Below, piece by piece: positions 1-64,000 of a stretch of DNA of 64,000 bases. The translations under genes were made by a program, and so were the position numbers. Under the pieces are notes generated by a model that was given only the letters and a program-made list of their open reading frames with translations, did no database searches and was not told where the DNA came from. Location: positions 6,138,001 to 6,202,000 of the forward strand of contig NZ_CP042997.1 in NCBI RefSeq assembly GCF_008087625.1. Reading direction: 5' to 3'. Each line of letters starts with the position of its first letter. Position 1 is the first letter of the stretch. The stretch is from Aquisphaera giovannonii (GTDB lineage Bacteria > Planctomycetota > Planctomycetia > Isosphaerales > Isosphaeraceae).

Positions 1-531
1 GTGTCCGAACCGGATCTCGGGCGAGAAGGGCCCGCCGTCGTCCGGCGCCTGGGAGTCGCCGTTGGTGTACCGGTGGACCGCGAACCCGTCGTCGCCCCCG
101 GTCGCCGACGGGCAGAGGAACACGCTCAGCTTGGTCCTCGCCGCCGTCGTGTTGTCCGGCGCCCAGCAGGGGAGGTTGAAGTTGAACGCCGCGTGCACGG
201 GAGCCTGCTCGAGCTGCGGCAGGATCAGCGCCCCCCACGCGAACCCGGACAGCGTGTTCCCGTTGGGATCCGGGTAGCTCACGCCGAACGCCGCGCCCGA
301 CGCCTTCGGGTCACCCAGGTAGGCCGGCGGGAACGCCCGGTGCGCGGACTCATAATTCGCGAGCCCCAGCCCGAGCTGCTTCAGGTTGTTCACGCACTGG
401 ATCCGCCTCGCCGACGCCCTCGCCGCCTGCACCGCCGGCAGCAGCAGGCTGACGAGCACCCCGATGATCGCGATCACGACGAGAAGTTCGATCAGGGTGA
501 AGGCCCTGCGTGCGCGGTCGGCCGGACACAT
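1..531 (-). CDS. DUF1559 pseudopilin-like protein (3' end outside window)
   Basis: The first 177 codons of a DUF1559 protein are present; the C-terminus lies beyond base 1. The N-terminus is a type IV pilin-like methylation signal, RRAFTLIELLVVIAIIGVLV, followed by LLLPAVQAARASARRIQCVN and a NLKQLGLGLANYE segment, which is the standard DUF1559 opening. ATG at 531 is preceded by GAGGA six bases away. Members are thought to be processed by a prepilin peptidase and exported; their role is unknown although planctomycetes carry dozens of copies. A second family member lies at 6978-7925. Family assignment is certain, function is not. Confidence 0.93.
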   Translation of the reverse strand, partial: MCPADRARRAFTLIELLVVIAIIGVLVSLLLPAVQAARASARRIQCVNNLKQLGLGLANYESAHRAFPPAYLGDPKASGAAFGVSYPDPNGNTLSGFAWGALILPQLEQAPVHAAFNFNLPCWAPDNTTAARTKLSVFLCPSATGGDDGFAVHRYTNGDSQAPDDGGPFSPEIRFGH

Positions 532-816
532 GGAAATCCTCGTGGTTTAGGAGGGGTGAAATCGTATGCTAGGGAATACTAAGCTGTCTTGCGTGGGAGG
601 GAAAGCAGAAATTCGTCGGACGCCATAATTTTTTTTGGATGACCAAAATTCGAGGTTGGGAGGCTTCCACTCCGGCAGGCGCAGCAAATGCGGTGGCATG
701 GTTGGCGGGCGTCGCGGCATAATCGCCGGTTTACCAAGCCATTGCGACAGGGGCGGCGTGGGGCGGGCCGATCCGGCCCTCCCGGCCGGGCCGCCCGGAT
801 TGAGGAGCATCTCCAC

Positions 817-2925
817 GTGTCGGATCATGCGGATCGGCCGGCGAACAGGCTGGCGGGGGAGACGAGCCCGTACCTGCTCCAGCACGCGCACAACCCGGTG
901 GACTGGTATCCCTGGGGGGCCGAGGCGCTGGAGCGGGCGAAGGTGGAGGACCGGCCGATCTTCCTGTCGGTCGGCTATTCGGCCTGCCACTGGTGCCACG
1001 TCATGGAGCGGGAGAGCTTCGAGGACCCGGACATCGCCGCGCTCATGAATGAGCACTTCATCAACATCAAGGTGGACCGCGAGGAGCGGCCGGACCTCGA
1101 CCAGGTCTACATGAGCGCGGTGCAGGCGATGACGGGGCACGGCGGCTGGCCGATGTCGGTCTTCCTGACGCCGGACCTGCAGCCGTTCTTCGGCGGCACC
1201 TACTTCCCGCCGGCCGACTCGCGGGGCATGCCGGGCTTCCCGCGCGTCCTGATGGGCGTGCACCAGGCCTGGGCCGAGCGTCGGGACCAGATCCTCTCCT
1301 CGGCGGCCGCGATGACCGAGCAGCTCCGCTCGATGGAGGCCCTCGCGCCGGGCCGGCCCGGGGGGCTCGGCTTCCGGCACGTCAACGCCGCCGTGAAGAA
1401 GCTGCTGGGCGAATTCGACGCCCGGCACGGCGGCTTCGGCGAGGCCCCCAAGTTCCCGCACGCGATGGACCTCCGCCTCCTGCTCCGACAGCACGCCCGC
1501 ACGGGCGACGACCGCAGCCTGCACGCCGCCCGACTGACCCTGGAGAAGATGGCCCGGGGCGGCATCTACGACCACCTTGGCGGCGGATTCGCCCGGTACT
1601 CCACCGACGAGCGCTGGCTGGTCCCGCACTTCGAGAAGATGCTCTACGACAATGCGCTCCTCGCCACGACGTATGTCGAGGCCTACCAGCTGACCCGCGA
1701 GCCGGAGTTCGCCCGGGTCGCGGCCGAGACGCTCGACTACGTGCTCGGCCGGATGACCGACGAGGCCGGAGGCTTCTACTCCACGGAGGACGCCGACAGC
1801 GAGGGCGTGGAGGGGAAGTACTACGTCTGGACCCTCGCCGAGGTCCTCGAGGTCCTGGGGCCCGATCGGGGCAAGACCTTCGCGGAGGTCTACGACGTCA
1901 CCGAGTCCGGGAACTGGGAGCGACGGAACATCCTGAACCTCCCGCGCCCGGCCTCGCAGGCGGCCCGCGTGCTGGGCCGAGACGAGGCGGAGCTCGCCGC
2001 GGCCCTGGCCGAGGACCGCGCGAGGCTATTGGCCGTCCGCGACCGCCGCGTGCCGCCCGGGAAGGACACGAAGGTCCTGACGTCGTGGAACGGGCTGATG
2101 ATCGCCGCCATGGCCGTCGCCGGCCGGGCGCTGAAGGCCCCCCGCTTCGTGGAGGCGGCGGCCCGCGCGGCGGGCTTCATCCTGGACCGGCTCCGCGGCG
2201 AGGGCGGCCGGCTCCTGCACACCTACAAGGACGGCACCGCCAAGCTGAACGGCTACCTCGACGACTACGCCAACCTCATCGACGGCCTGACCCGGCTCTA
2301 TGAAGTCACGGGTGAGCCCCGCTGGATCGACGCGGCCGTGGAGCTCTCCGGCACGATGATCGCGGAGTTCGCCGATCCGGAGCAGGGAGGCTTCTACTAC
2401 ACAGGCAGGAGCCACGAGGCCCTGATCGCGAGGACCAAGGACCTGTTCGACAACGCCACCCCCTCCGGCAACGCGATGGCCGCCACGGCGCTCCTGCGTC
2501 TGGCCGCGTTGACCGGCCGCGACGACCTCCACGACGCCGGCCGCCGCGCCCTCGACGCCGTCCAGGTCGTCATCGAGAAGGTCCCCGCCGCCTCCGGCCA
2601 GAGCCTGATCGCGCTCGACTTCGACCTCTCGCCGGTCCGCGAGCTGGCGATCCTCGTGGCCGACGAGGCCCGCGAGCTGGCCGAGGCCCTCGAGGCCGTC
2701 TACTCGGACGCCTTCCTCCCCCACGCCGTGATCGCCCCCGCGACCGCCGCCCGGGCCGCGGCCCTCGCCGGCCGGATGCCGCTCCTGGAGGGCCGCGGCC
2801 CCCGCGAGGGCAAGCTCACCACCTACGTCTGCGAGCAGTTCGCCTGCCGCGAGCCCGTCGTAGGCCTCGACGCCCTGGTCGGGGCCATCGCGAACCTCCG
2901 CCCGGACGGCGGCCGGGGCGACTGA
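817..2925 (+). CDS. Thioredoxin domain-containing protein, DUF255/YyaL family
   Basis: 702 residues from GTG at 817, chosen because GAGGAG ends nine bases before it and the family-typical [21 protein letters not shown] block starts about ten residues later; an ATG at 688 would add 43 residues of low-complexity Arg/Gly sequence. The N-terminal third is a thioredoxin fold with a redox-type motif C57-H-W-C60 in SACHWCHVM. The rest matches the (alpha/alpha)6-barrel, N-acylglucosamine 2-epimerase-like region of this family (related to mammalian SPATA20). The enzymatic role is unknown. The length is normal for the family. It stands alone, divergent from the DUF1559 gene on its left. Confidence 0.93.
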
Positions 2926-2940
2926 CGCAGGATCGGAAGG

Positions 2941-3288
2941 TCAGGCGTCGGGGACGGCGGCAGTCGGCTCGATCGTCAGGTGCTTGCGTCTCGGGTCCAC
3001 AGTGAGCCACTTCGTCACGTGCGGGGGCGGCAGCAGGTCGGCCCAGTCGATGTCCTCCGGAGAGCCGTAGGGACGGCCCAGGAGCAGCGTGAACGCCCAT
3101 TGCTCTTGATGCCGGGGGCCGATGCCCATCCAGGCCCGGCCGAGGACTCGGGGGGGATCGTCGCTCGGGATGTATTGGTCCGGCACGAAACAGTCGCACC
3201 AATAGGGGCGGGCGACGGTGTGCCTGAGCCCATCAAGCTCGTCGCAGACACGAAACTCCAGGCGGGACCATTAGTCGGACTCGTCCAC
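2941..3288 (-). pseudogene. Small hypothetical gene interrupted by in-frame TAA near its start
   Basis: The open frame from GTG 3186 gives 81 residues ending IEPTAAVPDA. Reading the same frame further upstream adds LEFRVCDELDGLRH and PYWCDCF, which look like genuine protein, back to GTG 3288. That GTG is preceded by GGAGGG at ideal spacing, but codon 6 is TAA (3273-3271). Either a nonsense mutation has disabled the gene, the TAA is a sequencing error, or translation starts at 3186 without a visible Shine-Dalgarno. I do not recognise the product; it is a small soluble protein with conserved-looking Trp and Asp residues. Confidence 0.5.
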
Positions 3289-3368
3289 GGAAACCCTCCG
3301 CCACCCGACGCCCCTCCCGACGGCCCGGCCCGCCTGGATGAGGAGGCTTGACGGCCCGCCAGCACGGC

Positions 3369-3803
3369 TCAACGGTCCAACTCATCATCCCAGATCCCGG
3401 CCGATGGGGGAGATACCTTCGTCAGGTCCGACGGCTTCTCCGTCCTGCAATTGACGACGTGCACGAACGCGAAGAGGGCCCCGAGGGGACCACCAAGGAC
3501 CGAATAGATGAGGCCCTTGAGGTGGTGGGTCGCCACGACGCCCAGGAGCCCAACCACCACGGCCCCGACGATTCCCCCGGCGAACACAACCCAACCCGAG
3601 GCCGTCAGCATGCCGCCCGCGAGACCGCCGAGGACGGCGACGGTGCACGCAAACCCCGCGACCGTCGCAAGCTCTTTCGCCTCTTCGACCGGGCCTTGCG
3701 GCCCCCCATAGGCCGCATACTTCAGGAGGACGCCGACGACGGCCCCGCAGACCATCCCGACCAGTATCCGCCGGACAGACATCGATAGGCGGTGCCATCG
3801 CAT
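3369..3803 (-). CDS. Small Gly-rich integral membrane protein
   Basis: 144 residues from ATG 3803, which has GGGAG eight bases upstream. A frame open to 3923 would run into the repeat at 3903-4038 and has no ribosome site. About four hydrophobic segments are visible: ILVGMVCGAVVGVLL, a TVAGFACTVAVLGGLAGGML stretch, WVVFAGGIVGAVVVGLLGVV and LIYSVLGGPLGALFAFVHVV. The basic N-terminus (MRWHRLSMSVRR) and the hydrophilic tail flank them. I do not recognise a family. No neighbour suggests a role. Confidence 0.6.
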   Translation of the reverse strand: MRWHRLSMSVRRILVGMVCGAVVGVLLKYAAYGGPQGPVEEAKELATVAGFACTVAVLGGLAGGMLTASGWVVFAGGIVGAVVVGLLGVVATHHLKGLIYSVLGGPLGALFAFVHVVNCRTEKPSDLTKVSPPSAGIWDDELDR

Positions 3804-4340
3804 CGCGAGGACTCCCGGCGCATCTGCTTCCTGTCTTGGTTCCTCATAATTCTGCCATCGGTGTGAGTCCCCGCACAACGTTCCGAGATCCGTCGGTCCG
3901 TTGTAGGGTGCGTCTTGACGCACCAGACCGGCTCGGCACCACGAAGGGCCTTGGCCATCTCGCGCGGCGGGGCACGTCCCCCTCCTCGCCGCATCGTCAC
4001 CACGACGCGGCGATCCGGTGCGTCTTGACGCCCCCTACGAGAGTCGGTGACCCGCCATACAGGGCTTAACCTGGTGCGTATGAGGCTCGGCCCGTGGAGG
4101 CCCTCGTGGCTCCGTCCGGAGTTGACGCGAGCCTCGGGCGGGACGCCGGCACCTTGGCCGAGTCGCATGGGGCGTCGCCTTCGGAGCCGCCCCCGGCCAC
4201 TCGCGTCGAGGCCCCCGCACGATTGCAATAACCGCCGGCGTCGCCTCAGCTTGTCACGTCCGCGGGGCATCGAATAGACTCGGGTGTTGCGACCGGGTGC
4301 ATGGGTCTTGCCGAACGGGACGAAGAGGGAGAGCTTGCCG
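3804..4340. other. Gene-free interval with a repeat pair
   Basis: Between the membrane protein (minus) and ctpA (plus) I see no convincing coding frame. The interval holds the mirrored repeat pair at 3903-4038 and the upstream region of ctpA; no clear promoter was found. Confidence 0.5.
3903..4038. repeat. Mirrored pair of palindromic repeats (REP/MITE-like)
   Basis: The 22-base arm at 3903-3924 contains the perfect inverted repeat GGTGCGTC-TT-GACGCACC (3907-3924). A second arm at 4017-4038 is the reverse complement of the first with three differences out of 22 (two of them at the palindrome centre). The arms are separated by 92 bases, giving a 136 bp unit with mirrored ends. This is the architecture of paired REP sequences or a small MITE. 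No transposase is nearby. Confidence 0.6.
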
Positions 4341-5816
4341 ATGTCGAGACGGAACTTCCTGGCCCTGGCGGCGCTGGTCGTGTCCAGCGGCCTCTTCTGC
4401 TGGCAGGCCACGCAGGGGGCCAAGCCCAAGGACGAGATGCTGGAGCTCTACGGCCTGTTCGTCGACGCCGTGGAGAAGGTCGAGGCCAATTACGTCAAGC
4501 CCGTCAGCCGCCGGGAGTTGCTGGAGAGCGCCATCGAGGGGATGCTCCAGAATCTGGACCAGCACTCGACGTTCATCAACACGAGCGAGTCGCGGCTCTT
4601 CCGCCGCCAGATCGAGGGCAAGTTCGGCGGCATCGGCATCCAGGTCGGCATCGACCCGGAGACCAACCGGCTGCGGGTGATCGCCCCGATGGTGGGCACC
4701 CCGGCCTACGAGGCGGGGATCCTCGCCGGCGACCAGATCATGGAGATCGACGGCACGTCCACCGAGGGCATGGGCCCGGACAAGGCCGTGGAGGTCCTCA
4801 CCGGCCGGCCCGGCACCGACGTCAAGCTGACCGTGCTCCACGAGGGCACCGAGGCGGCCGAGACCGTCGCCGTCACCCGGGCCATCATCGAGGTGCCCAG
4901 CGTCCTGGCCGACCATCGGGTCGAAGGCGATAAGTGGGACTACTTCCTCGACAAGGACTCGAAGATCGCCTACATCCGGATCTCCAGCTTCGTCCAGAAC
5001 ACCGCCGAGGACCTGCGCAAGGCCCTCGACGAGATCAAGGAGCAGGGCGCCGCGGGTCTGATCCTGGACCTCCGCGACAACCCAGGCGGCCTCCTCACCG
5101 CCGCGGTCGAGATCTCGGACATGTTCCTGGAGAAGGGGAAGATCGTCAGCACCGAGGGGCGGAACACCATCCCCAAGTCGTACCTCGCCCAGAAGGACAG
5201 CCCGTTCGAGGACCTGCCGCTGGTCGTGCTGGTCAACTCGAACTCGGCCTCGGCCTCGGAGATCGTCTCCGCCGCCCTGCAGGACAACGGCCGGGCGACG
5301 ATCGTCGGCTCGCGGTCCTACGGCAAGGGGTCGGTGCAGAACCTGCTGGAGCTGGAGGACGGGACGAGCGTCCTGAAGCTGACCGTCGCCGGCTACCACC
5401 GCCCCAACGGCAACAACATCCACCGCTTCCGCGACTCCAAGCCGACCGACAAGTGGGGCGTCAGCCCCGACGCCGGCATGGAGGTCAAGCTCACCCCCGC
5501 CGAATACATCCAGTGGTTCATCGCCCGCCGCGAGCGCGACCTGAACTCCTCCGCCAAGGGCCGCAAGCACGCCGCCCCCGATTCCGACAAGAAGGACGAG
5601 AAGAAGGCCGACGACAAGAAGGCCGACGACAAGGCCAAGCCGGAAGCGGCCGCGAAGCCCGAGGAGAAGAAGGCCGACCCCAAGGACAGGCCCGTGGTCT
5701 CGAAGGCCCGCAAGCCGGGCGAGGACGCCGGCCCGTTCGTGGACAAGGTGCGGGACAGGGCGGTCGAGGTGCTGAAGGCGAAGATCGCCAAGGCGCCCCA
5801 GGCGAAGGCGGCGTGA
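4341..5816 (+). CDS. ctpA: Carboxy-terminal processing protease, S41 family
   Basis: 491 residues from ATG 4341, preceded by GAGGGAGAG seven bases away. Residues 1-25 form a basic and hydrophobic export signal or anchor. A PDZ domain spans about 95-175 (GGIGIQVGIDPETNR). The S41 catalytic core follows, with catalytic Ser304 in NSASASEIVSAALQDNGRA and Lys329 in SYGKGSVQ, 25 residues apart as in E. coli Prc. The last about 110 residues are rich in Lys, Asp and Ala and probably disordered. It should trim C-termini of exported proteins in the periplasm. The stop codon overlaps the tsaD start (GTGA), so the two are probably cotranscribed. Confidence 0.95.
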   Translation: MSRRNFLALAALVVSSGLFCWQATQGAKPKDEMLELYGLFVDAVEKVEANYVKPVSRRELLESAIEGMLQNLDQHSTFINTSESRLFRRQIEGKFGGIGIQVGIDPETNRLRVIAPMVGTPAYEAGILAGDQIMEIDGTSTEGMGPDKAVEVLTGRPGTDVKLTVLHEGTEAAETVAVTRAIIEVPSVLADHRVEGDKWDYFLDKDSKIAYIRISSFVQNTAEDLRKALDEIKEQGAAGLILDLRDNPGGLLTAAVEISDMFLEKGKIVSTEGRNTIPKSYLAQKDSPFEDLPLVVLVNSNSASASEIVSAALQDNGRATIVGSRSYGKGSVQNLLELEDGTSVLKLTVAGYHRPNGNNIHRFRDSKPTDKWGVSPDAGMEVKLTPAEYIQWFIARRERDLNSSAKGRKHAAPDSDKKDEKKADDKKADDKAKPEAAAKPEEKKADPKDRPVVSKARKPGEDAGPFVDKVRDRAVEVLKAKIAKAPQAKAA

Positions 5817-6904
5817 GCACGGCCGGCTCACCGGACGGCGAGGAGCTGACCTTCCTCGCCATCGAGACGACGTGCGACGAGACGGGGGCGGCGGTCCTGG
5901 CGGGGCCGCGGCCCCCGCTCCGCGGGGTGCCCCGCGTCCTCTCCAGCGTGGTGTCGTCGCAGGTGGGCCTGCACCGGAGATTCGGCGGCGTCGTCCCCGA
6001 GATCGCCTCCCGGGCCCACGTCCAGCAGGTCCTGCCGATGATCGACGAGGCGATCCGCCGGGCCGGCGTGACCCTCGACGACCTGGGCATGGTCGCGGTG
6101 GCCACCCGGCCGGGGCTCGTCGGGGCCCTCGTCGTCGGGCTCACGGCGGCGAAGGCCCTGGCGATGGCGCTCGACGTGCCGCTCGTCGCGGTGGACCACC
6201 TGGAGGGCCACCTCTACGCCTGCCAGCTCGCCTCCCCGGATCGCGAGGTCTATCCGTGCGTCGGCCTCGTCGTCTCGGGCGGGCACACGAGCCTGTACCA
6301 CTGCCGGGGCCCGCTCGACTGCGAGCTCCTCGGCGGCACGACCGACGACGCGGCCGGCGAGGCGTTCGACAAGGTCGCCAGCCTCCTGGGCCTGGGCTAC
6401 CCCGGCGGCCCCGAGATCGAACGCGCGGCGAAGGCCGGCAACCCCCGGGCGTTCGCCTTCCCGCGCTCGTTCCTCCACGACGCCCGGCCGATCTTCAGCT
6501 TCTCCGGCCTCAAGACCGCGGTGCTCTACGCGCTCCGCGGCCCGAACGAGCAGCTCGGGCCCGTCGTGCCCACGCCGGAGATGGTGGCGGACCTCGCCGC
6601 GAGCTTCCAGGAGGCCGTGGTGGACGTCCTCGTCGCCAAGACCCGCCAGGTCCTGGCGATGACCGGCCTGAGGCGCCTGGGCGTCGGCGGCGGCGTCGCG
6701 GCGAACGGCCGCTTCCGGGAGAAGATCGCCGGCATGGCCGCGGAGCAGGGCGTCGAGCTGTTCATCCCGCCGATGGCCCTCTGCACGGACAACGCCGCGA
6801 TGTCCGGCATCGCCCTCGCCAAGCTCGCCGCCGGCCAGACGGCCGAGCTCGACGTCGACGTCGCCGCCGGCCTGGTCCGCCCGGGGCGGAAGACGGCCCC
6901 TTGA
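5813..6904 (+). CDS. tsaD: tRNA N6-threonylcarbamoyladenosine transferase TsaD
   Basis: 363 residues. It is the Kae1/TsaD/Qri7 component that transfers the threonylcarbamoyl group to A37 of ANN-decoding tRNAs together with TsaB and TsaE. Metal-binding histidines H129 and H133 are in VDHLEGHLYA; other signatures are AIETTCDETGAAV at the N-terminus, SGGHTSLY, GVGGGVAANGRFRE and LCTDNAAMSG. The GTG start at 5813 overlaps the ctpA stop by four bases, which implies translational coupling. No other TsaBCE gene is in the window. Confidence 0.97.
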   Translation: MSTAGSPDGEELTFLAIETTCDETGAAVLAGPRPPLRGVPRVLSSVVSSQVGLHRRFGGVVPEIASRAHVQQVLPMIDEAIRRAGVTLDDLGMVAVATRPGLVGALVVGLTAAKALAMALDVPLVAVDHLEGHLYACQLASPDREVYPCVGLVVSGGHTSLYHCRGPLDCELLGGTTDDAAGEAFDKVASLLGLGYPGGPEIERAAKAGNPRAFAFPRSFLHDARPIFSFSGLKTAVLYALRGPNEQLGPVVPTPEMVADLAASFQEAVVDVLVAKTRQVLAMTGLRRLGVGGGVAANGRFREKIAGMAAEQGVELFIPPMALCTDNAAMSGIALAKLAAGQTAELDVDVAAGLVRPGRKTAP

Positions 6905-6931
6905 ATCGTCGTAGGGTCGGAGACCGCCGTG

Positions 6932-6962
6932 CCGACGCGCCCGGGAGGTCCCGGGGCGTCGG
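6932..6962. terminator. Hairpin between convergent tsaD and DUF1559 gene
   Basis: CCGACGC-G-CCCGGGA pairs with TCCCGGG-GCGTCGG around a two-base centre, with one bulged G. It lies 28 bases after the tsaD stop and 16 bases before the end of the convergent DUF1559 gene, so it may terminate both. There is no obvious U-run, as is common at this GC content. Confidence 0.5.
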
Positions 6963-6977
6963 CCCGATCGATCGCGA

Positions 6978-7925
6978 TCAGAACTGGTCCGCGCCGACGA
7001 CCTCGCCGCCGGCGCGGGTGGAGAGCGCGCTGAAGACCCCGGCGTCGATCGTCTCCTTGAGGAACCGCACCGACCCGTCGCCGAACGCGAAATGGCAGCC
7101 GCCGGGGTGCAGGCTCCAGAAGTTGTCCACGCCCGCCCAGTGGTTGTTGGGCACGACGGCCCACCCATGGCCCCCGGGCGGGGTCGGCCCGGTGTGGGCC
7201 AGCACCATCGCGTAGGGCGGGCGGCATTCCTCGTAGGCCCGGGGCGGGTTGGTGCAGAACATGGCCGACGGGACGACGCCGGCCCACGTCGCGTCGGAGA
7301 CGGTCCGCGACCGCTCGCCGGCCATCAGCGTCAGCCCGGACCCGTCGAGGACGTCGCGCAGCCCGACGCGGCTGTTCCGGAAGAACACGCCGTTGTTGTC
7401 GGCCGGCGAGTCCGCGACCCGGAACTGCCCGGCCGACGCGACGTACTGGCCGGGCGACAGGTCGTCGACCAGGCTCATGCCGGAGCCGTCGCGAAGGCGG
7501 ACCGGGCCGGATCCGACGGAGCTCGGGCAGAGGTAGGCGGACAGCGTCGACGCCCGGGCCGTCCGCGAGCCGGGGTCGGCGATGGGCCGGCTGAAGTTGA
7601 TCGCGTCGTGGAGCGGGGCCTGCTCGAGGAACGGGAGGATCATCGCCCCCCAGCCCCACCCCGGCCCGAGCTCGACGTCGTTGGGTTGACGGCCCGGCGC
7701 GAGGCTGACGTACCCGGGCGGGAAGGCGTCCACCACATCATGGTAATGGTGCATCGCCAGGCCGATCTGCTTCAGGTTGTTCACGCATCGGGCTCGCCGT
7801 GCCGCCTCGCGCGCGGCCTGGACGGCCGGCAGCAGCAGGGCGATCAGGAGGGCGACGATCGAGATCACCACCAGCAATTCGATCAAGGTCAGGCCGCGCC
7901 GGCGCGGCAGTCGGGACGGATTCAT
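6978..7925 (-). CDS. DUF1559 pseudopilin-like protein
   Basis: 315 residues. ATG 7925 has AGGAG seven bases upstream. A type IV pilin-like signal, RRRGLTLIELLVVISIVALL, is followed by LLPAVQAAREAARRARCVNN and LKQIGLAMHHYHD. Near the C-terminus HPGGCHFAFGDGSVRFLKE is the processing-associated H-X9-DG motif of the family. It is complete and of normal length. Presumably it is cleaved by a prepilin peptidase and displayed or secreted; no specific role is known. The small secreted protein at 8031-8432 lies directly upstream on the same strand. Confidence 0.95.
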   Translation of the reverse strand: MNPSRLPRRRGLTLIELLVVISIVALLIALLLPAVQAAREAARRARCVNNLKQIGLAMHHYHDVVDAFPPGYVSLAPGRQPNDVELGPGWGWGAMILPFLEQAPLHDAINFSRPIADPGSRTARASTLSAYLCPSSVGSGPVRLRDGSGMSLVDDLSPGQYVASAGQFRVADSPADNNGVFFRNSRVGLRDVLDGSGLTLMAGERSRTVSDATWAGVVPSAMFCTNPPRAYEECRPPYAMVLAHTGPTPPGGHGWAVVPNNHWAGVDNFWSLHPGGCHFAFGDGSVRFLKETIDAGVFSALSTRAGGEVVGADQF

Positions 7926-8030
7926 GGATTTGCTCCTGTGTTGTATGCCAATGGATCAATGCGCGTGACGATCCGGGGGGCGCGGCCCTTGAGGGCACGC
8001 GCCGGGACGCTGTCGCTCATCGGTCCGTGG

Positions 8031-8432
8031 TCAAAACAGGAGGCGCTGGAGCCAGGCGAGCCGGCCGACGGTCGTCGCCGGCCAGGCAGGGGGGCCGTGG
8101 TCCCGGCCGAGGATGGGGGCGGGTCGTCCCTGGATGGGGGCGGGGATCGCCGGGGGCAGGCCGTCGAGGGGAGGCCAGGGCCGGGCATCGGGGTGGGCGG
8201 CCGGGATGAGCTGCGACGGGCTCAGGCCGTCGAGGGGATCGCCCGCGTCGAACGAGGGGAGGGATTCCCGACCGGCGTCGGGCGCGACGGGCTCGCGTCG
8301 GACGGCCGCGCAGCCCGCGTGATCGGGCGCCGGGCCGAGCCGCTTCGCCCCGGGCGCGGAGGCCTCCGCGGCGCCCACGGCGAGGGCGACGTGGAGGACG
8401 ACCAGTGCCAGGGACGCTTGGATCCATCGCAT
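8031..8432 (-). CDS. Small Pro-rich secreted protein, hypothetical
   Basis: 133 residues with a plausible signal peptide (MRWIQASLALVVLHVALAVG, cleavage likely after AEA) and a Pro/Ala-rich mature part ending in GRLAWLQRLLF. It is followed 105 bases later on the same strand by the DUF1559 gene, so it may be its operon partner. In planctomycetes DUF1559 genes are often accompanied by small exported proteins (general knowledge). No Shine-Dalgarno is evident and the composition is close to that of random GC-rich sequence, so the call rests mainly on the signal peptide. Confidence 0.5.
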   Translation of the reverse strand: MRWIQASLALVVLHVALAVGAAEASAPGAKRLGPAPDHAGCAAVRREPVAPDAGRESLPSFDAGDPLDGLSPSQLIPAAHPDARPWPPLDGLPPAIPAPIQGRPAPILGRDHGPPAWPATTVGRLAWLQRLLF

Positions 8433-8671
8433 GTTCGGATCTTACCCGACGTCATCCGGGGCGAACAGGTGGCCTCGCGGGTCGCGGGGCCCGCGGACCC
8501 GCCCTCAGGCGACGGGCGAAGGAAGGCCGCCCTCGCCTCCGCCTGCCGCGCGGCGGACGGGGCCCGCCGCGGGTTCCGCGATGGCCCCTCCGCATGGATA
8601 ATGGACGTGACGTTCACCCCTTCTCGCGTCGGGATGCGAGCCCGACGCGCCGCCACTCCCGGAGGCGTCGG

Positions 8672-11600
8672 ATGCCGCCCCTCTCCCTGACGCTGCTGCT
8701 GGCGATTGCGATCGATGGGCCGACAATTTCGCTCGCCGGGCGGGTGGTCGATTCCGCGGGGACGCCCGCGGCCGGCGCGGCCGTGGTACTCGCGGGTCTC
8801 CCCACATCCGACGGGGTGCCCACGGTCGCGCGAGGGACGACCGACGCCGACGGCCGGTTCTCGCTCGAGCGGCCGGCCGGGCTGGCGGGCGAGGGCGCCT
8901 GGCGTGCCGTCCGGCTGTGGGCGAGCCGCCCCGGCGACCGGCTGGCCTCCGTCGCCTTCCCCGGCGCGTTGCCCGGGGCCGGCGCGGCGGTGCGGCTGGC
9001 ACTGCCACCCCGGGGAGGGACGGAGTTGCTCGTCGAGGGGCCAGACGGCCGGCCGGTCGCCGGGGCTCGGGTGCGGGTCGGCGCCCTCGCGCCGCACGCC
9101 GCCGCCGTGCCGAAGGAGCTCGCCTCGCGGCTGGAGGCCACGACCGGCGCCGACGGCCGGGCGACGCTCGATGCCGTCTCGGGGGAGCAGGTCGGCCACG
9201 TCGAGGTCGAGGCCGAAGGCCTGGGCATCCAGCCTCGCTTCTTCGACCCGCCGCTGGCCGGGCCGAAGCGGATCGAACTCCTCCCGGCCGCGGCGCTGGA
9301 AGGGCGATTCGTCGCCGAGGGCGGACGGCCGCCCCGGGGCTGGACCGTCTCGGCCACGACCGCCACCAACGACGGACCGATGGGCTCGAGCCGGCCCGCG
9401 GGGCGAACGGTGTCCGTGCCGCTCGCCGAGGACGGGAGCTTCCGCTTCCCGGCGATCGCGGCCGGGATGCTCGACCTCTGGGTGGTCTGGCCCGAGGGGC
9501 CCGACCCGGAGGCGCTACCCGCCTGGCCGCAGGGCATGAGGGTTCAGGAGGGACGCGTCAACCGGGTGGAGATCCCCGTGCGCCCCGCCGCCACGATCAC
9601 CGGGGTCATCCGCGAGCGCGGGACCGGCGCCCCGGTGCCGGGCGTCCGCATCTATCTGTTCCGGCCGGGCGAGTCCTCGGGGGCGAACGCCACGACCGAC
9701 GCCCAGGGGCGGTTCGCGTACCGCAGCCTGCCGGGCAGGGCGAGGGCCGGCATCGGCGACGTGCCGCCGACCCACGTGCCCGCCCCGGCGGCGTTCCGCG
9801 ACGACTTCCAGGTGCCGCCCCCGCCGGGGCGGGTCGAGCTGCCCCCGGTCGAGCTGGCCCGAGCGGCGCCCCCGCTGCGAGGCTTCGTCCGCGACGCGGC
9901 CGGGGCGGCCGTCGCCGGGGCCGACGTCGAGGCGACCTGGACCCTGCTGGAGCAGGGGGCCATGGCCTCCGGGGCCGTCCACGCCCGGTCCGATGCCGCC
10001 GGGCGATTCGCCGCCGGCGGGCTCGCCCCCGGCGCCACGGTCGCCCTGACCGCCCGCAAGGAGGAGGGCCTGGCGACGCGCGTGCCGGTCGCGGCGAGGG
10101 AGGGGCAGGACCAGCCGGTCACGCTGACCCTCGAGCCGCGGCAGGTCGTCGCCATCGCCGGCCGGGTGGTCGCGCAGGACGGCACGCCCCTGGCAGGCGC
10201 GGCCGTCCGATTGCAGACGCGGACCCGGCGCCCGGGCGACGGCTCGGTCCAGGACTGGCGGCCGCTCTCGTTCCAAGATGGCCCCTGGATCTATACCGGG
10301 GCCGACGGCAGCTTCCGCACGCCGGGCGAGCCGCGGGCCGAGGGGGTCGAGTTCCAGGCCGAGGCCGCCGCGGACGGCTACCTGCTCTTCCAGGGCCCGT
10401 GGACGGCCGCCGGGCCCGCCGACGTGGCCCGCCTGCCCGACCTGGTTCTGCGGCGGGAGTCGGGCGAGCGGGCGGTGGCGGGGCGCGTGATCGACGCCGC
10501 CGGGCGGCCGATCGCCGGGGCGAAGGTCCTCCAGCGCGGCGACGGCCCGCGCCCGACCGAGTCGACGACGGACGCCGACGGCCGGTTCCGCCTGCCCGGC
10601 GTGGCGGGCGGCCGGGCCCTGCTCGCGGCCGAGGCGCCGGGGTTCCGGACCGGCGGGACGATCGCCGGGCCCGAGGGCCCGGTCGAGATCCGCCTGGCGC
10701 GCGCCGATGAGCCCGTCCGGCCGCCCGGCCGGGCGCCCGAGCCGCTCACCCGGGCCGCGGAGCGCGAGCTGGGGCGGGCCCTGTTCATGCCGAAGTTCGA
10801 CGAGGCGCGGGCCCTGCCGGAGGTGGCGGGCCTCCCGTCGCCCGACGCGATCCTCGCCCGGCTCGACCCCGACCGGGCCGTGGCGATGCTGGAGGAGCGG
10901 GTGCTCCGGCAGCCCGCGGAGTCGCTGATCCAGGTCGCGCTGGCCCGATTCGAGGACGACCCGGCCGCCGCCCCGGCGACGCTGGACGCCGACCGCTCTG
11001 GGACGGCCCGGGCCCGCGGGCTGATCGCCCTGGCCGACCTCGCCGCGACGATCGCCCCCGATCGACGGGCCGGCCTGCTCGACCGCGCGGTGGCCGAGGC
11101 CCGTCGGCTCGAAGACCCGGAGGCGAAGCTCGTCCTGATGGGGGAGGTCGCCGACCGCCTGCTGGAGTCGTTCGAGCTCGACCGGGCCGCCCCGATCCTC
11201 CGCGAGGGGCGGCAGGTCCTCAAGGACGCGAAGCCCGGGCTGTTCGCCTACCAGGTCGCCCCGTTCGGCGAGGCGATGGCGGCGATCGACCTGCCGGCGG
11301 CGGAGGCGTTCCTGGCCCGCCGCGCGCCGGGCGGCTCCGACGACGAGGGCGTCCGGATGCGGGACCGGGGGGCCATGGCCATCCGCGCCGCGGTGTCCGA
11401 CCCCGCGGCGGCCGGGCGGCTGGCGCGTGAGCTTCGCCACGTGCCCAACTTCAGCGAGTCGCAAGCCGTCCTGCTCCGAGTCGCCCGCAACATGGCCCGA
11501 CGTGACCTGCCCGGCGCCCGGGCGGTCCTCGACCTGCTCGACGGGGCGGCCACCCCCGGGGCCACCGCCTCCGGCTCGCTCAGGCCGTACGGCCTGGCCC

Positions 11601-12247
11601 TGCTGGCCGACGCCCGGGCCGCGATCGACCCCGACGGCGCCCGCGGGCTGCTCGACGAGGCGTTCGCCGGCCTGAGGGCCGCGGCCGAGGCGGACCTCAC
11701 CCGGCCGACCTATCCGCCCGTGCCCTCGGTCATGGCCGGGCTGCTACCGCTGGTCGAGCGGCTCCAGCCCGATCGCGTGGCCGAGCGTCTCTGGCTGGCC
11801 CTCGCCTGCCGCCCCACGCGCATCGAACCCCTGGAGGCGAGCCGCGTCTCGACGACGCTGGACCTGGCCATGCTGCTGTCACGCTACGACCGGCAGGTGG
11901 CGGCGGCGGTCTACGAGCCGGCGGGCGCCCGCCTGCCCGAGCTGGCCGGCCAGGAGTACGTCGGGGGCCTGTTCAACTACGGCGGCTCCGGAGACCCGCT
12001 CAAGGTGCTGGCCGCGTACGACCCCCGCGCCCTGGCCGCCCTGATCGAGCGGCTCCCCGAGTCGGCCCGCGTCACCGGGGATAACGGCCAGGGCTGGGCC
12101 ACGCCGAGCCTGGAGATCCAGGCCCGGCTGGCCGGCGCCCAGATGCTCGGGCTGCCCCCGGAAGCCCGCCGGCAGGCGGCGCTGGAAACACCCCTCACCA
12201 CCTGGCCGGCCGAGGGCAACGGGCGGCCTCGGCGATGGTGGCCATAG
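8672..12247 (+). CDS. Large secreted protein with carboxypeptidase-regulatory-like repeats
   Basis: 1191 residues from ATG 8672, which has GGAGG six bases upstream. The N-terminus is hydrophobic (SLTLLLAIAI), a weak export signal. Residues about 20-700 hold a string of CarboxypepD_reg/Ig-like beta-sandwich units, each recognisable from the pattern GRVVDSAGTPAAGAAV followed some 25 residues later by TDADGRFSL; at least six repeats can be picked out (near residues 25, 310, 410, 500, 610 and 690). The C-terminal about 480 residues are Ala/Leu/Arg-rich, probably helical solenoid, with no recognised domain. Such proteins are usually extracellular or periplasmic; the function is unknown. The next gene starts 55 bases later on the same strand. 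Confidence 0.85.
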   Translation: MPPLSLTLLLAIAIDGPTISLAGRVVDSAGTPAAGAAVVLAGLPTSDGVPTVARGTTDADGRFSLERPAGLAGEGAWRAVRLWASRPGDRLASVAFPGALPGAGAAVRLALPPRGGTELLVEGPDGRPVAGARVRVGALAPHAAAVPKELASRLEATTGADGRATLDAVSGEQVGHVEVEAEGLGIQPRFFDPPLAGPKRIELLPAAALEGRFVAEGGRPPRGWTVSATTATNDGPMGSSRPAGRTVSVPLAEDGSFRFPAIAAGMLDLWVVWPEGPDPEALPAWPQGMRVQEGRVNRVEIPVRPAATITGVIRERGTGAPVPGVRIYLFRPGESSGANATTDAQGRFAYRSLPGRARAGIGDVPPTHVPAPAAFRDDFQVPPPPGRVELPPVELARAAPPLRGFVRDAAGAAVAGADVEATWTLLEQGAMASGAVHARSDAAGRFAAGGLAPGATVALTARKEEGLATRVPVAAREGQDQPVTLTLEPRQVVAIAGRVVAQDGTPLAGAAVRLQTRTRRPGDGSVQDWRPLSFQDGPWIYTGADGSFRTPGEPRAEGVEFQAEAAADGYLLFQGPWTAAGPADVARLPDLVLRRESGERAVAGRVIDAAGRPIAGAKVLQRGDGPRPTESTTDADGRFRLPGVAGGRALLAAEAPGFRTGGTIAGPEGPVEIRLARADEPVRPPGRAPEPLTRAAERELGRALFMPKFDEARALPEVAGLPSPDAILARLDPDRAVAMLEERVLRQPAESLIQVALARFEDDPAAAPATLDADRSGTARARGLIALADLAATIAPDRRAGLLDRAVAEARRLEDPEAKLVLMGEVADRLLESFELDRAAPILREGRQVLKDAKPGLFAYQVAPFGEAMAAIDLPAAEAFLARRAPGGSDDEGVRMRDRGAMAIRAAVSDPAAAGRLARELRHVPNFSESQAVLLRVARNMARRDLPGARAVLDLLDGAATPGATASGSLRPYGLALLADARAAIDPDGARGLLDEAFAGLRAAAEADLTRPTYPPVPSVMAGLLPLVERLQPDRVAERLWLALACRPTRIEPLEASRVSTTLDLAMLLSRYDRQVAAAVYEPAGARLPELAGQEYVGGLFNYGGSGDPLKVLAAYDPRALAALIERLPESARVTGDNGQGWATPSLEIQARLAGAQMLGLPPEARRQAALETPLTTWPAEGNGRPRRWWP

Positions 12248-12302
12248 GGCGCCGGCTGACGGGCGCGAGCCGACGACCGATTCCAGAGACAGGAGGTAGG
12301 CG

Positions 12303-15300
12303 ATGGGCCTGGGACGCGATGCGGAGGTGACGCGGTGTAGGATCCGGTATCCCCGACTGCTCGGGCTTGGGGCGGTGACGCTTATCGTGGCCTCCGCGGC
12401 CGCCGCACCGCCCGCCGGGGACAATCGAGCCGACAGGCGTCCGATCCCCGACCCGCCGCGGCAGGGCACGCCCTGGACGCCCCCCGAGACGAGGCTGCCG
12501 AAATTCCTCGTGTCGGCCACCGACGCCCTCTTCGCCCAGGGGGTGGCCGACCCTCGCGGGTGCGAGTACCGGGCGGTGCAGCCGGCATCCCCATCGGGCC
12601 GGTGGGGGGGCAGGCCGGGACGGGGCCACGCCTTCGTCCTGCCCGCCATCGCCGGCGACGATCGTCGGTTCGCCGTCGGGTGGGACGGGATCCTCATCCG
12701 GCTCGAGGAGGTGGGCCCGGAGGCCGACCTCGAGGCCGACGTCCGCGCCCGGGCCGAGGCCCTGCGGAAGGGCCGCGAGGCGGCCAGGGAGGATCGCTTC
12801 CAGCGGCCGGGCACATCCTTCTGGCGCACCGGGCCGGCGGAGGAGGGCGTCGCGGCGGAGGTCGTCGCCCCGGTGCAGGTCTGCCTGCTGCTGCGGCTGG
12901 GGCGGGCCGACCTGGCCGAGCGGCTCTTCGCCGCCGCGACCCCGTGGAATCCCGACGGCCCGCGGCCGGACCTGACCGACTACGGCGTCAGCTACCTGAC
13001 GCTGGCGAACGAGTGGGCGGATGCGATCTACGTCCGCGGCGTGGACGCCCACGGCCGGGGCGACGACGGGCCGGCGCTCGACGCCTTCCGCCGGGCCGCG
13101 GCCTTCCGCAAGCTCGCCGAGGTGAAGGCCGCCGCGATGGGGTTCCCGCGCGGCCGGAGTAACGGACCTCGCGGCGAGGATCGCCCGACGTACTTCCCCG
13201 AGCTGGGCCAGCTCGACGCGCTGCTGGCCGACCAGGAGCGTCGGGCCGCCGAGCCGCCCCGCGGGCCGATCCCCGGCCGCGACGCCGACCCCGCCGCCCG
13301 CGTGGCCGGGCTGATCCTCAACCTGGATCAGATCGCCGAGCATCAGATGAGCGTCCCCGGCTCCGCCAGCCCTGGCAACTCGGCCCTCGTTCGCGACCTG
13401 ATCGCGATGGGCGACCCGGCCGTCGAGCCGCTGCTGCACGCGCTCGTCCGCGACGATCGGCTGACCCGCTCGATCTCGTACGGTCGGGGGATGTGGGAGG
13501 ATCGCCGCGTCTCCCCCACGCTCGAGGCGATCATCCCGGCGCTCGACGGGCTGATGAAGACCCGCGTGCCGGGGATCACCTACGAGATGCGATACAACCC
13601 CGACGGCCGTGCCCGGCTCGCCCTGGCCGCCGCCTATCGCGCGTTCTGGGAGGCCAACCGGGCCGTCCCGCTCGTCGAGCGGTATTACCGGCTCCTGGCC
13701 GACGACGCGGCGGCCGACCGGTGGCAGGAGGCCGCGAGCGGCCTGGTCGCGCCCGCCCCGGATGCCTCGGGCCGTCCGCGGTATTCCCCCCCCGGGCGGA
13801 CTCCTTCGCCTCCCCTGGGGGAGTCGATCCGCGGCCGGCGCGACCCGGGCGTCACCGCCCTGATGACCCGCCGCGCCGAGGAGCTGGCCCGGCGTGCGAA
13901 CGACGGCCAGGGCCTCCTCGGGGCCTGCGGCCTGGCCGCGACGCTGGCGAGGTGGGACGCCCCGGCCGCGATCCCGGTCCTGCACGCCATGATGCACCGG
14001 GCTCGGCTCCAGTTCGCCCGGGACGCGGAGGCCAACAGCTCGTCGCGCGAGGAGCTCGCCCGGTTCCTCGCCCGGTCCACCCTGACCCGAGTGCGGGCCG
14101 GAGACCGCGCGGCGCTCGACGAGTACGCCGCCTGGATCCGGACGACGACCCCCGCATCCCTGGAGGACGCCCGGCTGGAGGCGTTCGAACCCATGTGGGC
14201 CGAGCCCGACCACCCGGCGATCGCCGCGGCGGCGCGGGCCCTGTTCGCCGACCCGAAGTCTCCCTGGCTGCCGCTCACGGGGCCTGGCCGCGACGTCGGT
14301 CCTTTCTGGCGGGGCGGGCTGGAGAACTCGCCCCTCGTCCGCGTGTCGGCGTTCCGCGGGGCGGTGCTCGCGGGCCTCGCCGACCTGGCCGAGGCCGGCG
14401 TGGTCCGGAGGACGACGGACCAGCCCGGCTCGCTCTCCGTCGAGGTGAAAGGGGGCCAGCCCGGCTCGTTCAGCATGGCGACGATGGCCGACCTGGACGA
14501 GCTGCCGATCGGCAGGGAGCGGCCGGTCCGGGCCTGCGACTGGCTCGCCTGGCGGCTGGCGATGCTCGACGGCACGCCGCGGTTCGAGCTGTACTGGGAG
14601 CAGCCCCGGCGCGACGCGACGATCGCGGCGATCGCCGCCTTCCTCCGCCTCTACGGCGACCGCTACGCGGCCACGCCGGCCGCGGAGTTAAGCGGCCCGT
14701 TCGAGAACAACACCCGCCTGGCCTTCCCGCCGCTCGGCCGCCCGGCCACCCCGGCCGACGTGGCGGCGGGCCGGGCCCTCTTCAGCCTGGAGGGCGTCGG
14801 CGGCGAGGCCCGCGTCGTGCCGCTGCCCGAGGTCCCGCTCCCCGCCCTGTGGACGACCCTGGAGGATGTGCCCCTGGTGACCCAGGGCGGGCCGACGCGG
14901 GCCCGCCGCGGCTTCGACCGCTCGGGGCGGGTCTGGCAGGCGGAGGAGGTCCGCGTGGGGGATCGCTGGGACCGCTACTTCGGCTTCGTCGGCGCCGGCA
15001 CCCTGGGCCGGGCCCCGGCCGACCGGATCGAGTTCGCCGAGGCCGGGTACTTCGCAGGGCCGAGCGGGCGCAAGCTCGACGTGCGGGTCTCGCTGGCCGA
15101 TCCGCCGGAGAGCTTCGAGGCGAGCATGCGCCCGGCCTCGCCGCTGGTGGCGATCGTCCGCCTGCGGAACCGGACGGGGCTCGACCAGTCGGTCCCGACC
15201 GAGTTCCTCCGCCCCGGCCCCGACGGCGGGCCCTCGCTGCGGGCCGGGATCGTCCTCAAGCTTTCCCGCAGCGACGTCGCCCCGTCGGTCCCGGCCGTCG

Positions 15301-15539
15301 CGGGCGCGGCGGGACGCCAGCCGGAGGAGCTGACCCCGACTCGCGAGGCCCGCTTCACCCCGGGAGACGCCGCCCGCACCCTCGGCCCCGCCGCGGCGTT
15401 CGAGGCGTTCCGGCTCGACCTCCGCGACTGGTTCGACCTCTCGCGACCGGGCCAGTATCATCTCACCGTCACGTTCGGCGACGCCTCCGGCGTCGGCACG
15501 AGCAACGCGGGCGAGCTCTACTTCAGATTGGGCGAGTGA
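12303..15539 (+). CDS. Very large secreted protein, unassigned
   Basis: 1078 residues. ATG 12303 is preceded by AGGAGG at six bases. A hydrophobic segment (LLGLGAVTLIVASAAAA, residues 19-35) looks like a signal peptide, with PPAGDNR after it. I recognise no domain. Visible features are a long Ala/Leu/Arg-rich helical middle and a beta-rich C-terminal part (from about residue 890) with GFVGAGTLGRAP, DVRVSLADPPESFEA and a closing RPGQYHLTVTFGDASG like an Ig-type strand pattern. It lies 55 bases after the CarboxypepD_reg protein, probably in the same transcript, so the pair may act together at the cell surface. Confidence 0.8.
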   Translation: MGLGRDAEVTRCRIRYPRLLGLGAVTLIVASAAAAPPAGDNRADRRPIPDPPRQGTPWTPPETRLPKFLVSATDALFAQGVADPRGCEYRAVQPASPSGRWGGRPGRGHAFVLPAIAGDDRRFAVGWDGILIRLEEVGPEADLEADVRARAEALRKGREAAREDRFQRPGTSFWRTGPAEEGVAAEVVAPVQVCLLLRLGRADLAERLFAAATPWNPDGPRPDLTDYGVSYLTLANEWADAIYVRGVDAHGRGDDGPALDAFRRAAAFRKLAEVKAAAMGFPRGRSNGPRGEDRPTYFPELGQLDALLADQERRAAEPPRGPIPGRDADPAARVAGLILNLDQIAEHQMSVPGSASPGNSALVRDLIAMGDPAVEPLLHALVRDDRLTRSISYGRGMWEDRRVSPTLEAIIPALDGLMKTRVPGITYEMRYNPDGRARLALAAAYRAFWEANRAVPLVERYYRLLADDAAADRWQEAASGLVAPAPDASGRPRYSPPGRTPSPPLGESIRGRRDPGVTALMTRRAEELARRANDGQGLLGACGLAATLARWDAPAAIPVLHAMMHRARLQFARDAEANSSSREELARFLARSTLTRVRAGDRAALDEYAAWIRTTTPASLEDARLEAFEPMWAEPDHPAIAAAARALFADPKSPWLPLTGPGRDVGPFWRGGLENSPLVRVSAFRGAVLAGLADLAEAGVVRRTTDQPGSLSVEVKGGQPGSFSMATMADLDELPIGRERPVRACDWLAWRLAMLDGTPRFELYWEQPRRDATIAAIAAFLRLYGDRYAATPAAELSGPFENNTRLAFPPLGRPATPADVAAGRALFSLEGVGGEARVVPLPEVPLPALWTTLEDVPLVTQGGPTRARRGFDRSGRVWQAEEVRVGDRWDRYFGFVGAGTLGRAPADRIEFAEAGYFAGPSGRKLDVRVSLADPPESFEASMRPASPLVAIVRLRNRTGLDQSVPTEFLRPGPDGGPSLRAGIVLKLSRSDVAPSVPAVAGAAGRQPEELTPTREARFTPGDAARTLGPAAAFEAFRLDLRDWFDLSRPGQYHLTVTFGDASGVGTSNAGELYFRLGE

Positions 15540-15795
15540 TGGCCTGGCCCCGGGGCCGCGACCTGCCGGCTCGGCAAGGCCACCGGGTGTCTGGCTTGCC
15601 CACTCTGTCGATCCCCCTGCAAGGGCCGGGTGGCCGTGGTGGGAGCGAAGCGACACCACGGTCGGGCGAGCCGGCGTGGTGATCCAAGCCCGGCTTGCAG
15701 GCCTCGGCGATCCCGCCGCATCGCCTGCGGCCCTGCCGCAGCCACCCGGGAGGGTTCTCCTGCTCTCCAGTTCGCCGAGGAAGGCGCAGCCGGCC

Positions 15796-16953
15796 TCAGG
15801 CCGAGGATGCCCCGCCTCGCCGCACGCCGGCCCGACTCGCGATCCCGACTTGGCCGGCCAGCTCGCGCGCGACCCGGTCCGCGCCGTCGGTCGGGTAGGG
15901 GGGCTGCAGCGGGCCGGCGGCGAAGGCCCGGTCGAGGGCGTCCTCCAGGCGGAAGGCCGAGAAGTCGCGGGAGCTCACCGGGATCCCGCCGCCCCAGGCA
16001 CGCAGGGACCGGTCGAGGGCGCGGAACTCGGAGAAGCCCCGGCGCGGGGGATAGATCATCGGGCGGCCGTACGCCATCGCCTCGGAGACCGTGCCGTAGC
16101 CGGCCTTGGCGACGAGGGCATCGGTGGCGAAGATCAGGTCGCTGCCCCGCCAGTCGTGGGCCGGGATGACGTGGAGGTTCCTCAGCGGCCCGACGGGCGC
16201 TCCGTGGTAGCCCACGAAGTGGACGCCGCGGTCGCCGCAACGCTCCAGACGCTCCCAGTCGAGCCCGTCCTGGCCGTACCGGCCGACGTAGAAGTAGACG
16301 AGCTTCTCCCGCGTGCCCAGGCCCAGGAGCTTGCGGAGCTCGCGGCGGCGGTCGCGGGCGGGGTTGGCGACGATCCCCACGTTCACCTGCCGCGGCAGCC
16401 ACGACATCGCCAGGGCCGGCTCGCAGCGGAAGACGGTCGTGGCCGAGCGATAGGCCCGCCGCAGCGCCGCGACCAGCTCGAGTGCCTCGCCGCCGGCCTC
16501 CCGCGCGTAGGGCTCGTAGATGTCCGCCCAGGTGAAGTTGACCAGGCAGGCGCCCGGGATGGCCGCCCGCTGCGCCGCCAGGAGCGGCAGGGCCGGGGCG
16601 TCGCAGAGGATCGCGGCGACCTCGTGTTCGGCCAGCCACCTCGCGTCGTCGTCCAGCCGGGCGATGGCCTCGGCGTAGACCCTGGCCGCGGCGTCGAGGG
16701 TGGCCGGGCCGTCGGTCGCCGTGCTGTCCCCCGGCGGGTTGATTGCGCCGGAGTCCGAGACGTGGGCCGAGAGCTCCGCCTCCCGCGTCAGCCGCTCCTG
16801 CCAGTGCGGGAAGAGGTCCGGATGCGAGCGGATCACCACGGGGACCTTCGCGGGCACCTTGTTGATGACCGCGACCGCCCGATTCAGGTGGCCGAACCCG
16901 TGGCTGGTGACGTAGAAGGCGAGCCGGTCGCCTCGCGGAGTGCGCCCGCTCAT
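15796..16953 (-). CDS. GT-B fold glycosyltransferase, arabinokinase N-domain-like
   Basis: 385 residues from ATG 16953, which overlaps the EamA stop codon (ATGA). The opening LAFYVTSHGFGHLNRAVAVI is the Gly-rich N-terminal loop of GT-B enzymes and resembles the glycosyltransferase-like half of plant L-arabinokinase; no GHMP kinase half is present. The C-terminal nucleotide-sugar region includes LVYFYVGRYGQDGLDWERLE, LHVIPAHDW and the donor-site-like DALVAKAGYGTVSEAMAYGR. I infer a sugar transfer or sugar-nucleotide role; the substrate cannot be told. Coupled translation with an EamA transporter suggests a shared pathway. Confidence 0.75.
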   Translation of the reverse strand: MSGRTPRGDRLAFYVTSHGFGHLNRAVAVINKVPAKVPVVIRSHPDLFPHWQERLTREAELSAHVSDSGAINPPGDSTATDGPATLDAAARVYAEAIARLDDDARWLAEHEVAAILCDAPALPLLAAQRAAIPGACLVNFTWADIYEPYAREAGGEALELVAALRRAYRSATTVFRCEPALAMSWLPRQVNVGIVANPARDRRRELRKLLGLGTREKLVYFYVGRYGQDGLDWERLERCGDRGVHFVGYHGAPVGPLRNLHVIPAHDWRGSDLIFATDALVAKAGYGTVSEAMAYGRPMIYPPRRGFSEFRALDRSLRAWGGGIPVSSRDFSAFRLEDALDRAFAAGPLQPPYPTDGADRVARELAGQVGIASRAGVRRGGASSA

Positions 16954-18068
16954 GCCGAGGCCCGCGCGGGGGCGGCCGTGGCGGGTTCCGGCCCCGGCGC
17001 CCGCTTCTTCGGGCCCGGCCGGCTGGCCCAGTAGACGCCGAAGAGCGTGAGCGCCCCGCCGACGACCAGCGCCGGGCTGAGCCGCTCCTGGAAGAACCAG
17101 ACGCCCCAGACCACGGTCAGCACCGGGGCGACGTTGCTGAACGTGGCGACCTGGCTGGCGTCCAGGCGTCGCAGCGAGAGGTTCTGGAGGGCGAGGTTCA
17201 CCGGCGTGATGAAGAGGGCCAGGAGGGCCAGGCACGTCCAGGCGGAGGGCGAGACCCGGCCGAGCGTGGGCAGCCAGCTCGGCAGGGTGGCCAGCGCGAT
17301 CGGCAGCTCCATCAGGCAGCCCAGCAGGAACGTCCCGGCCAGGACGGGGAGGGCCCCGTATCGCGTGATGAGGGGCTTGCTGAGGGTCAGGTAGGATCCC
17401 CAGGAGATCACCGCGCCGACGAGCAGGAGGTCGGCGGTCATGATCGACCGCGTCTGCTCGGGCGTCCCGCCGTCGGCGCCCCAGGCGTTACCCAGGCCGA
17501 TGACGAGCACGCCGGCGATGCTCGCCAGCACGCTCCAGAGGCGGCCCAGGTCGAGCCTCTCCTCCCCGATCGCCCAGGCCAGCACCCAGACGATGAGCGG
17601 GCAGACCGCATAGAAGAGCCCGACGTGCGAGTTGGGGCCGAACCGCACGGAGTTCAGGAAGAACGACTGGTTGATCGGGACGCAGCAGGCCGCCACCACA
17701 GCGATCCGGAGCGGGTCGTCGCGGAGCATCCTCCGGAGCGCCCCCCGGTCGGCGAGGAACGGGATCAGGCAGAGGCCGGCGAAGCCGAACCGGAGCAGCG
17801 GCAGCACGCTCACCGGCAGCTCGCGGACCACGACCGTGGCGAACGGCGAGGTCGTCGAGCCGATGAGGACCATGAGCGCCAGGTAGATGTACCCGCGCAG
17901 GTCCGGCCGGGCCGACGGGCTCGATCTCGAGGCCGCGGGCCGATCTTGCCCGGACTCCGGCCCGGGTCCCTCCTCGTTCGCGTCCCGACCTTCAGGGGTC
18001 GGGCGGGGCCGATCGGGCCCCGACGGCTCCGAGCTGACCTTCATCGGCCGCGATGTCACGACGCTCAT
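16950..18068 (-). CDS. EamA (DMT superfamily) transporter
   Basis: 372 residues. About 55 charged, Pro-rich residues precede ten hydrophobic helices arranged as two EamA repeats: the first from GYIYLALMVLIGSTTSPFA to LASIAGVLVIGLGN, the second from ADLLLVGAVISWGSYLTLS to LVVGGALTLFGVYWASRP. It is an inner-membrane exporter or permease of small metabolites. The GT-B gene downstream starts within its stop codon. The long N-terminal tail could mean the true start is further in, but no good alternative start is obvious. Confidence 0.9.
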   Translation of the reverse strand: MSVVTSRPMKVSSEPSGPDRPRPTPEGRDANEEGPGPESGQDRPAASRSSPSARPDLRGYIYLALMVLIGSTTSPFATVVVRELPVSVLPLLRFGFAGLCLIPFLADRGALRRMLRDDPLRIAVVAACCVPINQSFFLNSVRFGPNSHVGLFYAVCPLIVWVLAWAIGEERLDLGRLWSVLASIAGVLVIGLGNAWGADGGTPEQTRSIMTADLLLVGAVISWGSYLTLSKPLITRYGALPVLAGTFLLGCLMELPIALATLPSWLPTLGRVSPSAWTCLALLALFITPVNLALQNLSLRRLDASQVATFSNVAPVLTVVWGVWFFQERLSPALVVGGALTLFGVYWASRPGPKKRAPGPEPATAAPARASA

Positions 18069-18332
18069 GCCACCAATCCGACCTCTCTCGCCGCTCCCGG
18101 TCGCGCGCGTTCGTTCCGGCCCCTCGATCCATCCAATATCAGGATCTTACTGCACGGGGCAAGCCTACCAATTCCGGGTCGCGACGGAAGGCCGATCGCG
18201 AACCGGCACGACTCCTGGAGCCATCCCGCCCGGACGGGGTTCGCCCCCGAGGGCCGGGATGGCCCTTGCGCCGGGCCATGCCACCCTCTTCCCCACCCCG
18301 AGAGCCCCGGGGCCGATCGCCCGAGAGCCGAT

Positions 18333-18361
18333 TTGACTTCCAATACGTACGTTCGTATTAT
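18333..18361 (+). promoter_or_regulatory. Sigma70-type promoter of the SDR-TetR operon
   Basis: TTGACT (18333-18338) and TATTAT (18356-18361) are separated by exactly 17 bases, each one mismatch from consensus. Transcription would start about 18368 and leave a leader of about 55 bases before the SDR ATG at 18424. Confidence 0.8.
18342..18359. promoter_or_regulatory. Palindromic operator, probably for the TetR regulator
   Basis: AATACGTAC-GTTCGTATT is an 18-base dyad with 8 of 9 positions symmetric. It fills the spacer and enters the -10 box, so a bound repressor would block RNA polymerase. The likely ligand-responsive repressor is the TetR protein encoded as second gene of the operon (inference), giving autoregulation. 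Confidence 0.75.
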
Positions 18362-18423
18362 CCGCCAGCGTGGGCCGGCGTGCGGACCACGAATTGCGAC
18401 TCTTCGCGGGAGAGGGTGATACG

Positions 18424-19164
18424 ATGGGCAATCTGGCCGGCAAGGCGGCGTTGGTGACGGGCGGCTCTCGGGGCATCGGGGCGGCCATCGCCCGGAGGCT
18501 GGCGGCCGAGGGCGCGCGTGTTGCCGTCACGTACACGAAGGGCGAGGAGGCGGCGGCGGCGGTGGTCAAGGAGATCGAGGCGGCCGGCGGGAAGGCCATC
18601 GCCATCCGGGCCGACGGGACCGACGCGAAGGCCGTGCAGGGCGCGGTCGAGAGGACGGCCGCCACCTTCGGCCGCCTGGACGTGCTGGTGAACAACGCGG
18701 GGACGGCGATCCCCAGGCCGTTCGAGGAGTCGCCCCTGGAGGAGATGCGGCAGGTGATCGACCTGAACGTCCTGGGCGTCTTCGTGGCGACGCAGGCCGC
18801 CCTGAAGCACATGAAGGACGGCGGGAGGATCATCAACATCGGCTCGTGCGTGGGGGAGCGGATCCTGGCGCCGGGGCTGGCCGCCTATGCCGCCACGAAG
18901 GGGGCCGTCAAGATGTTCACCCAGGCGCTGGCCCGGGAGGTCGGCGAGCGGGGGATCACGGTCAACAACGTCCAGCCGGGGCCGATCGACACCGACCTGA
19001 ACCCGGCCTCCGGGGAGTGGGCCTCCTCGCAGACCCCCGTCACGGCGCTCAAGCGGTACGGCAAGGTGGACGAGGTCGCCGCCCTCGTCGCCTTCGTGGC
19101 CGGCCCCGAATCGTCGTATATTACCGGTGCGAATCTGACCGTCGACGGCGGCACGAACGCCTGA
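18424..19164 (+). CDS. SDR family oxidoreductase (3-oxoacyl-ACP reductase-like)
   Basis: 246 residues, the classical short-chain dehydrogenase size. ATG 18424 is preceded by GGGAGAGGG. The NAD(P)-binding motif is TGGSRGIG (12-19), followed by NNAG (90-93), N115, S141, Y155 and K159 (YAATK), so the catalytic tetrad is complete. PGPIDTDLNP and the C-terminal GANLTVDGGTNA are typical. The exact substrate is unknown. It is cotranscribed with a TetR regulator 47 bases downstream, which points to an inducible detoxification or redox role rather than housekeeping fatty acid synthesis (inference). Confidence 0.93.
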   Translation: MGNLAGKAALVTGGSRGIGAAIARRLAAEGARVAVTYTKGEEAAAAVVKEIEAAGGKAIAIRADGTDAKAVQGAVERTAATFGRLDVLVNNAGTAIPRPFEESPLEEMRQVIDLNVLGVFVATQAALKHMKDGGRIINIGSCVGERILAPGLAAYAATKGAVKMFTQALAREVGERGITVNNVQPGPIDTDLNPASGEWASSQTPVTALKRYGKVDEVAALVAFVAGPESSYITGANLTVDGGTNA

Positions 19165-19211
19165 CCGGCGTCGGGCGGGGGGTCGTCGGATCGGGCGCGA
19201 CGGAGGTCGCC

Positions 19212-19793
19212 GTGGCGAGAGCATCCCATCGGGAAAAGTTGCTGGACGAGGGGCTCAAGGTGGTCCTCGAGCACGGCTTCAACGGGGCCAGCGTGCGCGA
19301 CATCGTCCGCGCCGCCGGCGTCCCGCAGGGCTGCTTCACCAACCACTTCCGGTCCAAGGAGGCGTTCGCCCAGGAGATCCTGGACCGGTACTTCTCCGGC
19401 GTCTGCACGTCGATCCGGGACACCCTCCGGAACGAGGCCCTCACGCCGACCGGGCGGCTGCGGGCCTGGATTGACGCCCAGGTCCGCTTCCTGGAGCAGT
19501 CCGAATTCCGCGGCGGCTGCCTGATCGGCAACTTCACGCTGGAATCCGGGGGCCAGAGCGAGGCGATCCGGGCCCGGCTCCGCGAGGCGATCGAGGGCAT
19601 CCGGCAGGCCGTAACCGACTGCCTCGACGCGGCGGTCGCGGCCGGCGAGCTCCCCGCCTCGACCAACACGAGCGACCTGGCCGGCTTCCTCTACGCGTCC
19701 TGGCAGGGGGCGGTCATGCAGGCCAAGGTCGAGGGGCAGGCCCGGCCCCTGGAGCGGTTCAAGGCCGTCCTGTTCGACAGGGTCCTGCGGTGA
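19212..19793 (+). CDS. TetR/AcrR family transcriptional regulator
   Basis: 193 residues from GTG 19212, with GGAGG five bases upstream. The helix-turn-helix is at about 28-47 (SVRDIVRAAGVPQGCFTNHF). The C-terminal ligand domain contains GGCLIGNFTLESGG, a pattern seen in the NemR/AcuR-like branch that senses reactive electrophiles through Cys (family knowledge; the sensing role here is inference). It should repress its own operon through the palindrome at 18342-18359. Frames open further upstream overlap the SDR gene and are not used. Confidence 0.92.
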   Translation: MARASHREKLLDEGLKVVLEHGFNGASVRDIVRAAGVPQGCFTNHFRSKEAFAQEILDRYFSGVCTSIRDTLRNEALTPTGRLRAWIDAQVRFLEQSEFRGGCLIGNFTLESGGQSEAIRARLREAIEGIRQAVTDCLDAAVAAGELPASTNTSDLAGFLYASWQGAVMQAKVEGQARPLERFKAVLFDRVLR

Positions 19794-19853
19794 ACGCCGG
19801 CCTCGGGCCGGAGGACACGACGGCGCCTCCGCGTCCGCCGCGGAGCGATGGCG

Positions 19854-20727
19854 TCAGGGGCGAGCGGAACCGACACATCCTCCGACCGCGAGCGCCAGGC
19901 CGAAGGTCCGCGAGATCGCGTCGGCAATGTCTTGCGCGACGAATAGGCTTGCGTCTGCGGCATGCAGAGAGGTCAACAGTTCTGCGAGACGTTTGCCGAT
20001 CCGCTGGTTTCGATGTTTCGGCCGTCTCGTCGAGGAAACGTTTCAGGTAGAGGATGTCGTCTCGACTGGGGGCGAGGATCTTCTCCCTGGGGACCGGACC
20101 ACGGACGAGAAGGCGCAGCTTAATCGCGTCCGACTGGGTGATGACGCCGACGTTATGCACGATCGTGTGCCGCAGTTGCCAGATGACACTCAGCGTCTCG
20201 AAACGCTCAAGTTCGGCCGCCGGCTGCTTCGCGAAGAGGTGGAACTTGCCCGGCTCGAATGGTCCGGCCAGCAGGTGCCGGAAGCGGTCGCTCACATCTC
20301 TGCAATCGAGCCAAGTCGCCGACTCGCATAACGAGCGGCCGAGCGTTCCGGTGCCGAAGTGTGCGGCGAGTGCACTGCCCTGAATCTTGAACTCCTTGAA
20401 ACGATCGTCGAGCACGTACGGGGCGATGTGATCCACGCAGGCCGCCGCGACCTCCTTGAGATAACGCTCGAACGTTTCGACCAGGTTGACCAAGATCATG
20501 CCGTGGAGCTGGCCCATGTGGCTGCGGATCGCCGCGGGCGGTCGGGGCACCTCAACGATCGACTGCTCGGTCGCGATCGCCTGCTCGATGCAGAGCAAGA
20601 GATTCCACAGTTCCGTGCTCGAGCGATTGTAATGGGTCAGTGGGATGCGGGCTTCGGCCGGCAGATCCTCGACATGCTGGAGGATCTCCCGGACTTTCTG
20701 ATGGAGATCGATGGGGACGCTGGACAT
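19854..20727 (-). CDS. HEPN-domain protein with a 3' frameshift
   Basis: The frame from ATG 20727 encodes an all-helical protein with QLRHTIVHNVGVI, a HEPN RNase motif (R-x4-H with a polar residue after R), and MILVNLVETFERYLKEV, typical of MAE_28990/RiboL-PSP-like HEPN proteins. After LKRFLDETAETS the reading frame turns into Arg-rich nonsense and would run to 19759, overlapping the TetR gene. Removing one A from the AAA at 20008-20010 restores NQRIGKRLAELLTSLHAADA and a natural stop at 19854, giving 290 residues. The HEPN motif is upstream of the lesion. It lies 6 bases after the unassigned 145-residue gene. Predicted role: RNA cleavage as toxin or defence effector (inference). Confidence 0.7.
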
Positions 20728-20733
20728 CGTCGG

Positions 20734-21171
20734 CTATTTCCCCGTGCCTGGTGCAACGGGCGCGTCGGCACGGATGCTCTCGGTGGTCTCCCGATCCTCG
20801 CTGAGCATCCATTCGTCAGCACGGCCTTCCCAGCAGAGGAAGAAGAGGCGGTCGTCCGCCCAGGGCGGTCGCTTTGCGCCTTGACGGACATGGAGATTGT
20901 CCCCCAGGCGGGTGACGAGATCGTTCAGCTCCCGAGCCGATATCTCCTCTCCCCCTCCCTGAGCAGCCGCGCGGCGGTCTTGCACGAGCAAAGGCCGGTC
21001 GATGCGCCTCAGCTCCTCCGCGAGCTCATCGCCCGGGCACGGAAGGCTGAGTTGGCCGGTCAGCAGCGGGTCACCGTCCACGTTCCACCAGAGGTCCGTC
21101 CCCTGGCTCTCGATCCAGCTTGCGAGCTCGGACGCGGCGATCTTGTAGTGGCGCTCGTGCCGAAGGCTCAT
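20734..21171 (-). CDS. Hypothetical protein, operon partner of the HEPN gene
   Basis: 145 residues from ATG 21171, which has the excellent site GGAGGATTCCC directly upstream; an ATG at 21261 would add 30 residues without such a site. I recognise no family. The N-terminus is basic (MSLRHERHYKIAASELASWI); a DLWWNVDGDPLLTG segment and RLFFLCWEGRADEWM are Trp-rich and look like a compact mixed alpha/beta fold. The stop codon lies 6 bases before the HEPN ATG, so the two are translated from one message, the arrangement of antitoxin-toxin or regulator-effector pairs (inference). Confidence 0.7.
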   Translation of the reverse strand: MSLRHERHYKIAASELASWIESQGTDLWWNVDGDPLLTGQLSLPCPGDELAEELRRIDRPLLVQDRRAAAQGGGEEISARELNDLVTRLGDNLHVRQGAKRPPWADDRLFFLCWEGRADEWMLSEDRETTESIRADAPVAPGTGK

Positions 21172-21320
21172 GGGAATCCTCCTCCGTCCCTCATCGATTC
21201 GTCCCGAGGGAAACCAGCGGGGCATCTCCTTGATCGGGCGCTCCTTACCGCATTCTACCATCCCCGAAGGAGTCCGGACGACGCCATCCGGGGAGGGCAG
21301 AACCTCATCGCCACGCGACG

Positions 21321-22532
21321 TTACTTCAGCCGCACGTTCTCCGCGAACTGCTGGAGGTCCTGCCCCTTGAGGACGGCGGCCAGCAGGTCGGGGAGGCGGT
21401 CGGGGGTGCAGCCGAAGCAGGGCATGCCGAGCCTCGTCAGCTTGCCGGCGAGGTTCTCGTTGAAGGAGGGCTGGCCCTGGTCGGAGATGGCCAGGAGGGT
21501 GACGGCCCGGAGGCCGCTCTCCAGGAGGAACTCCATCTTCTTGACGAATCGGCCCTCATTGGGGCTGGTGTCGTAGAGGTCGGCGATGAGGATGTACAGC
21601 GTCTTGGACGGGGTGTGCATGAAGCGTTCGCAGTAGCTGGTCGCCTTCCAGTAGTCCTCGGCGCCGCCGAGCTGCACGCCGAAGAGGAGGTCCACCGGGT
21701 CGGAGCACTGCTCGGTCAGGTCCACGACGTCCTGGTGGTTGAAGGCGACGACGTGCGTCTCCACGGCGGGCATGCTCGCCAGGATCGCGCCCATGATCCC
21801 GCCGTAGATCAGCGAGGAGGCCATCGACCCGGACTGGTCCATGGCGATGATCACGTTCCACTCGTTCTGCCGGTGCCGGCGGCGGAAGAACGAGATCTCC
21901 TCCGGGATGATCGTCTTCACCGTGGCGTTGTAGTTCTTCAGGTTCCGGCGGATCGTCCGCGGCCAGTCGAGGTTGGGCAGGCTGCGCAGCGGCGAGTGCT
22001 CGCTGCGGTCGATCGAGCCGCGGATCGCCTGGGAGAACCGCGTCTCCAGCCGCTTCCTCAGCTCCTCGACCACACGCCGCACCAGGTCCCGCGCGGCGGC
22101 CTTGGCCTTCTCCGGCACCAGGTTCTTCAGCTCCAGCACCGCCGCGGCCAGGTCCACCGACGGCTCGACCTTCGCCAGGATCTCCGGCTCGAAGAGCAGC
22201 TCCTTCATCCCCCGGCGCTCGATCGCGTCCTGCTGGAGCAGGACCACCACGTCCTTCGGGAAGAAGTTGCGGATCTGGTCGAGCCAGCGCGCGACCTTGG
22301 GCATCGACCGGCCCTTCACCGGGGAGTGGGGGCCGGTCTTCTTGCCCGCCTCCCAGTCGTCCCGGCTGAGCTCCTGGTCGGAGTCGCCGGCGTAGATCGC
22401 CTCCAGGGCCTCGTCCATCTCGAGCTGCTCGGACGTGAGCGGGCACCCGGCCGGCGACATCCGCGCCATGTCCTCCTGCGCGTCCTTGCCCAGGATCAGG
22501 CGCCAGCGGGTCAGTTGTTCCTGGTTGAGCAT
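21321..22532 (-). CDS. VWA domain protein, YehP-like
   Basis: 403 residues. ATG 22532 has CGGAG six bases upstream. Residues 1-220 are helical (including ELLFEPEILAKVEPSVDLAA), and the von Willebrand A domain starts near 224 with the MIDAS motif D232-Q-S-G-S236 in WNVIIAMDQSGSMASS. Later landmarks are VETHVVAFNHQDVVDLT and LYILIADLYDTSPNEG. VWA proteins pair with MoxR ATPases as metal-dependent adaptors or substrates. This is the fifth gene of a five-gene set resembling E. coli yehL/M/P/Q and lies 25 bases after the DUF5682 gene. Confidence 0.9.
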   Translation of the reverse strand: MLNQEQLTRWRLILGKDAQEDMARMSPAGCPLTSEQLEMDEALEAIYAGDSDQELSRDDWEAGKKTGPHSPVKGRSMPKVARWLDQIRNFFPKDVVVLLQQDAIERRGMKELLFEPEILAKVEPSVDLAAAVLELKNLVPEKAKAAARDLVRRVVEELRKRLETRFSQAIRGSIDRSEHSPLRSLPNLDWPRTIRRNLKNYNATVKTIIPEEISFFRRRHRQNEWNVIIAMDQSGSMASSLIYGGIMGAILASMPAVETHVVAFNHQDVVDLTEQCSDPVDLLFGVQLGGAEDYWKATSYCERFMHTPSKTLYILIADLYDTSPNEGRFVKKMEFLLESGLRAVTLLAISDQGQPSFNENLAGKLTRLGMPCFGCTPDRLPDLLAAVLKGQDLQQFAENVRLK

Positions 22533-22557
22533 GGCGGCTCCGCGTCCTGGGCGTGGG

Positions 22558-24879
22558 TCACAGGTCGAAATCGAACTCGTTGAGGTCCTTCAGCGACTCT
22601 TCCTCGGCCTCGGTCAGCGGCTGCTCGATCATCTCGCTGGCGACGTCCGCGTTCAGGCCCCAGAGCTCGCCGAGGTTCTCGGCGATGTGCCGCTTCTCGC
22701 GGGGGCTGAACGGCCCGAAGGCCCGGCGGAGGAAGACGAGCGCCCGGCGGAACTGCTCCTCGTCCAGGGACTCGACGTACCCGGCGAGCTGCTCCCAGAG
22801 CGCCTGCCTCGCCAGCAGGGCGTAGCGGTTGCGACGGGCCAGGCCCTCGAACCAGCCGGCGCCCAGGTCGGCCGGGACTCCCGGGGAGAGCCGGCGGGAG
22901 ACCTCGCGGGCCAGGGCGTCGTTCTCGATCAGCCCGCGCTCCAGGAGGATGGCGCAGGCGAACCCGGAGAGCGACGGGTTGCGGTCGTCGGCGTCGGACA
23001 GGCGGCGGAGCTGCTCGATCCAGAGCGGCTCCTCCACGCGGTCGTGGAACTCGAGGCCGACCTTGTTGACCTCGTCGATGGCCACCATCATCGGCTTCAC
23101 GGCCTTGTCGTCGCAGCTCGCCGCCGAGAACAGCGAGAGCGCGGCCTCGACGAACAGCTCCTCGAGCAGGGGCAGGAGGGGCGTGGGGTCGAACCGGCGG
23201 ACGTCGCCGTAGCGGACGACCAGGCCGAGGTTCCAGTCGGCGGCCGCGAGGGCCGCGAAGTCATGGCTCGTCGCGGCCAATTGCTGGAGGCGGCGGCGGG
23301 CCAGGTCCATCGACTTCATCAGGCCGCACTGGCAGGCGTCGCGGACCATCGCCGCGGCCTCGGCGATCGACATGCACGCCTCGAGGTTCGACTTGAACTT
23401 GTACGCGGTGGCGAGCTCCACCGTCTCGCCCAGGAGCACGGCCTCCACGAGCTGGATCTCGCTCTCCGGCGTCCACTGGAGGGCCCACTTCTCCGCCCAG
23501 GTCGCCGACTGCTGCCGCGTCGGCGCGGGGCGGGCGAACGAGATGCCGAGCACCCGCAGGCGGTGGAAGAACGAGGAGCGGTTCAGGTCGAGGAAGGCCG
23601 CGTCCTCCGCCTTCACGCGGCGGTTCTCGCGGAGGTCCAGGTCGAGCTCCTGCTGGACGGCACTGCGGTACTTCTCCAGCTTGAGCCGGGCGAGCTCGCG
23701 GTCGAAGTCGGCCTGGATCGACGTCTGGCTCACGCCCTTGGGCAACCGCCCGATGGCCGTGCCGACGTCCACCCGCGCAAGGGCCTCGCGGACGGCGACG
23801 GGCTCGCCCTGGCCGAGCAGGGTGACGGCGGCGTCGCGGAGGTCGGCCAGCGTCGGGGCCAGGCCGTTCTTCAGGGCGGACAACGTCTCGGCGAGCCGGA
23901 CGGCGTCGATCACCTCGGCCGTCGAGCGGTGCGTGCCGGCGTCGCGGAGGTGGCGGGCGACGAGCGACAGGTAGCGACGAGAGAGGTCGCCCACGCCCGC
24001 GGCCTCCTCCTCGAGCGACTGCCAGAGGAGCTCGAAGTACGCCGGGGCGTGGTTGCCCGCCCCGTAACCGGACTGCGACGACAGGCGGAAGTACGAATAG
24101 GGCATCAGGGTCAGCTTGCTGGCCCTCCGGGGCAGCGACGCCAGCTCCCGGTCGGTCATCGCCGGGAGCTCGCCGTTCAGGACGGGAGCATGGAAGGCGC
24201 CGACGACGGCGACGATCCGGTCCGGCGCGTGGCCCGACGCGATGGCCTCCCCGACCCGCCGCCGCATGTAGGCCTCGCGGACGAGGTTCTCCGCTCGCCA
24301 GAGCGGCTCGTCCTCCTCCAGCTCGCGGAGGGCGCGGCCCAGCTCCAGGGCGGATCCTCGGTAGCTGCCGGGGTCCGCGTTGTGCTCGAAGTGGCGCTCC
24401 CAGTACGTGTCGTAGTCGCGCTCGCCGGCCAGGTCCGCGATCCGGTTGTAGAGCGACGGCCGCGGCTCCGGCACGCCGACCGGGGCGGGGGGCTCCTCCT
24501 TCGTTTCGCGGGCCTCGCGGCGGGCCCTCTCCAGCCGCCCGATCTCGCGCTCCTGGAGGCCCAGGAAGATGTCCGAAGGGAGGTCGAAGAACTCGACCGG
24601 GACGTCATTCGCGTGGGCCCAGGCGATCGCCTGGTACTCGGGGCTGTACCGCGCGAACGGGTAGACGAGCGTGCGGACGGGCTGCGAGTCCGTGTAGGCG
24701 AGGATCGCCAGCGGCGGCTCGGCCTCCCTCCGCGTCACGTCCGCCAGCAGGCCCGTGGCGTCGTCCAGGCCCTCGACGAGCACCAGGCTCGGCCTGGCCT
24801 GCTCCAGGAAGGCGCGGAGCTGCCACGCGCCCATCGGCGAGAGGTGGCGGACTCCGAAGGTGGGGATCTGCCAGGTCAT
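22558..24879 (-). CDS. DUF5682 family protein, YehM-like
   Basis: 773 residues. The start region FGVRHLSPMGAWQLRAFLEQ followed by LVLVEGLDD is the family signature, resembling a TraB/ChaN-like N-terminal core; MTDRELASLPRR and VVGAFHAPVLNGELP lie further on. The remaining two thirds are helical. DUF5682 proteins regularly sit between a MoxR ATPase and a VWA protein; their biochemical role is unknown. The order here matches that context. The upstream MoxR gene is separated by 346 bases that contain dispersed repeats, unusual within an operon. Confidence 0.88.
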   Translation of the reverse strand: MTWQIPTFGVRHLSPMGAWQLRAFLEQARPSLVLVEGLDDATGLLADVTRREAEPPLAILAYTDSQPVRTLVYPFARYSPEYQAIAWAHANDVPVEFFDLPSDIFLGLQEREIGRLERARREARETKEEPPAPVGVPEPRPSLYNRIADLAGERDYDTYWERHFEHNADPGSYRGSALELGRALRELEEDEPLWRAENLVREAYMRRRVGEAIASGHAPDRIVAVVGAFHAPVLNGELPAMTDRELASLPRRASKLTLMPYSYFRLSSQSGYGAGNHAPAYFELLWQSLEEEAAGVGDLSRRYLSLVARHLRDAGTHRSTAEVIDAVRLAETLSALKNGLAPTLADLRDAAVTLLGQGEPVAVREALARVDVGTAIGRLPKGVSQTSIQADFDRELARLKLEKYRSAVQQELDLDLRENRRVKAEDAAFLDLNRSSFFHRLRVLGISFARPAPTRQQSATWAEKWALQWTPESEIQLVEAVLLGETVELATAYKFKSNLEACMSIAEAAAMVRDACQCGLMKSMDLARRRLQQLAATSHDFAALAAADWNLGLVVRYGDVRRFDPTPLLPLLEELFVEAALSLFSAASCDDKAVKPMMVAIDEVNKVGLEFHDRVEEPLWIEQLRRLSDADDRNPSLSGFACAILLERGLIENDALAREVSRRLSPGVPADLGAGWFEGLARRNRYALLARQALWEQLAGYVESLDEEQFRRALVFLRRAFGPFSPREKRHIAENLGELWGLNADVASEMIEQPLTEAEEESLKDLNEFDFDL

Positions 24880-25023
24880 GGGGTGCTCGGGGGCAGGGGC
24901 GGTTGCAGTTCGGAGGCTGTCTCACGCGGGAGTGTTGCGGTGGCCCGGAGGCTGTGCGAGAAGGCCAGGGCCATGGTCTTTAGGACCCTCCAGGTCGCGC
25001 CGAACACGGAGAGAGCCGAAACG

Positions 25024-25120
25024 GATTCCCTCTTACCAAGGGGGGATACAGGGGGCTGATTTCGATCGCCTCGGCCGACCCAATCACCCCCTCTAACTCC
25101 CCCTTGGTAAGGGGGAGAAC
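25024..25120. repeat. Dispersed palindromic element, copy 1
   Basis: A 97 bp element with 13-base perfect inverted repeats, CTTACCAAGGGGG (25032-25044) and CCCCCTTGGTAAG (25099-25111). The reverse complement of 61277-61375 aligns along its whole length, including GGGGGGATACAGGGGG and the ending GGGGGAGAAC. It resembles a non-autonomous MITE-like repeat. Confidence 0.75.
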
Positions 25121-25149
25121 CAGGCGTGCTCGCCTCGGCTTGTTCCATC

Positions 25150-25182
25150 CACCCGCTCCAACCCCCCGTAGCTAAGCGGGTG
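25150..25182. repeat. Short inverted repeat next to the dispersed element
   Basis: CACCCGCT (25150-25157) and AGCGGGTG (25175-25182) form a perfect 8-base dyad around a 17-base C-rich core. It lies 29 bases from copy 1 of the dispersed element and may be a further repeat type or a transcription-pausing hairpin. Confidence 0.4.
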
Positions 25183-25225
25183 AGCTGGATTGGGCTTGCT
25201 CCCACAAGCACTCGGGGACACCCAC

Positions 25226-26362
25226 TTACTCGTTGTGCTCGGAGCACGCCTTGAACAGCGGCCGCCAGTCCTCCCCGCGCTTCTTGACGACGTTGGTCAG
25301 GTACTCCTGCCAGGTGGTGCGGTCCTTCTCCTCGTCCTTCACGACCGAGCCCTGGAGCCCGGCGGCCAGGTCGTGGGCCGTGACCTCGCCGGAGCCGAAG
25401 CTGCCGGCGAGGGCCATGCTGTTGGCCAGGACGGAGATCGCCTCCGCGGTGGAGAGGACGCCGGAGGGGGTCTTCAGCTTGTTCTTGCCGTCGAGCGTCT
25501 GGCCCGTGCGGAGCTCGCGGAAGATGGTGACGACCTTCTCGATCGCCTCGGCGGCGGGCACCTTCGCCGTCAGGGAGAGGCTGGAGGCGAGCTCGCCGAC
25601 GCGCTTGCGGACGATGGCGATCTCCATCTCGAGTGTCTTGGGCGTCGGCAGGACGACGATGTTGAACCGCCGCTTGAGCGCGGCCGACATGTCGTTGACG
25701 CCGCGGTCGCGGGTGTTGGCCGTGGCGATCACGGAGAAACCCTTCTTGGCGGCGAGCTCCGTGCTCAACTCCGGCACCGACAGCCGCTTCTCCGAGAGCA
25801 GGGAGATCATCGCGTCCTGCACCTCCGAGGCGCACCGCGTGATCTCCTCGAACCGCGCGAGCGTGCCGGACTCCATCGCCCGGTAGACCGGGCTCTTCAC
25901 CAGCGCGGCCGGGCTGGGCCCCTGCGCGATGAGCATCGCGTAGTTCCAGGTGTAGCGGATCTGCTCCTCGGTCGTGCCCGCGGTGCCCTGGACGACCTTC
26001 GTGGAGTCGCCGTTGATGGCCGCCGCCAGGTGCTCGGAGAGCCAACTCTTGGCCGTGCCCGGCTCGCCGATCAGCAGCAGGGCCCGGTCCGTGACGAGGG
26101 TGGCGATCGCGATCTCGACGAGCCGGTCGTGCCCGAGGTACTTGGGCGTGATCTCGCGCCTGCCCGCCTTGCCGCCGCAGATGTACGTGTGGACGGCCCG
26201 GGGGGACATCTTCCACCCGGCCGGCCGGTCGTGCTCGTCCTCCTGGATGAGCGCCTCGATCTCCTCCGCGAAGAGCTCCTCCGCGGGAGCCCGGAGGACC
26301 TCGCCGCTGCCGCTCCCGTTGCGCGTCGCCTTCTCCGCGGCCGGCGTGCTGCTCTTGGCCAT
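25226..26362 (-). CDS. MoxR-family AAA+ ATPase, YehL-like
   Basis: 378 residues. ATG 26362 has GAGG nine bases upstream. The N-terminal 55 residues are Ala/Glu-rich; the AAA+ core has Walker A GEPGTAKS (99-106) and, in the Walker B/sensor region, ARFEEITRCASEVQDAMISL, the divergent form seen in YehL rather than the usual DE motif. SVIATANTRDRGVNDMSAAL is the sensor 1 region, followed by LKRRFNIVVLP (arginine finger area). MoxR ATPases remodel partner proteins with VWA proteins. It follows the HEAT-like gene by 13 bases. Confidence 0.92.
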   Translation of the reverse strand: MAKSSTPAAEKATRNGSGSGEVLRAPAEELFAEEIEALIQEDEHDRPAGWKMSPRAVHTYICGGKAGRREITPKYLGHDRLVEIAIATLVTDRALLLIGEPGTAKSWLSEHLAAAINGDSTKVVQGTAGTTEEQIRYTWNYAMLIAQGPSPAALVKSPVYRAMESGTLARFEEITRCASEVQDAMISLLSEKRLSVPELSTELAAKKGFSVIATANTRDRGVNDMSAALKRRFNIVVLPTPKTLEMEIAIVRKRVGELASSLSLTAKVPAAEAIEKVVTIFRELRTGQTLDGKNKLKTPSGVLSTAEAISVLANSMALAGSFGSGEVTAHDLAAGLQGSVVKDEEKDRTTWQEYLTNVVKKRGEDWRPLFKACSEHNE

Positions 26363-26375
26363 GGGTGATCCCTCT

Positions 26376-28211
26376 TTAGGTGGTGGCGGCGGATTCGGCC
26401 GGGGTCGCCTCGGGCCGCTTCAGGTCGGTCACGTATCCCAGCAGGTCGTCGATCATCGCCTCGGGCAGCGTGGGCAGGATCGCCTCCAACTTCGGGTAGG
26501 CCTCGGCCCGGGGGAGCTCCCGGATGAGGTCGCCGAGCCAGTAGCCCACGCCCGTGTATCCGTAGGGCGACTTCTTCGTCGAGAACGTCCGGATCAGCTC
26601 GATGACGAGGTCGGTCGCGTCGGGATGCCCGGCCCGGATCATGGCGTCGAGGACCTCGGCCATCTCGAATTCCTTCCCCCGCCGGCCGAATTTCTCCCGG
26701 AATCGCCTCGTGAGGAACTCGCGCGCCCCGGCGTGCCCCGGCACGGCGATCGCCTCGATCAGGTCGGCCCGCCCGAGCTCGACCGCCAGGTCCAGCCACC
26801 GCGGGTCGATCTTCGTCGCGTCCGGGGCCTGGTAGCCCGCGGGCCTCCTCGACCTGTACGGGAGCAGGAAATGCGCGACCACCGTCTCCCGCTTCCTCCA
26901 GGCGGGGTCCCGGTCCTTCTTCTTCTCGTCCACGCGGGCGGTGAGGTACGGGCTGAAGAGGTCGAAGACCTCGGCTGCGGGCCGCGACGCATCGGCGGCG
27001 GCGAGGGCATGGCCGAGGCCCTGCGGGGACAGCGTCGCGTGCGCCTCGATGAGCGCCGACTGCACGCGGGGCGGGCCCTCGGCCATGACGGCCTGGAGCC
27101 GCTCGATCACGTCCTTGCCGCCGGGCGTCCCCTTGATCCCGTCGAGCCGCTCCCGCTCCCCGAACATCCCCAGCAGGAGGGCCTCCGTCCTGGCATCGTC
27201 GCGCCCCCTGAGGCATCGCAGGAGCAGGTCCATGCGCTCGTTCTGCTTGCCGAGCTTCTTGGCGTCCTTCTCCTTGCCCTCGAGCAGGGCCCGGAACTGC
27301 GCCTCGGCCTCGTCGATCAGGAAGCCCGCGACGATGGGGTGGCGACTCTCCCGGACGGGCTCGACGGCCTGCTCCAGGGCGCCGGTCCGGATCGCCTCGC
27401 AGAGCGTCCTCGCGGCCTCGTCCGCGCCCGACCGGGCCAGCGCCTTCAGGGTCGCGGCCTGCACGTCCCTGGACCTGGACTTCGCGTTCTGCATCAGGAA
27501 CGGCAGGTCGTCCGGCGAGTCGCCCAGGCAGCCGATCGCAGCGACGCGGACCTCCTGGGAGCCCTCCTCGAAGGCCCGCAGGACGTGGGGCCGCGCGGCG
27601 TGCGGGTCGATCCGGTGCATCAGCACCAGCCTCCGCACGTGGCCGCCCCGGCCCTTCGGGTCGAAGCCCGCCTCCAGCCCGGGGAAGATCGCCCTGCCAT
27701 AGAGGGGCAGGATCTTGTCGGCGATCAGGTCGGCGATCTCCGCGTAGCCGTCGTCGATCGCGGCCAGGGCCGGCGCGATCAGGCGGAGGTCGCGGAACGC
27801 CCCCCGCTCGAAGGCGTCGCGGATGACCTCGAAGCGACCCGAGCCCTTGGACGCGAGCGCCTCCAGGAGCGGCTTGAGCATCCGCGCGGAGGCCCGCGTC
27901 TCGAAGCGGCCCGCGTCGGCGGCGGCCAGCGGCGTCAGCTCGCCCTCCATCCCCGTCTCGCCCTGGGTGTAGAGGATGGAGTTGATCATCGTGGCCAGGT
28001 CCAGGAGCGCCGCCGCCGAGGACTGCTCCTTGCTCTCGACGAGGCGTGCGACGGCCTCGGCGAGCTTCGCGAAGACGGGGGCCTTCTTGCCGGCCTGCTC
28101 CAGCGGCGGCAGGAGCTTCTTGAGGCGGAAGTCCCCGGGCGCGACCATGCTGCCGGCGATGGCCAGCCGCCGGACCTCATCGTAGGCCTGGACCAGGACG
28201 GGAATGCTCAT
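26376..28211 (-). CDS. HEAT-repeat-like helical protein of the MoxR/VWA set
   Basis: 611 residues, almost entirely helical. Repeated units of the form HVLRAFEEGSQEVRVAAIGC and RDVQAATLKALARSGADEAA point to HEAT/Armadillo-type repeats in the centre (about residues 200-300). ATG 28211 is preceded by GGGGA. I know no enzymatic domain here; a scaffold role in the MoxR-VWA complex is inferred from its position between the SWIM and ATPase genes (51 and 13 bases away). Confidence 0.75.
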   Translation of the reverse strand: MSIPVLVQAYDEVRRLAIAGSMVAPGDFRLKKLLPPLEQAGKKAPVFAKLAEAVARLVESKEQSSAAALLDLATMINSILYTQGETGMEGELTPLAAADAGRFETRASARMLKPLLEALASKGSGRFEVIRDAFERGAFRDLRLIAPALAAIDDGYAEIADLIADKILPLYGRAIFPGLEAGFDPKGRGGHVRRLVLMHRIDPHAARPHVLRAFEEGSQEVRVAAIGCLGDSPDDLPFLMQNAKSRSRDVQAATLKALARSGADEAARTLCEAIRTGALEQAVEPVRESRHPIVAGFLIDEAEAQFRALLEGKEKDAKKLGKQNERMDLLLRCLRGRDDARTEALLLGMFGERERLDGIKGTPGGKDVIERLQAVMAEGPPRVQSALIEAHATLSPQGLGHALAAADASRPAAEVFDLFSPYLTARVDEKKKDRDPAWRKRETVVAHFLLPYRSRRPAGYQAPDATKIDPRWLDLAVELGRADLIEAIAVPGHAGAREFLTRRFREKFGRRGKEFEMAEVLDAMIRAGHPDATDLVIELIRTFSTKKSPYGYTGVGYWLGDLIRELPRAEAYPKLEAILPTLPEAMIDDLLGYVTDLKRPEATPAESAATT

Positions 28212-28262
28212 GGGGGTCCCCTCGTCCGATCGGTTTGTGTCGGATCAAGCCCGAAGGCGGCG

Positions 28263-29708
28263 TCAGAGCGTCAGGCGGATCACGTCGGATTCGGTCACGA
28301 TGGAGAGCGGCTTGACCTCGAGCCTGCGGGCGTCCAGGTCGTGCCGGAACCGCACGATGAGGGTCTGGTCCTCCAGGGCCTCCGGCGGCACGAGCGAGAG
28401 CAGGTGCGTGCTCCGCGGCTCCTCGGGCAGGCCGGCGTCGGTGAGGACCAGGCGGTCGCCCGTGCGGTCCTCGACGACCATCGCCCTGCCGATCGCGCCG
28501 ATGCGGCGGAAGCTCAGGGCGACGATCGGGTACTTGTCCGCGAGGGGGTTCTTCAGGACCGACTTGACGTCCTTGACCGCGGCGGCGAACTCCGCGCGGC
28601 CGTGGCCGCGGACCGTCGCGAGGTCTCGGGCCTCGATCGGCCGGGCGAGCATCCCGTCCCAGCGGACGCGGGGATTCATGTCGCCCGGGTAGACGCACAG
28701 CTCCTTGACCTGCGCCACCTGGGCGAAGCTGTCCTCGCCCTTGATGTGCCGGGCGGCCTGGTAGGGCCGGAAGGTCTGGGTGAGGACGATGCGGCCGCTC
28801 TTGAGGTTCATCCAGGCGCCGGCGTCGACGTACTCCTTGCGGGCCACGTCGTCGTACGAGTGGAAGGCGAGCTGGACGAGCTCGACGTCCGGCTCCACGA
28901 GCCCGGCGTCCTTCAGCTCGCGGAGCTGCCAGGCGTGGCCCAGCCAGGCGGCGATGCCGGTGTCGGCCTCCGGGGCCAGCTCCGGGTCCTCGAGCCGGGA
29001 CTGGAGGTACGCACGGCCCTTGCGGATCAGGGCGTGCAGCCGGCAGAGCTGGTCGAGGGCCTCGCCGTAGACGGCCTCGCGGCCGGGGCCGGTGCGCTCC
29101 TCGCCCCCCGCCTCGCGGAAGAGCTTCGTGAATCCGTGCAGGGCCGCCTGCGCGCCGGGCAGGTAGGCGTTGCCGAGCTGGCGGGCCTGCTCCTCCAGCT
29201 CGCGGGCGGTCTTCGCGTTCACGTTGCCGACGCCCAGCCGGACGACGTCCAGCGTCAGCTTCTCCAGGAGGTCGATGCCGTCGAGCTGAGCCTTGATCTT
29301 CTTGGCGAGCGCCGCCTTGTTGACCGCGACCGGCTTCTCGGCCTCGGCCTTCTTCTTCTCGACGCGGGCCGCCACCTTCTCCCGCTTGGACGAGATCTCC
29401 TCGGGCACCTCGGCCGTGGTGAACGGCTTCCCGTCGGCGATCGCGTAGAGCAGCCCCAGGGAGTGCTTGCAGGGGAACTGGCGGCTGGGGCAGGTGCAGC
29501 GGTAGACCGGCTTCTCCGGCACGGCGAAGTCGGCCGAGCACAGGTACGGCGTCTTGCCGCTCCCCTGGCACTTGCCGAACCACAGCGTCTCGTCCTCCGA
29601 GCGGTTCAGCGACAGGTACTTCTTCTTGAGGACCAGCCCCCGCCCATTCCTGGCCGCTTCCGCGTTCGGCGCGGCGGCCTCGATGAAGTCTTCGGTGATC
29701 GAGATCAT
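28263..29708 (-). CDS. SWIM zinc-finger protein, YehQ-like
   Basis: 481 residues from ATG 29708. The SWIM motif CxCx6CxH is complete: C71-T-C73, then C80-K-H82 in CTCPSRQFPCKHSLG. A Lys/Glu/Ala-rich coiled-coil-like segment (about 105-150) follows, then a long region of unknown fold ending in LSIVTESDVIRLTL. Upstream in-frame sequence is low complexity and not used. SWIM domains bind DNA or proteins. It is the first gene of the five-gene set, so it should lie next to the promoter. Confidence 0.88.
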   Translation of the reverse strand: MISITEDFIEAAAPNAEAARNGRGLVLKKKYLSLNRSEDETLWFGKCQGSGKTPYLCSADFAVPEKPVYRCTCPSRQFPCKHSLGLLYAIADGKPFTTAEVPEEISSKREKVAARVEKKKAEAEKPVAVNKAALAKKIKAQLDGIDLLEKLTLDVVRLGVGNVNAKTARELEEQARQLGNAYLPGAQAALHGFTKLFREAGGEERTGPGREAVYGEALDQLCRLHALIRKGRAYLQSRLEDPELAPEADTGIAAWLGHAWQLRELKDAGLVEPDVELVQLAFHSYDDVARKEYVDAGAWMNLKSGRIVLTQTFRPYQAARHIKGEDSFAQVAQVKELCVYPGDMNPRVRWDGMLARPIEARDLATVRGHGRAEFAAAVKDVKSVLKNPLADKYPIVALSFRRIGAIGRAMVVEDRTGDRLVLTDAGLPEEPRSTHLLSLVPPEALEDQTLIVRFRHDLDARRLEVKPLSIVTESDVIRLTL

Positions 29709-30096
29709 GGCAGTCGGCCCATCGGAACCGTGACCCCAGCCCGAGAAGGACGCCGCGGGCGATTCTAGAGGGGGCAAGCCCGCCGAACAACCCGCCGCTC
29801 CCGACGCGGAGACGCATGTCGATGCGGCACCACGGGACGTTGCCCCCATCCGCCTCGATCCGCGAGCGGATCCGGCGTCCCGCATGCCCCACATGCGACC
29901 CGCCCGGGATCATACACGGACGTCGTGATGGTGTCCATGCGTATAGTAAAAATTTTTCGGATTTGTCCGGTTCCCGTCGGTGACCCGGCCGCGTCACGCG
30001 GTACGCGCGGGATCGATCGGGCGTAGAATGAGGTACGGGTTGTGCAGGTCGAGCGGGAGGGCCGGCGTCGTCCATCCGCCCCCTGGAGGCATCTTC
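29709..30096. other. Divergent upstream region of the SWIM/MoxR operon and MEMO gene
   Basis: No coding frame. A short AT-rich patch at about 29940-29965 (GTATAGTAAAAATTTTTCGG), rare in this genome, could host a promoter for either direction, but I cannot fit a good -35/-10 pair on either strand. Confidence 0.4.
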
Positions 30097-30903
30097 ATGA
30101 ACGTCCGAACGCCTGCCGTGGCCGGCCGGTTCTACGAGGCCGAGCCGCATCGACTGCGAGGCGATGTCCGGCGAATGCTGGACGAGGCCGCTCCGGCGGG
30201 GGGAGGTGGGGCCGAGGCCCTGATCGTGCCGCACGCCGGCTACGCGTACTCGGCGCCCGTCGCGGCGAGCGGCTACGCGTGGCTGATGCCCCGGGCCTCG
30301 GAGATCCGCCGGGTGATCCTGCTGGGGACCTGCCACACCGCGGGCGTGGAGGGGCTGGCCGCGTCCGGGGCGGCCGCCTTCGAGACGCCGCTCGGGGCCG
30401 TGCCCGTGGATCGCGAGGCGGTCGGGCGCGTGGCCGGGCTGGAGGGCGTCTCGGTCCGCGACGACGTCCACGCCCGCGACCATGCGCTGGAAGTGCAGCT
30501 GCCCTTCCTCCAGGTCGTGCTGGACCGGTTCGCGATCGTGCCGTTCCTGGTCGGTGCGGCGTCGCCCGGCGAGGTGGCCGGCGTCATCGATGCCCTGTGG
30601 GATGCCCCGGGCACGGCCGTCGTCGTCAGCTCCGACCTGAGCCATTATCACGGGTACGAGGAGGCCCGACGCATGGACGAGGCGACGGCCCGCGCCATCG
30701 AGGCGATGGACGAGTCGGCGCTCGGCCCCGGATCCGCCTGCGGCCGGTTCGCCATCGCCGGGCTGCTCCGCGCCGCCCGCGAGCGCGGCCTGGCCTGCCG
30801 CATGGTCGACCTCCGCTCTTCCGGCGACACGGCCGGCCGCCGCGACCGGGTGGTCGGCTACGGGGCCTTCGTCCTGCTCGACGACGCGGAAGAGGAGGGA
30901 TGA
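30097..30903 (+). CDS. amrB: MEMO-family protein (AmmeMemoRadiSam system protein B)
   Basis: 268 residues from ATG 30097, with GGAGG seven bases before. Family marks are RTPAVAGRFYEAEPHRLRGD at the start, LIVPHAGYAYSAPVAASGY (His46 of the metal-site-like pocket), RVILLGTCHTAGV, DHALEVQLPFLQ and VVSSDLSHYHGYEEA. The fold is related to class III extradiol dioxygenases. The function of the bacterial protein is unsettled; it is usually encoded with an AMMECR1 protein and a radical SAM protein, neither of which is adjacent here. Confidence 0.92.
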   Translation: MNVRTPAVAGRFYEAEPHRLRGDVRRMLDEAAPAGGGGAEALIVPHAGYAYSAPVAASGYAWLMPRASEIRRVILLGTCHTAGVEGLAASGAAAFETPLGAVPVDREAVGRVAGLEGVSVRDDVHARDHALEVQLPFLQVVLDRFAIVPFLVGAASPGEVAGVIDALWDAPGTAVVVSSDLSHYHGYEEARRMDEATARAIEAMDESALGPGSACGRFAIAGLLRAARERGLACRMVDLRSSGDTAGRRDRVVGYGAFVLLDDAEEEG

Positions 30904-31226
30904 CGAGCGGGCCGCGTCGCTTCTCCGCGGGGCCGTCACGGCGCGGGGGCCGCGCGGGCCCGAGCCGGCACGATCTCCCGGCAGGTCGGGGCCGCCCGGC
31001 GCGAGGATGAACCGGATTTTAGGAGAGACGCCCTCCGATCCCCGCTCGTCTCTGATGCCGTTCATTCGAGCCCACGGGGGCCTCCCGAGGCCGGGGATGA
31101 CATCCATCCCGCCGGCCGCCGGGATGGCCTCTCGCACGTCGCCGGAGAGCCGGAGACCACGGACGCCCGGGCGCCTCGCGGGAGGTGCCTCCCTCGTTCG
31201 AGTGACGGAGAAGAGGAAGACGCGCT
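30904..31226. other. Intergenic, no gene seen
   Basis: No convincing frame. A hairpin CCATCCCG...CGGGATGG (31104-31111 with 31120-31127) is the only structure I noticed; it might terminate the MEMO transcript. Confidence 0.4.
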
Positions 31227-32386
31227 ATGAACAGGCCAATCCATCTCGCCCTGGCCGCGGCGGCCAGCGCCCTGCCGCTCTGCGTCCTCGCGGTCGCCTC
31301 CCGCTCGGATGGAGCCCGCGCCGCGGCGGCGACCGCGACGGCCGCGCAGGCGCCGCCGGCCTTGCTCGCCTCGCCACGGGCGACCGAGGTCGTGGACGCG
31401 GCCGATGCCTTCCTGGCCACGCTCTCGGAGGAGCAGCGTGCGATCGCCCAGGTCGGGCTGGAGTCGCGGCTCGCCGTCCGCTGGACGAACTTCCCGGGCG
31501 GGTCCAACGTGCGCAACGGCGTCTTCTACCGGGACCTCAAGCCCGAGCAGGTCGAGGCGGCCCTGAAGGTCGCCCGGGTCGCCCTGGGCGAGGAAGGTTT
31601 CGCGCGATATCAGGAGGTCCGCGCGGCCGACGACGTCTTTGCCAAGGGGCACGGCGGGCCAGGCCGCGGAGGCCCCGGCGGGCGCGGAGGTCCGAGCGGC
31701 CCGGGCGGCCCGCCCCAGAGGAAGGGCGGCGGTGGCGGCTTCGGCGGCGGGGGGGCCATGTTCGGGTCGGCGAACTACATGATCGCCTTCCTGGGCAAGC
31801 CGTCGAAGACCGACCCCTGGATCCTCCAGCTGGGCGGGCATCACCTCGCGATCAACATCTACTACAAGGGGGCGACCGGCGCCCCGACCCCGTACCACGT
31901 CGCCGCGCAGCCGACGGTGTGGAAGGACGACCAGGGCAGGACGCACGACCCGCTCGCCCCGATGCGAGACTCCCTGAACGGCCTGCTCGCTTCCTCACGC
32001 CCGAGCAGTTGAAGCAGGCGAAGCTCGAGGCGCGCTTCAATGATGTCTACGTGGGCCCCCAGAAGGATGGCCGGTTCCCCGCGACGAGCGAGGGCGTGCC
32101 GGTCGCCGGCCTCTCCGACGCCTCGAAGGAGTTCGTCCGGAAGGCCATCGCGGCCTGGACCGGTGACACGCCCCAGGGCCTCGAGTATCGAAAGCTCTAC
32201 GAGGCCGAGCTCGACCGGACGAAGGTCGCCTACTCGGGCACGACGAACGTCGGCGGCGACCGGGGTGACTACGTCCGCATCGACGGCCCGCGCGTCTGGA
32301 TCGAGTTCGCCACCCAGGGCAACGACCATTACCACACCATCTGGCGGGACCGGCTGACCGACTACGGCGCGGAGTTCTCCTTCTGA
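31227..32386 (+). pseudogene. DUF3500 secreted protein, frameshifted near residue 255
   Basis: From ATG 31227 the protein begins with a signal peptide (IHLALAAAASALPLCVLAVA) and reads as DUF3500: FLATLSEEQRAIAQVGLES, WTNFPGG, GVFYRDL, WILQLGGHHLAINIYYKG. The frame then ends at a stop after LNGLLASSRPSS (32012). The next frame continues with LTPEQLKQAKLEARFNDVYV and DYVRIDGPRVWIEFATQGND to a stop at 32386. One missing base around 31991-31996 (GCTTCC-TCACG) explains it; restored length is 386 residues. An insertion of about 40 residues rich in Gly and Pro (GRGGPGGRGGPSGPGGPPQ onward) interrupts the domain. The function of DUF3500 is unknown. A sequencing error is possible. Confidence 0.75.
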
Positions 32387-32750
32387 TGCGGAGTCCGTCG
32401 CCGCGACGGCCCGGCGGATCCGGAACGGCGACGGCCCGGGAGCGCCGCCCATCGCGTTGATACCCCCGGGGGTCGCGGGCGGCCCGGGCGTCGGGGCAGG
32501 CCCAGCGGAAGAACGCCGTCGCGTCACGGTCGGACCGGGGCCCCGGCGCGGCCGGGAGGTAAGCCCGGGCCGGGATGCCGCCCCGATCGGACCGCTCGCC
32601 CGCCACGCCCGCGATCGCCCGGCTGTGCCGAGGCGACGTGGGATGTTCGTCCCGGGAGTCGTCGAGGCTGCGGCGACCGGCGACCGTCTGGTATGGTGGG
32701 GCCGGGTGCGGGAGTGTCCGGGCCGAGGGCGCGAGGGCAGGGGGTGGGGC
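32387..32750. other. Intergenic, no gene seen
   Basis: Very GC-rich with frames open on both strands but no family signal, ribosome site or signal peptide. I see nothing functional apart from the leader of the hydrolase gene. Confidence 0.4.
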
Positions 32751-34955
32751 ATGCGGTCGGTGCACGGGGCAGGTCGGATCCTCTTCGCGGCCTGCCTGGC
32801 GACGACACTCGGAGCGGGCGAGAGGGCCGGCGAGGCGTCCGAGGGGGGACCGGCGCAGTCGCAACGGACCCTGATCCTCGCGCATGACATGCCCTGGTTC
32901 GTCGCCAAGCCCGCCTCGCCGTCATGGGGCTGGCACTGGACGATGAACGCGTTCGACCCCGACCGGGTGGACGCGGCGACGGGGCGGCGGCCGATCGCGT
33001 CGCACTTCCAGCCGCTCATCGGGCCGTACGACTCGGGCGACCCGGCGGTCCTCGAGTACCACCTCCTGCTGATGAAGCTCGCCGGGATCGACGGCGTCAT
33101 CGCGGACTGGTATGGCCTTTCCGACTTGGATGACTATCCGATCATTCACCGGAACACCGCCGCGCTCGTCGCGGCGGCGGAGAAGCTCGGGCTGAAGTTC
33201 GCGGTCTGCTACGAGGACCGGACGATCACGCGGCTCGTCGAGGCGGGCCGGCTGGCGAAGGCCGACCGCGTGAAGCACGCCCGGGAGACGCTCGCTTGGC
33301 TGCGCGACCACTGGTTCCGGTCGCCGGCGTACCTCAGGTGGGACGGCCGGCCGGTGCTGCTCTCGTTCGGCGAGGACGGCCTGAGCGACCGGGAGTGGGA
33401 GGAGGCGTTGCCGCAGGAGATTGGCGCCCCGGTCTATCTCAGCGAGCACCGCCGCCGCCCCCGCGCCGAGGGGGGCTTCGACTGGCCGGTCCCGAAGGAG
33501 GGGCTCGCGGCCTTCGATCGCTTCCGCGAGGCGTCGGCGGGCTGGCCCGTGCGGATGCCGGCCGCCTACGTGCGGTTCAAGGACATCTATGCGGAGGCGA
33601 AGGTCCGCGAGAGCTACGGCGAGCTCCCCGACCGCGGCGGGGGCATGCTCGAGACGACCCTCGGGGAGGCCCTCGCCATGAAGCCGCCGTTCGTCCAGGT
33701 CGCGACGTGGAACGACTGGGGCGAGGGGACGCAAATCGAGCCGTCCGCGGAGTTCGGCTACCGCGACCTGGAGACGATCCAGCGGCTCCGCCGGGAGCGC
33801 ATCGACCGGTCGTTCGCGCCCCGCGGCCAGGACCTCCGGCTGGTCTATCAACTCTATCAACTGCGGGGCCTCCAGGCCTCCCGGCCGGGGATGAAGGCGA
33901 GGCTCGATGAGGTCGCGGCGGACCTCGCGGCCGGCCGCCTCGCGCGGGCCCGCGAGGCCCTGGGCACGCTGGAGGCCGCCTCGCGGACGCCGCCCGTCGA
34001 GGACGGGCCCTTCCTCCGCCCGGCCGACGAGGACGGGGCGGAGCCGACCTGGGGCATCAAGGGGGGGATCGCGATCGGGCTCTGGCCGAACCGAGGCCCC
34101 CGAGGGCTGATCCGGATCTACACGCCGTACCTGAACCAGCCGAGGCTCACGCCGATGAACTTCATCGCCGTCGAGCCGATCGTCGGCAACGCCCGCGGGC
34201 TCTCCGAGCTGGAGCCCAGCCGGTTCGATCCCGGCATGACGGGCAAGGCGATGTGGTCCGCCGACCGCCGGGACCTGGCCGTCTCGCGCCGCGATCCGCG
34301 ACGGCCGGCCCGCGGGGTGATCAGCACCGAGGACGGCGGTAAGACGCTCCACGTCTCCATCGGCATCGAGCCCTTCGACAACGGGGCCCGCCCCATCATC
34401 GGGGTCACCTTCCGGGAGGGCCGGCCGCACGAGGTCACCTTCGTCGTCGAGGCCGTCGAGGGATCCGCGGCGATACGCGCCTGCATCCTCACCGCGACGA
34501 TGGGCAATTATGCCAGGCTGCGCACGCTCGGGCTGAAGCGCGGGGCCGTCACCGCCGCGTCACTCTACACCCCCTTCCGTCCGGTCTTCGCCGGGTTCGC
34601 CGCGCACCGGGAGTGGCCGCTCGAGGACCTGATCGTCCGCGATGACAAGGCATTCGTCGCGGCCTGGCCGGACGAGCCCGACCCTTCGCATGCCACATAC
34701 GACCGGGACGTCTTCCGCGGCTGGCACTACCGCGGCGACGTCGCGACGCAGTACTGGTCCACGATGGCGACCCCCGGCCTCGTGGCCCGCGTGAACGCCC
34801 GCGAGACCTACTGGGCCTCCACGGCGAAGATCCCCGGCGGCGTGGCCTTCGAAAACTTCGAGCTCGAGGTCCCCTTCGCGCCCGTGCGGGAATTCCGGTT
34901 CGGGATCGAGCCGGGCCTGATCCGGGAACCGGCGGGCCCCGATCCCGGGCGCTGA
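32751..34955 (+). CDS. Secreted glycoside hydrolase, GH71/GH99-like
   Basis: 734 residues from ATG 32751. The N-terminus is an export signal (GRILFAACLATTLGAG). Residues about 35-350 look like the TIM barrel of the GH71/GH99 group: LILAHDMPWF, HFQPLIGPYDSGDPAVLEYH, LLLMKLAGIDGVIADWYG and the signature VQVATWNDWGEGTQIEPSAE, whose acidic residues are in the active-site region. A separate C-terminal domain of about 330 residues (from GIKGGIAIGLWPNRGPRG) is beta-rich and unassigned. Likely target is a mannan or alpha-glucan-type polysaccharide, but the linkage cannot be deduced. It is tail to tail with the CBM9 gene. Confidence 0.85.
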   Translation: MRSVHGAGRILFAACLATTLGAGERAGEASEGGPAQSQRTLILAHDMPWFVAKPASPSWGWHWTMNAFDPDRVDAATGRRPIASHFQPLIGPYDSGDPAVLEYHLLLMKLAGIDGVIADWYGLSDLDDYPIIHRNTAALVAAAEKLGLKFAVCYEDRTITRLVEAGRLAKADRVKHARETLAWLRDHWFRSPAYLRWDGRPVLLSFGEDGLSDREWEEALPQEIGAPVYLSEHRRRPRAEGGFDWPVPKEGLAAFDRFREASAGWPVRMPAAYVRFKDIYAEAKVRESYGELPDRGGGMLETTLGEALAMKPPFVQVATWNDWGEGTQIEPSAEFGYRDLETIQRLRRERIDRSFAPRGQDLRLVYQLYQLRGLQASRPGMKARLDEVAADLAAGRLARAREALGTLEAASRTPPVEDGPFLRPADEDGAEPTWGIKGGIAIGLWPNRGPRGLIRIYTPYLNQPRLTPMNFIAVEPIVGNARGLSELEPSRFDPGMTGKAMWSADRRDLAVSRRDPRRPARGVISTEDGGKTLHVSIGIEPFDNGARPIIGVTFREGRPHEVTFVVEAVEGSAAIRACILTATMGNYARLRTLGLKRGAVTAASLYTPFRPVFAGFAAHREWPLEDLIVRDDKAFVAAWPDEPDPSHATYDRDVFRGWHYRGDVATQYWSTMATPGLVARVNARETYWASTAKIPGGVAFENFELEVPFAPVREFRFGIEPGLIREPAGPDPGR

Positions 34956-34956
34956 C

Positions 34957-35736
34957 CTATTTGCCCGCCGCGCGTGGTCCCTCGAAGGTGAGCGAGCCGT
35001 AGTCTCCGTGCCGGTGGAAGCTCGGCTGCGAGAGGGGCGCGGAGCTCATGAGGACGGGCTTCGTGCCGTCCGGGCCGTAGTCGTAGCGGCAGACGGCAAA
35101 CTTCCAGGTGTCGCCGGGCCTGGGCCTCCCGCCGGCGGAGGCGAAGGCGGTCCAGGGGATGCGGCCCTCGAGCGTCCAGCCCCGGTCCGCGTCGCCCGGG
35201 TGGTCGAGAGTGCCGTCCACGGTCGCCGCGACGGCCGTCCCGAGGGCCGGCCCGTCGTGCGTGTCCTTGAGCCCGTGGCCGGGCTTCGGGAAGGCCAGCT
35301 CGAAGACCGCGGCGTTGGGGTTGCCCTGGAACTCGAAGTACTCCGGCCGCTCGGCCGACGGCTTCAGGAAGAACTCGAGGACGTCCCCGTTCCAGAGGTG
35401 GTCGTTCCGCTTGTTCCCGAAGGCCCGGACCTCCGCGTCGGTCATCGTGCCGGCCCAGTAGAGCGCCTCGTCGTCCCAGGCGAGGTAGACGCGCGTGCCT
35501 TCGCGCGGCGTCTTGTCCCAGAACGAGGCGAACTTCTCGATGGGGACGGCCTGCTTCCAGCAAGGGTCGTCGAGCTTGCCGTCGAGCACGGGTGGCGTTG
35601 CGGCCCTCCGGCAGACGGCGTGTCGCGTGACGATGTCGGGGGAATCGTCGCCGCGGAGCGGCTCCGCGACGGGCGTGAGGATGGCCGCGGCGGCCGCGAG
35701 GCAAGCCGGCGCCAGGAGGCGGCAGGATCGTTTCAT
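34957..35736 (-). CDS. Secreted CBM9-like carbohydrate-binding protein
   Basis: 259 residues with a signal peptide (LLAPACLAAAAAILTPVAEP). The remainder is a single CBM9/DOMON-like domain: PVLDGKLDDPCWKQA, VYLAWDDEALYWAGTM, DHLWNGDVLEFFLKP and the closing GRIPWTAFASAGGRPRPGD with KFAVCRYDYG. Such domains bind sugars at polymer ends, often in polysaccharide-degrading proteins; here no catalytic domain is attached. Its stop codon is one base from that of the GH71/GH99-like gene, so the two genes are convergent rather than cotranscribed. Confidence 0.85.
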   Translation of the reverse strand: MKRSCRLLAPACLAAAAAILTPVAEPLRGDDSPDIVTRHAVCRRAATPPVLDGKLDDPCWKQAVPIEKFASFWDKTPREGTRVYLAWDDEALYWAGTMTDAEVRAFGNKRNDHLWNGDVLEFFLKPSAERPEYFEFQGNPNAAVFELAFPKPGHGLKDTHDGPALGTAVAATVDGTLDHPGDADRGWTLEGRIPWTAFASAGGRPRPGDTWKFAVCRYDYGPDGTKPVLMSSAPLSQPSFHRHGDYGSLTFEGPRAAGK

Positions 35737-35785
35737 CGTCGTCGGTCCTCGTCAGGGGGCGGTGGTCGTCGATCGCGACGACGGC

Positions 35786-37111
35786 TCAGCCCGCGGCGGC
35801 GGCCAGGGCCTCGCGGGCGGCGTCGATGGTGTGGTCGATGTCGGCCTCGGTGTGGGCGGCGGAGACGAACGCGGCCTCGAACTGGCTGCACGGCAGGTAG
35901 ACGCCGCGGGCGAGCATCTCCCAGAAGAACCGGGCGAAGAGCGCGGTGTCGCTCCGCCTCGCGTCGTCGTAGTTGCGGACCGGGCCGTCGTGGAAGAAGA
36001 GCGTCAGCATGCTGCCGACGCGCTGGACGACGTGCGGGACCTTCGCGTCGCGGGCGGCGCGTCCCAGGCCCTCGGCCAGGCGGGCGGAGAGGGCTTCGAG
36101 CCTCTCGTAGGCGTGGCCCTCTCGCAGCGTCTCGAGCGTGGCGAGGCCGGCGGCCATCGCCAGCGGGTTGCCGGAGAGGGTGCCGGCCTGGAAGACGGGG
36201 CCGGCCGGGGAGACCCGGTCCATGACCTTGGCCGAGGAGCCGTAGGCCGCCGCGGGGAGGCCGCCGCCGACGATCTTGCCGAGCGTCGTCATGTCGGGCG
36301 TGACCCCGTAGAGCGCCTGGGCTCCGCCGTAGGCCACGCGGAAGCCCGTCATGACCTCGTCGAAGACGAGCAGCACGCCGTGCCGCTCGGTCAGCGCGCG
36401 GAGGGCCTCGAGGTATCCCGGGCCGGGGGGCACGAGGCCCATGTTGCCGGCGATCGGCTCGAGGAGGACCGCGGCGACCTCCCCGCGGTGCTGCTCCAGC
36501 AGGGCGGCCACGGCGTCGGCGTCGTTGAACGGGCAGAGCAGGGTATCCTTCGCGGCGCCGGCGGTGACGCCCGGGCTGTTGGGCGTCCCCAGCGTGGTCG
36601 CGGCGGAGCCAGCCTGGATGAGCAGGGCGTCGACGTGGCCGTGGTAGTGGCCGGCCATCTTGATGACCTTGTCGCGGCCGGTGGCGCCGCGGGCCAGCCG
36701 GATGGCGGACATCGTCGCCTCGGTCCCCGACGAGACGAAGCGGACCTTCTCGATCGACGGGACCGCCGCCGCCACGGCCTCGGCGATCTCCGCCTCGCGG
36801 ACCGTCGGGGCGCCGAAGCTCGTGCCCAGCTCGAGCGCCCGCGCCGCCGCCTCGCGGACGTGCGGGTGGCCGTGGCCGAGGATCATCGGCCCCCACGAGC
36901 CGATGTAGTCGATGTATTGATGCCCGTCGATGTCGAAGAGGTACGCCCCCTCGGCCTTCGCCATGAACGGGGGCTCGCCCCCGACCGCGCCGAACGCCCG
37001 GGCCGGGCTGTTCACGCCCCCGGGGATCACGCGGTTGGCGCGGGCGAAGGCCTCGTGGCTTTTCGGGAGCCGGAAGTCGGGGCGGGAGACGGCGGGGGTG
37101 CTTGGGCTCAT
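35786..37111 (-). CDS. hemL: Glutamate-1-semialdehyde 2,1-aminomutase
   Basis: 441 residues. This PLP enzyme makes 5-aminolevulinate from glutamate-1-semialdehyde in the C5 heme pathway. Motifs: RVIPGGVNSPARAFGAVGG, SSGTEATMSAIRLARGATGR (PLP phosphate), LLVFDEVMTGFRVAYGG and the Schiff-base Lys279 in TLGKIVGGGLPAAAYG. ATG 37111 lies 3 bases after the stop of the small membrane protein. It is the last gene of a run starting with hemB, which makes the next step (porphobilinogen), so the heme role is supported by context. Confidence 0.97.
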   Translation of the reverse strand: MSPSTPAVSRPDFRLPKSHEAFARANRVIPGGVNSPARAFGAVGGEPPFMAKAEGAYLFDIDGHQYIDYIGSWGPMILGHGHPHVREAAARALELGTSFGAPTVREAEIAEAVAAAVPSIEKVRFVSSGTEATMSAIRLARGATGRDKVIKMAGHYHGHVDALLIQAGSAATTLGTPNSPGVTAGAAKDTLLCPFNDADAVAALLEQHRGEVAAVLLEPIAGNMGLVPPGPGYLEALRALTERHGVLLVFDEVMTGFRVAYGGAQALYGVTPDMTTLGKIVGGGLPAAAYGSSAKVMDRVSPAGPVFQAGTLSGNPLAMAAGLATLETLREGHAYERLEALSARLAEGLGRAARDAKVPHVVQRVGSMLTLFFHDGPVRNYDDARRSDTALFARFFWEMLARGVYLPCSQFEAAFVSAAHTEADIDHTIDAAREALAAAAG

Positions 37112-37114
37112 TAC

Positions 37115-37318
37115 CTAGACCTGGTCCTTGTGGTGAAACCGTGGAACTCGAGCCTGCTTCTGTTCCTGTTTCGACCTGTCCGCCCAGCGGTCCGCGTCTC
37201 GCAGGATCGCCCGGAATTGCTTCGCGGACTCGACGAGGGCGATCACGATCGCGACGACGCCGAGCGCAATCCAGGCCCATGTTGCCGAGGGAGTCATCGG
37301 AGTGGGCCCTTTGGCCAT
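37115..37318 (-). CDS. Small single-pass membrane protein
   Basis: 67 residues. One transmembrane helix (WAWIALGVVAIVIALVESAK) follows a short N-terminus, and a basic, Gln/Arg-rich cytoplasmic tail follows (RWADRSKQEQKQARVPRFHH). It lies 10 bases after the Rpn gene and 3 bases before hemL, fully packed in the operon, which supports it being real. I do not recognise a family. Confidence 0.6.
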   Translation of the reverse strand: MAKGPTPMTPSATWAWIALGVVAIVIALVESAKQFRAILRDADRWADRSKQEQKQARVPRFHHKDQV

Positions 37319-37328
37319 GCAAAACCGT

Positions 37329-38216
37329 TCAGAGATTCACGGACGGGTTGGCGGAATCTCGAGGCACGTCGCGTAGGAGATCCTCCCAGTTCGTCGCCGA
37401 GTCGAGCCGGTCCGTCAATGCCTCAAGGGCGGCCTCATCGGTGATGCCGTCGAGCAGCTTCTCATCAGCCGCGCTGATGATCCCGAGCTTCCGGGAGCCG
37501 ATGCGTTTGAGGGCCTTTCGCAATCCGATAGCCTCTCCCTCGGCACGTCCCTCTCGGAGGATCTTCTGATACGTGGATGATTCGCGCATGTTCTCCACCC
37601 CCGTGATGACTCGGTCCACGATCTCGTCGGAGAACTTCAGGCCCATGAGGATGTACGTGGCGGTCCAGAGCGCCTTGAATTGGCCCTCGGGCGCCCCGGC
37701 CTCGAGCTTGCGCCGGATGGCCTGGAGGACGCCCGGCAGCCGCTCCTCGGTGACGTCCGCGATCGCGGCGAGGGGCGCGACCGCGGGGGCGGCCGAGAGG
37801 ATCGCCTCGGCGGGCAGCTCCCAGATCCGCACGACATTATAGCGGAAGTCGTGGCAGGGGTCGCCTCCGGGCAGCTCGCGGCGGTAGAGCCCTGCCATCG
37901 CCGGCCCGTCGGCCTCGCGGGCGAGCAGCAGGGCGACGCTCCGCACCGGGAGCTCATGCCGGTAGTGCACCAGGACGTTGTACCGCAGCATCCGGAGCGG
38001 GAGCGAGGCGTTGTAGCTGGTCTGGAACTCGACGTGGGCGAGCCAGGGCTCCGGCTCGTCCACGCGGATCACGGAGTCGGCCTCGGCGGTGACGGTGGAC
38101 AGCTCGGCGCTCTGGACCCGGGCCGGGCCGACGGGCCGGCGCAGCAGGACCTCCAGCAGCGGGCCGGGGGCCTCGCCGAAGATCTCCTTGAGGATCGCGT
38201 CGAACGGCTTCGCCAT
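37329..38216 (-). CDS. Rpn-type PD-(D/E)XK nuclease, copy 1
   Basis: 295 residues; ATG 38216 with GAGGAGG ten bases upstream. Rpn (recombination-promoting nuclease/putative transposase) family: N-terminal KPFDAILKEIFGEAPGPLLE, then DEPEPWLAHVEFQTSY, which carries the nuclease Asp and E-x-Q core, and MLRYNVLVHYRHELPVRSVA. The C-terminal part includes GRAEGEAIGLRKALKRIG. This copy shares a 191 bp identical 5' segment with copies 2 and 3 but diverges elsewhere. Rpn proteins cut DNA with little specificity and are often multi-copy; they act in the cytoplasm. Confidence 0.88.
   Translation of the reverse strand: MAKPFDAILKEIFGEAPGPLLEVLLRRPVGPARVQSAELSTVTAEADSVIRVDEPEPWLAHVEFQTSYNASLPLRMLRYNVLVHYRHELPVRSVALLLAREADGPAMAGLYRRELPGGDPCHDFRYNVVRIWELPAEAILSAAPAVAPLAAIADVTEERLPGVLQAIRRKLEAGAPEGQFKALWTATYILMGLKFSDEIVDRVITGVENMRESSTYQKILREGRAEGEAIGLRKALKRIGSRKLGIISAADEKLLDGITDEAALEALTDRLDSATNWEDLLRDVPRDSANPSVNL
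38020..38210. repeat. 191 bp segment shared by the three Rpn genes, copy 1
   Basis: Identical to 39822-40012 and one base different from 38940-39130. It encodes the nuclease N-terminal third. Identity at synonymous sites argues for recent duplication or gene conversion. Confidence 0.9.
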
Positions 38217-38248
38217 GACGGCTCGGCCTCCTCGCGAGGCAGGCCGCG

Positions 38249-39136
38249 TCAGCGCGGCTCGGGCCGGTCTCCCGAGTCGCGCGGGAGCTCGCCGAGGAGC
38301 TCGTCCCAGCCGTTGGTGAAGAGGACGCGCTCGCTGAGGCGCTCGAGCGTCTCGAGGTCGGCGACGCGGTCGACGGCCGCCTCGTGGGCCGGCTCGATCG
38401 CCCCGAACTTGATCCGGCCCAGCCGCTTGATCGTCCGCTTCAGCTCCTGGATCTGGCCCTTGACCACGCCCTCGTTGAGGATCTTCAGGTAGGTGGAGGA
38501 TTCCGCCATGTTTTCCACTCCGCTGATGAGATGGTCCGCGACTTCGGCCGAGAACTTCAGGCCCATGAGGATGTACGTGGCGGTCCAGAGCTTCCGGAAC
38601 CGGTCCTCGGGCGTCTCGGCCTCCAGCTTCTCCCTGATGGCGTGGAGGACGCCGGGGAGCCTATCCGCCGAGACGTCCGCGATCGCGGCGAGCGGGGCCA
38701 TCGCGGGATCGGCCGAGAGCAGCGACTCCGCGGGCCACTCCCAGAGTCTGATGGTATTGTAGCGGAATTCCAGGGAGGCGTCGTCACCGAGGGGAGCGGG
38801 GCGATAGATGCCGGTCATGGCCGGTCCGTTGGCTTCCTTGCACAACAGCAGGGCGATGCTCCGCACCGGGAGGCGGTGGCGGTAGTGGGCCAGGACGTTG
38901 TAGCGGAGCATGCGCAGCGGCAGGGCCGGGTCGTAGCTGGTCTGGAACTCGACGTGGGCGAGCCAGGGCTCCGGCTCGTCCACGCGGATCACGGAGTCGG
39001 CCTCGGCGGTGACGGTGGACAGCTCGGCGCTCTGGACCCGGGCCGGGCCGACGGGCCGGCGCAGCAGGACCTCCAGCAGCGGGCCGGGGGCCTCGCCGAA
39101 GATCTCCCTGAGGATCGCGTCGAACGGCTTCGCCAT
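38249..39136 (-). CDS. Rpn-type PD-(D/E)XK nuclease, copy 2
   Basis: 295 residues. The N-terminal third, including DEPEPWLAHVEFQTSY, is the same as in copies 1 and 3. The middle (about residues 100-220) is distinct, with a lower identity to either. The C-terminus (QELKRTIKRLGRIKFGAIEP onward) is shared with copy 3 over 179 bp with one mismatch. It starts 6 bases after copy 3 ends and lacks its own Shine-Dalgarno, so translation is probably coupled. Confidence 0.88.
   Translation of the reverse strand: MAKPFDAILREIFGEAPGPLLEVLLRRPVGPARVQSAELSTVTAEADSVIRVDEPEPWLAHVEFQTSYDPALPLRMLRYNVLAHYRHRLPVRSIALLLCKEANGPAMTGIYRPAPLGDDASLEFRYNTIRLWEWPAESLLSADPAMAPLAAIADVSADRLPGVLHAIREKLEAETPEDRFRKLWTATYILMGLKFSAEVADHLISGVENMAESSTYLKILNEGVVKGQIQELKRTIKRLGRIKFGAIEPAHEAAVDRVADLETLERLSERVLFTNGWDELLGELPRDSGDRPEPR
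38274..38452. repeat. 179 bp segment shared by Rpn copies 2 and 3 (first)
   Basis: Differs from 39168-39346 at one base. Encodes the C-terminal about 60 residues of the nuclease. Confidence 0.88.
38940..39130. repeat. 191 bp segment shared by the three Rpn genes, copy 2
   Basis: One base (CTCCCTGAGG against CTCCTTGAGG) separates it from the other two copies. Confidence 0.9.
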
Positions 39137-39142
39137 GGCGAC

Positions 39143-40018
39143 TCAGCGCGTCTCGGCCGGGCCGCCGGAGTCGCGCGGGAGCTCGCCGAGGAGCTCGTCC
39201 CAGCCGTTGGCGAAGAGGACGCGCTCGCTGAGGCGCTCGAGCGTCTCGAGGTCGGCGACGCGGTCGACGGCCGCCTCGTGGGCCGGCTCGATCGCCCCGA
39301 ACTTGATCCGGCCCAGCCGCTTGATCGTCCGCTTCAGCTCCTGGATGCCTCCCTGTCGGAGGATCTTCAGGTAGGTGGAGGATTCCGCCATGTCTTCCAC
39401 TCCGGTGATGAGTCGGTCCACCAGCTCGTTCGGGAACTTCAACCCCATCAGGATGTACGTGGCCGTCCAGAGCTTCCGGAATTTGTCGCTGGCGATCTCG
39501 CGTCCCATCGTCTGGCTGATGGCCTGGAGGACTCCGGGGAGTTCCTGCTCGGTCACGTCGGCGAGGGTGGCCAGCGGGGCGGCGGACGGGCCGGCCGCGA
39601 TGACCTCCTCCGCGGACCACTCCCAGAGCCTCACGACATTATACCGGAATTCGAGCCGAGGTTCGGCCCCCGGGAATGCGGCCCCGTAATGGCCGCTCAG
39701 TGCCGGGCCGTCTGCTTCGCGTGCAAGCAGGAGGGCGATGCTGAGTACCGGGAGGCGGTGGCGGTAGTGGGCCAAGGCGTTGTACCGCAACATGCGCAGC
39801 GGTAGCGAGGCGTCGTAGCTCGTCTGGAACTCGACGTGGGCGAGCCAGGGCTCCGGCTCGTCCACGCGGATCACGGAGTCGGCCTCGGCGGTGACGGTGG
39901 ACAGCTCGGCGCTCTGGACCCGGGCCGGGCCGACGGGCCGGCGCAGCAGGACCTCCAGCAGCGGGCCGGGGGCCTCGCCGAAGATCTCCTTGAGGATCGC
40001 GTCGAACGGCTTGGACAT
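39143..40018 (-). CDS. Rpn-type PD-(D/E)XK nuclease, copy 3
   Basis: 291 residues, first of the three in transcription order and 6 bases after hemB. It has the same N-terminal nuclease third (DEPEPWLAHVEFQTSY) and the same C-terminus as copy 2, with a private middle containing LPGVLQAISQTMGREIASD. It is four residues shorter than the others because a short GVVKGQ-like stretch near residue 230 is missing. The three copies sit between two heme biosynthesis genes in one transcript, an odd place for a nuclease. Confidence 0.88.
   Translation of the reverse strand: MSKPFDAILKEIFGEAPGPLLEVLLRRPVGPARVQSAELSTVTAEADSVIRVDEPEPWLAHVEFQTSYDASLPLRMLRYNALAHYRHRLPVLSIALLLAREADGPALSGHYGAAFPGAEPRLEFRYNVVRLWEWSAEEVIAAGPSAAPLATLADVTEQELPGVLQAISQTMGREIASDKFRKLWTATYILMGLKFPNELVDRLITGVEDMAESSTYLKILRQGGIQELKRTIKRLGRIKFGAIEPAHEAAVDRVADLETLERLSERVLFANGWDELLGELPRDSGGPAETR
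39168..39346. repeat. 179 bp segment shared by Rpn copies 2 and 3 (second)
   Basis: Partner of 38274-38452; GTTGGCGAAG replaces GTTGGTGAAG. Confidence 0.88.
39822..40012. repeat. 191 bp segment shared by the three Rpn genes, copy 3
   Basis: Identical to 38020-38210. Confidence 0.9.
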
Positions 40019-40024
40019 GGCGCG

Positions 40025-41032
40025 TCAGCCCTCGCGGAGCCACCTCGCCACGTCCGGGGCGTGATAGGTGAGGATCATGTCGATGCCGGCGCGCTTGAAG
40101 CCGGTCAGCGTCTCCAGGACGATCCGACGCTCGTCGATCCAGCCGTTGCGGGCGGCCGCCTTGACCATGGCGTACTCTCCGGAGACGTTGTAGGCGGCCA
40201 GGGGGACGCCGAAGGTGTCCTTGATCCGGCGGGCGACGTCCAGGTAGGCGAGCGCCGGCTTCACCATGACGATGTCGGCGCCCTCGGCCAGGTCGAGGGC
40301 CGCCTCGCGGATCGCCTCGTCGCCGTTGGCCGGGTCCATCTGGTAGCTCCGGCGGTCGCCGAAGGCGGGGGCGCTCTCGGCCGCCTCGCGGAACGGGCCG
40401 TAGTAGCCGCTGGCGAACTTGGCCGAGTAGGCCATGATCGGGGTCCCCGTGAAGCCCTCGGCGTCGAGGCCCTCGCGGATGGCCTTCACCATGCCGTCCA
40501 TCATCCCCGACGGGGCGATCACGTCTGCGCCCGCCCGGGCGTGGCTGACGGCCTGGCGGGCCAGGAGCGGGAGCGTCGCGTCGTTGTCCACGTCGAGCCG
40601 GCCGCCCCGGTCCGAGAGCGGGCCGCAGTGGCCGTGGTCGGTGTACTCGCAGAAGCAGAGGTCCGTGATCACCAGGAGCTCGGGCGCCTGCCGCTTGGCG
40701 ATGGAGACGGCCTCCTGGACGATGCCGTCGTCGCGGCAGGCCGCGGAGCCGAAGGCGTCCTTGGAGTCCGGGATGCCGAAGAGGAGGATCGCCGGGATCC
40801 GCAGCTCGACCACCTCGTCGATCGCCTCGCGGAAGCGGTCGAGCGAGAGCTGGAACTGCCCGGGCATCGAGGGGATCTCCCGCCTCAGGTTCGTGCCGTG
40901 GTAGACGAACAGCGGGTAGATGAGGTCGTCCACCCCCAGGCGGTTCTCTCGCGTCAGGTCGCGGAGGCGGGGGTGGGCGCGGAGGCGCCTGGGGCGGTGG
41001 AGCGGGTAGCCGGCCGTCGGCTGGAAGGTCAT
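40025..41032 (-). CDS. hemB: Delta-aminolevulinic acid dehydratase (porphobilinogen synthase)
   Basis: 335 residues. It condenses two 5-aminolevulinates to porphobilinogen. The zinc site is intact: C126, C128 and C136 in [14 protein letters not shown], so this is the Zn-dependent form. Schiff-base lysines are K205 ([14 protein letters not shown]) and K258 ([13 protein letters not shown]). ATG 41032 has GAGGA nine bases upstream. It heads a run of six same-strand genes with gaps of 3-32 bases that ends in hemL. Confidence 0.97.
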
Positions 41033-41060
41033 GCGGGGATCCTCGGTGTAAGCGACCGCG

Positions 41061-41093
41061 GCGGGGCGACCGGCGATCCGCCGGTCGCCCCGC
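41061..41093. terminator. Perfect 15-bp hairpin, terminator candidate
   Basis: GCGGGGCGACCGGCG (41061-41075), loop ATC, then its exact complement (41079-41093). It lies between rne and hemB on the minus strand, so it may end the rne message or attenuate hemB. No U-run follows. Confidence 0.65.
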
Positions 41094-41124
41094 CGCCGGG
41101 ACGCGATCGATTCGATGGGGGGTG

Positions 41125-41157
41125 CGGGCGGCCGGCCGGCTCGCGGCCGGCCGCCCG
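41125..41157. terminator. Second hairpin after rne, 13-bp stem
   Basis: CGGGCGGCCGGCC (41125-41137) pairs perfectly with 41145-41157 around a 7-base loop, only 8 bases past the rne stop codon. Together with the hairpin at 41061-41093 it looks like a tandem terminator. Confidence 0.6.
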
Positions 41158-41164
41158 GGGCCGA

Positions 41165-44100
41165 TCAGTGGCCCCGCTTGCCGTGGCCCGGCGGGGGCAG
41201 GGGCGCCAGCCGGATCTCGGTGTTGTTGGCGTCGTAGCAGTCGAGGTGCAGGTGCTCGGCCGCCACGTTCTCCTTGAAGCCGACCTGGATGGTCATGTTG
41301 GAATCGGCCTCGATGCGGGCGATCTCCTTCCGCTTGCGGTTGTTCAGGTAGGTCGCCACGCTCGAGCTGACGGTGACGTTGATGCGGCGGATCTCCTCGC
41401 GGTGCGAGGCCAGCGCCAGCAGCCGCATGACGTCGATGGCCATGCTCTCGGCCGTCTTGACGACGCCGGAGCCGGTGCAGTTGGGGCAGTCCTCGTAGAC
41501 CGACCGCTTGAGGCTGGGGCGGATCCGCTGGCGGGTCATCTCGATGAGGCCGAAGGCGCTCATGCGGAGGATCTTGGTCCTCGCGCGGTCGCGCTTGATC
41601 GCCTCGCGGAGGGCCCGCTCGACGCCGCGGCGGTGCCGCTCCTCGCGCATGTCGATGAAGTCGTTGACGATGACGCCGCCGAGGTCGCGGAGCCGCAGCT
41701 GGCGGGCGATCTCGCGGGCGGCGCGGAGGTTCATCTCGTAGGCGGTCTTCTCGGCGTCGTCCTCCACGCGGAAGTTGCCCGAGTTGACGTCGATGGCCAC
41801 GAGGGCCTCGGTCTGGTCGATGACGATGGAGCCGCCCTCCGGCAGCGGGACGTGCCGCCGCTGGATCTTGGCGATCTCGTCCTCGATGCCGTACTTGTGG
41901 AACAGCGGCACCTTCTCTTCGTACAGCTTGATCCGGTTGACGAACCGGGGCATGACCACCCGGAGGAACTCCTGGGCCCGCTCGAAGGCGGCCGGCTCGT
42001 CGATCCAGATGGTGTCGATCTCGGACGTGAAGATGTCCCGGATGGTCCGGGTGATCATGTCCGATTCCTGGTAGATGGCGCCCGGGGTCCGGGTCTTCTT
42101 GATCCGCCGGAGGATCACCTTCCAGAGCCGCAGCAGGTAGGCGAGGTCGCGGGCGAGCTCCCGCTTGGATCGCTCCAGGCCGGCGGTGCGGACGATGAAG
42201 CCGAGCCCCTTGGGCGGGTTCAGCTCGTGCATGATCTCGCGGAGCTTGCGGCGCTGGCCCTCGTCGACGATCTTGCGGGAGACGCCGACGCGGTTCAGGC
42301 CCGGCATGAGCACCAGGTAGCGGCCGGGGATGCTGATGTAGGTGGAGAGGGTCGGGCCCTTGGTGCCGATGCTCTCCTTGATGACCTGGACGAGGACCTC
42401 GTCGCCGCGGCGGAAGATCTCCTGGATCGGGGGCTTGGAGGCGCCCCGCCCGCGGCCGGCCCGGCCGCCGCGCCCGGCGGCGTCCTCGCGTCGGGGGCGA
42501 GCCTCGGCGGGCCCGCGGAGGCCCATCTCCCGCTCGAGGGCCTCGATCTCCTCGATCTCCTTGCGGATCTCCTGCTCGAGCTCGGGGTCGATCTCCTCCT
42601 CGGCGACCCGGGGCGCGTCGGCCAGGTCGTCGTCGTGGAGCAGGTCCTCGTGGTCGTCGATGTCGACGTCGAGGCCGGCGACCTCCTCGATCTCGTCGAT
42701 CTCCTCGATGTCGAGCTCGCGGACCCCGGCGCGGCGGACGTCCTCCTCGTCCGCGTCGCGGCCGAAGGAGGGGCCGAAGTCGGCCTCGGCGGCCTCGTCG
42801 TCGAGCTCGGCGGCGAATTCATCCTGGGCGGGCGAGCCCGGCTCATCGATCCGGTCGCGGTCGCGCCGGCGGCCGCGTCGACGCCGCCGTCGCTTGCCGT
42901 CGCGGCCCTCGCCGCGGGCGTCGGCGGCCGCCTCGGGCGGGCCGAACGGCTCGTCGTCGGCGCCCAGGAACTCGCGGGACTCGATGTCCGGGACGTCGTC
43001 CCGGGCCGCCTCGGGCCAGGCGAAGGCGTCCGGCGCGGCCTCGGGGGACGGGTCGGCCGCCCTCAGCCGCTCGCGGCGGGGGACGTAGCCGGGCTCCCCG
43101 GCGCGGGCGTGGGGCCTGGCCCGCTCGCGGGGGGGCTCCGCCGGCTCGGCGGGCCGCACGCGCTCGGGCTCGTGCTCCGGCTGGGGCCGGGCGTACCGCG
43201 GCGGGGCGGGGGCGGGCTCCGGCGGGGCCGCCTCTCGCTCCCTCGGCCTCTCCCGATCGCGGTCGCGGTCCCGCTCGCCCTCGGCGCCGCGGGAGCGGAT
43301 CGCCGCGCGGCCGCCGCGGCGGCGGGGCTCGTCGGCCCTGGGCCCGGGCTCGAAGGCGTCCGGCTCGTCCTCGATCGGGGCCGCCGCGGCCCGCTCGTCC
43401 GGGGCCTCCAGGTCCTCGGCGTCGAAGGCCGAGGGCGCCCGGGGGGGGCGTCCGGCCGGCGGCGAGGGCCGGCCGCGGCCCCGGCCGCGATCGCGGCGCG
43501 GCTCCCTGGGGGCGAAGGACTCGATCTCCTCCTCGTCGCGGGCCTCGCGGGGCGGCTCGGCCTCCGGGGGCTCGGCCGGGCGATACCGCCCCCGCTCCGG
43601 GGCCTCGGCCTCGGCGGCCGGGGGCTGCGGGAGCCGCGACCGTTGCGTCCGGCTGGGGGGCAGGTCCGGGTCGAAGAAGTCGGCGGGGCGGGCCGATCGC
43701 CATCGCCCCTCGGCGGGCTCCTCCGGCGCGGCCTCCCGCTCCCGCTCCCTCTCCCGCTCATATTCCCAGCCGCGCTCCACGGCCTCGGTCCACGAGGCCC
43801 GCTCGACCTCCTCGCGCCTCTCGGCGGCCGGCTCGCGCGGCTCGGGGCGCGGGGGCTCGGGGGCCCGAGGCGGCTGGGGCAGCGGCCCCAGCTCGTCGGC
43901 GAGCCCTTCCCCGAAGGACCGCGGCGCCTCGGACCGGTCGCGGCGGCCGCGGATCGAGCGGTCCGGGCGCTCCCGGTCCCGGTCCCGGTCGCGGTCCCTG
44001 GGCGGGCGATCCTCGGAGCGGGGCGGCGGGAGCGACGGGGGGAGCGGCTCGCCGAAGGCGTCCGGCCTGGGCCGCCGCCGGTCCTCGCGGTCGCGGCGCG

Positions 44101-44416
44101 GCTCGCGCGGGCGGGCGCCCGGGGCCGGGAGCTGGGCCGCGCCGGGCTCCGGCTCGTCCTCGGCGGAGGCGGCCCCCTGGTAATACTGCGGCTCGACGTC
44201 GGAGACGTGGAGGAACCCGTTGCGGCCGACCGAGAAGTCCACGAACGCGGCCTGGATCGCCGGCTCGAGGTTCACGACCTTGCCCTTGTAGATGTTCCCC
44301 GTGTAGCTCTCGTGGCTGGTGCGCTCGACGTACAGCTCCTCCAGCACGCCGTTCTCGACGATGGCGATGCGGCATTCCTCGGGCTGGAGGACGTTGATCA
44401 GCATTTCTTTTTTCAT
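41165..44416 (-). CDS. rne: Ribonuclease E/G with a giant insertion in the S1 domain
   Basis: 1083 residues. The N-terminal half of the S1 domain is present (ECRIAIVENGVLEELYVER, GNIYKGKVVNLEPAIQAAFV, NGFLHVSDVEPQYYQG to about residue 82) and S1 resumes near 660 with RRGDEVLVQVIKESIGTKG. Between them lie about 575 residues rich in Arg, Glu, Pro and Ala, probably disordered. The catalytic part is complete: IDVNSGNF and DFIDMREERHRRG (Mg ligands), FGLIEMTRQRIRPSL and the zinc-link CPNC. It processes and decays RNA, usually as a degradosome scaffold. A domain this size normally sits C-terminal, not inside S1. Expected neighbour rplU is absent; a DUF2344 gene precedes. Confidence 0.92.
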   Translation of the reverse strand: MKKEMLINVLQPEECRIAIVENGVLEELYVERTSHESYTGNIYKGKVVNLEPAIQAAFVDFSVGRNGFLHVSDVEPQYYQGAASAEDEPEPGAAQLPAPGARPREPRRDREDRRRPRPDAFGEPLPPSLPPPRSEDRPPRDRDRDRDRERPDRSIRGRRDRSEAPRSFGEGLADELGPLPQPPRAPEPPRPEPREPAAERREEVERASWTEAVERGWEYEREREREREAAPEEPAEGRWRSARPADFFDPDLPPSRTQRSRLPQPPAAEAEAPERGRYRPAEPPEAEPPREARDEEEIESFAPREPRRDRGRGRGRPSPPAGRPPRAPSAFDAEDLEAPDERAAAAPIEDEPDAFEPGPRADEPRRRGGRAAIRSRGAEGERDRDRDRERPREREAAPPEPAPAPPRYARPQPEHEPERVRPAEPAEPPRERARPHARAGEPGYVPRRERLRAADPSPEAAPDAFAWPEAARDDVPDIESREFLGADDEPFGPPEAAADARGEGRDGKRRRRRRGRRRDRDRIDEPGSPAQDEFAAELDDEAAEADFGPSFGRDADEEDVRRAGVRELDIEEIDEIEEVAGLDVDIDDHEDLLHDDDLADAPRVAEEEIDPELEQEIRKEIEEIEALEREMGLRGPAEARPRREDAAGRGGRAGRGRGASKPPIQEIFRRGDEVLVQVIKESIGTKGPTLSTYISIPGRYLVLMPGLNRVGVSRKIVDEGQRRKLREIMHELNPPKGLGFIVRTAGLERSKRELARDLAYLLRLWKVILRRIKKTRTPGAIYQESDMITRTIRDIFTSEIDTIWIDEPAAFERAQEFLRVVMPRFVNRIKLYEEKVPLFHKYGIEDEIAKIQRRHVPLPEGGSIVIDQTEALVAIDVNSGNFRVEDDAEKTAYEMNLRAAREIARQLRLRDLGGVIVNDFIDMREERHRRGVERALREAIKRDRARTKILRMSAFGLIEMTRQRIRPSLKRSVYEDCPNCTGSGVVKTAESMAIDVMRLLALASHREEIRRINVTVSSSVATYLNNRKRKEIARIEADSNMTIQVGFKENVAAEHLHLDCYDANNTEIRLAPLPPPGHGKRGH

Positions 44417-44610
44417 GCGGGCTGTTTCCGGGAGTCACGCGGCTCGCGTGATCGTGTGGTTTGGGGTGTCCGATCCGCGGGGCGGATGCGGGGTCGATCC
44501 CGGTCCTCGGGGCCCGCGGGGCGGCCGGATGGGCGCGGGACCCGGTGGGTCCGGCGCGGCCGGCGGCCGGCGGGGGGAACGGCGATGCCTCCGGGGCATC
44601 CGCTGCGGGC

Positions 44611-45276
44611 CTATCCTCTCGTCTCGTCGCTGCGGGCCAGTTCGATGCGGGCTCGCGCCAGGACGGATCCTCGATCCAGCAGGTCGCGGAGGCCCAGGGT
44701 CTCGAGCAGTTCCTCGGGGCGGGCCGAGCCCTCCGGGGTCACCCGGAGGCTGGCCTTGAGCGTCCCGTCCTCGGTCAATTCGGCGTCCAGGAGCGCGGCG
44801 CGAACGTCGATGGGCTGCTCGCGGCCGTCGTCGTGGCGGCGGCGGATCACCGGCCGGCTGGCCTCGCCCAGGAGGGCTTGCAGCGCGGACCGGGCGTCCT
44901 GCCGACGCTCGGGGGGGACGTCGAGGTGGTACTCCGCGGCCACCGGCCGGGGGGCCGGGGATCGGTCGGGGAGGGCCTCGACGTCGAGCCAGTCGAACCC
45001 CGGAGGGGAGACGCCGCGGAGGCGCCCCAGGACCTCCTCCGGATCCTCCGGGCGGGACAGCTCGAGATCGACGATCTCGGAGCGCCCCTCGATGCCCAGG
45101 CCCAGGGGCATCGCGAAGACGATCCGCGCGCGGGGGTTGAAACCCTGGCTCAGGGCCACGGGGAGCCGCGCGCGGCGGAGCATCCGCTCCAGGCAGCGCA
45201 GCAGGTCGCGGTGGCTGATCAGGCGAAGGTCCCCTCGCTTGGCGAATCGGAGTCGCAGCTTCGTGGCGGTCGTCAT
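44611..45276 (-). CDS. TIGR03936/DUF2344 family protein
   Basis: 221 residues from ATG 45276. The family pattern is clear: KLRLRFAKRGDLRLISHRDL, RCLERMLRRARLPVALSQGF and NPRARIVFAMPLGLGIEGRSE. Elsewhere this domain is adjacent or fused to a B12-binding radical SAM protein (TIGR03960) and lies beside rne/rng; here only rne (194 bases downstream) is adjacent and no radical SAM gene is found in the window. The biochemical role is unknown. An in-frame extension to 45456 is Pro/Arg-rich low complexity and is left out. Confidence 0.9.
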   Translation of the reverse strand: MTTATKLRLRFAKRGDLRLISHRDLLRCLERMLRRARLPVALSQGFNPRARIVFAMPLGLGIEGRSEIVDLELSRPEDPEEVLGRLRGVSPPGFDWLDVEALPDRSPAPRPVAAEYHLDVPPERRQDARSALQALLGEASRPVIRRRHDDGREQPIDVRAALLDAELTEDGTLKASLRVTPEGSARPEELLETLGLRDLLDRGSVLARARIELARSDETRG

Positions 45277-45415
45277 GGCCTGGGGCGTGGCAAGGCGCGG
45301 CCATCCGGCGCGGCGGGTCGTCCGCGGCGGTCGATCGGGCCGTCCCCCGGGTCGCGGGGGGCCCGGCGCGGGGTCGGCGGGCCGGAGTCCTTGGGAAAGG
45401 GGTGAAGGGTTTCGG

Positions 45416-47287
45416 TCAAGGGACACTCGTGGTGTTGGCGGCCCTCCCGCCGGCATCCGCCTCGCGGGCCGCGTCGCGGCCGGGCCGCGGCGTGTCGGGG
45501 AGGGCCTCGCGGAGCCGCCGCTCGAGCAGGGCGGCCACCTCCGCGGCGGTCTCCATGGCCATCGCCTCGGCGGCGAGGGCGGCCGCGTCGTCGTCGCGGA
45601 TCCCGCGGATGACGCGGCGGACCTCCGGGAGCTGGTGCGGCGGCATGCTCAGGTGCCGCAGGCCCAGGCCCAGGAGGAGCATCGCATAGAGCGGGTCGCC
45701 GCCCATCGCCCCGCAGACGCTGACGTCGATCCCCCGCGCCGCGGCGGCCCGGACCACCCGCTCGATCAGGCGGAGCACGGCGGGGTCGGCGGGCGAGTAC
45801 AGGTCGGCGAGGGCCTCGTTGGTCCGGTCGACGGCGAGCGTGTACTGGACGAGGTCGTTCGTGCCTATCGAGAAGAAGTCCACCTCCTTCGCCAGGTGAT
45901 CGGCCACGAGGGCCGCGGCGGGGACCTCCACCATGACCCCGACCGGCGGGTCGCCGCGGAAGGCGACGCCCTCCGCCGCCAGCCCCGCGGCCGCCTCGCC
46001 CAGCAGGGCGCGGGCCCGGCGGATCTCGGTGATCGTCGACACCAGGGGGAACATGATCCGGACGTCGCCCAGCGCCGCGGCGCGGAGCAGGGCGCGGAGC
46101 TGGGGCCGGGACAGCTCCGGATCCCGCAGGGTCAGCCGGATGCTCCGCAGGCCCAGGAAGGGGTTGGCCTCGCGGTGGGCCGAGGCCCGGTAGCGCTCCA
46201 GCTTGTCGGCCCCGAGGTCGAGGGTCCGGATGACGATCGGGCGGCCCTGCAGCGAGCGGATCACCGCGGCGTACGCCTCGTACTGCTGCTCCTCGGTCGG
46301 CGGGGACTCCGCGGTCAGGAACAGGAACTCGGTGCGGTAGAGGCCCACCCCCGCGGCGCCCAGGCTCAGGCAGGCGTCCACCTCCGCGGCGAACTCGATG
46401 TTGCCCCAGAGCTCCACCCGCGTGCCGTCGAGCGTCACGGCGGGGAGGCCCGCCTGGCGGGAGAGGACCTGGAACCGCTCCGACCGCTCCTCGGCGGCGG
46501 CCCGGTAGCGCCCCCGCGTGGCCTCGTCGGGGTCCAGGATGACCAGCCCCTCGTCGCCGTCGATGATCGCCGTGCGGGCGTGCCGGGCCCGCTCCAGGAA
46601 CCGCCCCAGGCCGACCACGGCGGGGATCTCCAGGGCCGCGGCGACGATCGCCGTGTGGCTGGCCCGGCCGCCGGCCTCGGTGGCGAAGCCGAGGACCCGG
46701 CGGGGATCCAGGCCCGCCGCCTCGCTCGGCGAGAGGTCCCGCGCCAGGATGACCGAGGGGGCGGTCAGGTCGTCCTGGAGGCCGCCGGGCCTGCGGCCCT
46801 GGAGCTGGCCGAGGATCCGCGCCTCGATGTCCCGGACGTCGGCGGCGCGGGCCGCCAGGTGGGAGTCGCTGAGCTGCTCCAGCCGGGAGGCGTGCCCCTC
46901 GAGGATCTCGATGACGGCGTGCTCCGCCGAGATCGCGTCCCGCTCGATCCGCAGGCGGGCCCCGTCGCGGAGCGTGACGTCGCCGATCATCCGGGCGTGG
47001 GCGCCGAGGATGTCGGCGTACTGCGGCCCGAGCCGGTCGCGGGCCTCGATGCCGGCCTGCTCCGCCTCGAGCCCGGCGTCCCGCAGCGCCCGGTCCAGCC
47101 GCGCCCGCTCGGCGTCGATCGCCTCGCGGGGGATGTCCCGGGGGGGCAGCCGCCGGCCCAGCGGGCTCGCCGCCACCACCGGGCCGATGGCGATGCCCGG
47201 GCTGACGGCCAGGCCCCGCAGCACCTGCATGGGGGGGGCCGCGGGCGTCGCGCCGTCGGTGGGGTGGGGAGGGGCCGGTGGCGGCAT
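45416..47287 (-). CDS. ptsP: PTS enzyme I (phosphoenolpyruvate-protein phosphotransferase)
   Basis: 623 residues from ATG 47287, preceded by AGGA. The phospho-acceptor His211 is in GGRASHTAIVAAAL; the HPr-binding helical region comes before it and the PEP-binding barrel after, with GVGLYRTEFLFL, FFSIGTNDLVQYTLAVDR and the catalytic Cys in VCGAMGGDP. It has no GAF domain, so by architecture it is EI rather than EI-Ntr, but all neighbours are regulatory PTS parts: HPr 122 bases upstream and a IIA of PtsN type further on. No sugar permease EIIBC is in the window, so a regulatory phosphorelay is more likely than sugar uptake (inference). Confidence 0.93.
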   Translation of the reverse strand: MPPPAPPHPTDGATPAAPPMQVLRGLAVSPGIAIGPVVAASPLGRRLPPRDIPREAIDAERARLDRALRDAGLEAEQAGIEARDRLGPQYADILGAHARMIGDVTLRDGARLRIERDAISAEHAVIEILEGHASRLEQLSDSHLAARAADVRDIEARILGQLQGRRPGGLQDDLTAPSVILARDLSPSEAAGLDPRRVLGFATEAGGRASHTAIVAAALEIPAVVGLGRFLERARHARTAIIDGDEGLVILDPDEATRGRYRAAAEERSERFQVLSRQAGLPAVTLDGTRVELWGNIEFAAEVDACLSLGAAGVGLYRTEFLFLTAESPPTEEQQYEAYAAVIRSLQGRPIVIRTLDLGADKLERYRASAHREANPFLGLRSIRLTLRDPELSRPQLRALLRAAALGDVRIMFPLVSTITEIRRARALLGEAAAGLAAEGVAFRGDPPVGVMVEVPAAALVADHLAKEVDFFSIGTNDLVQYTLAVDRTNEALADLYSPADPAVLRLIERVVRAAAARGIDVSVCGAMGGDPLYAMLLLGLGLRHLSMPPHQLPEVRRVIRGIRDDDAAALAAEAMAMETAAEVAALLERRLREALPDTPRPGRDAAREADAGGRAANTTSVP

Positions 47288-47409
47288 GCCAGCTTTCCTG
47301 TCTTTCGCTCGGCCTCGCGGGGCCCGTCCGTCGCGGGCCGGGGCCCGGCGGGGTGCTTGTGTCGTCTCGGGGCCGGCCCCGGCGGCGGCCGCCGGCCGGC
47401 CCCGCCCGG

Positions 47410-47742
47410 TCATCGGGCGGGCTCCCGGGGCTGCTCCGGCACCGCCTCGCCTTCCTCGTCCTCGTAGAACCGGGCGACGACCAGCTCCTCGAGCGCCTTG
47501 ATCGCGTCCTCGGCGTCCGGCCCCCGCGCCTCGATCTCCAGCCGGGTGCCCCGCTCCGCGGCCAGGGACGTCAGGTCGAGGATGCTCTTGCCGTTGTACT
47601 GGTTGCCATTGTAGAGGATCCAGACCTCCGACCGATAGCGGAGCGCGAGCTTGACGAACTTGTCGGCGGGGCGCAGGTGCAGGCCGAGGGCGTTGCTGAT
47701 CTCGACCGGGCGCCGGAAGGTTGCGGGTTCGTCGCTCATCAT
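47410..47742 (-). CDS. ptsH: HPr family phosphocarrier protein
   Basis: 110 residues. The active His22 is in NALGLHLRPADKFV and the regulatory-site serine is Ser53 in NGKSILDLTSLAA. A charged C-terminal tail (EDEEGEAVPEQPREPAR) of about 20 residues extends beyond the usual 88-residue HPr. It lies between the IIA gene (170 bases upstream) and enzyme I. Whether an HPr kinase exists cannot be judged from this window. Confidence 0.95.
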   Translation of the reverse strand: MMSDEPATFRRPVEISNALGLHLRPADKFVKLALRYRSEVWILYNGNQYNGKSILDLTSLAAERGTRLEIEARGPDAEDAIKALEELVVARFYEDEEGEAVPEQPREPAR

Positions 47743-47912
47743 CTGCTCGATCGGCCGGGGACGGGGACGGCCGCCGGCCGGGCCGGCGGTCGGGGCCTCT
47801 TTGCAAGGGATCGCCGGCCCCCGCGGCCTCGGCGCGGGGGGCGAGGACGCCGCGGGGCCCGCTCGCGGCGGGGCCCCCGCGCGGGGCGGGGCGGGGGAGG
47901 GACGGGATCCCG

Positions 47913-48383
47913 CTACAGCGTGTTCTGATCCGCGTCCTCGAGCACCTGGACGACCTGCGCCTTGTCGTCGGCCTGCCGCAGGAAGCTCACGAACCGCTCG
48001 TCCTTCAGGTGTCGCGAGATGTTCTCCAGGGCCCTGAGGTGGTCGCCGGGCTGGTTCTGGGGGGAGACCAGCAGGAAGAAGATGTTCACGGGGTCGCCGT
48101 CGAGGGCCGCGAAATCGACCCCCCGGCGCGACAGCGCCACGGTCCCGATCAGCCGGGTGAGCGTCGCGTGCCGCGTGTGGGGCACGGCCACCCCCATGCC
48201 GATCCCCGTCGAGCCCAGCTCCTCGCGGCCCAGGATGGCGCGGATCACGCTCTCGACCTCCGAGTCGGGGAGGTATCCGGACGCGTTCAGGCCCTGCACC
48301 ATCTCCCGGATCGCCGCTTCCTTGGTCGTCGCCTGCATGTCGACGATGATCGAATCGCGAATCACGAAATCCGAAAGCTTCAT
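47913..48383 (-). CDS. ptsN: PTS IIA protein, PtsN type
   Basis: 156 residues from ATG 48383, with GGGAGGGGC just upstream. It is of the IIA-fructose/nitrogen-regulatory type, with phospho-His69 in GIGMGVAVPHTRHA and a tail KAQVVQVLEDAD. No fused IIB or IIC domain is present. It follows the hibernation factor gene by 180 bases, the same neighbour relation as hpf-ptsN in proteobacteria, which supports a regulatory role. rpoN, part of that proteobacterial cluster, is not here. Confidence 0.94.
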   Translation of the reverse strand: MKLSDFVIRDSIIVDMQATTKEAAIREMVQGLNASGYLPDSEVESVIRAILGREELGSTGIGMGVAVPHTRHATLTRLIGTVALSRRGVDFAALDGDPVNIFFLLVSPQNQPGDHLRALENISRHLKDERFVSFLRQADDKAQVVQVLEDADQNTL

Positions 48384-48563
48384 CCGCCCCTCCCTACGAT
48401 GGGCCGCCGGATCCCTGCCGGGATCCCTCGACGGCGCCGGTATCAAGACGCTCAGGCGGGCACCAAGGCCAGGAGGACGGCGGACCACCTACCCGCTGCG
48501 CTGCGCCCGCGGCCATCGCGTGCGCGGGCCTCCCCGAGGCCCGACGACCCGAGCCGGCGGGCT

Positions 48564-48923
48564 TCACGCCGATCCGGGGGGCTCCGCCTGGTCGCTCGAC
48601 CGGGGCGGGACCCCTCCCTGAGACGCATCGCCCTTGTGTTTCTGGACCTTCTCTTTGTAGCGGCGGAGCTGGTTCTCGACCTTGTGCACGCACAGGTCCA
48701 TCGCCGCTTCGGGGGTCGGGCCCACGTCGCTGGCGACGAAGTCGTGCTTGTGCTCCGCCGACACCAGGATCTCGACCTCCCAGAGCTGCTTCGCGTGGTT
48801 CGCGGCCACCTCCACCGCCATCAGTCGCCCGAAATACTTGAGCAACTTCTCGGACTTCTCGTGAAGATGGCGATGCTGCTCGGCCGTCAGCTCGCCGTGG
48901 CGCGTCGAGATCTCGATTTGCAC
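48564..48923 (-). CDS. hpf: Ribosome hibernation-promoting factor (HPF/RaiA)
   Basis: 119 residues from GTG 48923. It is the short-type HPF fold: MQIEISTRHGELTAEQHRHL, ...KLLKYFGRLMAVEVAANHAK, DFVASDVGPTPEAAMDLCVH and KVENQLRRYKEKVQKHKGD, ending in a Pro/Ser-rich tail. It binds 30S in the decoding region and silences or pairs ribosomes under starvation. It heads the PTS run, so PTS and hibernation may share regulation. Confidence 0.93.
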   Translation of the reverse strand: MQIEISTRHGELTAEQHRHLHEKSEKLLKYFGRLMAVEVAANHAKQLWEVEILVSAEHKHDFVASDVGPTPEAAMDLCVHKVENQLRRYKEKVQKHKGDASQGGVPPRSSDQAEPPGSA

Positions 48924-49195
48924 TCACGTGCTCCTTCCGTCGCCCGCCCGCCGCGTCATGGGAAGTCGCGGGGCGACTACAAAAAGTAACCCGTCCCGGC
49001 GGCGGCGGTCAAGACGACACCGGGCGAAGATCGGCCGCCGGCCCGACGCCCCGACGGCGATCCGAGGGCCGGCCGGCGGCCCCCTGGCCCGCGCCCCGCC
49101 GCTCGCTTATGGTTGAGGGCTCGCGGCCCGCCGGGCGGGCCGCATCCGAGGCCATCCGGCCATTTCAGGCGAATTCGCGGCGAGGAGGGGCCCCG

Positions 49196-50935
49196 GTGTG
49201 GGAGCAACGTTATGACCCCCTGGGGGCCTGGCCGCTGTCCACGGCGGCGGCGGCCCTCCCGGTCCTGCTGCTCCTGGGCCTGCTGGCCTCCGGGAGGGTC
49301 GGCGCCGCCCGCTCGGCGCTGGCCGGGCTGGTCGCGGCGTGCCTGGTGGCCTGGGGGGCCTTCGGGATGCCCGCCCCGATGATCGCCCAGGCGGCCGGCG
49401 TGGGCGTCGCCTTCGCCGCCTTCCGGATCCTCTGGCTCATCGTGTCGGCGGTCTTCCTCTACGACATCGCCGTGGAGACCGGGGAGTTCGAGGTGATGAA
49501 GGCCTCGATCGCCTCGCTCTCCGGCGATCGCCGGCTCCAGGCCGTGCTCATCGCCTTCTGCTTCGGGGCCTTCATCGAGGGGGCGGCGGGCTTCGGCGCG
49601 CCGGTGGCCATCTCGGCGGCCTTCCTGGTCGGGCTGGGGTTCCGGCCCTTCCAGGCGGCCCTCCTGTGCCTCATCGCCAACACCGCCCCGGTCGCCTGGG
49701 GGGGCATCGGCACGCCGCTGCGGACCCTGGGGGCGGTGACGGGCCTGGACGTCGAGGCGCTCAGCGCGACGGCCGGCCGGATCCTGCCGCCGCTCTCGCT
49801 GCTGATCCCGTTCTGGCTCGTGCGGACGATGACCGGCTGGCGCGAGACCTTCGCCGTCGCCGTGCCGCTGGCCGTCATCGGCGGGACCTTCGCCGGCGTG
49901 CAGTTCCTCTGGTCCAATTTCCTGGGGTTCGAGCTGGTGGACATCGCCTCGTCGGTCTCCAGCATGGCGGCCGGGGTGCTCGTGCTCCGCGTCTGGAAGC
50001 CATCGAGGGCCTGGCGGTTCGGCCACGAGTCGCCCGGCGACGATGGCGACGGCGCGGCGGGCGTCGATCGGGACGCCGACGAGGCCGGGGCCGCGGCCCC
50101 CGCCCCCGCCCCGACGCCCCGCCAGGTCGCCCGGGCCTGGATGCCCTTCCTGCTGCTCACCGTCACGGTGATGATCTGGGGCCTGCCGGCGGTCAAGCCG
50201 CTGGGCCTGCCGGCCGTCAAGGACTGGCTGGACGCCCGGCTCTCGTGGAAGCCGGAGGTCCCGGGGCTGCACCTGAAGGTCGCGCGGGGGGAGGCGGTCA
50301 CCGGGCATGCCCGGCCGGAGCCGCAGGACCTGGAGAAGGCCGTCCTCGAGGTCGTCCCGCTCTCCTCGACGGGGACGGCGGTCTTCCTCGCGGCGGTGCT
50401 CGGCGGCCTGTACCTGGGCGTCTCGCCGGCCCGCCTCGCCGTCCTGCTGGGCAGGACCGTGCGGCGGATGGTCCCCGCCATCCTGGCGATCCTCTGCATG
50501 CTGGCGCTGGGCTTCGTCACCCGCTACTCGGGCATGGACGCGGTCCTCGGCCTGGCCTTCACCCGGGCCGGGCGGCTGCTCTACCCGGTCTTCGGGACGC
50601 TGCTCGGCTGGCTGGGCGTCGCCCTCACCGGCTCGGACACGGCGAGCAACGTCCTCTTCGGCAACCTCCAGCGGATCACCGCCGACAAGCTGGGCCTCTC
50701 CGCCATCCTGATGGCGGCCGCCAACACGACCGGGGGGGTGATGGGGAAGATGATCGACGCGCAGTCCATCGTCGTGGCCGCGGCGGCGACCGGCGAGGGG
50801 GGCAGGGAGGGGGAGCTGCTCCGCGCCGTCTTCTGGCACAGCCTGGCGCTGGCCCTGATCGTCGGGGCGATCGTCTGGGCCTATGCCCACCTGATGCCGG
50901 GCGTCGTGGTCGTCCCCCCCGCCCCGGCGGGATGA
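49196..50935 (+). CDS. lldP: L-lactate permease (LctP family)
   Basis: 579 residues from GTG 49196; GGAGGGG ends five bases before. A dozen or more membrane helices are visible. Family marks: FCFGAFIEGAAGFGAPVAIS, LLCLIANTAPVAWGGIGTPL, GTLLGWLGVALTGSDTASNV and LMAAANTTGGVMGKMIDAQS. A proton-coupled importer of L-lactate or glycolate in the inner membrane. A long cytoplasmic loop at about 280-310 is rich in Asp and Ala. No lactate dehydrogenase genes are near. Confidence 0.94.
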   Translation: MWEQRYDPLGAWPLSTAAAALPVLLLLGLLASGRVGAARSALAGLVAACLVAWGAFGMPAPMIAQAAGVGVAFAAFRILWLIVSAVFLYDIAVETGEFEVMKASIASLSGDRRLQAVLIAFCFGAFIEGAAGFGAPVAISAAFLVGLGFRPFQAALLCLIANTAPVAWGGIGTPLRTLGAVTGLDVEALSATAGRILPPLSLLIPFWLVRTMTGWRETFAVAVPLAVIGGTFAGVQFLWSNFLGFELVDIASSVSSMAAGVLVLRVWKPSRAWRFGHESPGDDGDGAAGVDRDADEAGAAAPAPAPTPRQVARAWMPFLLLTVTVMIWGLPAVKPLGLPAVKDWLDARLSWKPEVPGLHLKVARGEAVTGHARPEPQDLEKAVLEVVPLSSTGTAVFLAAVLGGLYLGVSPARLAVLLGRTVRRMVPAILAILCMLALGFVTRYSGMDAVLGLAFTRAGRLLYPVFGTLLGWLGVALTGSDTASNVLFGNLQRITADKLGLSAILMAAANTTGGVMGKMIDAQSIVVAAAATGEGGREGELLRAVFWHSLALALIVGAIVWAYAHLMPGVVVVPPAPAG

Positions 50936-51082
50936 GTCCGCCCGCGGGCGGGGGGATCTCCACGCGATGCCCGGCGAGGGGGCGGGCGGCCATGCCGCCG
51001 TCGGTGAGTCCGGCGGCGGCCGTGCCACGCGGGGGAACGGGGCGGTGGGGCCTGGGGGAAAGGCGCGGCCGGGCCCGACCGT

Positions 51083-51331
51083 TCAGTTCCTGCCCCGCAG
51101 CGAGGGGAGGGTGTCCAGCTCGGAGGGGTCGGACCGGTAGCCGGCGTCGGGGCCCTCCTGCAAGGCCTCCCGCGCCTCCGGCGCCTCGTGGGGCCTCTGG
51201 GCCCGCTCCAACGGCTCCCTGTCCCGAGATGTCGGGGGCGTGGGGAGCTGCGTCTCGATCTGATGGTCCTGACGGGAGTTCGACTTGCGGACGGACTTGG
51301 TCTTGGGACGGGTACGGGTTGCCGTGGCCAT
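51083..51331 (-). CDS. Small disordered hypothetical protein
   Basis: 82 residues. ATG 51331 is preceded by GGGAGGTGTCCC, one of the best ribosome sites in the window, so the gene is probably real. The product is hydrophilic throughout, with a basic N-terminus (MATATRTRPKTKSVRKSNSR) and an acidic, Pro/Glu-rich rest. No domain is recognised. It might bind nucleic acid through the basic part (inference). Confidence 0.6.
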   Translation of the reverse strand: MATATRTRPKTKSVRKSNSRQDHQIETQLPTPPTSRDREPLERAQRPHEAPEAREALQEGPDAGYRSDPSELDTLPSLRGRN

Positions 51332-51700
51332 GGGACACCTCCCCGCGCGTCGCGGGATAATCCGTGGGAGGTGCGGATCCGGCCCGCGGAATGCAGGCGT
51401 CCATCCGTCCCCCCGGCGGTCGGCCTTTCCGGCGGCCGATCGCGCCGCCGCTCGACGGGAGCCGCGGCGGAACCCTCCTCCTTCGGGCGGCGATCGCGGG
51501 AGGGGCCTCGCCCCTTCCCCGACACACGCCCGCGAATGTAGGTTCCAGGGGAAGTTTAACCCCGGGCCCGGCCCTTGGCCAGGGGATGCGCGCGTGGAAT
51601 TCGATAGGCGGGAGGCGGCCGGAGGCCATCGCGGCACGGCCGGCCGCCCCCGCACCCGGGCCGCCCGGGCCATGAGGCGGCGGGCGAAGGGGACCGCACC
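51332..51700. other. Divergent intergenic, no gene seen
   Basis: Upstream DNA of the small disordered protein (minus) and of the phosphoesterase (plus). I see no gene, and no promoter pair that I would trust. Confidence 0.4.
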
Positions 51701-52186
51701 ATGCTCATCGGACTCTTCTCGGACACCCACGACCAGGTCGAACGCGCCCGCGCCGCCGTCCGCCAATTCCGCGACGCGGGCGCCCGGGCCATCATCCACT
51801 GCGGCGACCTGACCACGCCCGCGGTCGTGGAGGCCTGCGAGGGCATCCCGGGCTATTTCGTCTTCGGGAATTGCGACTACGACCGGGCCGCCCTGGCCGC
51901 GGCCATCGGCCGCATCGGCGGGACCTGCCTGGGCGACGGCGGGCTCGTCACCCTGGCCGACCGTCGGATCGCCGTGACCCACGGGCACCTCGACGCCGAG
52001 GTCCGCCGGCTGACGGCCGAGCGGCCCGATTACCTCTTCTACGGCCATACCCACCGCCGCGAGGACGCCATGAGGGGGCCCACGCGCTGGATCAACCCGG
52101 GGGCCCTTCACCGGGCTAACCCGTGGACGATGGCGACCCTGGACCTCGCTTCGAGCCGGCTGGAAATGTTGACAATCTGCAACTGA
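51701..52186 (+). CDS. YfcE/MJ0936-type metallophosphoesterase
   Basis: 161 residues. All calcineurin-like metal motifs are present: GLFSDTHDQ (D-x-H), CGDL (GD), VFGNCDYD (GN-C/H-D), VTHGHLD and YGHTHRRED (GH-x-H). The family has phosphodiesterase activity on artificial substrates; the natural substrate is unknown. A TTGACA box overlaps its 3' end (52169-52174) and an AT-rich stretch follows, perhaps part of the promoter for the next gene, but no well-spaced -10 is evident. Confidence 0.92.
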   Translation: MLIGLFSDTHDQVERARAAVRQFRDAGARAIIHCGDLTTPAVVEACEGIPGYFVFGNCDYDRAALAAAIGRIGGTCLGDGGLVTLADRRIAVTHGHLDAEVRRLTAERPDYLFYGHTHRREDAMRGPTRWINPGALHRANPWTMATLDLASSRLEMLTICN

Positions 52187-52324
52187 AGCATGCTTGGCTG
52201 ATAAATATCTTCGGTTTCTCTTCCGGCATTCGGATCGGGGAGTTAGCATGGCGGGCCACCTCGAAGAAGGACGGATGGAGTCCGGACCCCGGCGCGTTCA
52301 ACGACCCACGAAGGAGCAGCCAAC

Positions 52325-53644
52325 ATGCGACTCTGCCTCGCGGAAGACATCGCGGCGGCGCAGCTCGAGCCCCTGACGCTCACCCGGCCGGTCCACGAGC
52401 TGTGGCTCGGCTGCTCCACGCTGGGCGCCAAGATCGCCCGCGCCTTCGGCATCGGGGAGGGGCCGCAGCGGCGGGGGGCGGTGATCCGCGGGCACCTCAA
52501 GGCGGTCCAGTCCCGCCGCGATCCGCACGTCGTCCTCAACGACCCGGACTGGCTGGCGCGCGGGCCCCTGGTCGTGGTGAACAGCCGCTGGGTCCCGCCC
52601 GCGCGCTTCGAGGCGCCCGGCCTGGCGGCCCCCTGCGTCGGCTTCTGCGAGGGCGAGCCGGCCTTCGCGGTGGTCGCCCCGGACGACGCGGCCTCGACGC
52701 TGACGTCCCACGGCATGGGCGCCTGGTTCGACCGGATGGCGGAGCGGCACCCCGGCTCGGACGTCGGCGGCGAGTGGATCCGCCGGCCGTGGGACCTCGT
52801 CGCCCGCAACGCCGCGCACATCGAGCGCGACTTCGAGGTGGCCGGCCGTCGCGGCGTGACCAATCGCCAGCTCGCCACGCTCGCCCTGGTCGGCCCTTCC
52901 GACCGGCTCCGCATCCACGAGACCGCGCGGATCGACCCCTACACGGTCTTCGACACCACCAACGGGCCGATCGTCGTCGAGCCGAACGTCTGGGTCCAGC
53001 CGTTCACCCGCGTGGAGGGTCCGTGCTACATCGGCGCGGAGACCCAGCTCTTCCGGGCCAACATCCGGGGCGCCGTGTCGATCGGCTCGAATTGCCGGAT
53101 CGGCGGCGAGGTGGAGGCCTCGATCATCCAGGGGTACTCGAACAAGTACCACGAGGGCTTCCTCGGCCACGCCTACATCGGCGAGTGGGTCAACCTCGGG
53201 GCGATCACCTCCAACAGCGACCTGCGGAACGACTACGGCGAGGTCTGCGTCCCCCTCCAGGGCGACCCCGTGCCGACCGGCCAGGCCAAGGTCGGCTGCT
53301 TCGTCGGCGACCACACCCGCACGGGCATGGGCTCGATGCTCAACACCGGCACGGCCATCGGGGTGATGTGCAACGTCCTGCCCGCCGGCCTGCTGCTCCC
53401 CAAGCACGTCCCCTCGTTCACGGCGGTGCTCTACGGCCGCGTCGGGCCGGGCTTCTCGCTCGACCAGATGTTCGAGACCGCCAAGATCGTCATGAGCCGC
53501 CGCGGCAAAACCTTCGGCGAGGCCGAGGAGCAGCTCTACCGCGGCCTCTACGAGCAGACCCGCCTCGAGCGCGAGCGCGCCTTCCAGCGCTCCCACGACC
53601 GCCGCGCCGACTTCTGGCCCGTGGCCCAGGCCGGGCGGATGTGA
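52325..53644 (+). CDS. GlmU-family putative sugar nucleotidyltransferase/acyltransferase
   Basis: 439 residues; GAAGGAGC lies nine bases before ATG 52325. The N-terminal half resembles the TIGR03991 group with LTRPVHELWLGCSTLGAKI in place of the canonical GlmU Gly-rich loop, so its nucleotidyltransferase activity is uncertain. The C-terminal half is a left-handed beta-helix of hexapeptide repeats (IVVEPNVWVQPFTRVEGPCY, CRIGGEVEASIIQGYSNK, HAYIGEWVNLGAITSNSDLR). Likely substrate is a sugar-1-phosphate or amino sugar of cell-envelope precursors (inference). Confidence 0.85.
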   Translation: MRLCLAEDIAAAQLEPLTLTRPVHELWLGCSTLGAKIARAFGIGEGPQRRGAVIRGHLKAVQSRRDPHVVLNDPDWLARGPLVVVNSRWVPPARFEAPGLAAPCVGFCEGEPAFAVVAPDDAASTLTSHGMGAWFDRMAERHPGSDVGGEWIRRPWDLVARNAAHIERDFEVAGRRGVTNRQLATLALVGPSDRLRIHETARIDPYTVFDTTNGPIVVEPNVWVQPFTRVEGPCYIGAETQLFRANIRGAVSIGSNCRIGGEVEASIIQGYSNKYHEGFLGHAYIGEWVNLGAITSNSDLRNDYGEVCVPLQGDPVPTGQAKVGCFVGDHTRTGMGSMLNTGTAIGVMCNVLPAGLLLPKHVPSFTAVLYGRVGPGFSLDQMFETAKIVMSRRGKTFGEAEEQLYRGLYEQTRLERERAFQRSHDRRADFWPVAQAGRM

Positions 53645-53869
53645 GCCGGGCGAAGACGAGGAAAGTTGGGCACGGAAGGCGATCTAGCGTCCTTCCGATC
53701 TGCCCCCGGTCTATCGAAAGACCCCTCTCTCATTCGGGCCGGCCGAAACGGCGAAACGTTCGGTACAATGAGACCGTGGTGGGGGCGTGACGGATCCGAA
53801 TTCCGGTCCCGACCCAACAACGTGAGCCGGATAGATGAGGCTCGAGAGGATCCTTGAGAGGGCCGGATT

Positions 53870-54484
53870 ATGAGCACCGCCTTCGCGAACCAAGCCCTCT
53901 ACACGCCGGATGATCTCCTTTCCATGCCTGACGCCAAGGGCTTTGAGTTGGTCCGAGGCCGATTGGTGGAGAAGGCCATGGGGCTTGAATCGGCCTGGGT
54001 CAGCGGGAAGCTACTAGGGCGGCTTGATCGGTACGCCGAGACGCATGGGACCGGTTGGTTCTTCCCATCCGAGGCGGGATACCAATGCTTTCCTCACGAT
54101 CCTAGGATGGTCCGCAAGCCGGATGTCTCGTTCGTCCGAAAGGAGCGTCTCCCCGGCGGAGTGTTGCCTACGGGATGGTCCGCAATCCCCCCCGACCTCG
54201 CCGTCGAGGTCGTCTCCCCGAAGGACCGTGCGTCCGAGTTGGAGGAGAAGCTTGCGGATTACCGGATCGCGGGGATCCCCCTGATCTGGGTCGTCTACCC
54301 CGAATCTCGCATAGTCATGGTCCATCGTCGCGATGGATCGGTGGCCCGGTTGCTCGAGGCCGACAGCCTCTCCGGCGAAGACGTCCTCCCCGATTTCGTC
54401 TGTCCGATCCGCGAGATCCTGCCCCCCGCGAAATCCGCCGAGATGGCCCCGCCAGCCACGTCCGCCCCGGATGGGCCGCGGTGA
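53870..54484 (+). CDS. Uma2 family protein (PD-(D/E)XK fold)
   Basis: 204 residues. Uma2 marks are LYTPDDLLSMPDAKGFELVR, RKPDVSFVRKERLP (the nuclease Asp), PPDLAVEVVSPKDRASELEE (E-x-V and the Lys position) and IPLIWVVYPESRIVMVHRRD. Restriction-endonuclease-like fold, plentiful in planctomycetes and cyanobacteria; whether it cuts DNA is not known. It stands alone, and its G+C content looks somewhat lower than that of its neighbours. Confidence 0.92.
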   Translation: MSTAFANQALYTPDDLLSMPDAKGFELVRGRLVEKAMGLESAWVSGKLLGRLDRYAETHGTGWFFPSEAGYQCFPHDPRMVRKPDVSFVRKERLPGGVLPTGWSAIPPDLAVEVVSPKDRASELEEKLADYRIAGIPLIWVVYPESRIVMVHRRDGSVARLLEADSLSGEDVLPDFVCPIREILPPAKSAEMAPPATSAPDGPR

Positions 54485-54632
54485 AGCGAGCGAGGGGGAC
54501 GGAATGCCTCCTCTCCTGCCCCGGGTTGGACGGATCGGAGGAGCGAGCGATCGGCGATGACCCTCTCGACGCGTCATCTTCCGTCGCCGCCTCGCCATTC
54601 CGTCGGGCATTCGCCGCGACGCGACGGGGGCC

Positions 54633-56951
54633 TCACTCGAAGACCACCATCGAATGCATCTCCACGACGGGGACGACCACCTCGACCCCGCCCTCGATCG
54701 CGTGCAGCGGCAGGTCGCGGCCCTCGGGCTGCTGGGTGGCCCTGCGGACGCCCGGGACGCGGCAGAGGACGCGGACGTCGTGGAGGGGGATGACCTCCTC
54801 GCGGACCGGCCAGGTGCCGCGGAGCTCGGAGCGGTCGGGGAAGCCGTATTGCTTGCGGAGCTCCTCCGGCAGCGGCGCGACCTTCTGGTAGATCGAGTGC
54901 ATCCCCCACGAGCTGGCGTGATTCAGCAGGTGGACGACCGTCCGCTTCGCCTCGGGTTGGCGGCGGAAGGTCGCGCAGAGGAGCAGGGGGCCGCGGACCT
55001 CGACGGGCGGCGGCTCTTGCTTCGCCGCCCACCGGCAGGCATTCACGATTAGCCGCCGGAGGAAGGTGTTCGGATAAAAAAACATCGCCTTGTCGATGCC
55101 GACGGGGAAGTAGACGACGCGCCCCTTGCCGTATTCGGAGGCGATCGCGGCCGGGAATCGCTTGCCCGGAGATCGCTCGTCGCCCGCGAAGGTCGCCAGC
55201 ACGCGGCCGTCGGGCAGGGCCTCGACGATCGTCGCCGAGGCGATCACCGCCAGCGGCCCCCGCGCGGGGGGCTCGCCGCTCGGGTTCCGCCAGGACGTGT
55301 TCTGCTGGCCCAGGATCTCCGGGTCGTCGAGGATCGGGTGCGCGTCGCCGAGGTCGACCTGCAACGCCTCGTCGCGCCGGGTGACGACCCGCGACGAGAG
55401 ATGCCGGGCGCGGAGCAGGTCGCCCAGGACGAAGTCGTCGCGGCGGCGATACTCCGGGTCATGGAGCCCGGCCTCGTACGTGGCCACCAGGCCGCCGCCG
55501 CCGCGGACGAACCGCCGGATCACCTCCGCGGACCGGTCCGAGAGGACGGACGTGTCGGGCAGCACCAGCACGCGGATCCCCCGCAGGTCCGCGTCCTCCA
55601 GGTCGAGCTCGGTCAGGATCCGGACCGGGACGTGGGCCTCCAGGAACGACCGGAACGCCCCCAGGACGTGCGAGACGTACGCCGGCAGCGCGGCCTTCGC
55701 GGCGAGCGTCCGCGACTGGTCGGACGCGACGATCCCGACGTACGGGACCGGCTCGGAGCCGACCCACCAGGGGTCGCGGGCCTTCGCGTCGGCCGCCCAG
55801 GTGCGGAGGTAGTCCTCGCGGCCGGTCGGCTCCACGAACTCGGGGTAGACGCCCCACGGCGGCCCCTCGAAGTACCGCAGGCGGAACTCGACCGGCGGCG
55901 AGACCCCGCTGATACCGTGCGCCTGCGGCTGGAGCCACGATGTCGCCCCGCGCCCGTGCGTCAGCGAGGCGAGGAACGCGTAGACGAACGGGTGATAGAG
56001 GGCGTCGCCGGGCACGTCCCAGTGCAGCTCGACCGCGGAGACGTCCACGGCCTCGCAGTACCGGAGCGGATACTCGCCCATGTACGCCTCGGGGAAATAC
56101 CACGTCCGGTTCGCCGAGTGGTTGACGAAGATCGCGGCCTCCGGATTCTCGGCGCGGATCGCCCCCCGCATGCGGTCGGCCAGATCCAGGAAGTACGCCT
56201 CGTGCCAGGCCAGGTAGCGGCGGGCGATCGGGTCGCGGAGGACGTCGAACCCGCCGCCGGCCCGCGCCGGGATCTCCGCCCCGCCGGAGGCCGCCCGGAA
56301 GGCGGCCCGCGTGGCGGGGTCGTACGTATGCAGATGGTCCGGCGCGTAGCCGTCGAGCCAGAATCCGTCGATCTCGTAGGTCTTCACCACATACGCCATC
56401 TGGGCGAGCATCCAGCCCGCGTAGGGGGAGCGGATGTTGGCGAAATTGGGGCTCGGGTCGGGCCTGCCGTCGGGGTTGATCCGCAGCCAGTCGGGATGCG
56501 CCCGGGCGAACTCGGGGCTGAACATCGGGACCTGGACGGGCCCGATGTAGAGCACCGCCTTCGCCCCCGCGCCGTGGACGAGCGCGACGAACCTGCGGAG
56601 GTAATCATCCGCCTGGCGGACCTCCTCGGCGGGATAGAGATTCGCCGTCGGCCCGACGACATCCCACTTCCGAAGCGCGTTGATCGTGATGACGTTGTAC
56701 CCCGCCGCCGCGAACGCCTCGGGCATCCTCTCCAGCCCGGGCGGCAGGTGCCCGATCCGAAGGTTCGTCCGCAGCCAGCCCGGCACCGGACGCTTCGGCA
56801 AGGGCGCAGGCACGCTGCGGGGCGGCAAGCCCGCGGCGTCGATCGCGGGGATGTCGTCACCCCCCCTCGCCGGGGCGGACGCAGCCCATGCCAGCCAGAT
56901 CCCCAACGCCGACGCCCAGGCCGGCCCAACGAGCCCCGCGATCGTCCGCAT
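54633..56951 (-). CDS. Secreted GH-A-like glycoside hydrolase with beta-galactosidase trimerisation-type domain
   Basis: 772 residues; ATG 56951 has GGGAGG seven bases upstream. Signal peptide WASALGIWLAWAASAPARGG. The N-terminal TIM-barrel region has FAAAGYNVITINALRKWDVV, KAVLYIGPVQVPMFSPEF and YEIDGFWLDGYAPDHL; NHSANRTWYFPEAYMGEYPL follows. From about residue 400 a Rossmann-like domain appears (RVLVLPDTSVLSDRSAEVIR, RRFVRGGGGLVATYEAG), typical of the trimerisation domain of GH42-type enzymes. The C-terminal part is beta-rich. The substrate is unknown; no other sugar-use gene adjoins. Confidence 0.8.
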   Translation of the reverse strand: MRTIAGLVGPAWASALGIWLAWAASAPARGGDDIPAIDAAGLPPRSVPAPLPKRPVPGWLRTNLRIGHLPPGLERMPEAFAAAGYNVITINALRKWDVVGPTANLYPAEEVRQADDYLRRFVALVHGAGAKAVLYIGPVQVPMFSPEFARAHPDWLRINPDGRPDPSPNFANIRSPYAGWMLAQMAYVVKTYEIDGFWLDGYAPDHLHTYDPATRAAFRAASGGAEIPARAGGGFDVLRDPIARRYLAWHEAYFLDLADRMRGAIRAENPEAAIFVNHSANRTWYFPEAYMGEYPLRYCEAVDVSAVELHWDVPGDALYHPFVYAFLASLTHGRGATSWLQPQAHGISGVSPPVEFRLRYFEGPPWGVYPEFVEPTGREDYLRTWAADAKARDPWWVGSEPVPYVGIVASDQSRTLAAKAALPAYVSHVLGAFRSFLEAHVPVRILTELDLEDADLRGIRVLVLPDTSVLSDRSAEVIRRFVRGGGGLVATYEAGLHDPEYRRRDDFVLGDLLRARHLSSRVVTRRDEALQVDLGDAHPILDDPEILGQQNTSWRNPSGEPPARGPLAVIASATIVEALPDGRVLATFAGDERSPGKRFPAAIASEYGKGRVVYFPVGIDKAMFFYPNTFLRRLIVNACRWAAKQEPPPVEVRGPLLLCATFRRQPEAKRTVVHLLNHASSWGMHSIYQKVAPLPEELRKQYGFPDRSELRGTWPVREEVIPLHDVRVLCRVPGVRRATQQPEGRDLPLHAIEGGVEVVVPVVEMHSMVVFE

Positions 56952-57181
56952 GCCGTCACCTCCCGGCGCGAGGCCATTCGCGCCCTCGCGGCCCGACGCG
57001 CCGGCGCGATTCTACCCTAACCATCGACGAGCGGGCCTCATGCCCTCGAATTGCTGCGAATGAATTCCTCGATGGGACCCGATAATCCATGACAGGGCCG
57101 GGCCACTCTTGTAAGCTGGTCCCAGCTCACCGGTCGATTCCAGGACCCCCGCCCACACTCACCCCCCCCGGAGTGGCCATC

Positions 57182-59350
57182 ATGGATCGAATGCCGGGAC
57201 TCCTCGCGAGGGCCGTCGCCTGCCTGCTGCTTGCGCCCTTCGCCGCGGGCGCGGCGGAGCCGGGAACGTGGGCCCTGAAGCCGGTCGCCCGGCCGGACAT
57301 GCCCTCGGGCTCGGCCGCGGCCAACCCCATCGACCTCTTCCTCGCCGCGGACCACCGCGCGAAGGGGCTCACGCCCGCCGGGCCGGCGGATAAGCGGACG
57401 ATCCTCCGCCGCGTCACCTTCGACCTCACCGGCCTGCCCCCGACGATCGAGGAGCAGGAGGCGTTCCTCCGCGACGAGTCGCCGGACGCCTACCAGAAGG
57501 TCGTCGATCGGCTGCTGGCGAGCGAGCAGCACGGCGTCCGCTACGGCCGGCACTGGCTCGACGTCCTCCGCTACGCCGACATGGACGAGCGGATGGTCGC
57601 CGCCCCTGGCATCCACCTCTGGCGGGAGTGGGTGATCCGGGCCATCAACGACGACGTCCCCTACGACCAGTTCGTCCGGGCCCAGCTCACCGGATACCGG
57701 ACGGCCGAGCGGACCCAGATGTCGGCGACGGGCTTCCGCAGCCGCAAGGAGCCGCGGCCCGACGACCTGTTCGCCCTCGGCCTGCTCGCCCGCGGGGCCG
57801 TCTTCCGCGACGGCAAGGGCGACGGCGAGCTGGCGATGGCCGCCGTCGAGACGGTCTCCTCCGCCTTCATGGGCATGACCGTCGCCTGCGCCAAATGCCA
57901 TGACCATATGTACGACCCGATCAAGCAGCGCGACTACTACAGCATGAAGGCGCTGTTCGACCCGCTGGTCGTCCGCAAGGTGACCCTGGCGACACCCGCG
58001 GAGATGGTCGCCGCGGGGAAGGCGGCCGACGAGGCCGATCGCAGGCGGGCCGCGATCCAGGGGCCGATCGACGAACTGGTCGCGCCGTACCGGAAGCGGC
58101 TGCACGACGAGCGCGTGGCCATGCTGCCGCCCGACGTCCGGGCGATCATCCTCAAGCCCGATCGCGAGCGGTCCGCGGCCGAGCGGAAGGTCGCCGACGA
58201 CTACTTCCCGGTGCTGCGGATCGACACCGACAAGATCCTCGAAATCATGCCCGAGGCGGACCGGAAGCGATACCGCGCCCTCCAGGCGAAGCTCGACTCC
58301 GGCGGCGGCGATCCCGGCCGCCGCGGCCCGTCGCTCCCGGCCTTCTGGACCGTCGAGGCCGACCCCGTGCGGGCGGCCCAGCCGAGCTACATCCTCACGA
58401 GCGGCGACCCGGACCGGCCGGAGAAGAAGCACCCGGTGGAACCCGGCTGGCCGTTCGGCCCGGAGAAGCCGGACCTGAGCGAGGGCCGGGTCGAGGCCTT
58501 CTCCGACTGGCTGACCGCGCCGGAGAACCCGCTGCTCGCCCGCGTGGCCGTCAACCGGCTCTGGCAGTGGCACTTCGGCGAGGGGCTGCAAAAGACCCCC
58601 AGCGACTTCGGCAAGCTCGGCGGCACGCCCGCGGACCCGGCCCTGCTGGACTGGCTGGCTTCGGAGTTCGCGGCCCGCGGCTTCCGGATGAAGGCGATCC
58701 ACCGCCTGATCGTCACGTCCGACGCCTACAGGCGGGCCTCCGAGCCGCCCGCGGAGTTCGCCGGGTCCAACAATGCGGCCGACCCGGCCAACGCGTACCT
58801 CTGGCGGTTCCCGCTCCGCCGCCTCGAGGCCGAGCCGATCTGGGACGCCATCTGGGCGGCGGCCGGCGGGCTCGACCCGGCCGTCGGCGGGCCCTCGTTC
58901 GACCCGGCCGGCGGGCGGGGAGGGATGGGCGGCGGCCGTCGAGGCGGCCCGGCCGCCTCCCCCGGGACCAGCCGCCGGGCCGCGTTCATGGTCCGCGGCT
59001 ACTCGACGAGCCGCGACGTCGTGCCGGTCTTCCTCCAGGCCTTCGACGTGGACGACGGCCGCGTCCCGTGCCCGGTCCGGACCCGGACGATCACGCCCCC
59101 CCAGGCCCTCTTCCTGATGAACGGCGAGGCGATCGAGCGGGCGACCGAGCGGTTCGCGAAGCGGATCGAGGACGAGTCCGGTGGCGACCTCGCCGCGGCC
59201 GTGGACCTCGCTTACCGCCTCGCCGTCGCGCGGCCGCCGTCGCCCACCGAGCGCGAGCGCTCGCTCGCCTACCTCGACCGCGACCCGGCCCGGCTGAAGG
59301 GCCTCGCCTGGCTGCTGCTCAACCTCGACGAGTTCCTGTTCGTCCGCTGA
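57182..59350 (+). CDS. DUF1549/DUF1553 domain protein
   Basis: 722 residues from ATG 57182, with GGAG eight bases upstream and an export signal (LLARAVACLLLAPFAAGAAE). DUF1549 comes first (NPIDLFLAADHRAKGLTP, RRVTFDLTGLPPTIEEQEAF, DVLRYADMDE) and includes C236-A-K-C239-H240 in VACAKCHDHMYDPI, a heme-c-like motif. DUF1553 is C-terminal (NPLLARVAVNRLWQWHFGEG, GGTPADPALLDWLASEFAAR, LRRLEAEPIWDAIWAAAGGL). No separate cytochrome domain precedes. DUF1549/1553 proteins are nearly always paired with DUF1501 as here; the function is unknown, possibly in polysaccharide processing. Confidence 0.94.
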   Translation: MDRMPGLLARAVACLLLAPFAAGAAEPGTWALKPVARPDMPSGSAAANPIDLFLAADHRAKGLTPAGPADKRTILRRVTFDLTGLPPTIEEQEAFLRDESPDAYQKVVDRLLASEQHGVRYGRHWLDVLRYADMDERMVAAPGIHLWREWVIRAINDDVPYDQFVRAQLTGYRTAERTQMSATGFRSRKEPRPDDLFALGLLARGAVFRDGKGDGELAMAAVETVSSAFMGMTVACAKCHDHMYDPIKQRDYYSMKALFDPLVVRKVTLATPAEMVAAGKAADEADRRRAAIQGPIDELVAPYRKRLHDERVAMLPPDVRAIILKPDRERSAAERKVADDYFPVLRIDTDKILEIMPEADRKRYRALQAKLDSGGGDPGRRGPSLPAFWTVEADPVRAAQPSYILTSGDPDRPEKKHPVEPGWPFGPEKPDLSEGRVEAFSDWLTAPENPLLARVAVNRLWQWHFGEGLQKTPSDFGKLGGTPADPALLDWLASEFAARGFRMKAIHRLIVTSDAYRRASEPPAEFAGSNNAADPANAYLWRFPLRRLEAEPIWDAIWAAAGGLDPAVGGPSFDPAGGRGGMGGGRRGGPAASPGTSRRAAFMVRGYSTSRDVVPVFLQAFDVDDGRVPCPVRTRTITPPQALFLMNGEAIERATERFAKRIEDESGGDLAAAVDLAYRLAVARPPSPTERERSLAYLDRDPARLKGLAWLLLNLDEFLFVR

Positions 59351-59477
59351 GGCATGACCTCGGCGAGGAAGTGAATCACGCTCGTTAGGCTTTGCCGAGG
59401 CAGAAACGAGAGCCCGAATTGGCTGTCCTCCATGAGGCCATGCTTCACCGACAACGCGGATCGAGGGAGCCTTCTTA

Positions 59478-59505
59478 TCCCCTCCCCCGCGGTGGGGGGA
59501 GGGGA
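59478..59505. repeat. Hairpin between DUF1549 and DUF1501 genes
   Basis: TCCCCTCCCCC (59478-59488) pairs perfectly with GGGGGAGGGGA (59495-59505). Additionally TATCCCCTC (59476-59484) is complementary to GAGGGGATA (59550-59558), so an alternative pairing exists. It may be part of a small palindromic repeat or may dampen read-through into the DUF1501 gene. Confidence 0.5.
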
Positions 59506-59630
59506 CCTGAGCGGGGATCCGCCAGTTGTGGGTCATGACGAGCTTTCCAGAGGGGATAGGATCGCCTCGCACGATCTGCCCGCCCGGAACTCCGACAGCC
59601 CGATCGAACTCTTCGCCGGAGTCCTCTCCC

Positions 59631-61022
59631 ATGCCCGCCGATCCGATCTACCCCTGCGGACGCGTCTCCCGCCGCGACTTCCTCCGCCGCGCCGGCGGCG
59701 GCTTCCTGGGCGTGGCCCTCGGGGGCATGTGGGCGGAGGCCGGCGACATCGACGCGGACATCCGGGGGCCCCACTTCGAGCCCAAGGCGAAGTCGGTCAT
59801 CTTCCTGTTCATGTGCGGCGGCGTCAGCCACATCGACACCTTCGACCCGAAGGACAACAAGTGGGCCGGCAAGCTGATCGACGCCGTCGGCTTCGGGGAC
59901 AACTCCGCCGAGATGCGCCGGCCGGTCATCTATTGTGAAAGGAAGTTCACGCGATACGGCGAGTCCGGCATCCCGGTCTCGGACTGGTTCCCCCACGTCG
60001 GGTCGATGGCCGATGAGATCGCCGTCGTGCGGTCGATGTGGTGCCACGAGGGGAACCACTTCCCGGCCGTGATCGAGACCTGCACCGGCCACCGCGGCCG
60101 GCCGTTTGACCACCCGACGTTCGGGAGCTGGGTGTCCTATGCCCTCGGCAGCGCCAACAAGAACCTGCCGACGTTCGTGAACATCGGACGGCCGTCGTCG
60201 CCCGTACAATTGACCGGCGGCTACCTCGGGGCGTCGGTCTCCGCGACCCCGTTCCAGGCCGGCGAGTCGCCGATCCCGAACCTGCGGCCGCCACGCGGCA
60301 CGAGCGGCCCGGACCGGGACCGGCGGATGGAGGCCCTCGAGGACCTGAACCGGGAGTTCCGGGACCGCTACGCCCTGGAGTCGGACATCGCCGCGCGGAC
60401 GAAGGCCTACGAGCTGGCCGCCCGGATGCAGCTCTCGGCGCCGGAGGCGGTGGACGTCAGCAACGAGCCCCGGCACGTCCTGGACCTCTACGGGATCGGC
60501 GACCCGGCCACCGAGGACTTCGGCCGCCAGCTCCTGCTCGCGAGGCGCCTGGCGGAGCGCGGGGTGCGGTTCATCCAGGTCTGCCACGCCGGCGGCGGCA
60601 ACGGCGCCTGGGACGCCCACGGCGACATCCGGACGCACGCGCCGCTCTGCCGCGCGACCGACCGGCCGATCGCCGGCCTGATCCGCGACCTCAAGGCCCG
60701 CGGCCTGCTCGACGAGACCCTGGTCGTCTGGTCGAGCGAGTTCGGCCGCAGCCCCTGGTCCCAGAACACGACCGGCCGCGACCACAACCCGCGGGGCTAC
60801 TCGTGCTGGCTCGCGGGCGGCGGCATCAAGGGGGGCACCGTCCACGGCGCCACCGACGACGTCGGCTACAAGGCCGTCGAGAACCGCCACTACTACAGCG
60901 ACCTCCACGCCACGATCCTCCAGCAGCTCGGCCTCGACACCGCGAGGATGGAGCTGCCCGTCCTCGGCCGGACCATGCGGATCGTCGAGGAGGGCGAGCC
61001 GATCGCCGAGATCCTGGCGTGA
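59631..61022 (+). CDS. DUF1501 domain protein with Tat signal
   Basis: 463 residues from ATG 59631. The Tat signal SRRDFLRRAGGGFLGVALGG starts at residue 13. The body resembles alkaline phosphatase-like (sulfatase-fold) DUF1501: SVIFLFMCGGVSHIDTFDPK, HVGSMADEIAVVRSMWCHEG, RFIQVCHAGGGNGAWDAHGD and VVWSSEFGRSPWSQNTTGRD. Exported folded, probably periplasmic. It is the partner of the DUF1549/1553 protein upstream; the function is unknown. Confidence 0.95.
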   Translation: MPADPIYPCGRVSRRDFLRRAGGGFLGVALGGMWAEAGDIDADIRGPHFEPKAKSVIFLFMCGGVSHIDTFDPKDNKWAGKLIDAVGFGDNSAEMRRPVIYCERKFTRYGESGIPVSDWFPHVGSMADEIAVVRSMWCHEGNHFPAVIETCTGHRGRPFDHPTFGSWVSYALGSANKNLPTFVNIGRPSSPVQLTGGYLGASVSATPFQAGESPIPNLRPPRGTSGPDRDRRMEALEDLNREFRDRYALESDIAARTKAYELAARMQLSAPEAVDVSNEPRHVLDLYGIGDPATEDFGRQLLLARRLAERGVRFIQVCHAGGGNGAWDAHGDIRTHAPLCRATDRPIAGLIRDLKARGLLDETLVVWSSEFGRSPWSQNTTGRDHNPRGYSCWLAGGGIKGGTVHGATDDVGYKAVENRHYYSDLHATILQQLGLDTARMELPVLGRTMRIVEEGEPIAEILA

Positions 61023-61276
61023 GCGGCATTTCCGCGTGTTCATGCCCGGAAAGGTTCGTATATTCGCGATCGATAAGGCCAGCAAGGTAAAGGTGACCAC
61101 CCGCGTGAGCGGGTGGTTCGGACGGGCGGAGCCTCCAGCCTCCGGCGTCAGCCGGACCGGCATGCGGCGATGCCGACCCACCGACCCGGAATCGCCGCCG
61201 GCCATCCCCGAATCGCACTGAGGTTCTGTCCCGCAAGCCCCCTCGAATTGCCTGCGTGAGCGGGAAGGAAGGTCCG

Positions 61277-61375
61277 GTTCTCCCCCTTAAGAAGGGGGAG
61301 TTCGAGGGGGTGGATTGCGGAGGCCCCGGCGGTCGAATTCACCCCCCTGTATCCCCCCTTCCCAAGGCGGGAATC
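61277..61375. repeat. Dispersed palindromic element, copy 2 (inverted)
   Basis: A 99 bp element homologous to 25024-25120 in the opposite orientation. Its left end contains CTCCCCCTTAAGAAGGGGGAG (61280-61300), a perfect 9-base dyad with a 3-base centre. Confidence 0.75.
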
Positions 61376-61483
61376 GTGTTCGGCACTCCCCGTCGCAGGG
61401 GAGGGCCGAGGGGGCAGGGTTCGACGACGTCGGGCTTATGGGACAGACTCTAACGTGCGAGGCTTGAGGCTTCGCCCATGCGA

Positions 61484-61505
61484 ACCACGATCTGACGATC
61501 GTGGT
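61484..61505. repeat. Perfect 9-bp hairpin
   Basis: ACCACGATC, loop TGAC, GATCGTGGT. The context gives no function; it could be a terminator or part of a REP-type repeat. Confidence 0.4.
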
Positions 61506-61975
61506 CACCCGTGCATGGGGCGACATGCCACTTCTCCCACGCCGGTCTTTCGAAGTCCCTCAGATGGATCAACAGGGCGGGCTATGAGCGGCTCAGGGAG
61601 GACTCCGAGGCGAGTCGCGGGAAGAGTCGGGAGTCCATGCCGCGTGGGGCTCCCATCCCGCCCGGGTGATCCCTGGAGCCCGCGATGTTCGGTCGCATCC
61701 TCACCCTTGAACGGGGCCCCGAAGGTGCGACGAGCGGCGACGTGGACATACCGGATCGACCCGCCATCGCGAGCGGCCCAGGTGCCCCCGAGATGCGAGG
61801 CCGACGCCACCCCTCGCCCCCGTTCGTCCCGCGCGACGGGCCGGCCTCGGGCGGCGACCCTCGTGGCGACGCCCAGTCCGGTTGGGAGATCCGTGTCGAA
61901 TTTCGTCCCCGGCCCTTGCCGACCAATCCGCCCCGCCGGCCACCGGCTCCTATCCGCCTCTCGCGACGCGAGCAG

Positions 61976-62650
61976 TCAGTCGGCCACCCGCCTCCGGGCG
62001 AGGCGTCGGCATCCCAGCGCCGCGACGCCGACGGCGAGCATGCCGATCGAGGACGGCTCGGGCACGGCGGCCCCGGAGATCGTGAACGAGAGGTTTCCGG
62101 AGGTATTGAGCGGCGCGAAGTTGAAGCCCGTCTCGTTGGCGGCGTATTGATTCGCGCCGGGCGTCGGGTCGAACGCGATGGTCCCGCTGCCCGGGGCAAT
62201 CGCCCTGAGCAGGAACGAGTAATACAGGCCGTTCAGCCCGATCGCCCCCGAATTGACGTTGGGAGACTCGGAGAAGTTCCCGACCGCGGCGCCGGCCGTG
62301 AGCGAGGACTGGGCGTTGAAGTTGGCGACCTGCAAGGGGCCCTGGACGTTGTTGTCGAACACCGATCCGGGCGCGACGACCGCGGTGAGTCCCGAGGTGC
62401 TGTTCGGGTCGGGGATCGCCTGGAACAGGGACGAGTCGAACAGGATCCTCGTGTTCACATTGAAGATGAAGTTGGTCAAGTTGGGGGACGGCAGGCCCGA
62501 GATGCTCAGGTCGATCTCGACCTCCTGGCCCACGGTCAGCGCCGAGAGGTCGCTGGGCGACGACAGGGTGAAGACCACGCCCGCCCTCGCGGGGGCCGAC
62601 ATCAACATCAGTGCGGAGCACGCGAACCAGATAACTTTACGAGAAAGCAT
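61976..62650 (-). CDS. PEP-CTERM sorting-domain protein
   Basis: 224 residues. Signal peptide (VIWFACSALMLMSAPARAG), a beta-rich cohesin-like middle (LTVGQEVEIDLSISGLPSPN, FIFNVNTRILFDSSLFQAIP) and the C-terminal sorting signal VPEPSS followed by IGMLAVGVAALG and the basic RRLARRR. GGAGAGG lies directly before ATG 62650. PEP-CTERM proteins are sorted by exosortase and often end in the extracellular matrix; no exosortase gene is in the window. Confidence 0.94.
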   Translation of the reverse strand: MLSRKVIWFACSALMLMSAPARAGVVFTLSSPSDLSALTVGQEVEIDLSISGLPSPNLTNFIFNVNTRILFDSSLFQAIPDPNSTSGLTAVVAPGSVFDNNVQGPLQVANFNAQSSLTAGAAVGNFSESPNVNSGAIGLNGLYYSFLLRAIAPGSGTIAFDPTPGANQYAANETGFNFAPLNTSGNLSFTISGAAVPEPSSIGMLAVGVAALGCRRLARRRVAD

Positions 62651-63424
62651 GACCTCTCCGGGCGAGTTAGGAGTGCTGCCACAAGCGGTCGGAAACGCAT
62701 GGAAGACCAGGGCAGGCTAACGGCTCTCCCCGCGGATTGCCAGCATGGGCCACCACGGATCGATTGGACTATGAGATCATGTTTCCAGGAAACACCATGG
62801 CGGCAATCCTTCGGGAGTCGGGCCTGTTATGGACAAGGTTTGACCATTTAATGTGCCGCTTTTATGTCTATGTCGGCCGCGCGATGGGCCTGGCGATTGG
62901 GGGTGCACGGGTCGCTGCGGATGGCGCCCGGCACGCGACGATCGGGCGGAAGCCGCCGGTCGGCGCGGGGCATGGCCCATCCTCGATGTGGCGGGGGGGG
63001 ACCCGGTCGCTGCGATGATGCCTCCGGCCGGCCTCGCCCGTGACGTCCTTCTCCTTGCACAAGTGTCGTTTCCCGCCAGGATCCTGCCCTCGTCCCCGCA
63101 ACAATTCGAGGCGGGACGCACGCCGGGCGACGTCCCGACCGCGGCCATCCGGCGCGAGGTGGAGCCGGATGCCCACGCCCTGCAAGGAGCTCGGCCCCGC
63201 CAGGTCGCGCTCGCGTCGGCATGGATCCGCCCCGGCCGCCGTGCTGACCGGCATCGTCTTCGGCGCCTACCCCGCCGGGTGTGCCGCGCTGCCGGGCCCG
63301 GCCGAGGCGATGCGGGCGGAATAGCGCGGGCCGCCCCTCCGCCGAAAGGGACGACCCGCTTGACATGGACAGACAGGTCGTCTTTAATCGGTCCGTCGCA
63401 GCTCTTCGATCGGCGGGGCGATTC
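62651..63424. other. Divergent intergenic region, PEP-CTERM / blaI
   Basis: No convincing gene. A 51-codon frame from ATG 63169 ends in a lipoprotein-like hydrophobic stretch but has no ribosome site. The blaI promoter lies at 63360-63388. Confidence 0.45.
63360..63388 (+). promoter_or_regulatory. Sigma70-type promoter of blaI-blaR1
   Basis: TTGACA (63360-63365, full consensus) and TTTAAT (63383-63388, one mismatch) are 17 bases apart. The start would be about 63395, 30 bases before the blaI ATG. Half-sites AGAC...GTCT (63371-63383) in the spacer could be the BlaI operator, but the dyad is only 4 + 4 bases. Confidence 0.7.
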
Positions 63425-63826
63425 ATGGCGAAGCGGTCGGCGGACGTGACGGAGGCGGAGCTGGCGGTCCTCCAGGTGCTCTGGGAGGACGGCCCGGCGA
63501 CCGTGCGCCGGCTCGTGGAGCGGCTGTATCCGGCGGGCGGTCCCTCGGCGTCGCCCACGGTGCTGAAGCTGGTGGAGCGGCTGGAGGCCAAGGGTTGCGT
63601 CGCCCGGGACCGGGGCGGGCCGGTGCAGACGGTCCGCGCGACGGTGGGCCGCTCGGAGCTCATCAGCCGGCGGCTGAAGGGCCTGGCGGACGAGCTGGGC
63701 AACGGCACGCTGGCCTCGCTGCTGTCCCAGCTCGTGAAGGACGAGGGGCTAGGCCCGGCGGACCGCAAGGCGCTGCGCGACCTGGTGGACGGGTGGGACG
63801 AGCGTGGTCCGGGGCGCAAGGGCTGA
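63425..63826 (+). CDS. blaI: BlaI/MecI-type winged-helix repressor
   Basis: 133 residues from ATG 63425; an alternative ATG at 63365 lies inside the promoter and is rejected. Typical BlaI features: VTEAELAVLQVLWEDGPATV, SPTVLKLVERLEAKGCVARD (recognition region and wing) and a C-terminal dimerisation part with LASLLSQLVKDEGL. It dimerises, blocks its own promoter and is inactivated by the BlaR1-type peptidase encoded 21 bases downstream. In planctomycetes this pair rarely links to beta-lactamase; the regulated targets are not visible here. Confidence 0.93.
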   Translation: MAKRSADVTEAELAVLQVLWEDGPATVRRLVERLYPAGGPSASPTVLKLVERLEAKGCVARDRGGPVQTVRATVGRSELISRRLKGLADELGNGTLASLLSQLVKDEGLGPADRKALRDLVDGWDERGPGRKG

Positions 63827-63847
63827 CATCTCGCGGCGGAGCGTCCG

Positions 63848-64000
63848 ATGGAAGGCTTCCTGCAGGCGGTGATGGGCAACGCGGTGGCGGCGTCGATCCT
63901 GGCGCTGGCGGCGGCCGCCGCCGGGCGGGTGGACCGGAGGCCGCAGGTCGCGCACTGGCTCTGGGTGCTGGTCCTGCTGAAGCTGCTCACGCCGCCGCTG
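63848..64000 (+). CDS. BlaR1-type M56 peptidase (cut by window end)
   Basis: Only the first 51 codons are present: MEGFLQAVMGNAVAASILAL, AAAAAGRVDRRPQVAHWLWV and LVLLKLLTPPL, the first two membrane helices and the WxxxLLKLLTPP signature of the M56/BlaR1 family. GGAG lies about seven bases before ATG 63848. It is the sensor and protease partner of BlaI in the same operon. Confidence 0.88.
   Translation, partial: MEGFLQAVMGNAVAASILALAAAAAGRVDRRPQVAHWLWVLVLLKLLTPPL

Follow-up and report, generated by a model that had tools for sequence, protein, structure and literature searches.

What could place three related nuclease genes in a row between two heme genes, with nearly identical blocks and strongly different middles? 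This arrangement was found in the window analyzed here, a stretch of 64,000 nucleotides from the planctomycete Aquisphaera giovannonii, whose genome comprises 10.5 Mb on three contigs. On the minus strand, hemB (porphobilinogen synthase, 40,025 to 41,032) is followed by three co-directional, intact open reading frames, A (39,143 to 40,018; 291 aa), B (38,249 to 39,136; 295 aa) and C (37,329 to 38,216; 295 aa), then by an open reading frame of 67 aa (37,115 to 37,318) and finally by hemL (glutamate-1-semialdehyde aminomutase, 35,786 to 37,111). A reveals an identity of 79% to B and, to C, values of 66-67%; C, the last gene of the array, has a divergent C-terminal module. The gaps measure 6 nt (hemB to A), 6 nt (A to B), 32 nt (B to C), 10 nt (C to the 67-aa frame) and 3 nt (from there to hemL). 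The list of open reading frames thus bears out exactly the three Rpn-like genes with short gaps between hemB and hemL described in an earlier note on this DNA, and the gaps of 6-32 bases given there apply to hemB-A, A-B and B-C; missing from that description was the 67-aa frame between C and hemL. It encodes a hydrophobic N-terminal half and a charged tail, and a 42% identical relative lies at the same place in A. insulae JC669, the genome of the same genus used for comparison throughout. On the other side of hemB, at 41,165 to 44,416 of the minus strand, we noted an RNase E/G-like protein of 1083 aa, in which an S1-like start (GNIYKGKV..NGFLHVSDV) and the remainder (PPIQEIFRRGDEVLVQ...) are split by about 600 aa of low-complexity sequence rich in R, E and P.

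The three proteins are divergent Rpn relatives with a predicted PD-(D/E)XK nuclease core. For B, an AlphaFold model with a pLDDT of 80.5 places this core at residues 1-135; its best fold match is EndoMS, with Z 9.8 and an rmsd of 2.9 across 103 residues, and further matches are mostly PD-(D/E)XK nucleases, including Can2, PaqCI and Card1. All three proteins carry D6, D47 and E63-x-Q65 near the N-terminus. In a comparison of motif and spacing only, these correspond by order and by the E-x-Q spacing to D11, D63, E82 and Q84 of RpnA (YhgA) from E. coli K-12, residues that were shown to be necessary there (Kingston et al. 2017, PMC5350276), and nuclease activity is predicted here. D47 is invariant among 34 homologs, while the Q of the ExQ motif is an E in one related genus. 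A tblastn search with B reached a Synechocystis Rpn at E 3e-10 and Nostoc DUF4351 proteins at 1e-9; these Rpn/DUF4351 matches on cyanobacterial plasmids cover 79-96% of the protein, with identities of 25-29%, and differ in their location from A, B and C, which are chromosomal, tandem and set in a single operon. Among the 34 homologs, 15 matched TIGR01784 and 13 matched DUF4351 (PF14261), the best at 1.1e-6. With scores of 13.6-18.2 bits against a curated cut-off of 52.1, A, B and C themselves fall outside the NCBIfam TIGR01784 subfamily model. PF04754 did not match them, a Pfam search with the three proteins alone returned nothing meaningful, DUF4351 (PF14261) included, neither PHROGs nor PADLOC gave a match, and a comparison of the sequence profile with PDB chains found no relative.

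Alignment of the genes revealed a mosaic. An N-terminal block, gene nt 7-195 (codons 3-65), is exactly the same in A (39,824 to 40,012) and C (38,022 to 38,210) and differs in B (38,942 to 39,130) at nt 29 only; D6, D47, E63 and Q65 all lie inside it. In A and B, the region beyond codon 209 begins with 35 nt of full identity, which start 2 nt before an internal ATG (39,359 to 39,393 in A); a repeat box comes next, and then a stretch of 179 bp with one mismatch (39,168 to 39,346 in A, 38,274 to 38,452 in B). Between these ends, at aa 67-200, the DNA identity of the three genes is only 67-81%. The common N-terminal segment, in which no two genes differ at more than one site, the further 179 bp of A and B and the strongly differing middle were therefore all described correctly in the earlier note. 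Uniform identity along the genes, which it had named as speaking against a mosaic, was not seen, nor did the same three distinct genes occur in distant genomes without exchange. The longest identical runs of variable sites, 84 for A-B, 35 for A-C and 34 for B-C, were reached in none of the 10,000 shuffles made for each pair, and the pattern of shared blocks is not due to chance.

The silent sites reveal how the blocks arose. Among A, B and C, synonymous difference (pS) is 0-0.02 in the N-terminal block and 0.00 in the C-terminal block of A and B, compared with 0.29-0.56 in the middle. We conclude that gene conversion homogenized the N-terminal block in all three genes and the C-terminal block in A and B, because these blocks are free of silent and amino-acid differences alike, and between species their silent sites are not conserved. 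If the N-terminal block were instead kept identical by a constraint at the nucleotide level, such as an RNA structure or an overlapping signal, its identical silent sites and its position at the gene start would be explained; yet to A. insulae it shows 26-37% synonymous difference, in the range of hemB (pS 0.27) and hemL (0.26), so that its silent sites are free to change, and 28% separates the two copies of A. insulae itself. Such a constraint was rejected and is the least probable of the readings considered here.

Gene conversion, domain exchange and diversifying selection on the middle had all been proposed for this locus. The first agrees with the blocks free of silent differences in a region that has silently diverged between species. 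For the last, one would assume a recent triplication followed by selection on the protein middles, which would account for strongly different middles beside identical ends. Selection on amino acids, however, would leave silent sites unchanged, and the silent divergence of the middle speaks against it: pS among the three genes is about as high there as pS to A. insulae (0.33-0.74) and exceeds the values of hemB and hemL. The duplication therefore predates the split of the two species, and the middles look different because they are old, with a silent divergence at least as large as that to A. insulae. Moreover, pN lies well below pS in the middle (for A-B 0.21 vs 0.54), and pN is smaller than pS through the middle and all long segments of A, B and C, the ratio being meaningless where conversion leaves one or two differences. 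Diversifying selection on the middle was rejected on these grounds, and a recent triplication with subsequent selection is very improbable. The near-zero pS of the N-terminal block next to an old middle indicates that the copying of this block is much younger than the duplication.

Domain exchange fared in between. The C-terminal module of C is indeed an outlier, with pS of 0.58-0.63 and pN of about 0.42 to A, B and the copy of A. insulae between its hem genes, while the modules of A and B differ from this copy at pS 0.31 and pN 0.20; a donor was not found in the same genome or in 36 relatives. Among the degenerate codons counted, the third position is G or C in 100% within the two converted tracts, in 86-95% within the middle and in 81% within the C-terminal part peculiar to C. 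This pattern is compatible with GC-biased conversion, although statistically weak, as a test of fourfold sites was significant for A only and the polarized counts were too small.

The internal ATG lies at codon 210. E. coli and C. difficile produce, besides full-length Rpn, its C-terminal part as a separate protein, RpnS, and in E. coli RpnS blocks the toxic full-length protein (PMC10327210). The ATG is kept in 31 of the 34 homologs. A motif GGAG, GAGG or AGGA precedes it in 23 of these 31, compared with 25 of 171 in-frame ATGs elsewhere inside the genes. Gly206 is encoded by GGA in 16 of 23 genes, where 3.07 would be expected from the same genes (P ~1e-10, kinship ignored), and counted by genus-level group the ratio is 8 of 11 against 1.18 (P ~1e-6). 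C uses GGG at this codon, but has a GGAG nearer its ATG. This bias at silent sites indicates that an internal ribosome site before codon 210 has been selected, and each of A, B and C probably carries its own built-in antidote gene, rpnS. The predicted genes would encode 82 aa in A (39,143 to 39,391, with GGAG upstream), 86 aa in B (38,249 to 38,509) and 86 aa in C (37,329 to 37,589); conservation of the Met points to all three, in A and B together with the wobble bias towards GGA and in C together with a helical model. This model of the predicted RpnS of C reached a pLDDT of 75.7, and a fold search of the PDB gave no significant match to it; the RpnA-S crystal structure 7TH0, a three-helix bundle, was not among the matches, an outcome that weighs neither for nor against such a bundle in C.

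In E. coli, the helix after the RpnS start varies in repeats of 4 aa, and one added repeat abolished pairing in the case tested (PMC10327210). Repeats of 4 aa located 8-20 residues after the internal Met are a criterion of the Rpn family, and here the units begin 12-13 residues after it. The length from this Met to the FG motif equals 32 + 4n in 24 of the 34 homologs, and 6 more fall into one other offset class. The genes between hemB and hemL contain 0 (A), 1 (B) and 1 (C) units in the window, 3 in A. insulae, 0 in genome G001 and 0, 1 and 2 in three species of a second genus. The sequence shared by A and B, which spans nearly all of rpnS together with the 2 nt ahead of its ATG, is broken solely by the repeat box, which occupies 39,347 to 39,358 in A and 38,453 to 38,476 in B; the nucleotide alignment reveals 8 substitutions and a 12-nt unit more in B, i.e., one 4-aa unit fewer in A. 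The box was either not converted or altered after conversion. Since RpnS modules change in whole steps of 4 aa and A and B are one step apart, each toxin may keep its own antidote, and by the published repeat rule A and B are predicted not to cross-neutralize.

Copies of the module standing alone were found as well. In L032:1501-2715 and L019:1459-2736 (G004), stand-alone RpnS copies lie directly 3' of their parent Rpn; they exceed it in the number of 4-aa units and may therefore fail to neutralize it. The module at L032:2419-2715 begins exactly at the aligned Met. In the genome of the window itself, a fourth Rpn relative (L004, at about 302 kb of the contig) is followed by two RpnS-like tail reading frames, which contain the Met aligned to the internal start or begin at it. 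Tail remnants are present in L004 and L107. Together with the frequent labelling of rpn genes as putative transposases, such remnants would suit selfish or transposase-like genes that have lost their function, are decaying and recombine at random. We consider this improbable, as the frames of A, B and C are intact, pN stays below pS, the catalytic residues and the internal start are retained, and rpn genes show no sign of self-transposition (PMC10327210).

The place between two heme genes, called unexpected for nucleases in the earlier note, turned out to be less unusual than that. Most members of the family have hemB next to hemL. Among 25 genomes with both genes adjacent on one contig, 17 have 22-101 nt between them, five, that of the window included, hold Rpn in the gap and three other sequence, namely a CNNM/CBS-like protein (G027), a small membrane-like protein (G010) and 579 bp (G019). 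The first two belong to another genus and were located at L104:3227-4525, as a CNNM/CBS-type membrane protein, and at L103:3319-3813, respectively. A single Rpn gene each occupies the slot in five other genomes from two genera, to which the second genus contributes three of its five species; the slot is therefore old and its occupation no freak insertion. Rpn may have entered it repeatedly or remained there by descent. In the tree, one clade for the Rpn genes of genera g1 and g17, the second copy of A. insulae included, was neither rejected (p-AU 0.387) nor shown. Judging from the spacing, A, B and C are likely co-transcribed with hemB and hemL. A scan for sigma-70 promoters found none, a negative that carries no information for planctomycetes.

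Within the family, Rpn presence is patchy (21 of 45 genomes). This distribution, like the occurrence of RpnS copies on their own with differing repeat numbers, favors a toxin-antitoxin role over that of nucleases with a housekeeping function in DNA repair or recombination, in which the repeat module would set the oligomer size only. The latter reading draws on the closest solved folds being repair endonucleases (EndoMS) and on the finding that overexpressed E. coli Rpn raises RecA-independent recombination (PMC5350276); we regard it as unlikely, if less so than that of decaying genes.

The array is most likely a three-gene Rpn toxin-antitoxin locus with built-in antidotes, and thus of a known system type. 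It probably represents a tandem set of three divergent Rpn nucleases, each with an inner antidote gene, that gene conversion has homogenized in parts. A single Rpn behind hemB would have been duplicated into the array before the split from A. insulae; later, gene conversion spread the catalytic block at the N-terminus through all three genes and copied the RpnS module between A and B. The full-length product, RpnL, would contribute the DNA-cleaving PD-(D/E)XK core, while the second start at codon 210 would yield RpnS, which is 82-86 aa long and consists of the C-terminal module only. If E. coli is a guide, RpnS would pair with RpnL through the long helix and silence it until it is triggered, for instance by phage infection, and the one-step difference between A and B may allow each toxin to retain its own antidote. 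A more far-reaching version, which we put forward as a doubtful possibility, sees three mutually non-cross-protecting pairs: conversion would refresh the core and spread RpnS, the box would escape or be rebuilt so that one step separates the specificities of A and B, and the essential hem operon would make loss of the array costly.

The closest known system is RpnL/RpnS of E. coli and C. difficile (Zhong et al. 2023, PMC10327210). Both share the N-terminal PD-(D/E)XK domain, a small C-terminal product from an internal ATG with a ribosome site (predicted here), a helix with 4-aa repeat variation, and tandem arrays, with an extra stand-alone RpnS downstream in some genomes. In contrast, A, B and C are far from the curated Rpn models, lie in a heme operon and are conversion mosaics. 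Type I restriction enzymes with TAEL repeats (EcoR124I/II; PMC10327210) likewise owe their specificity to the number of 4-aa units, but are unrelated proteins, and the number there sets the DNA spacer, whereas here it would set toxin-antitoxin pairing.

A and B form a natural pair within one genome, with antidote modules that are near-identical except for the repeat box, a contrast of one 4-aa unit and 8 base changes, and are suited to testing the published claim of repeat specificity. The gene-within-gene layout of Rpn toxin-antitoxin systems would extend to planctomycetes, with silent-site evidence for a selected internal ribosome site, and the array presents gene conversion as a means for Rpn arrays to hold a common catalytic core while their modules diverge.
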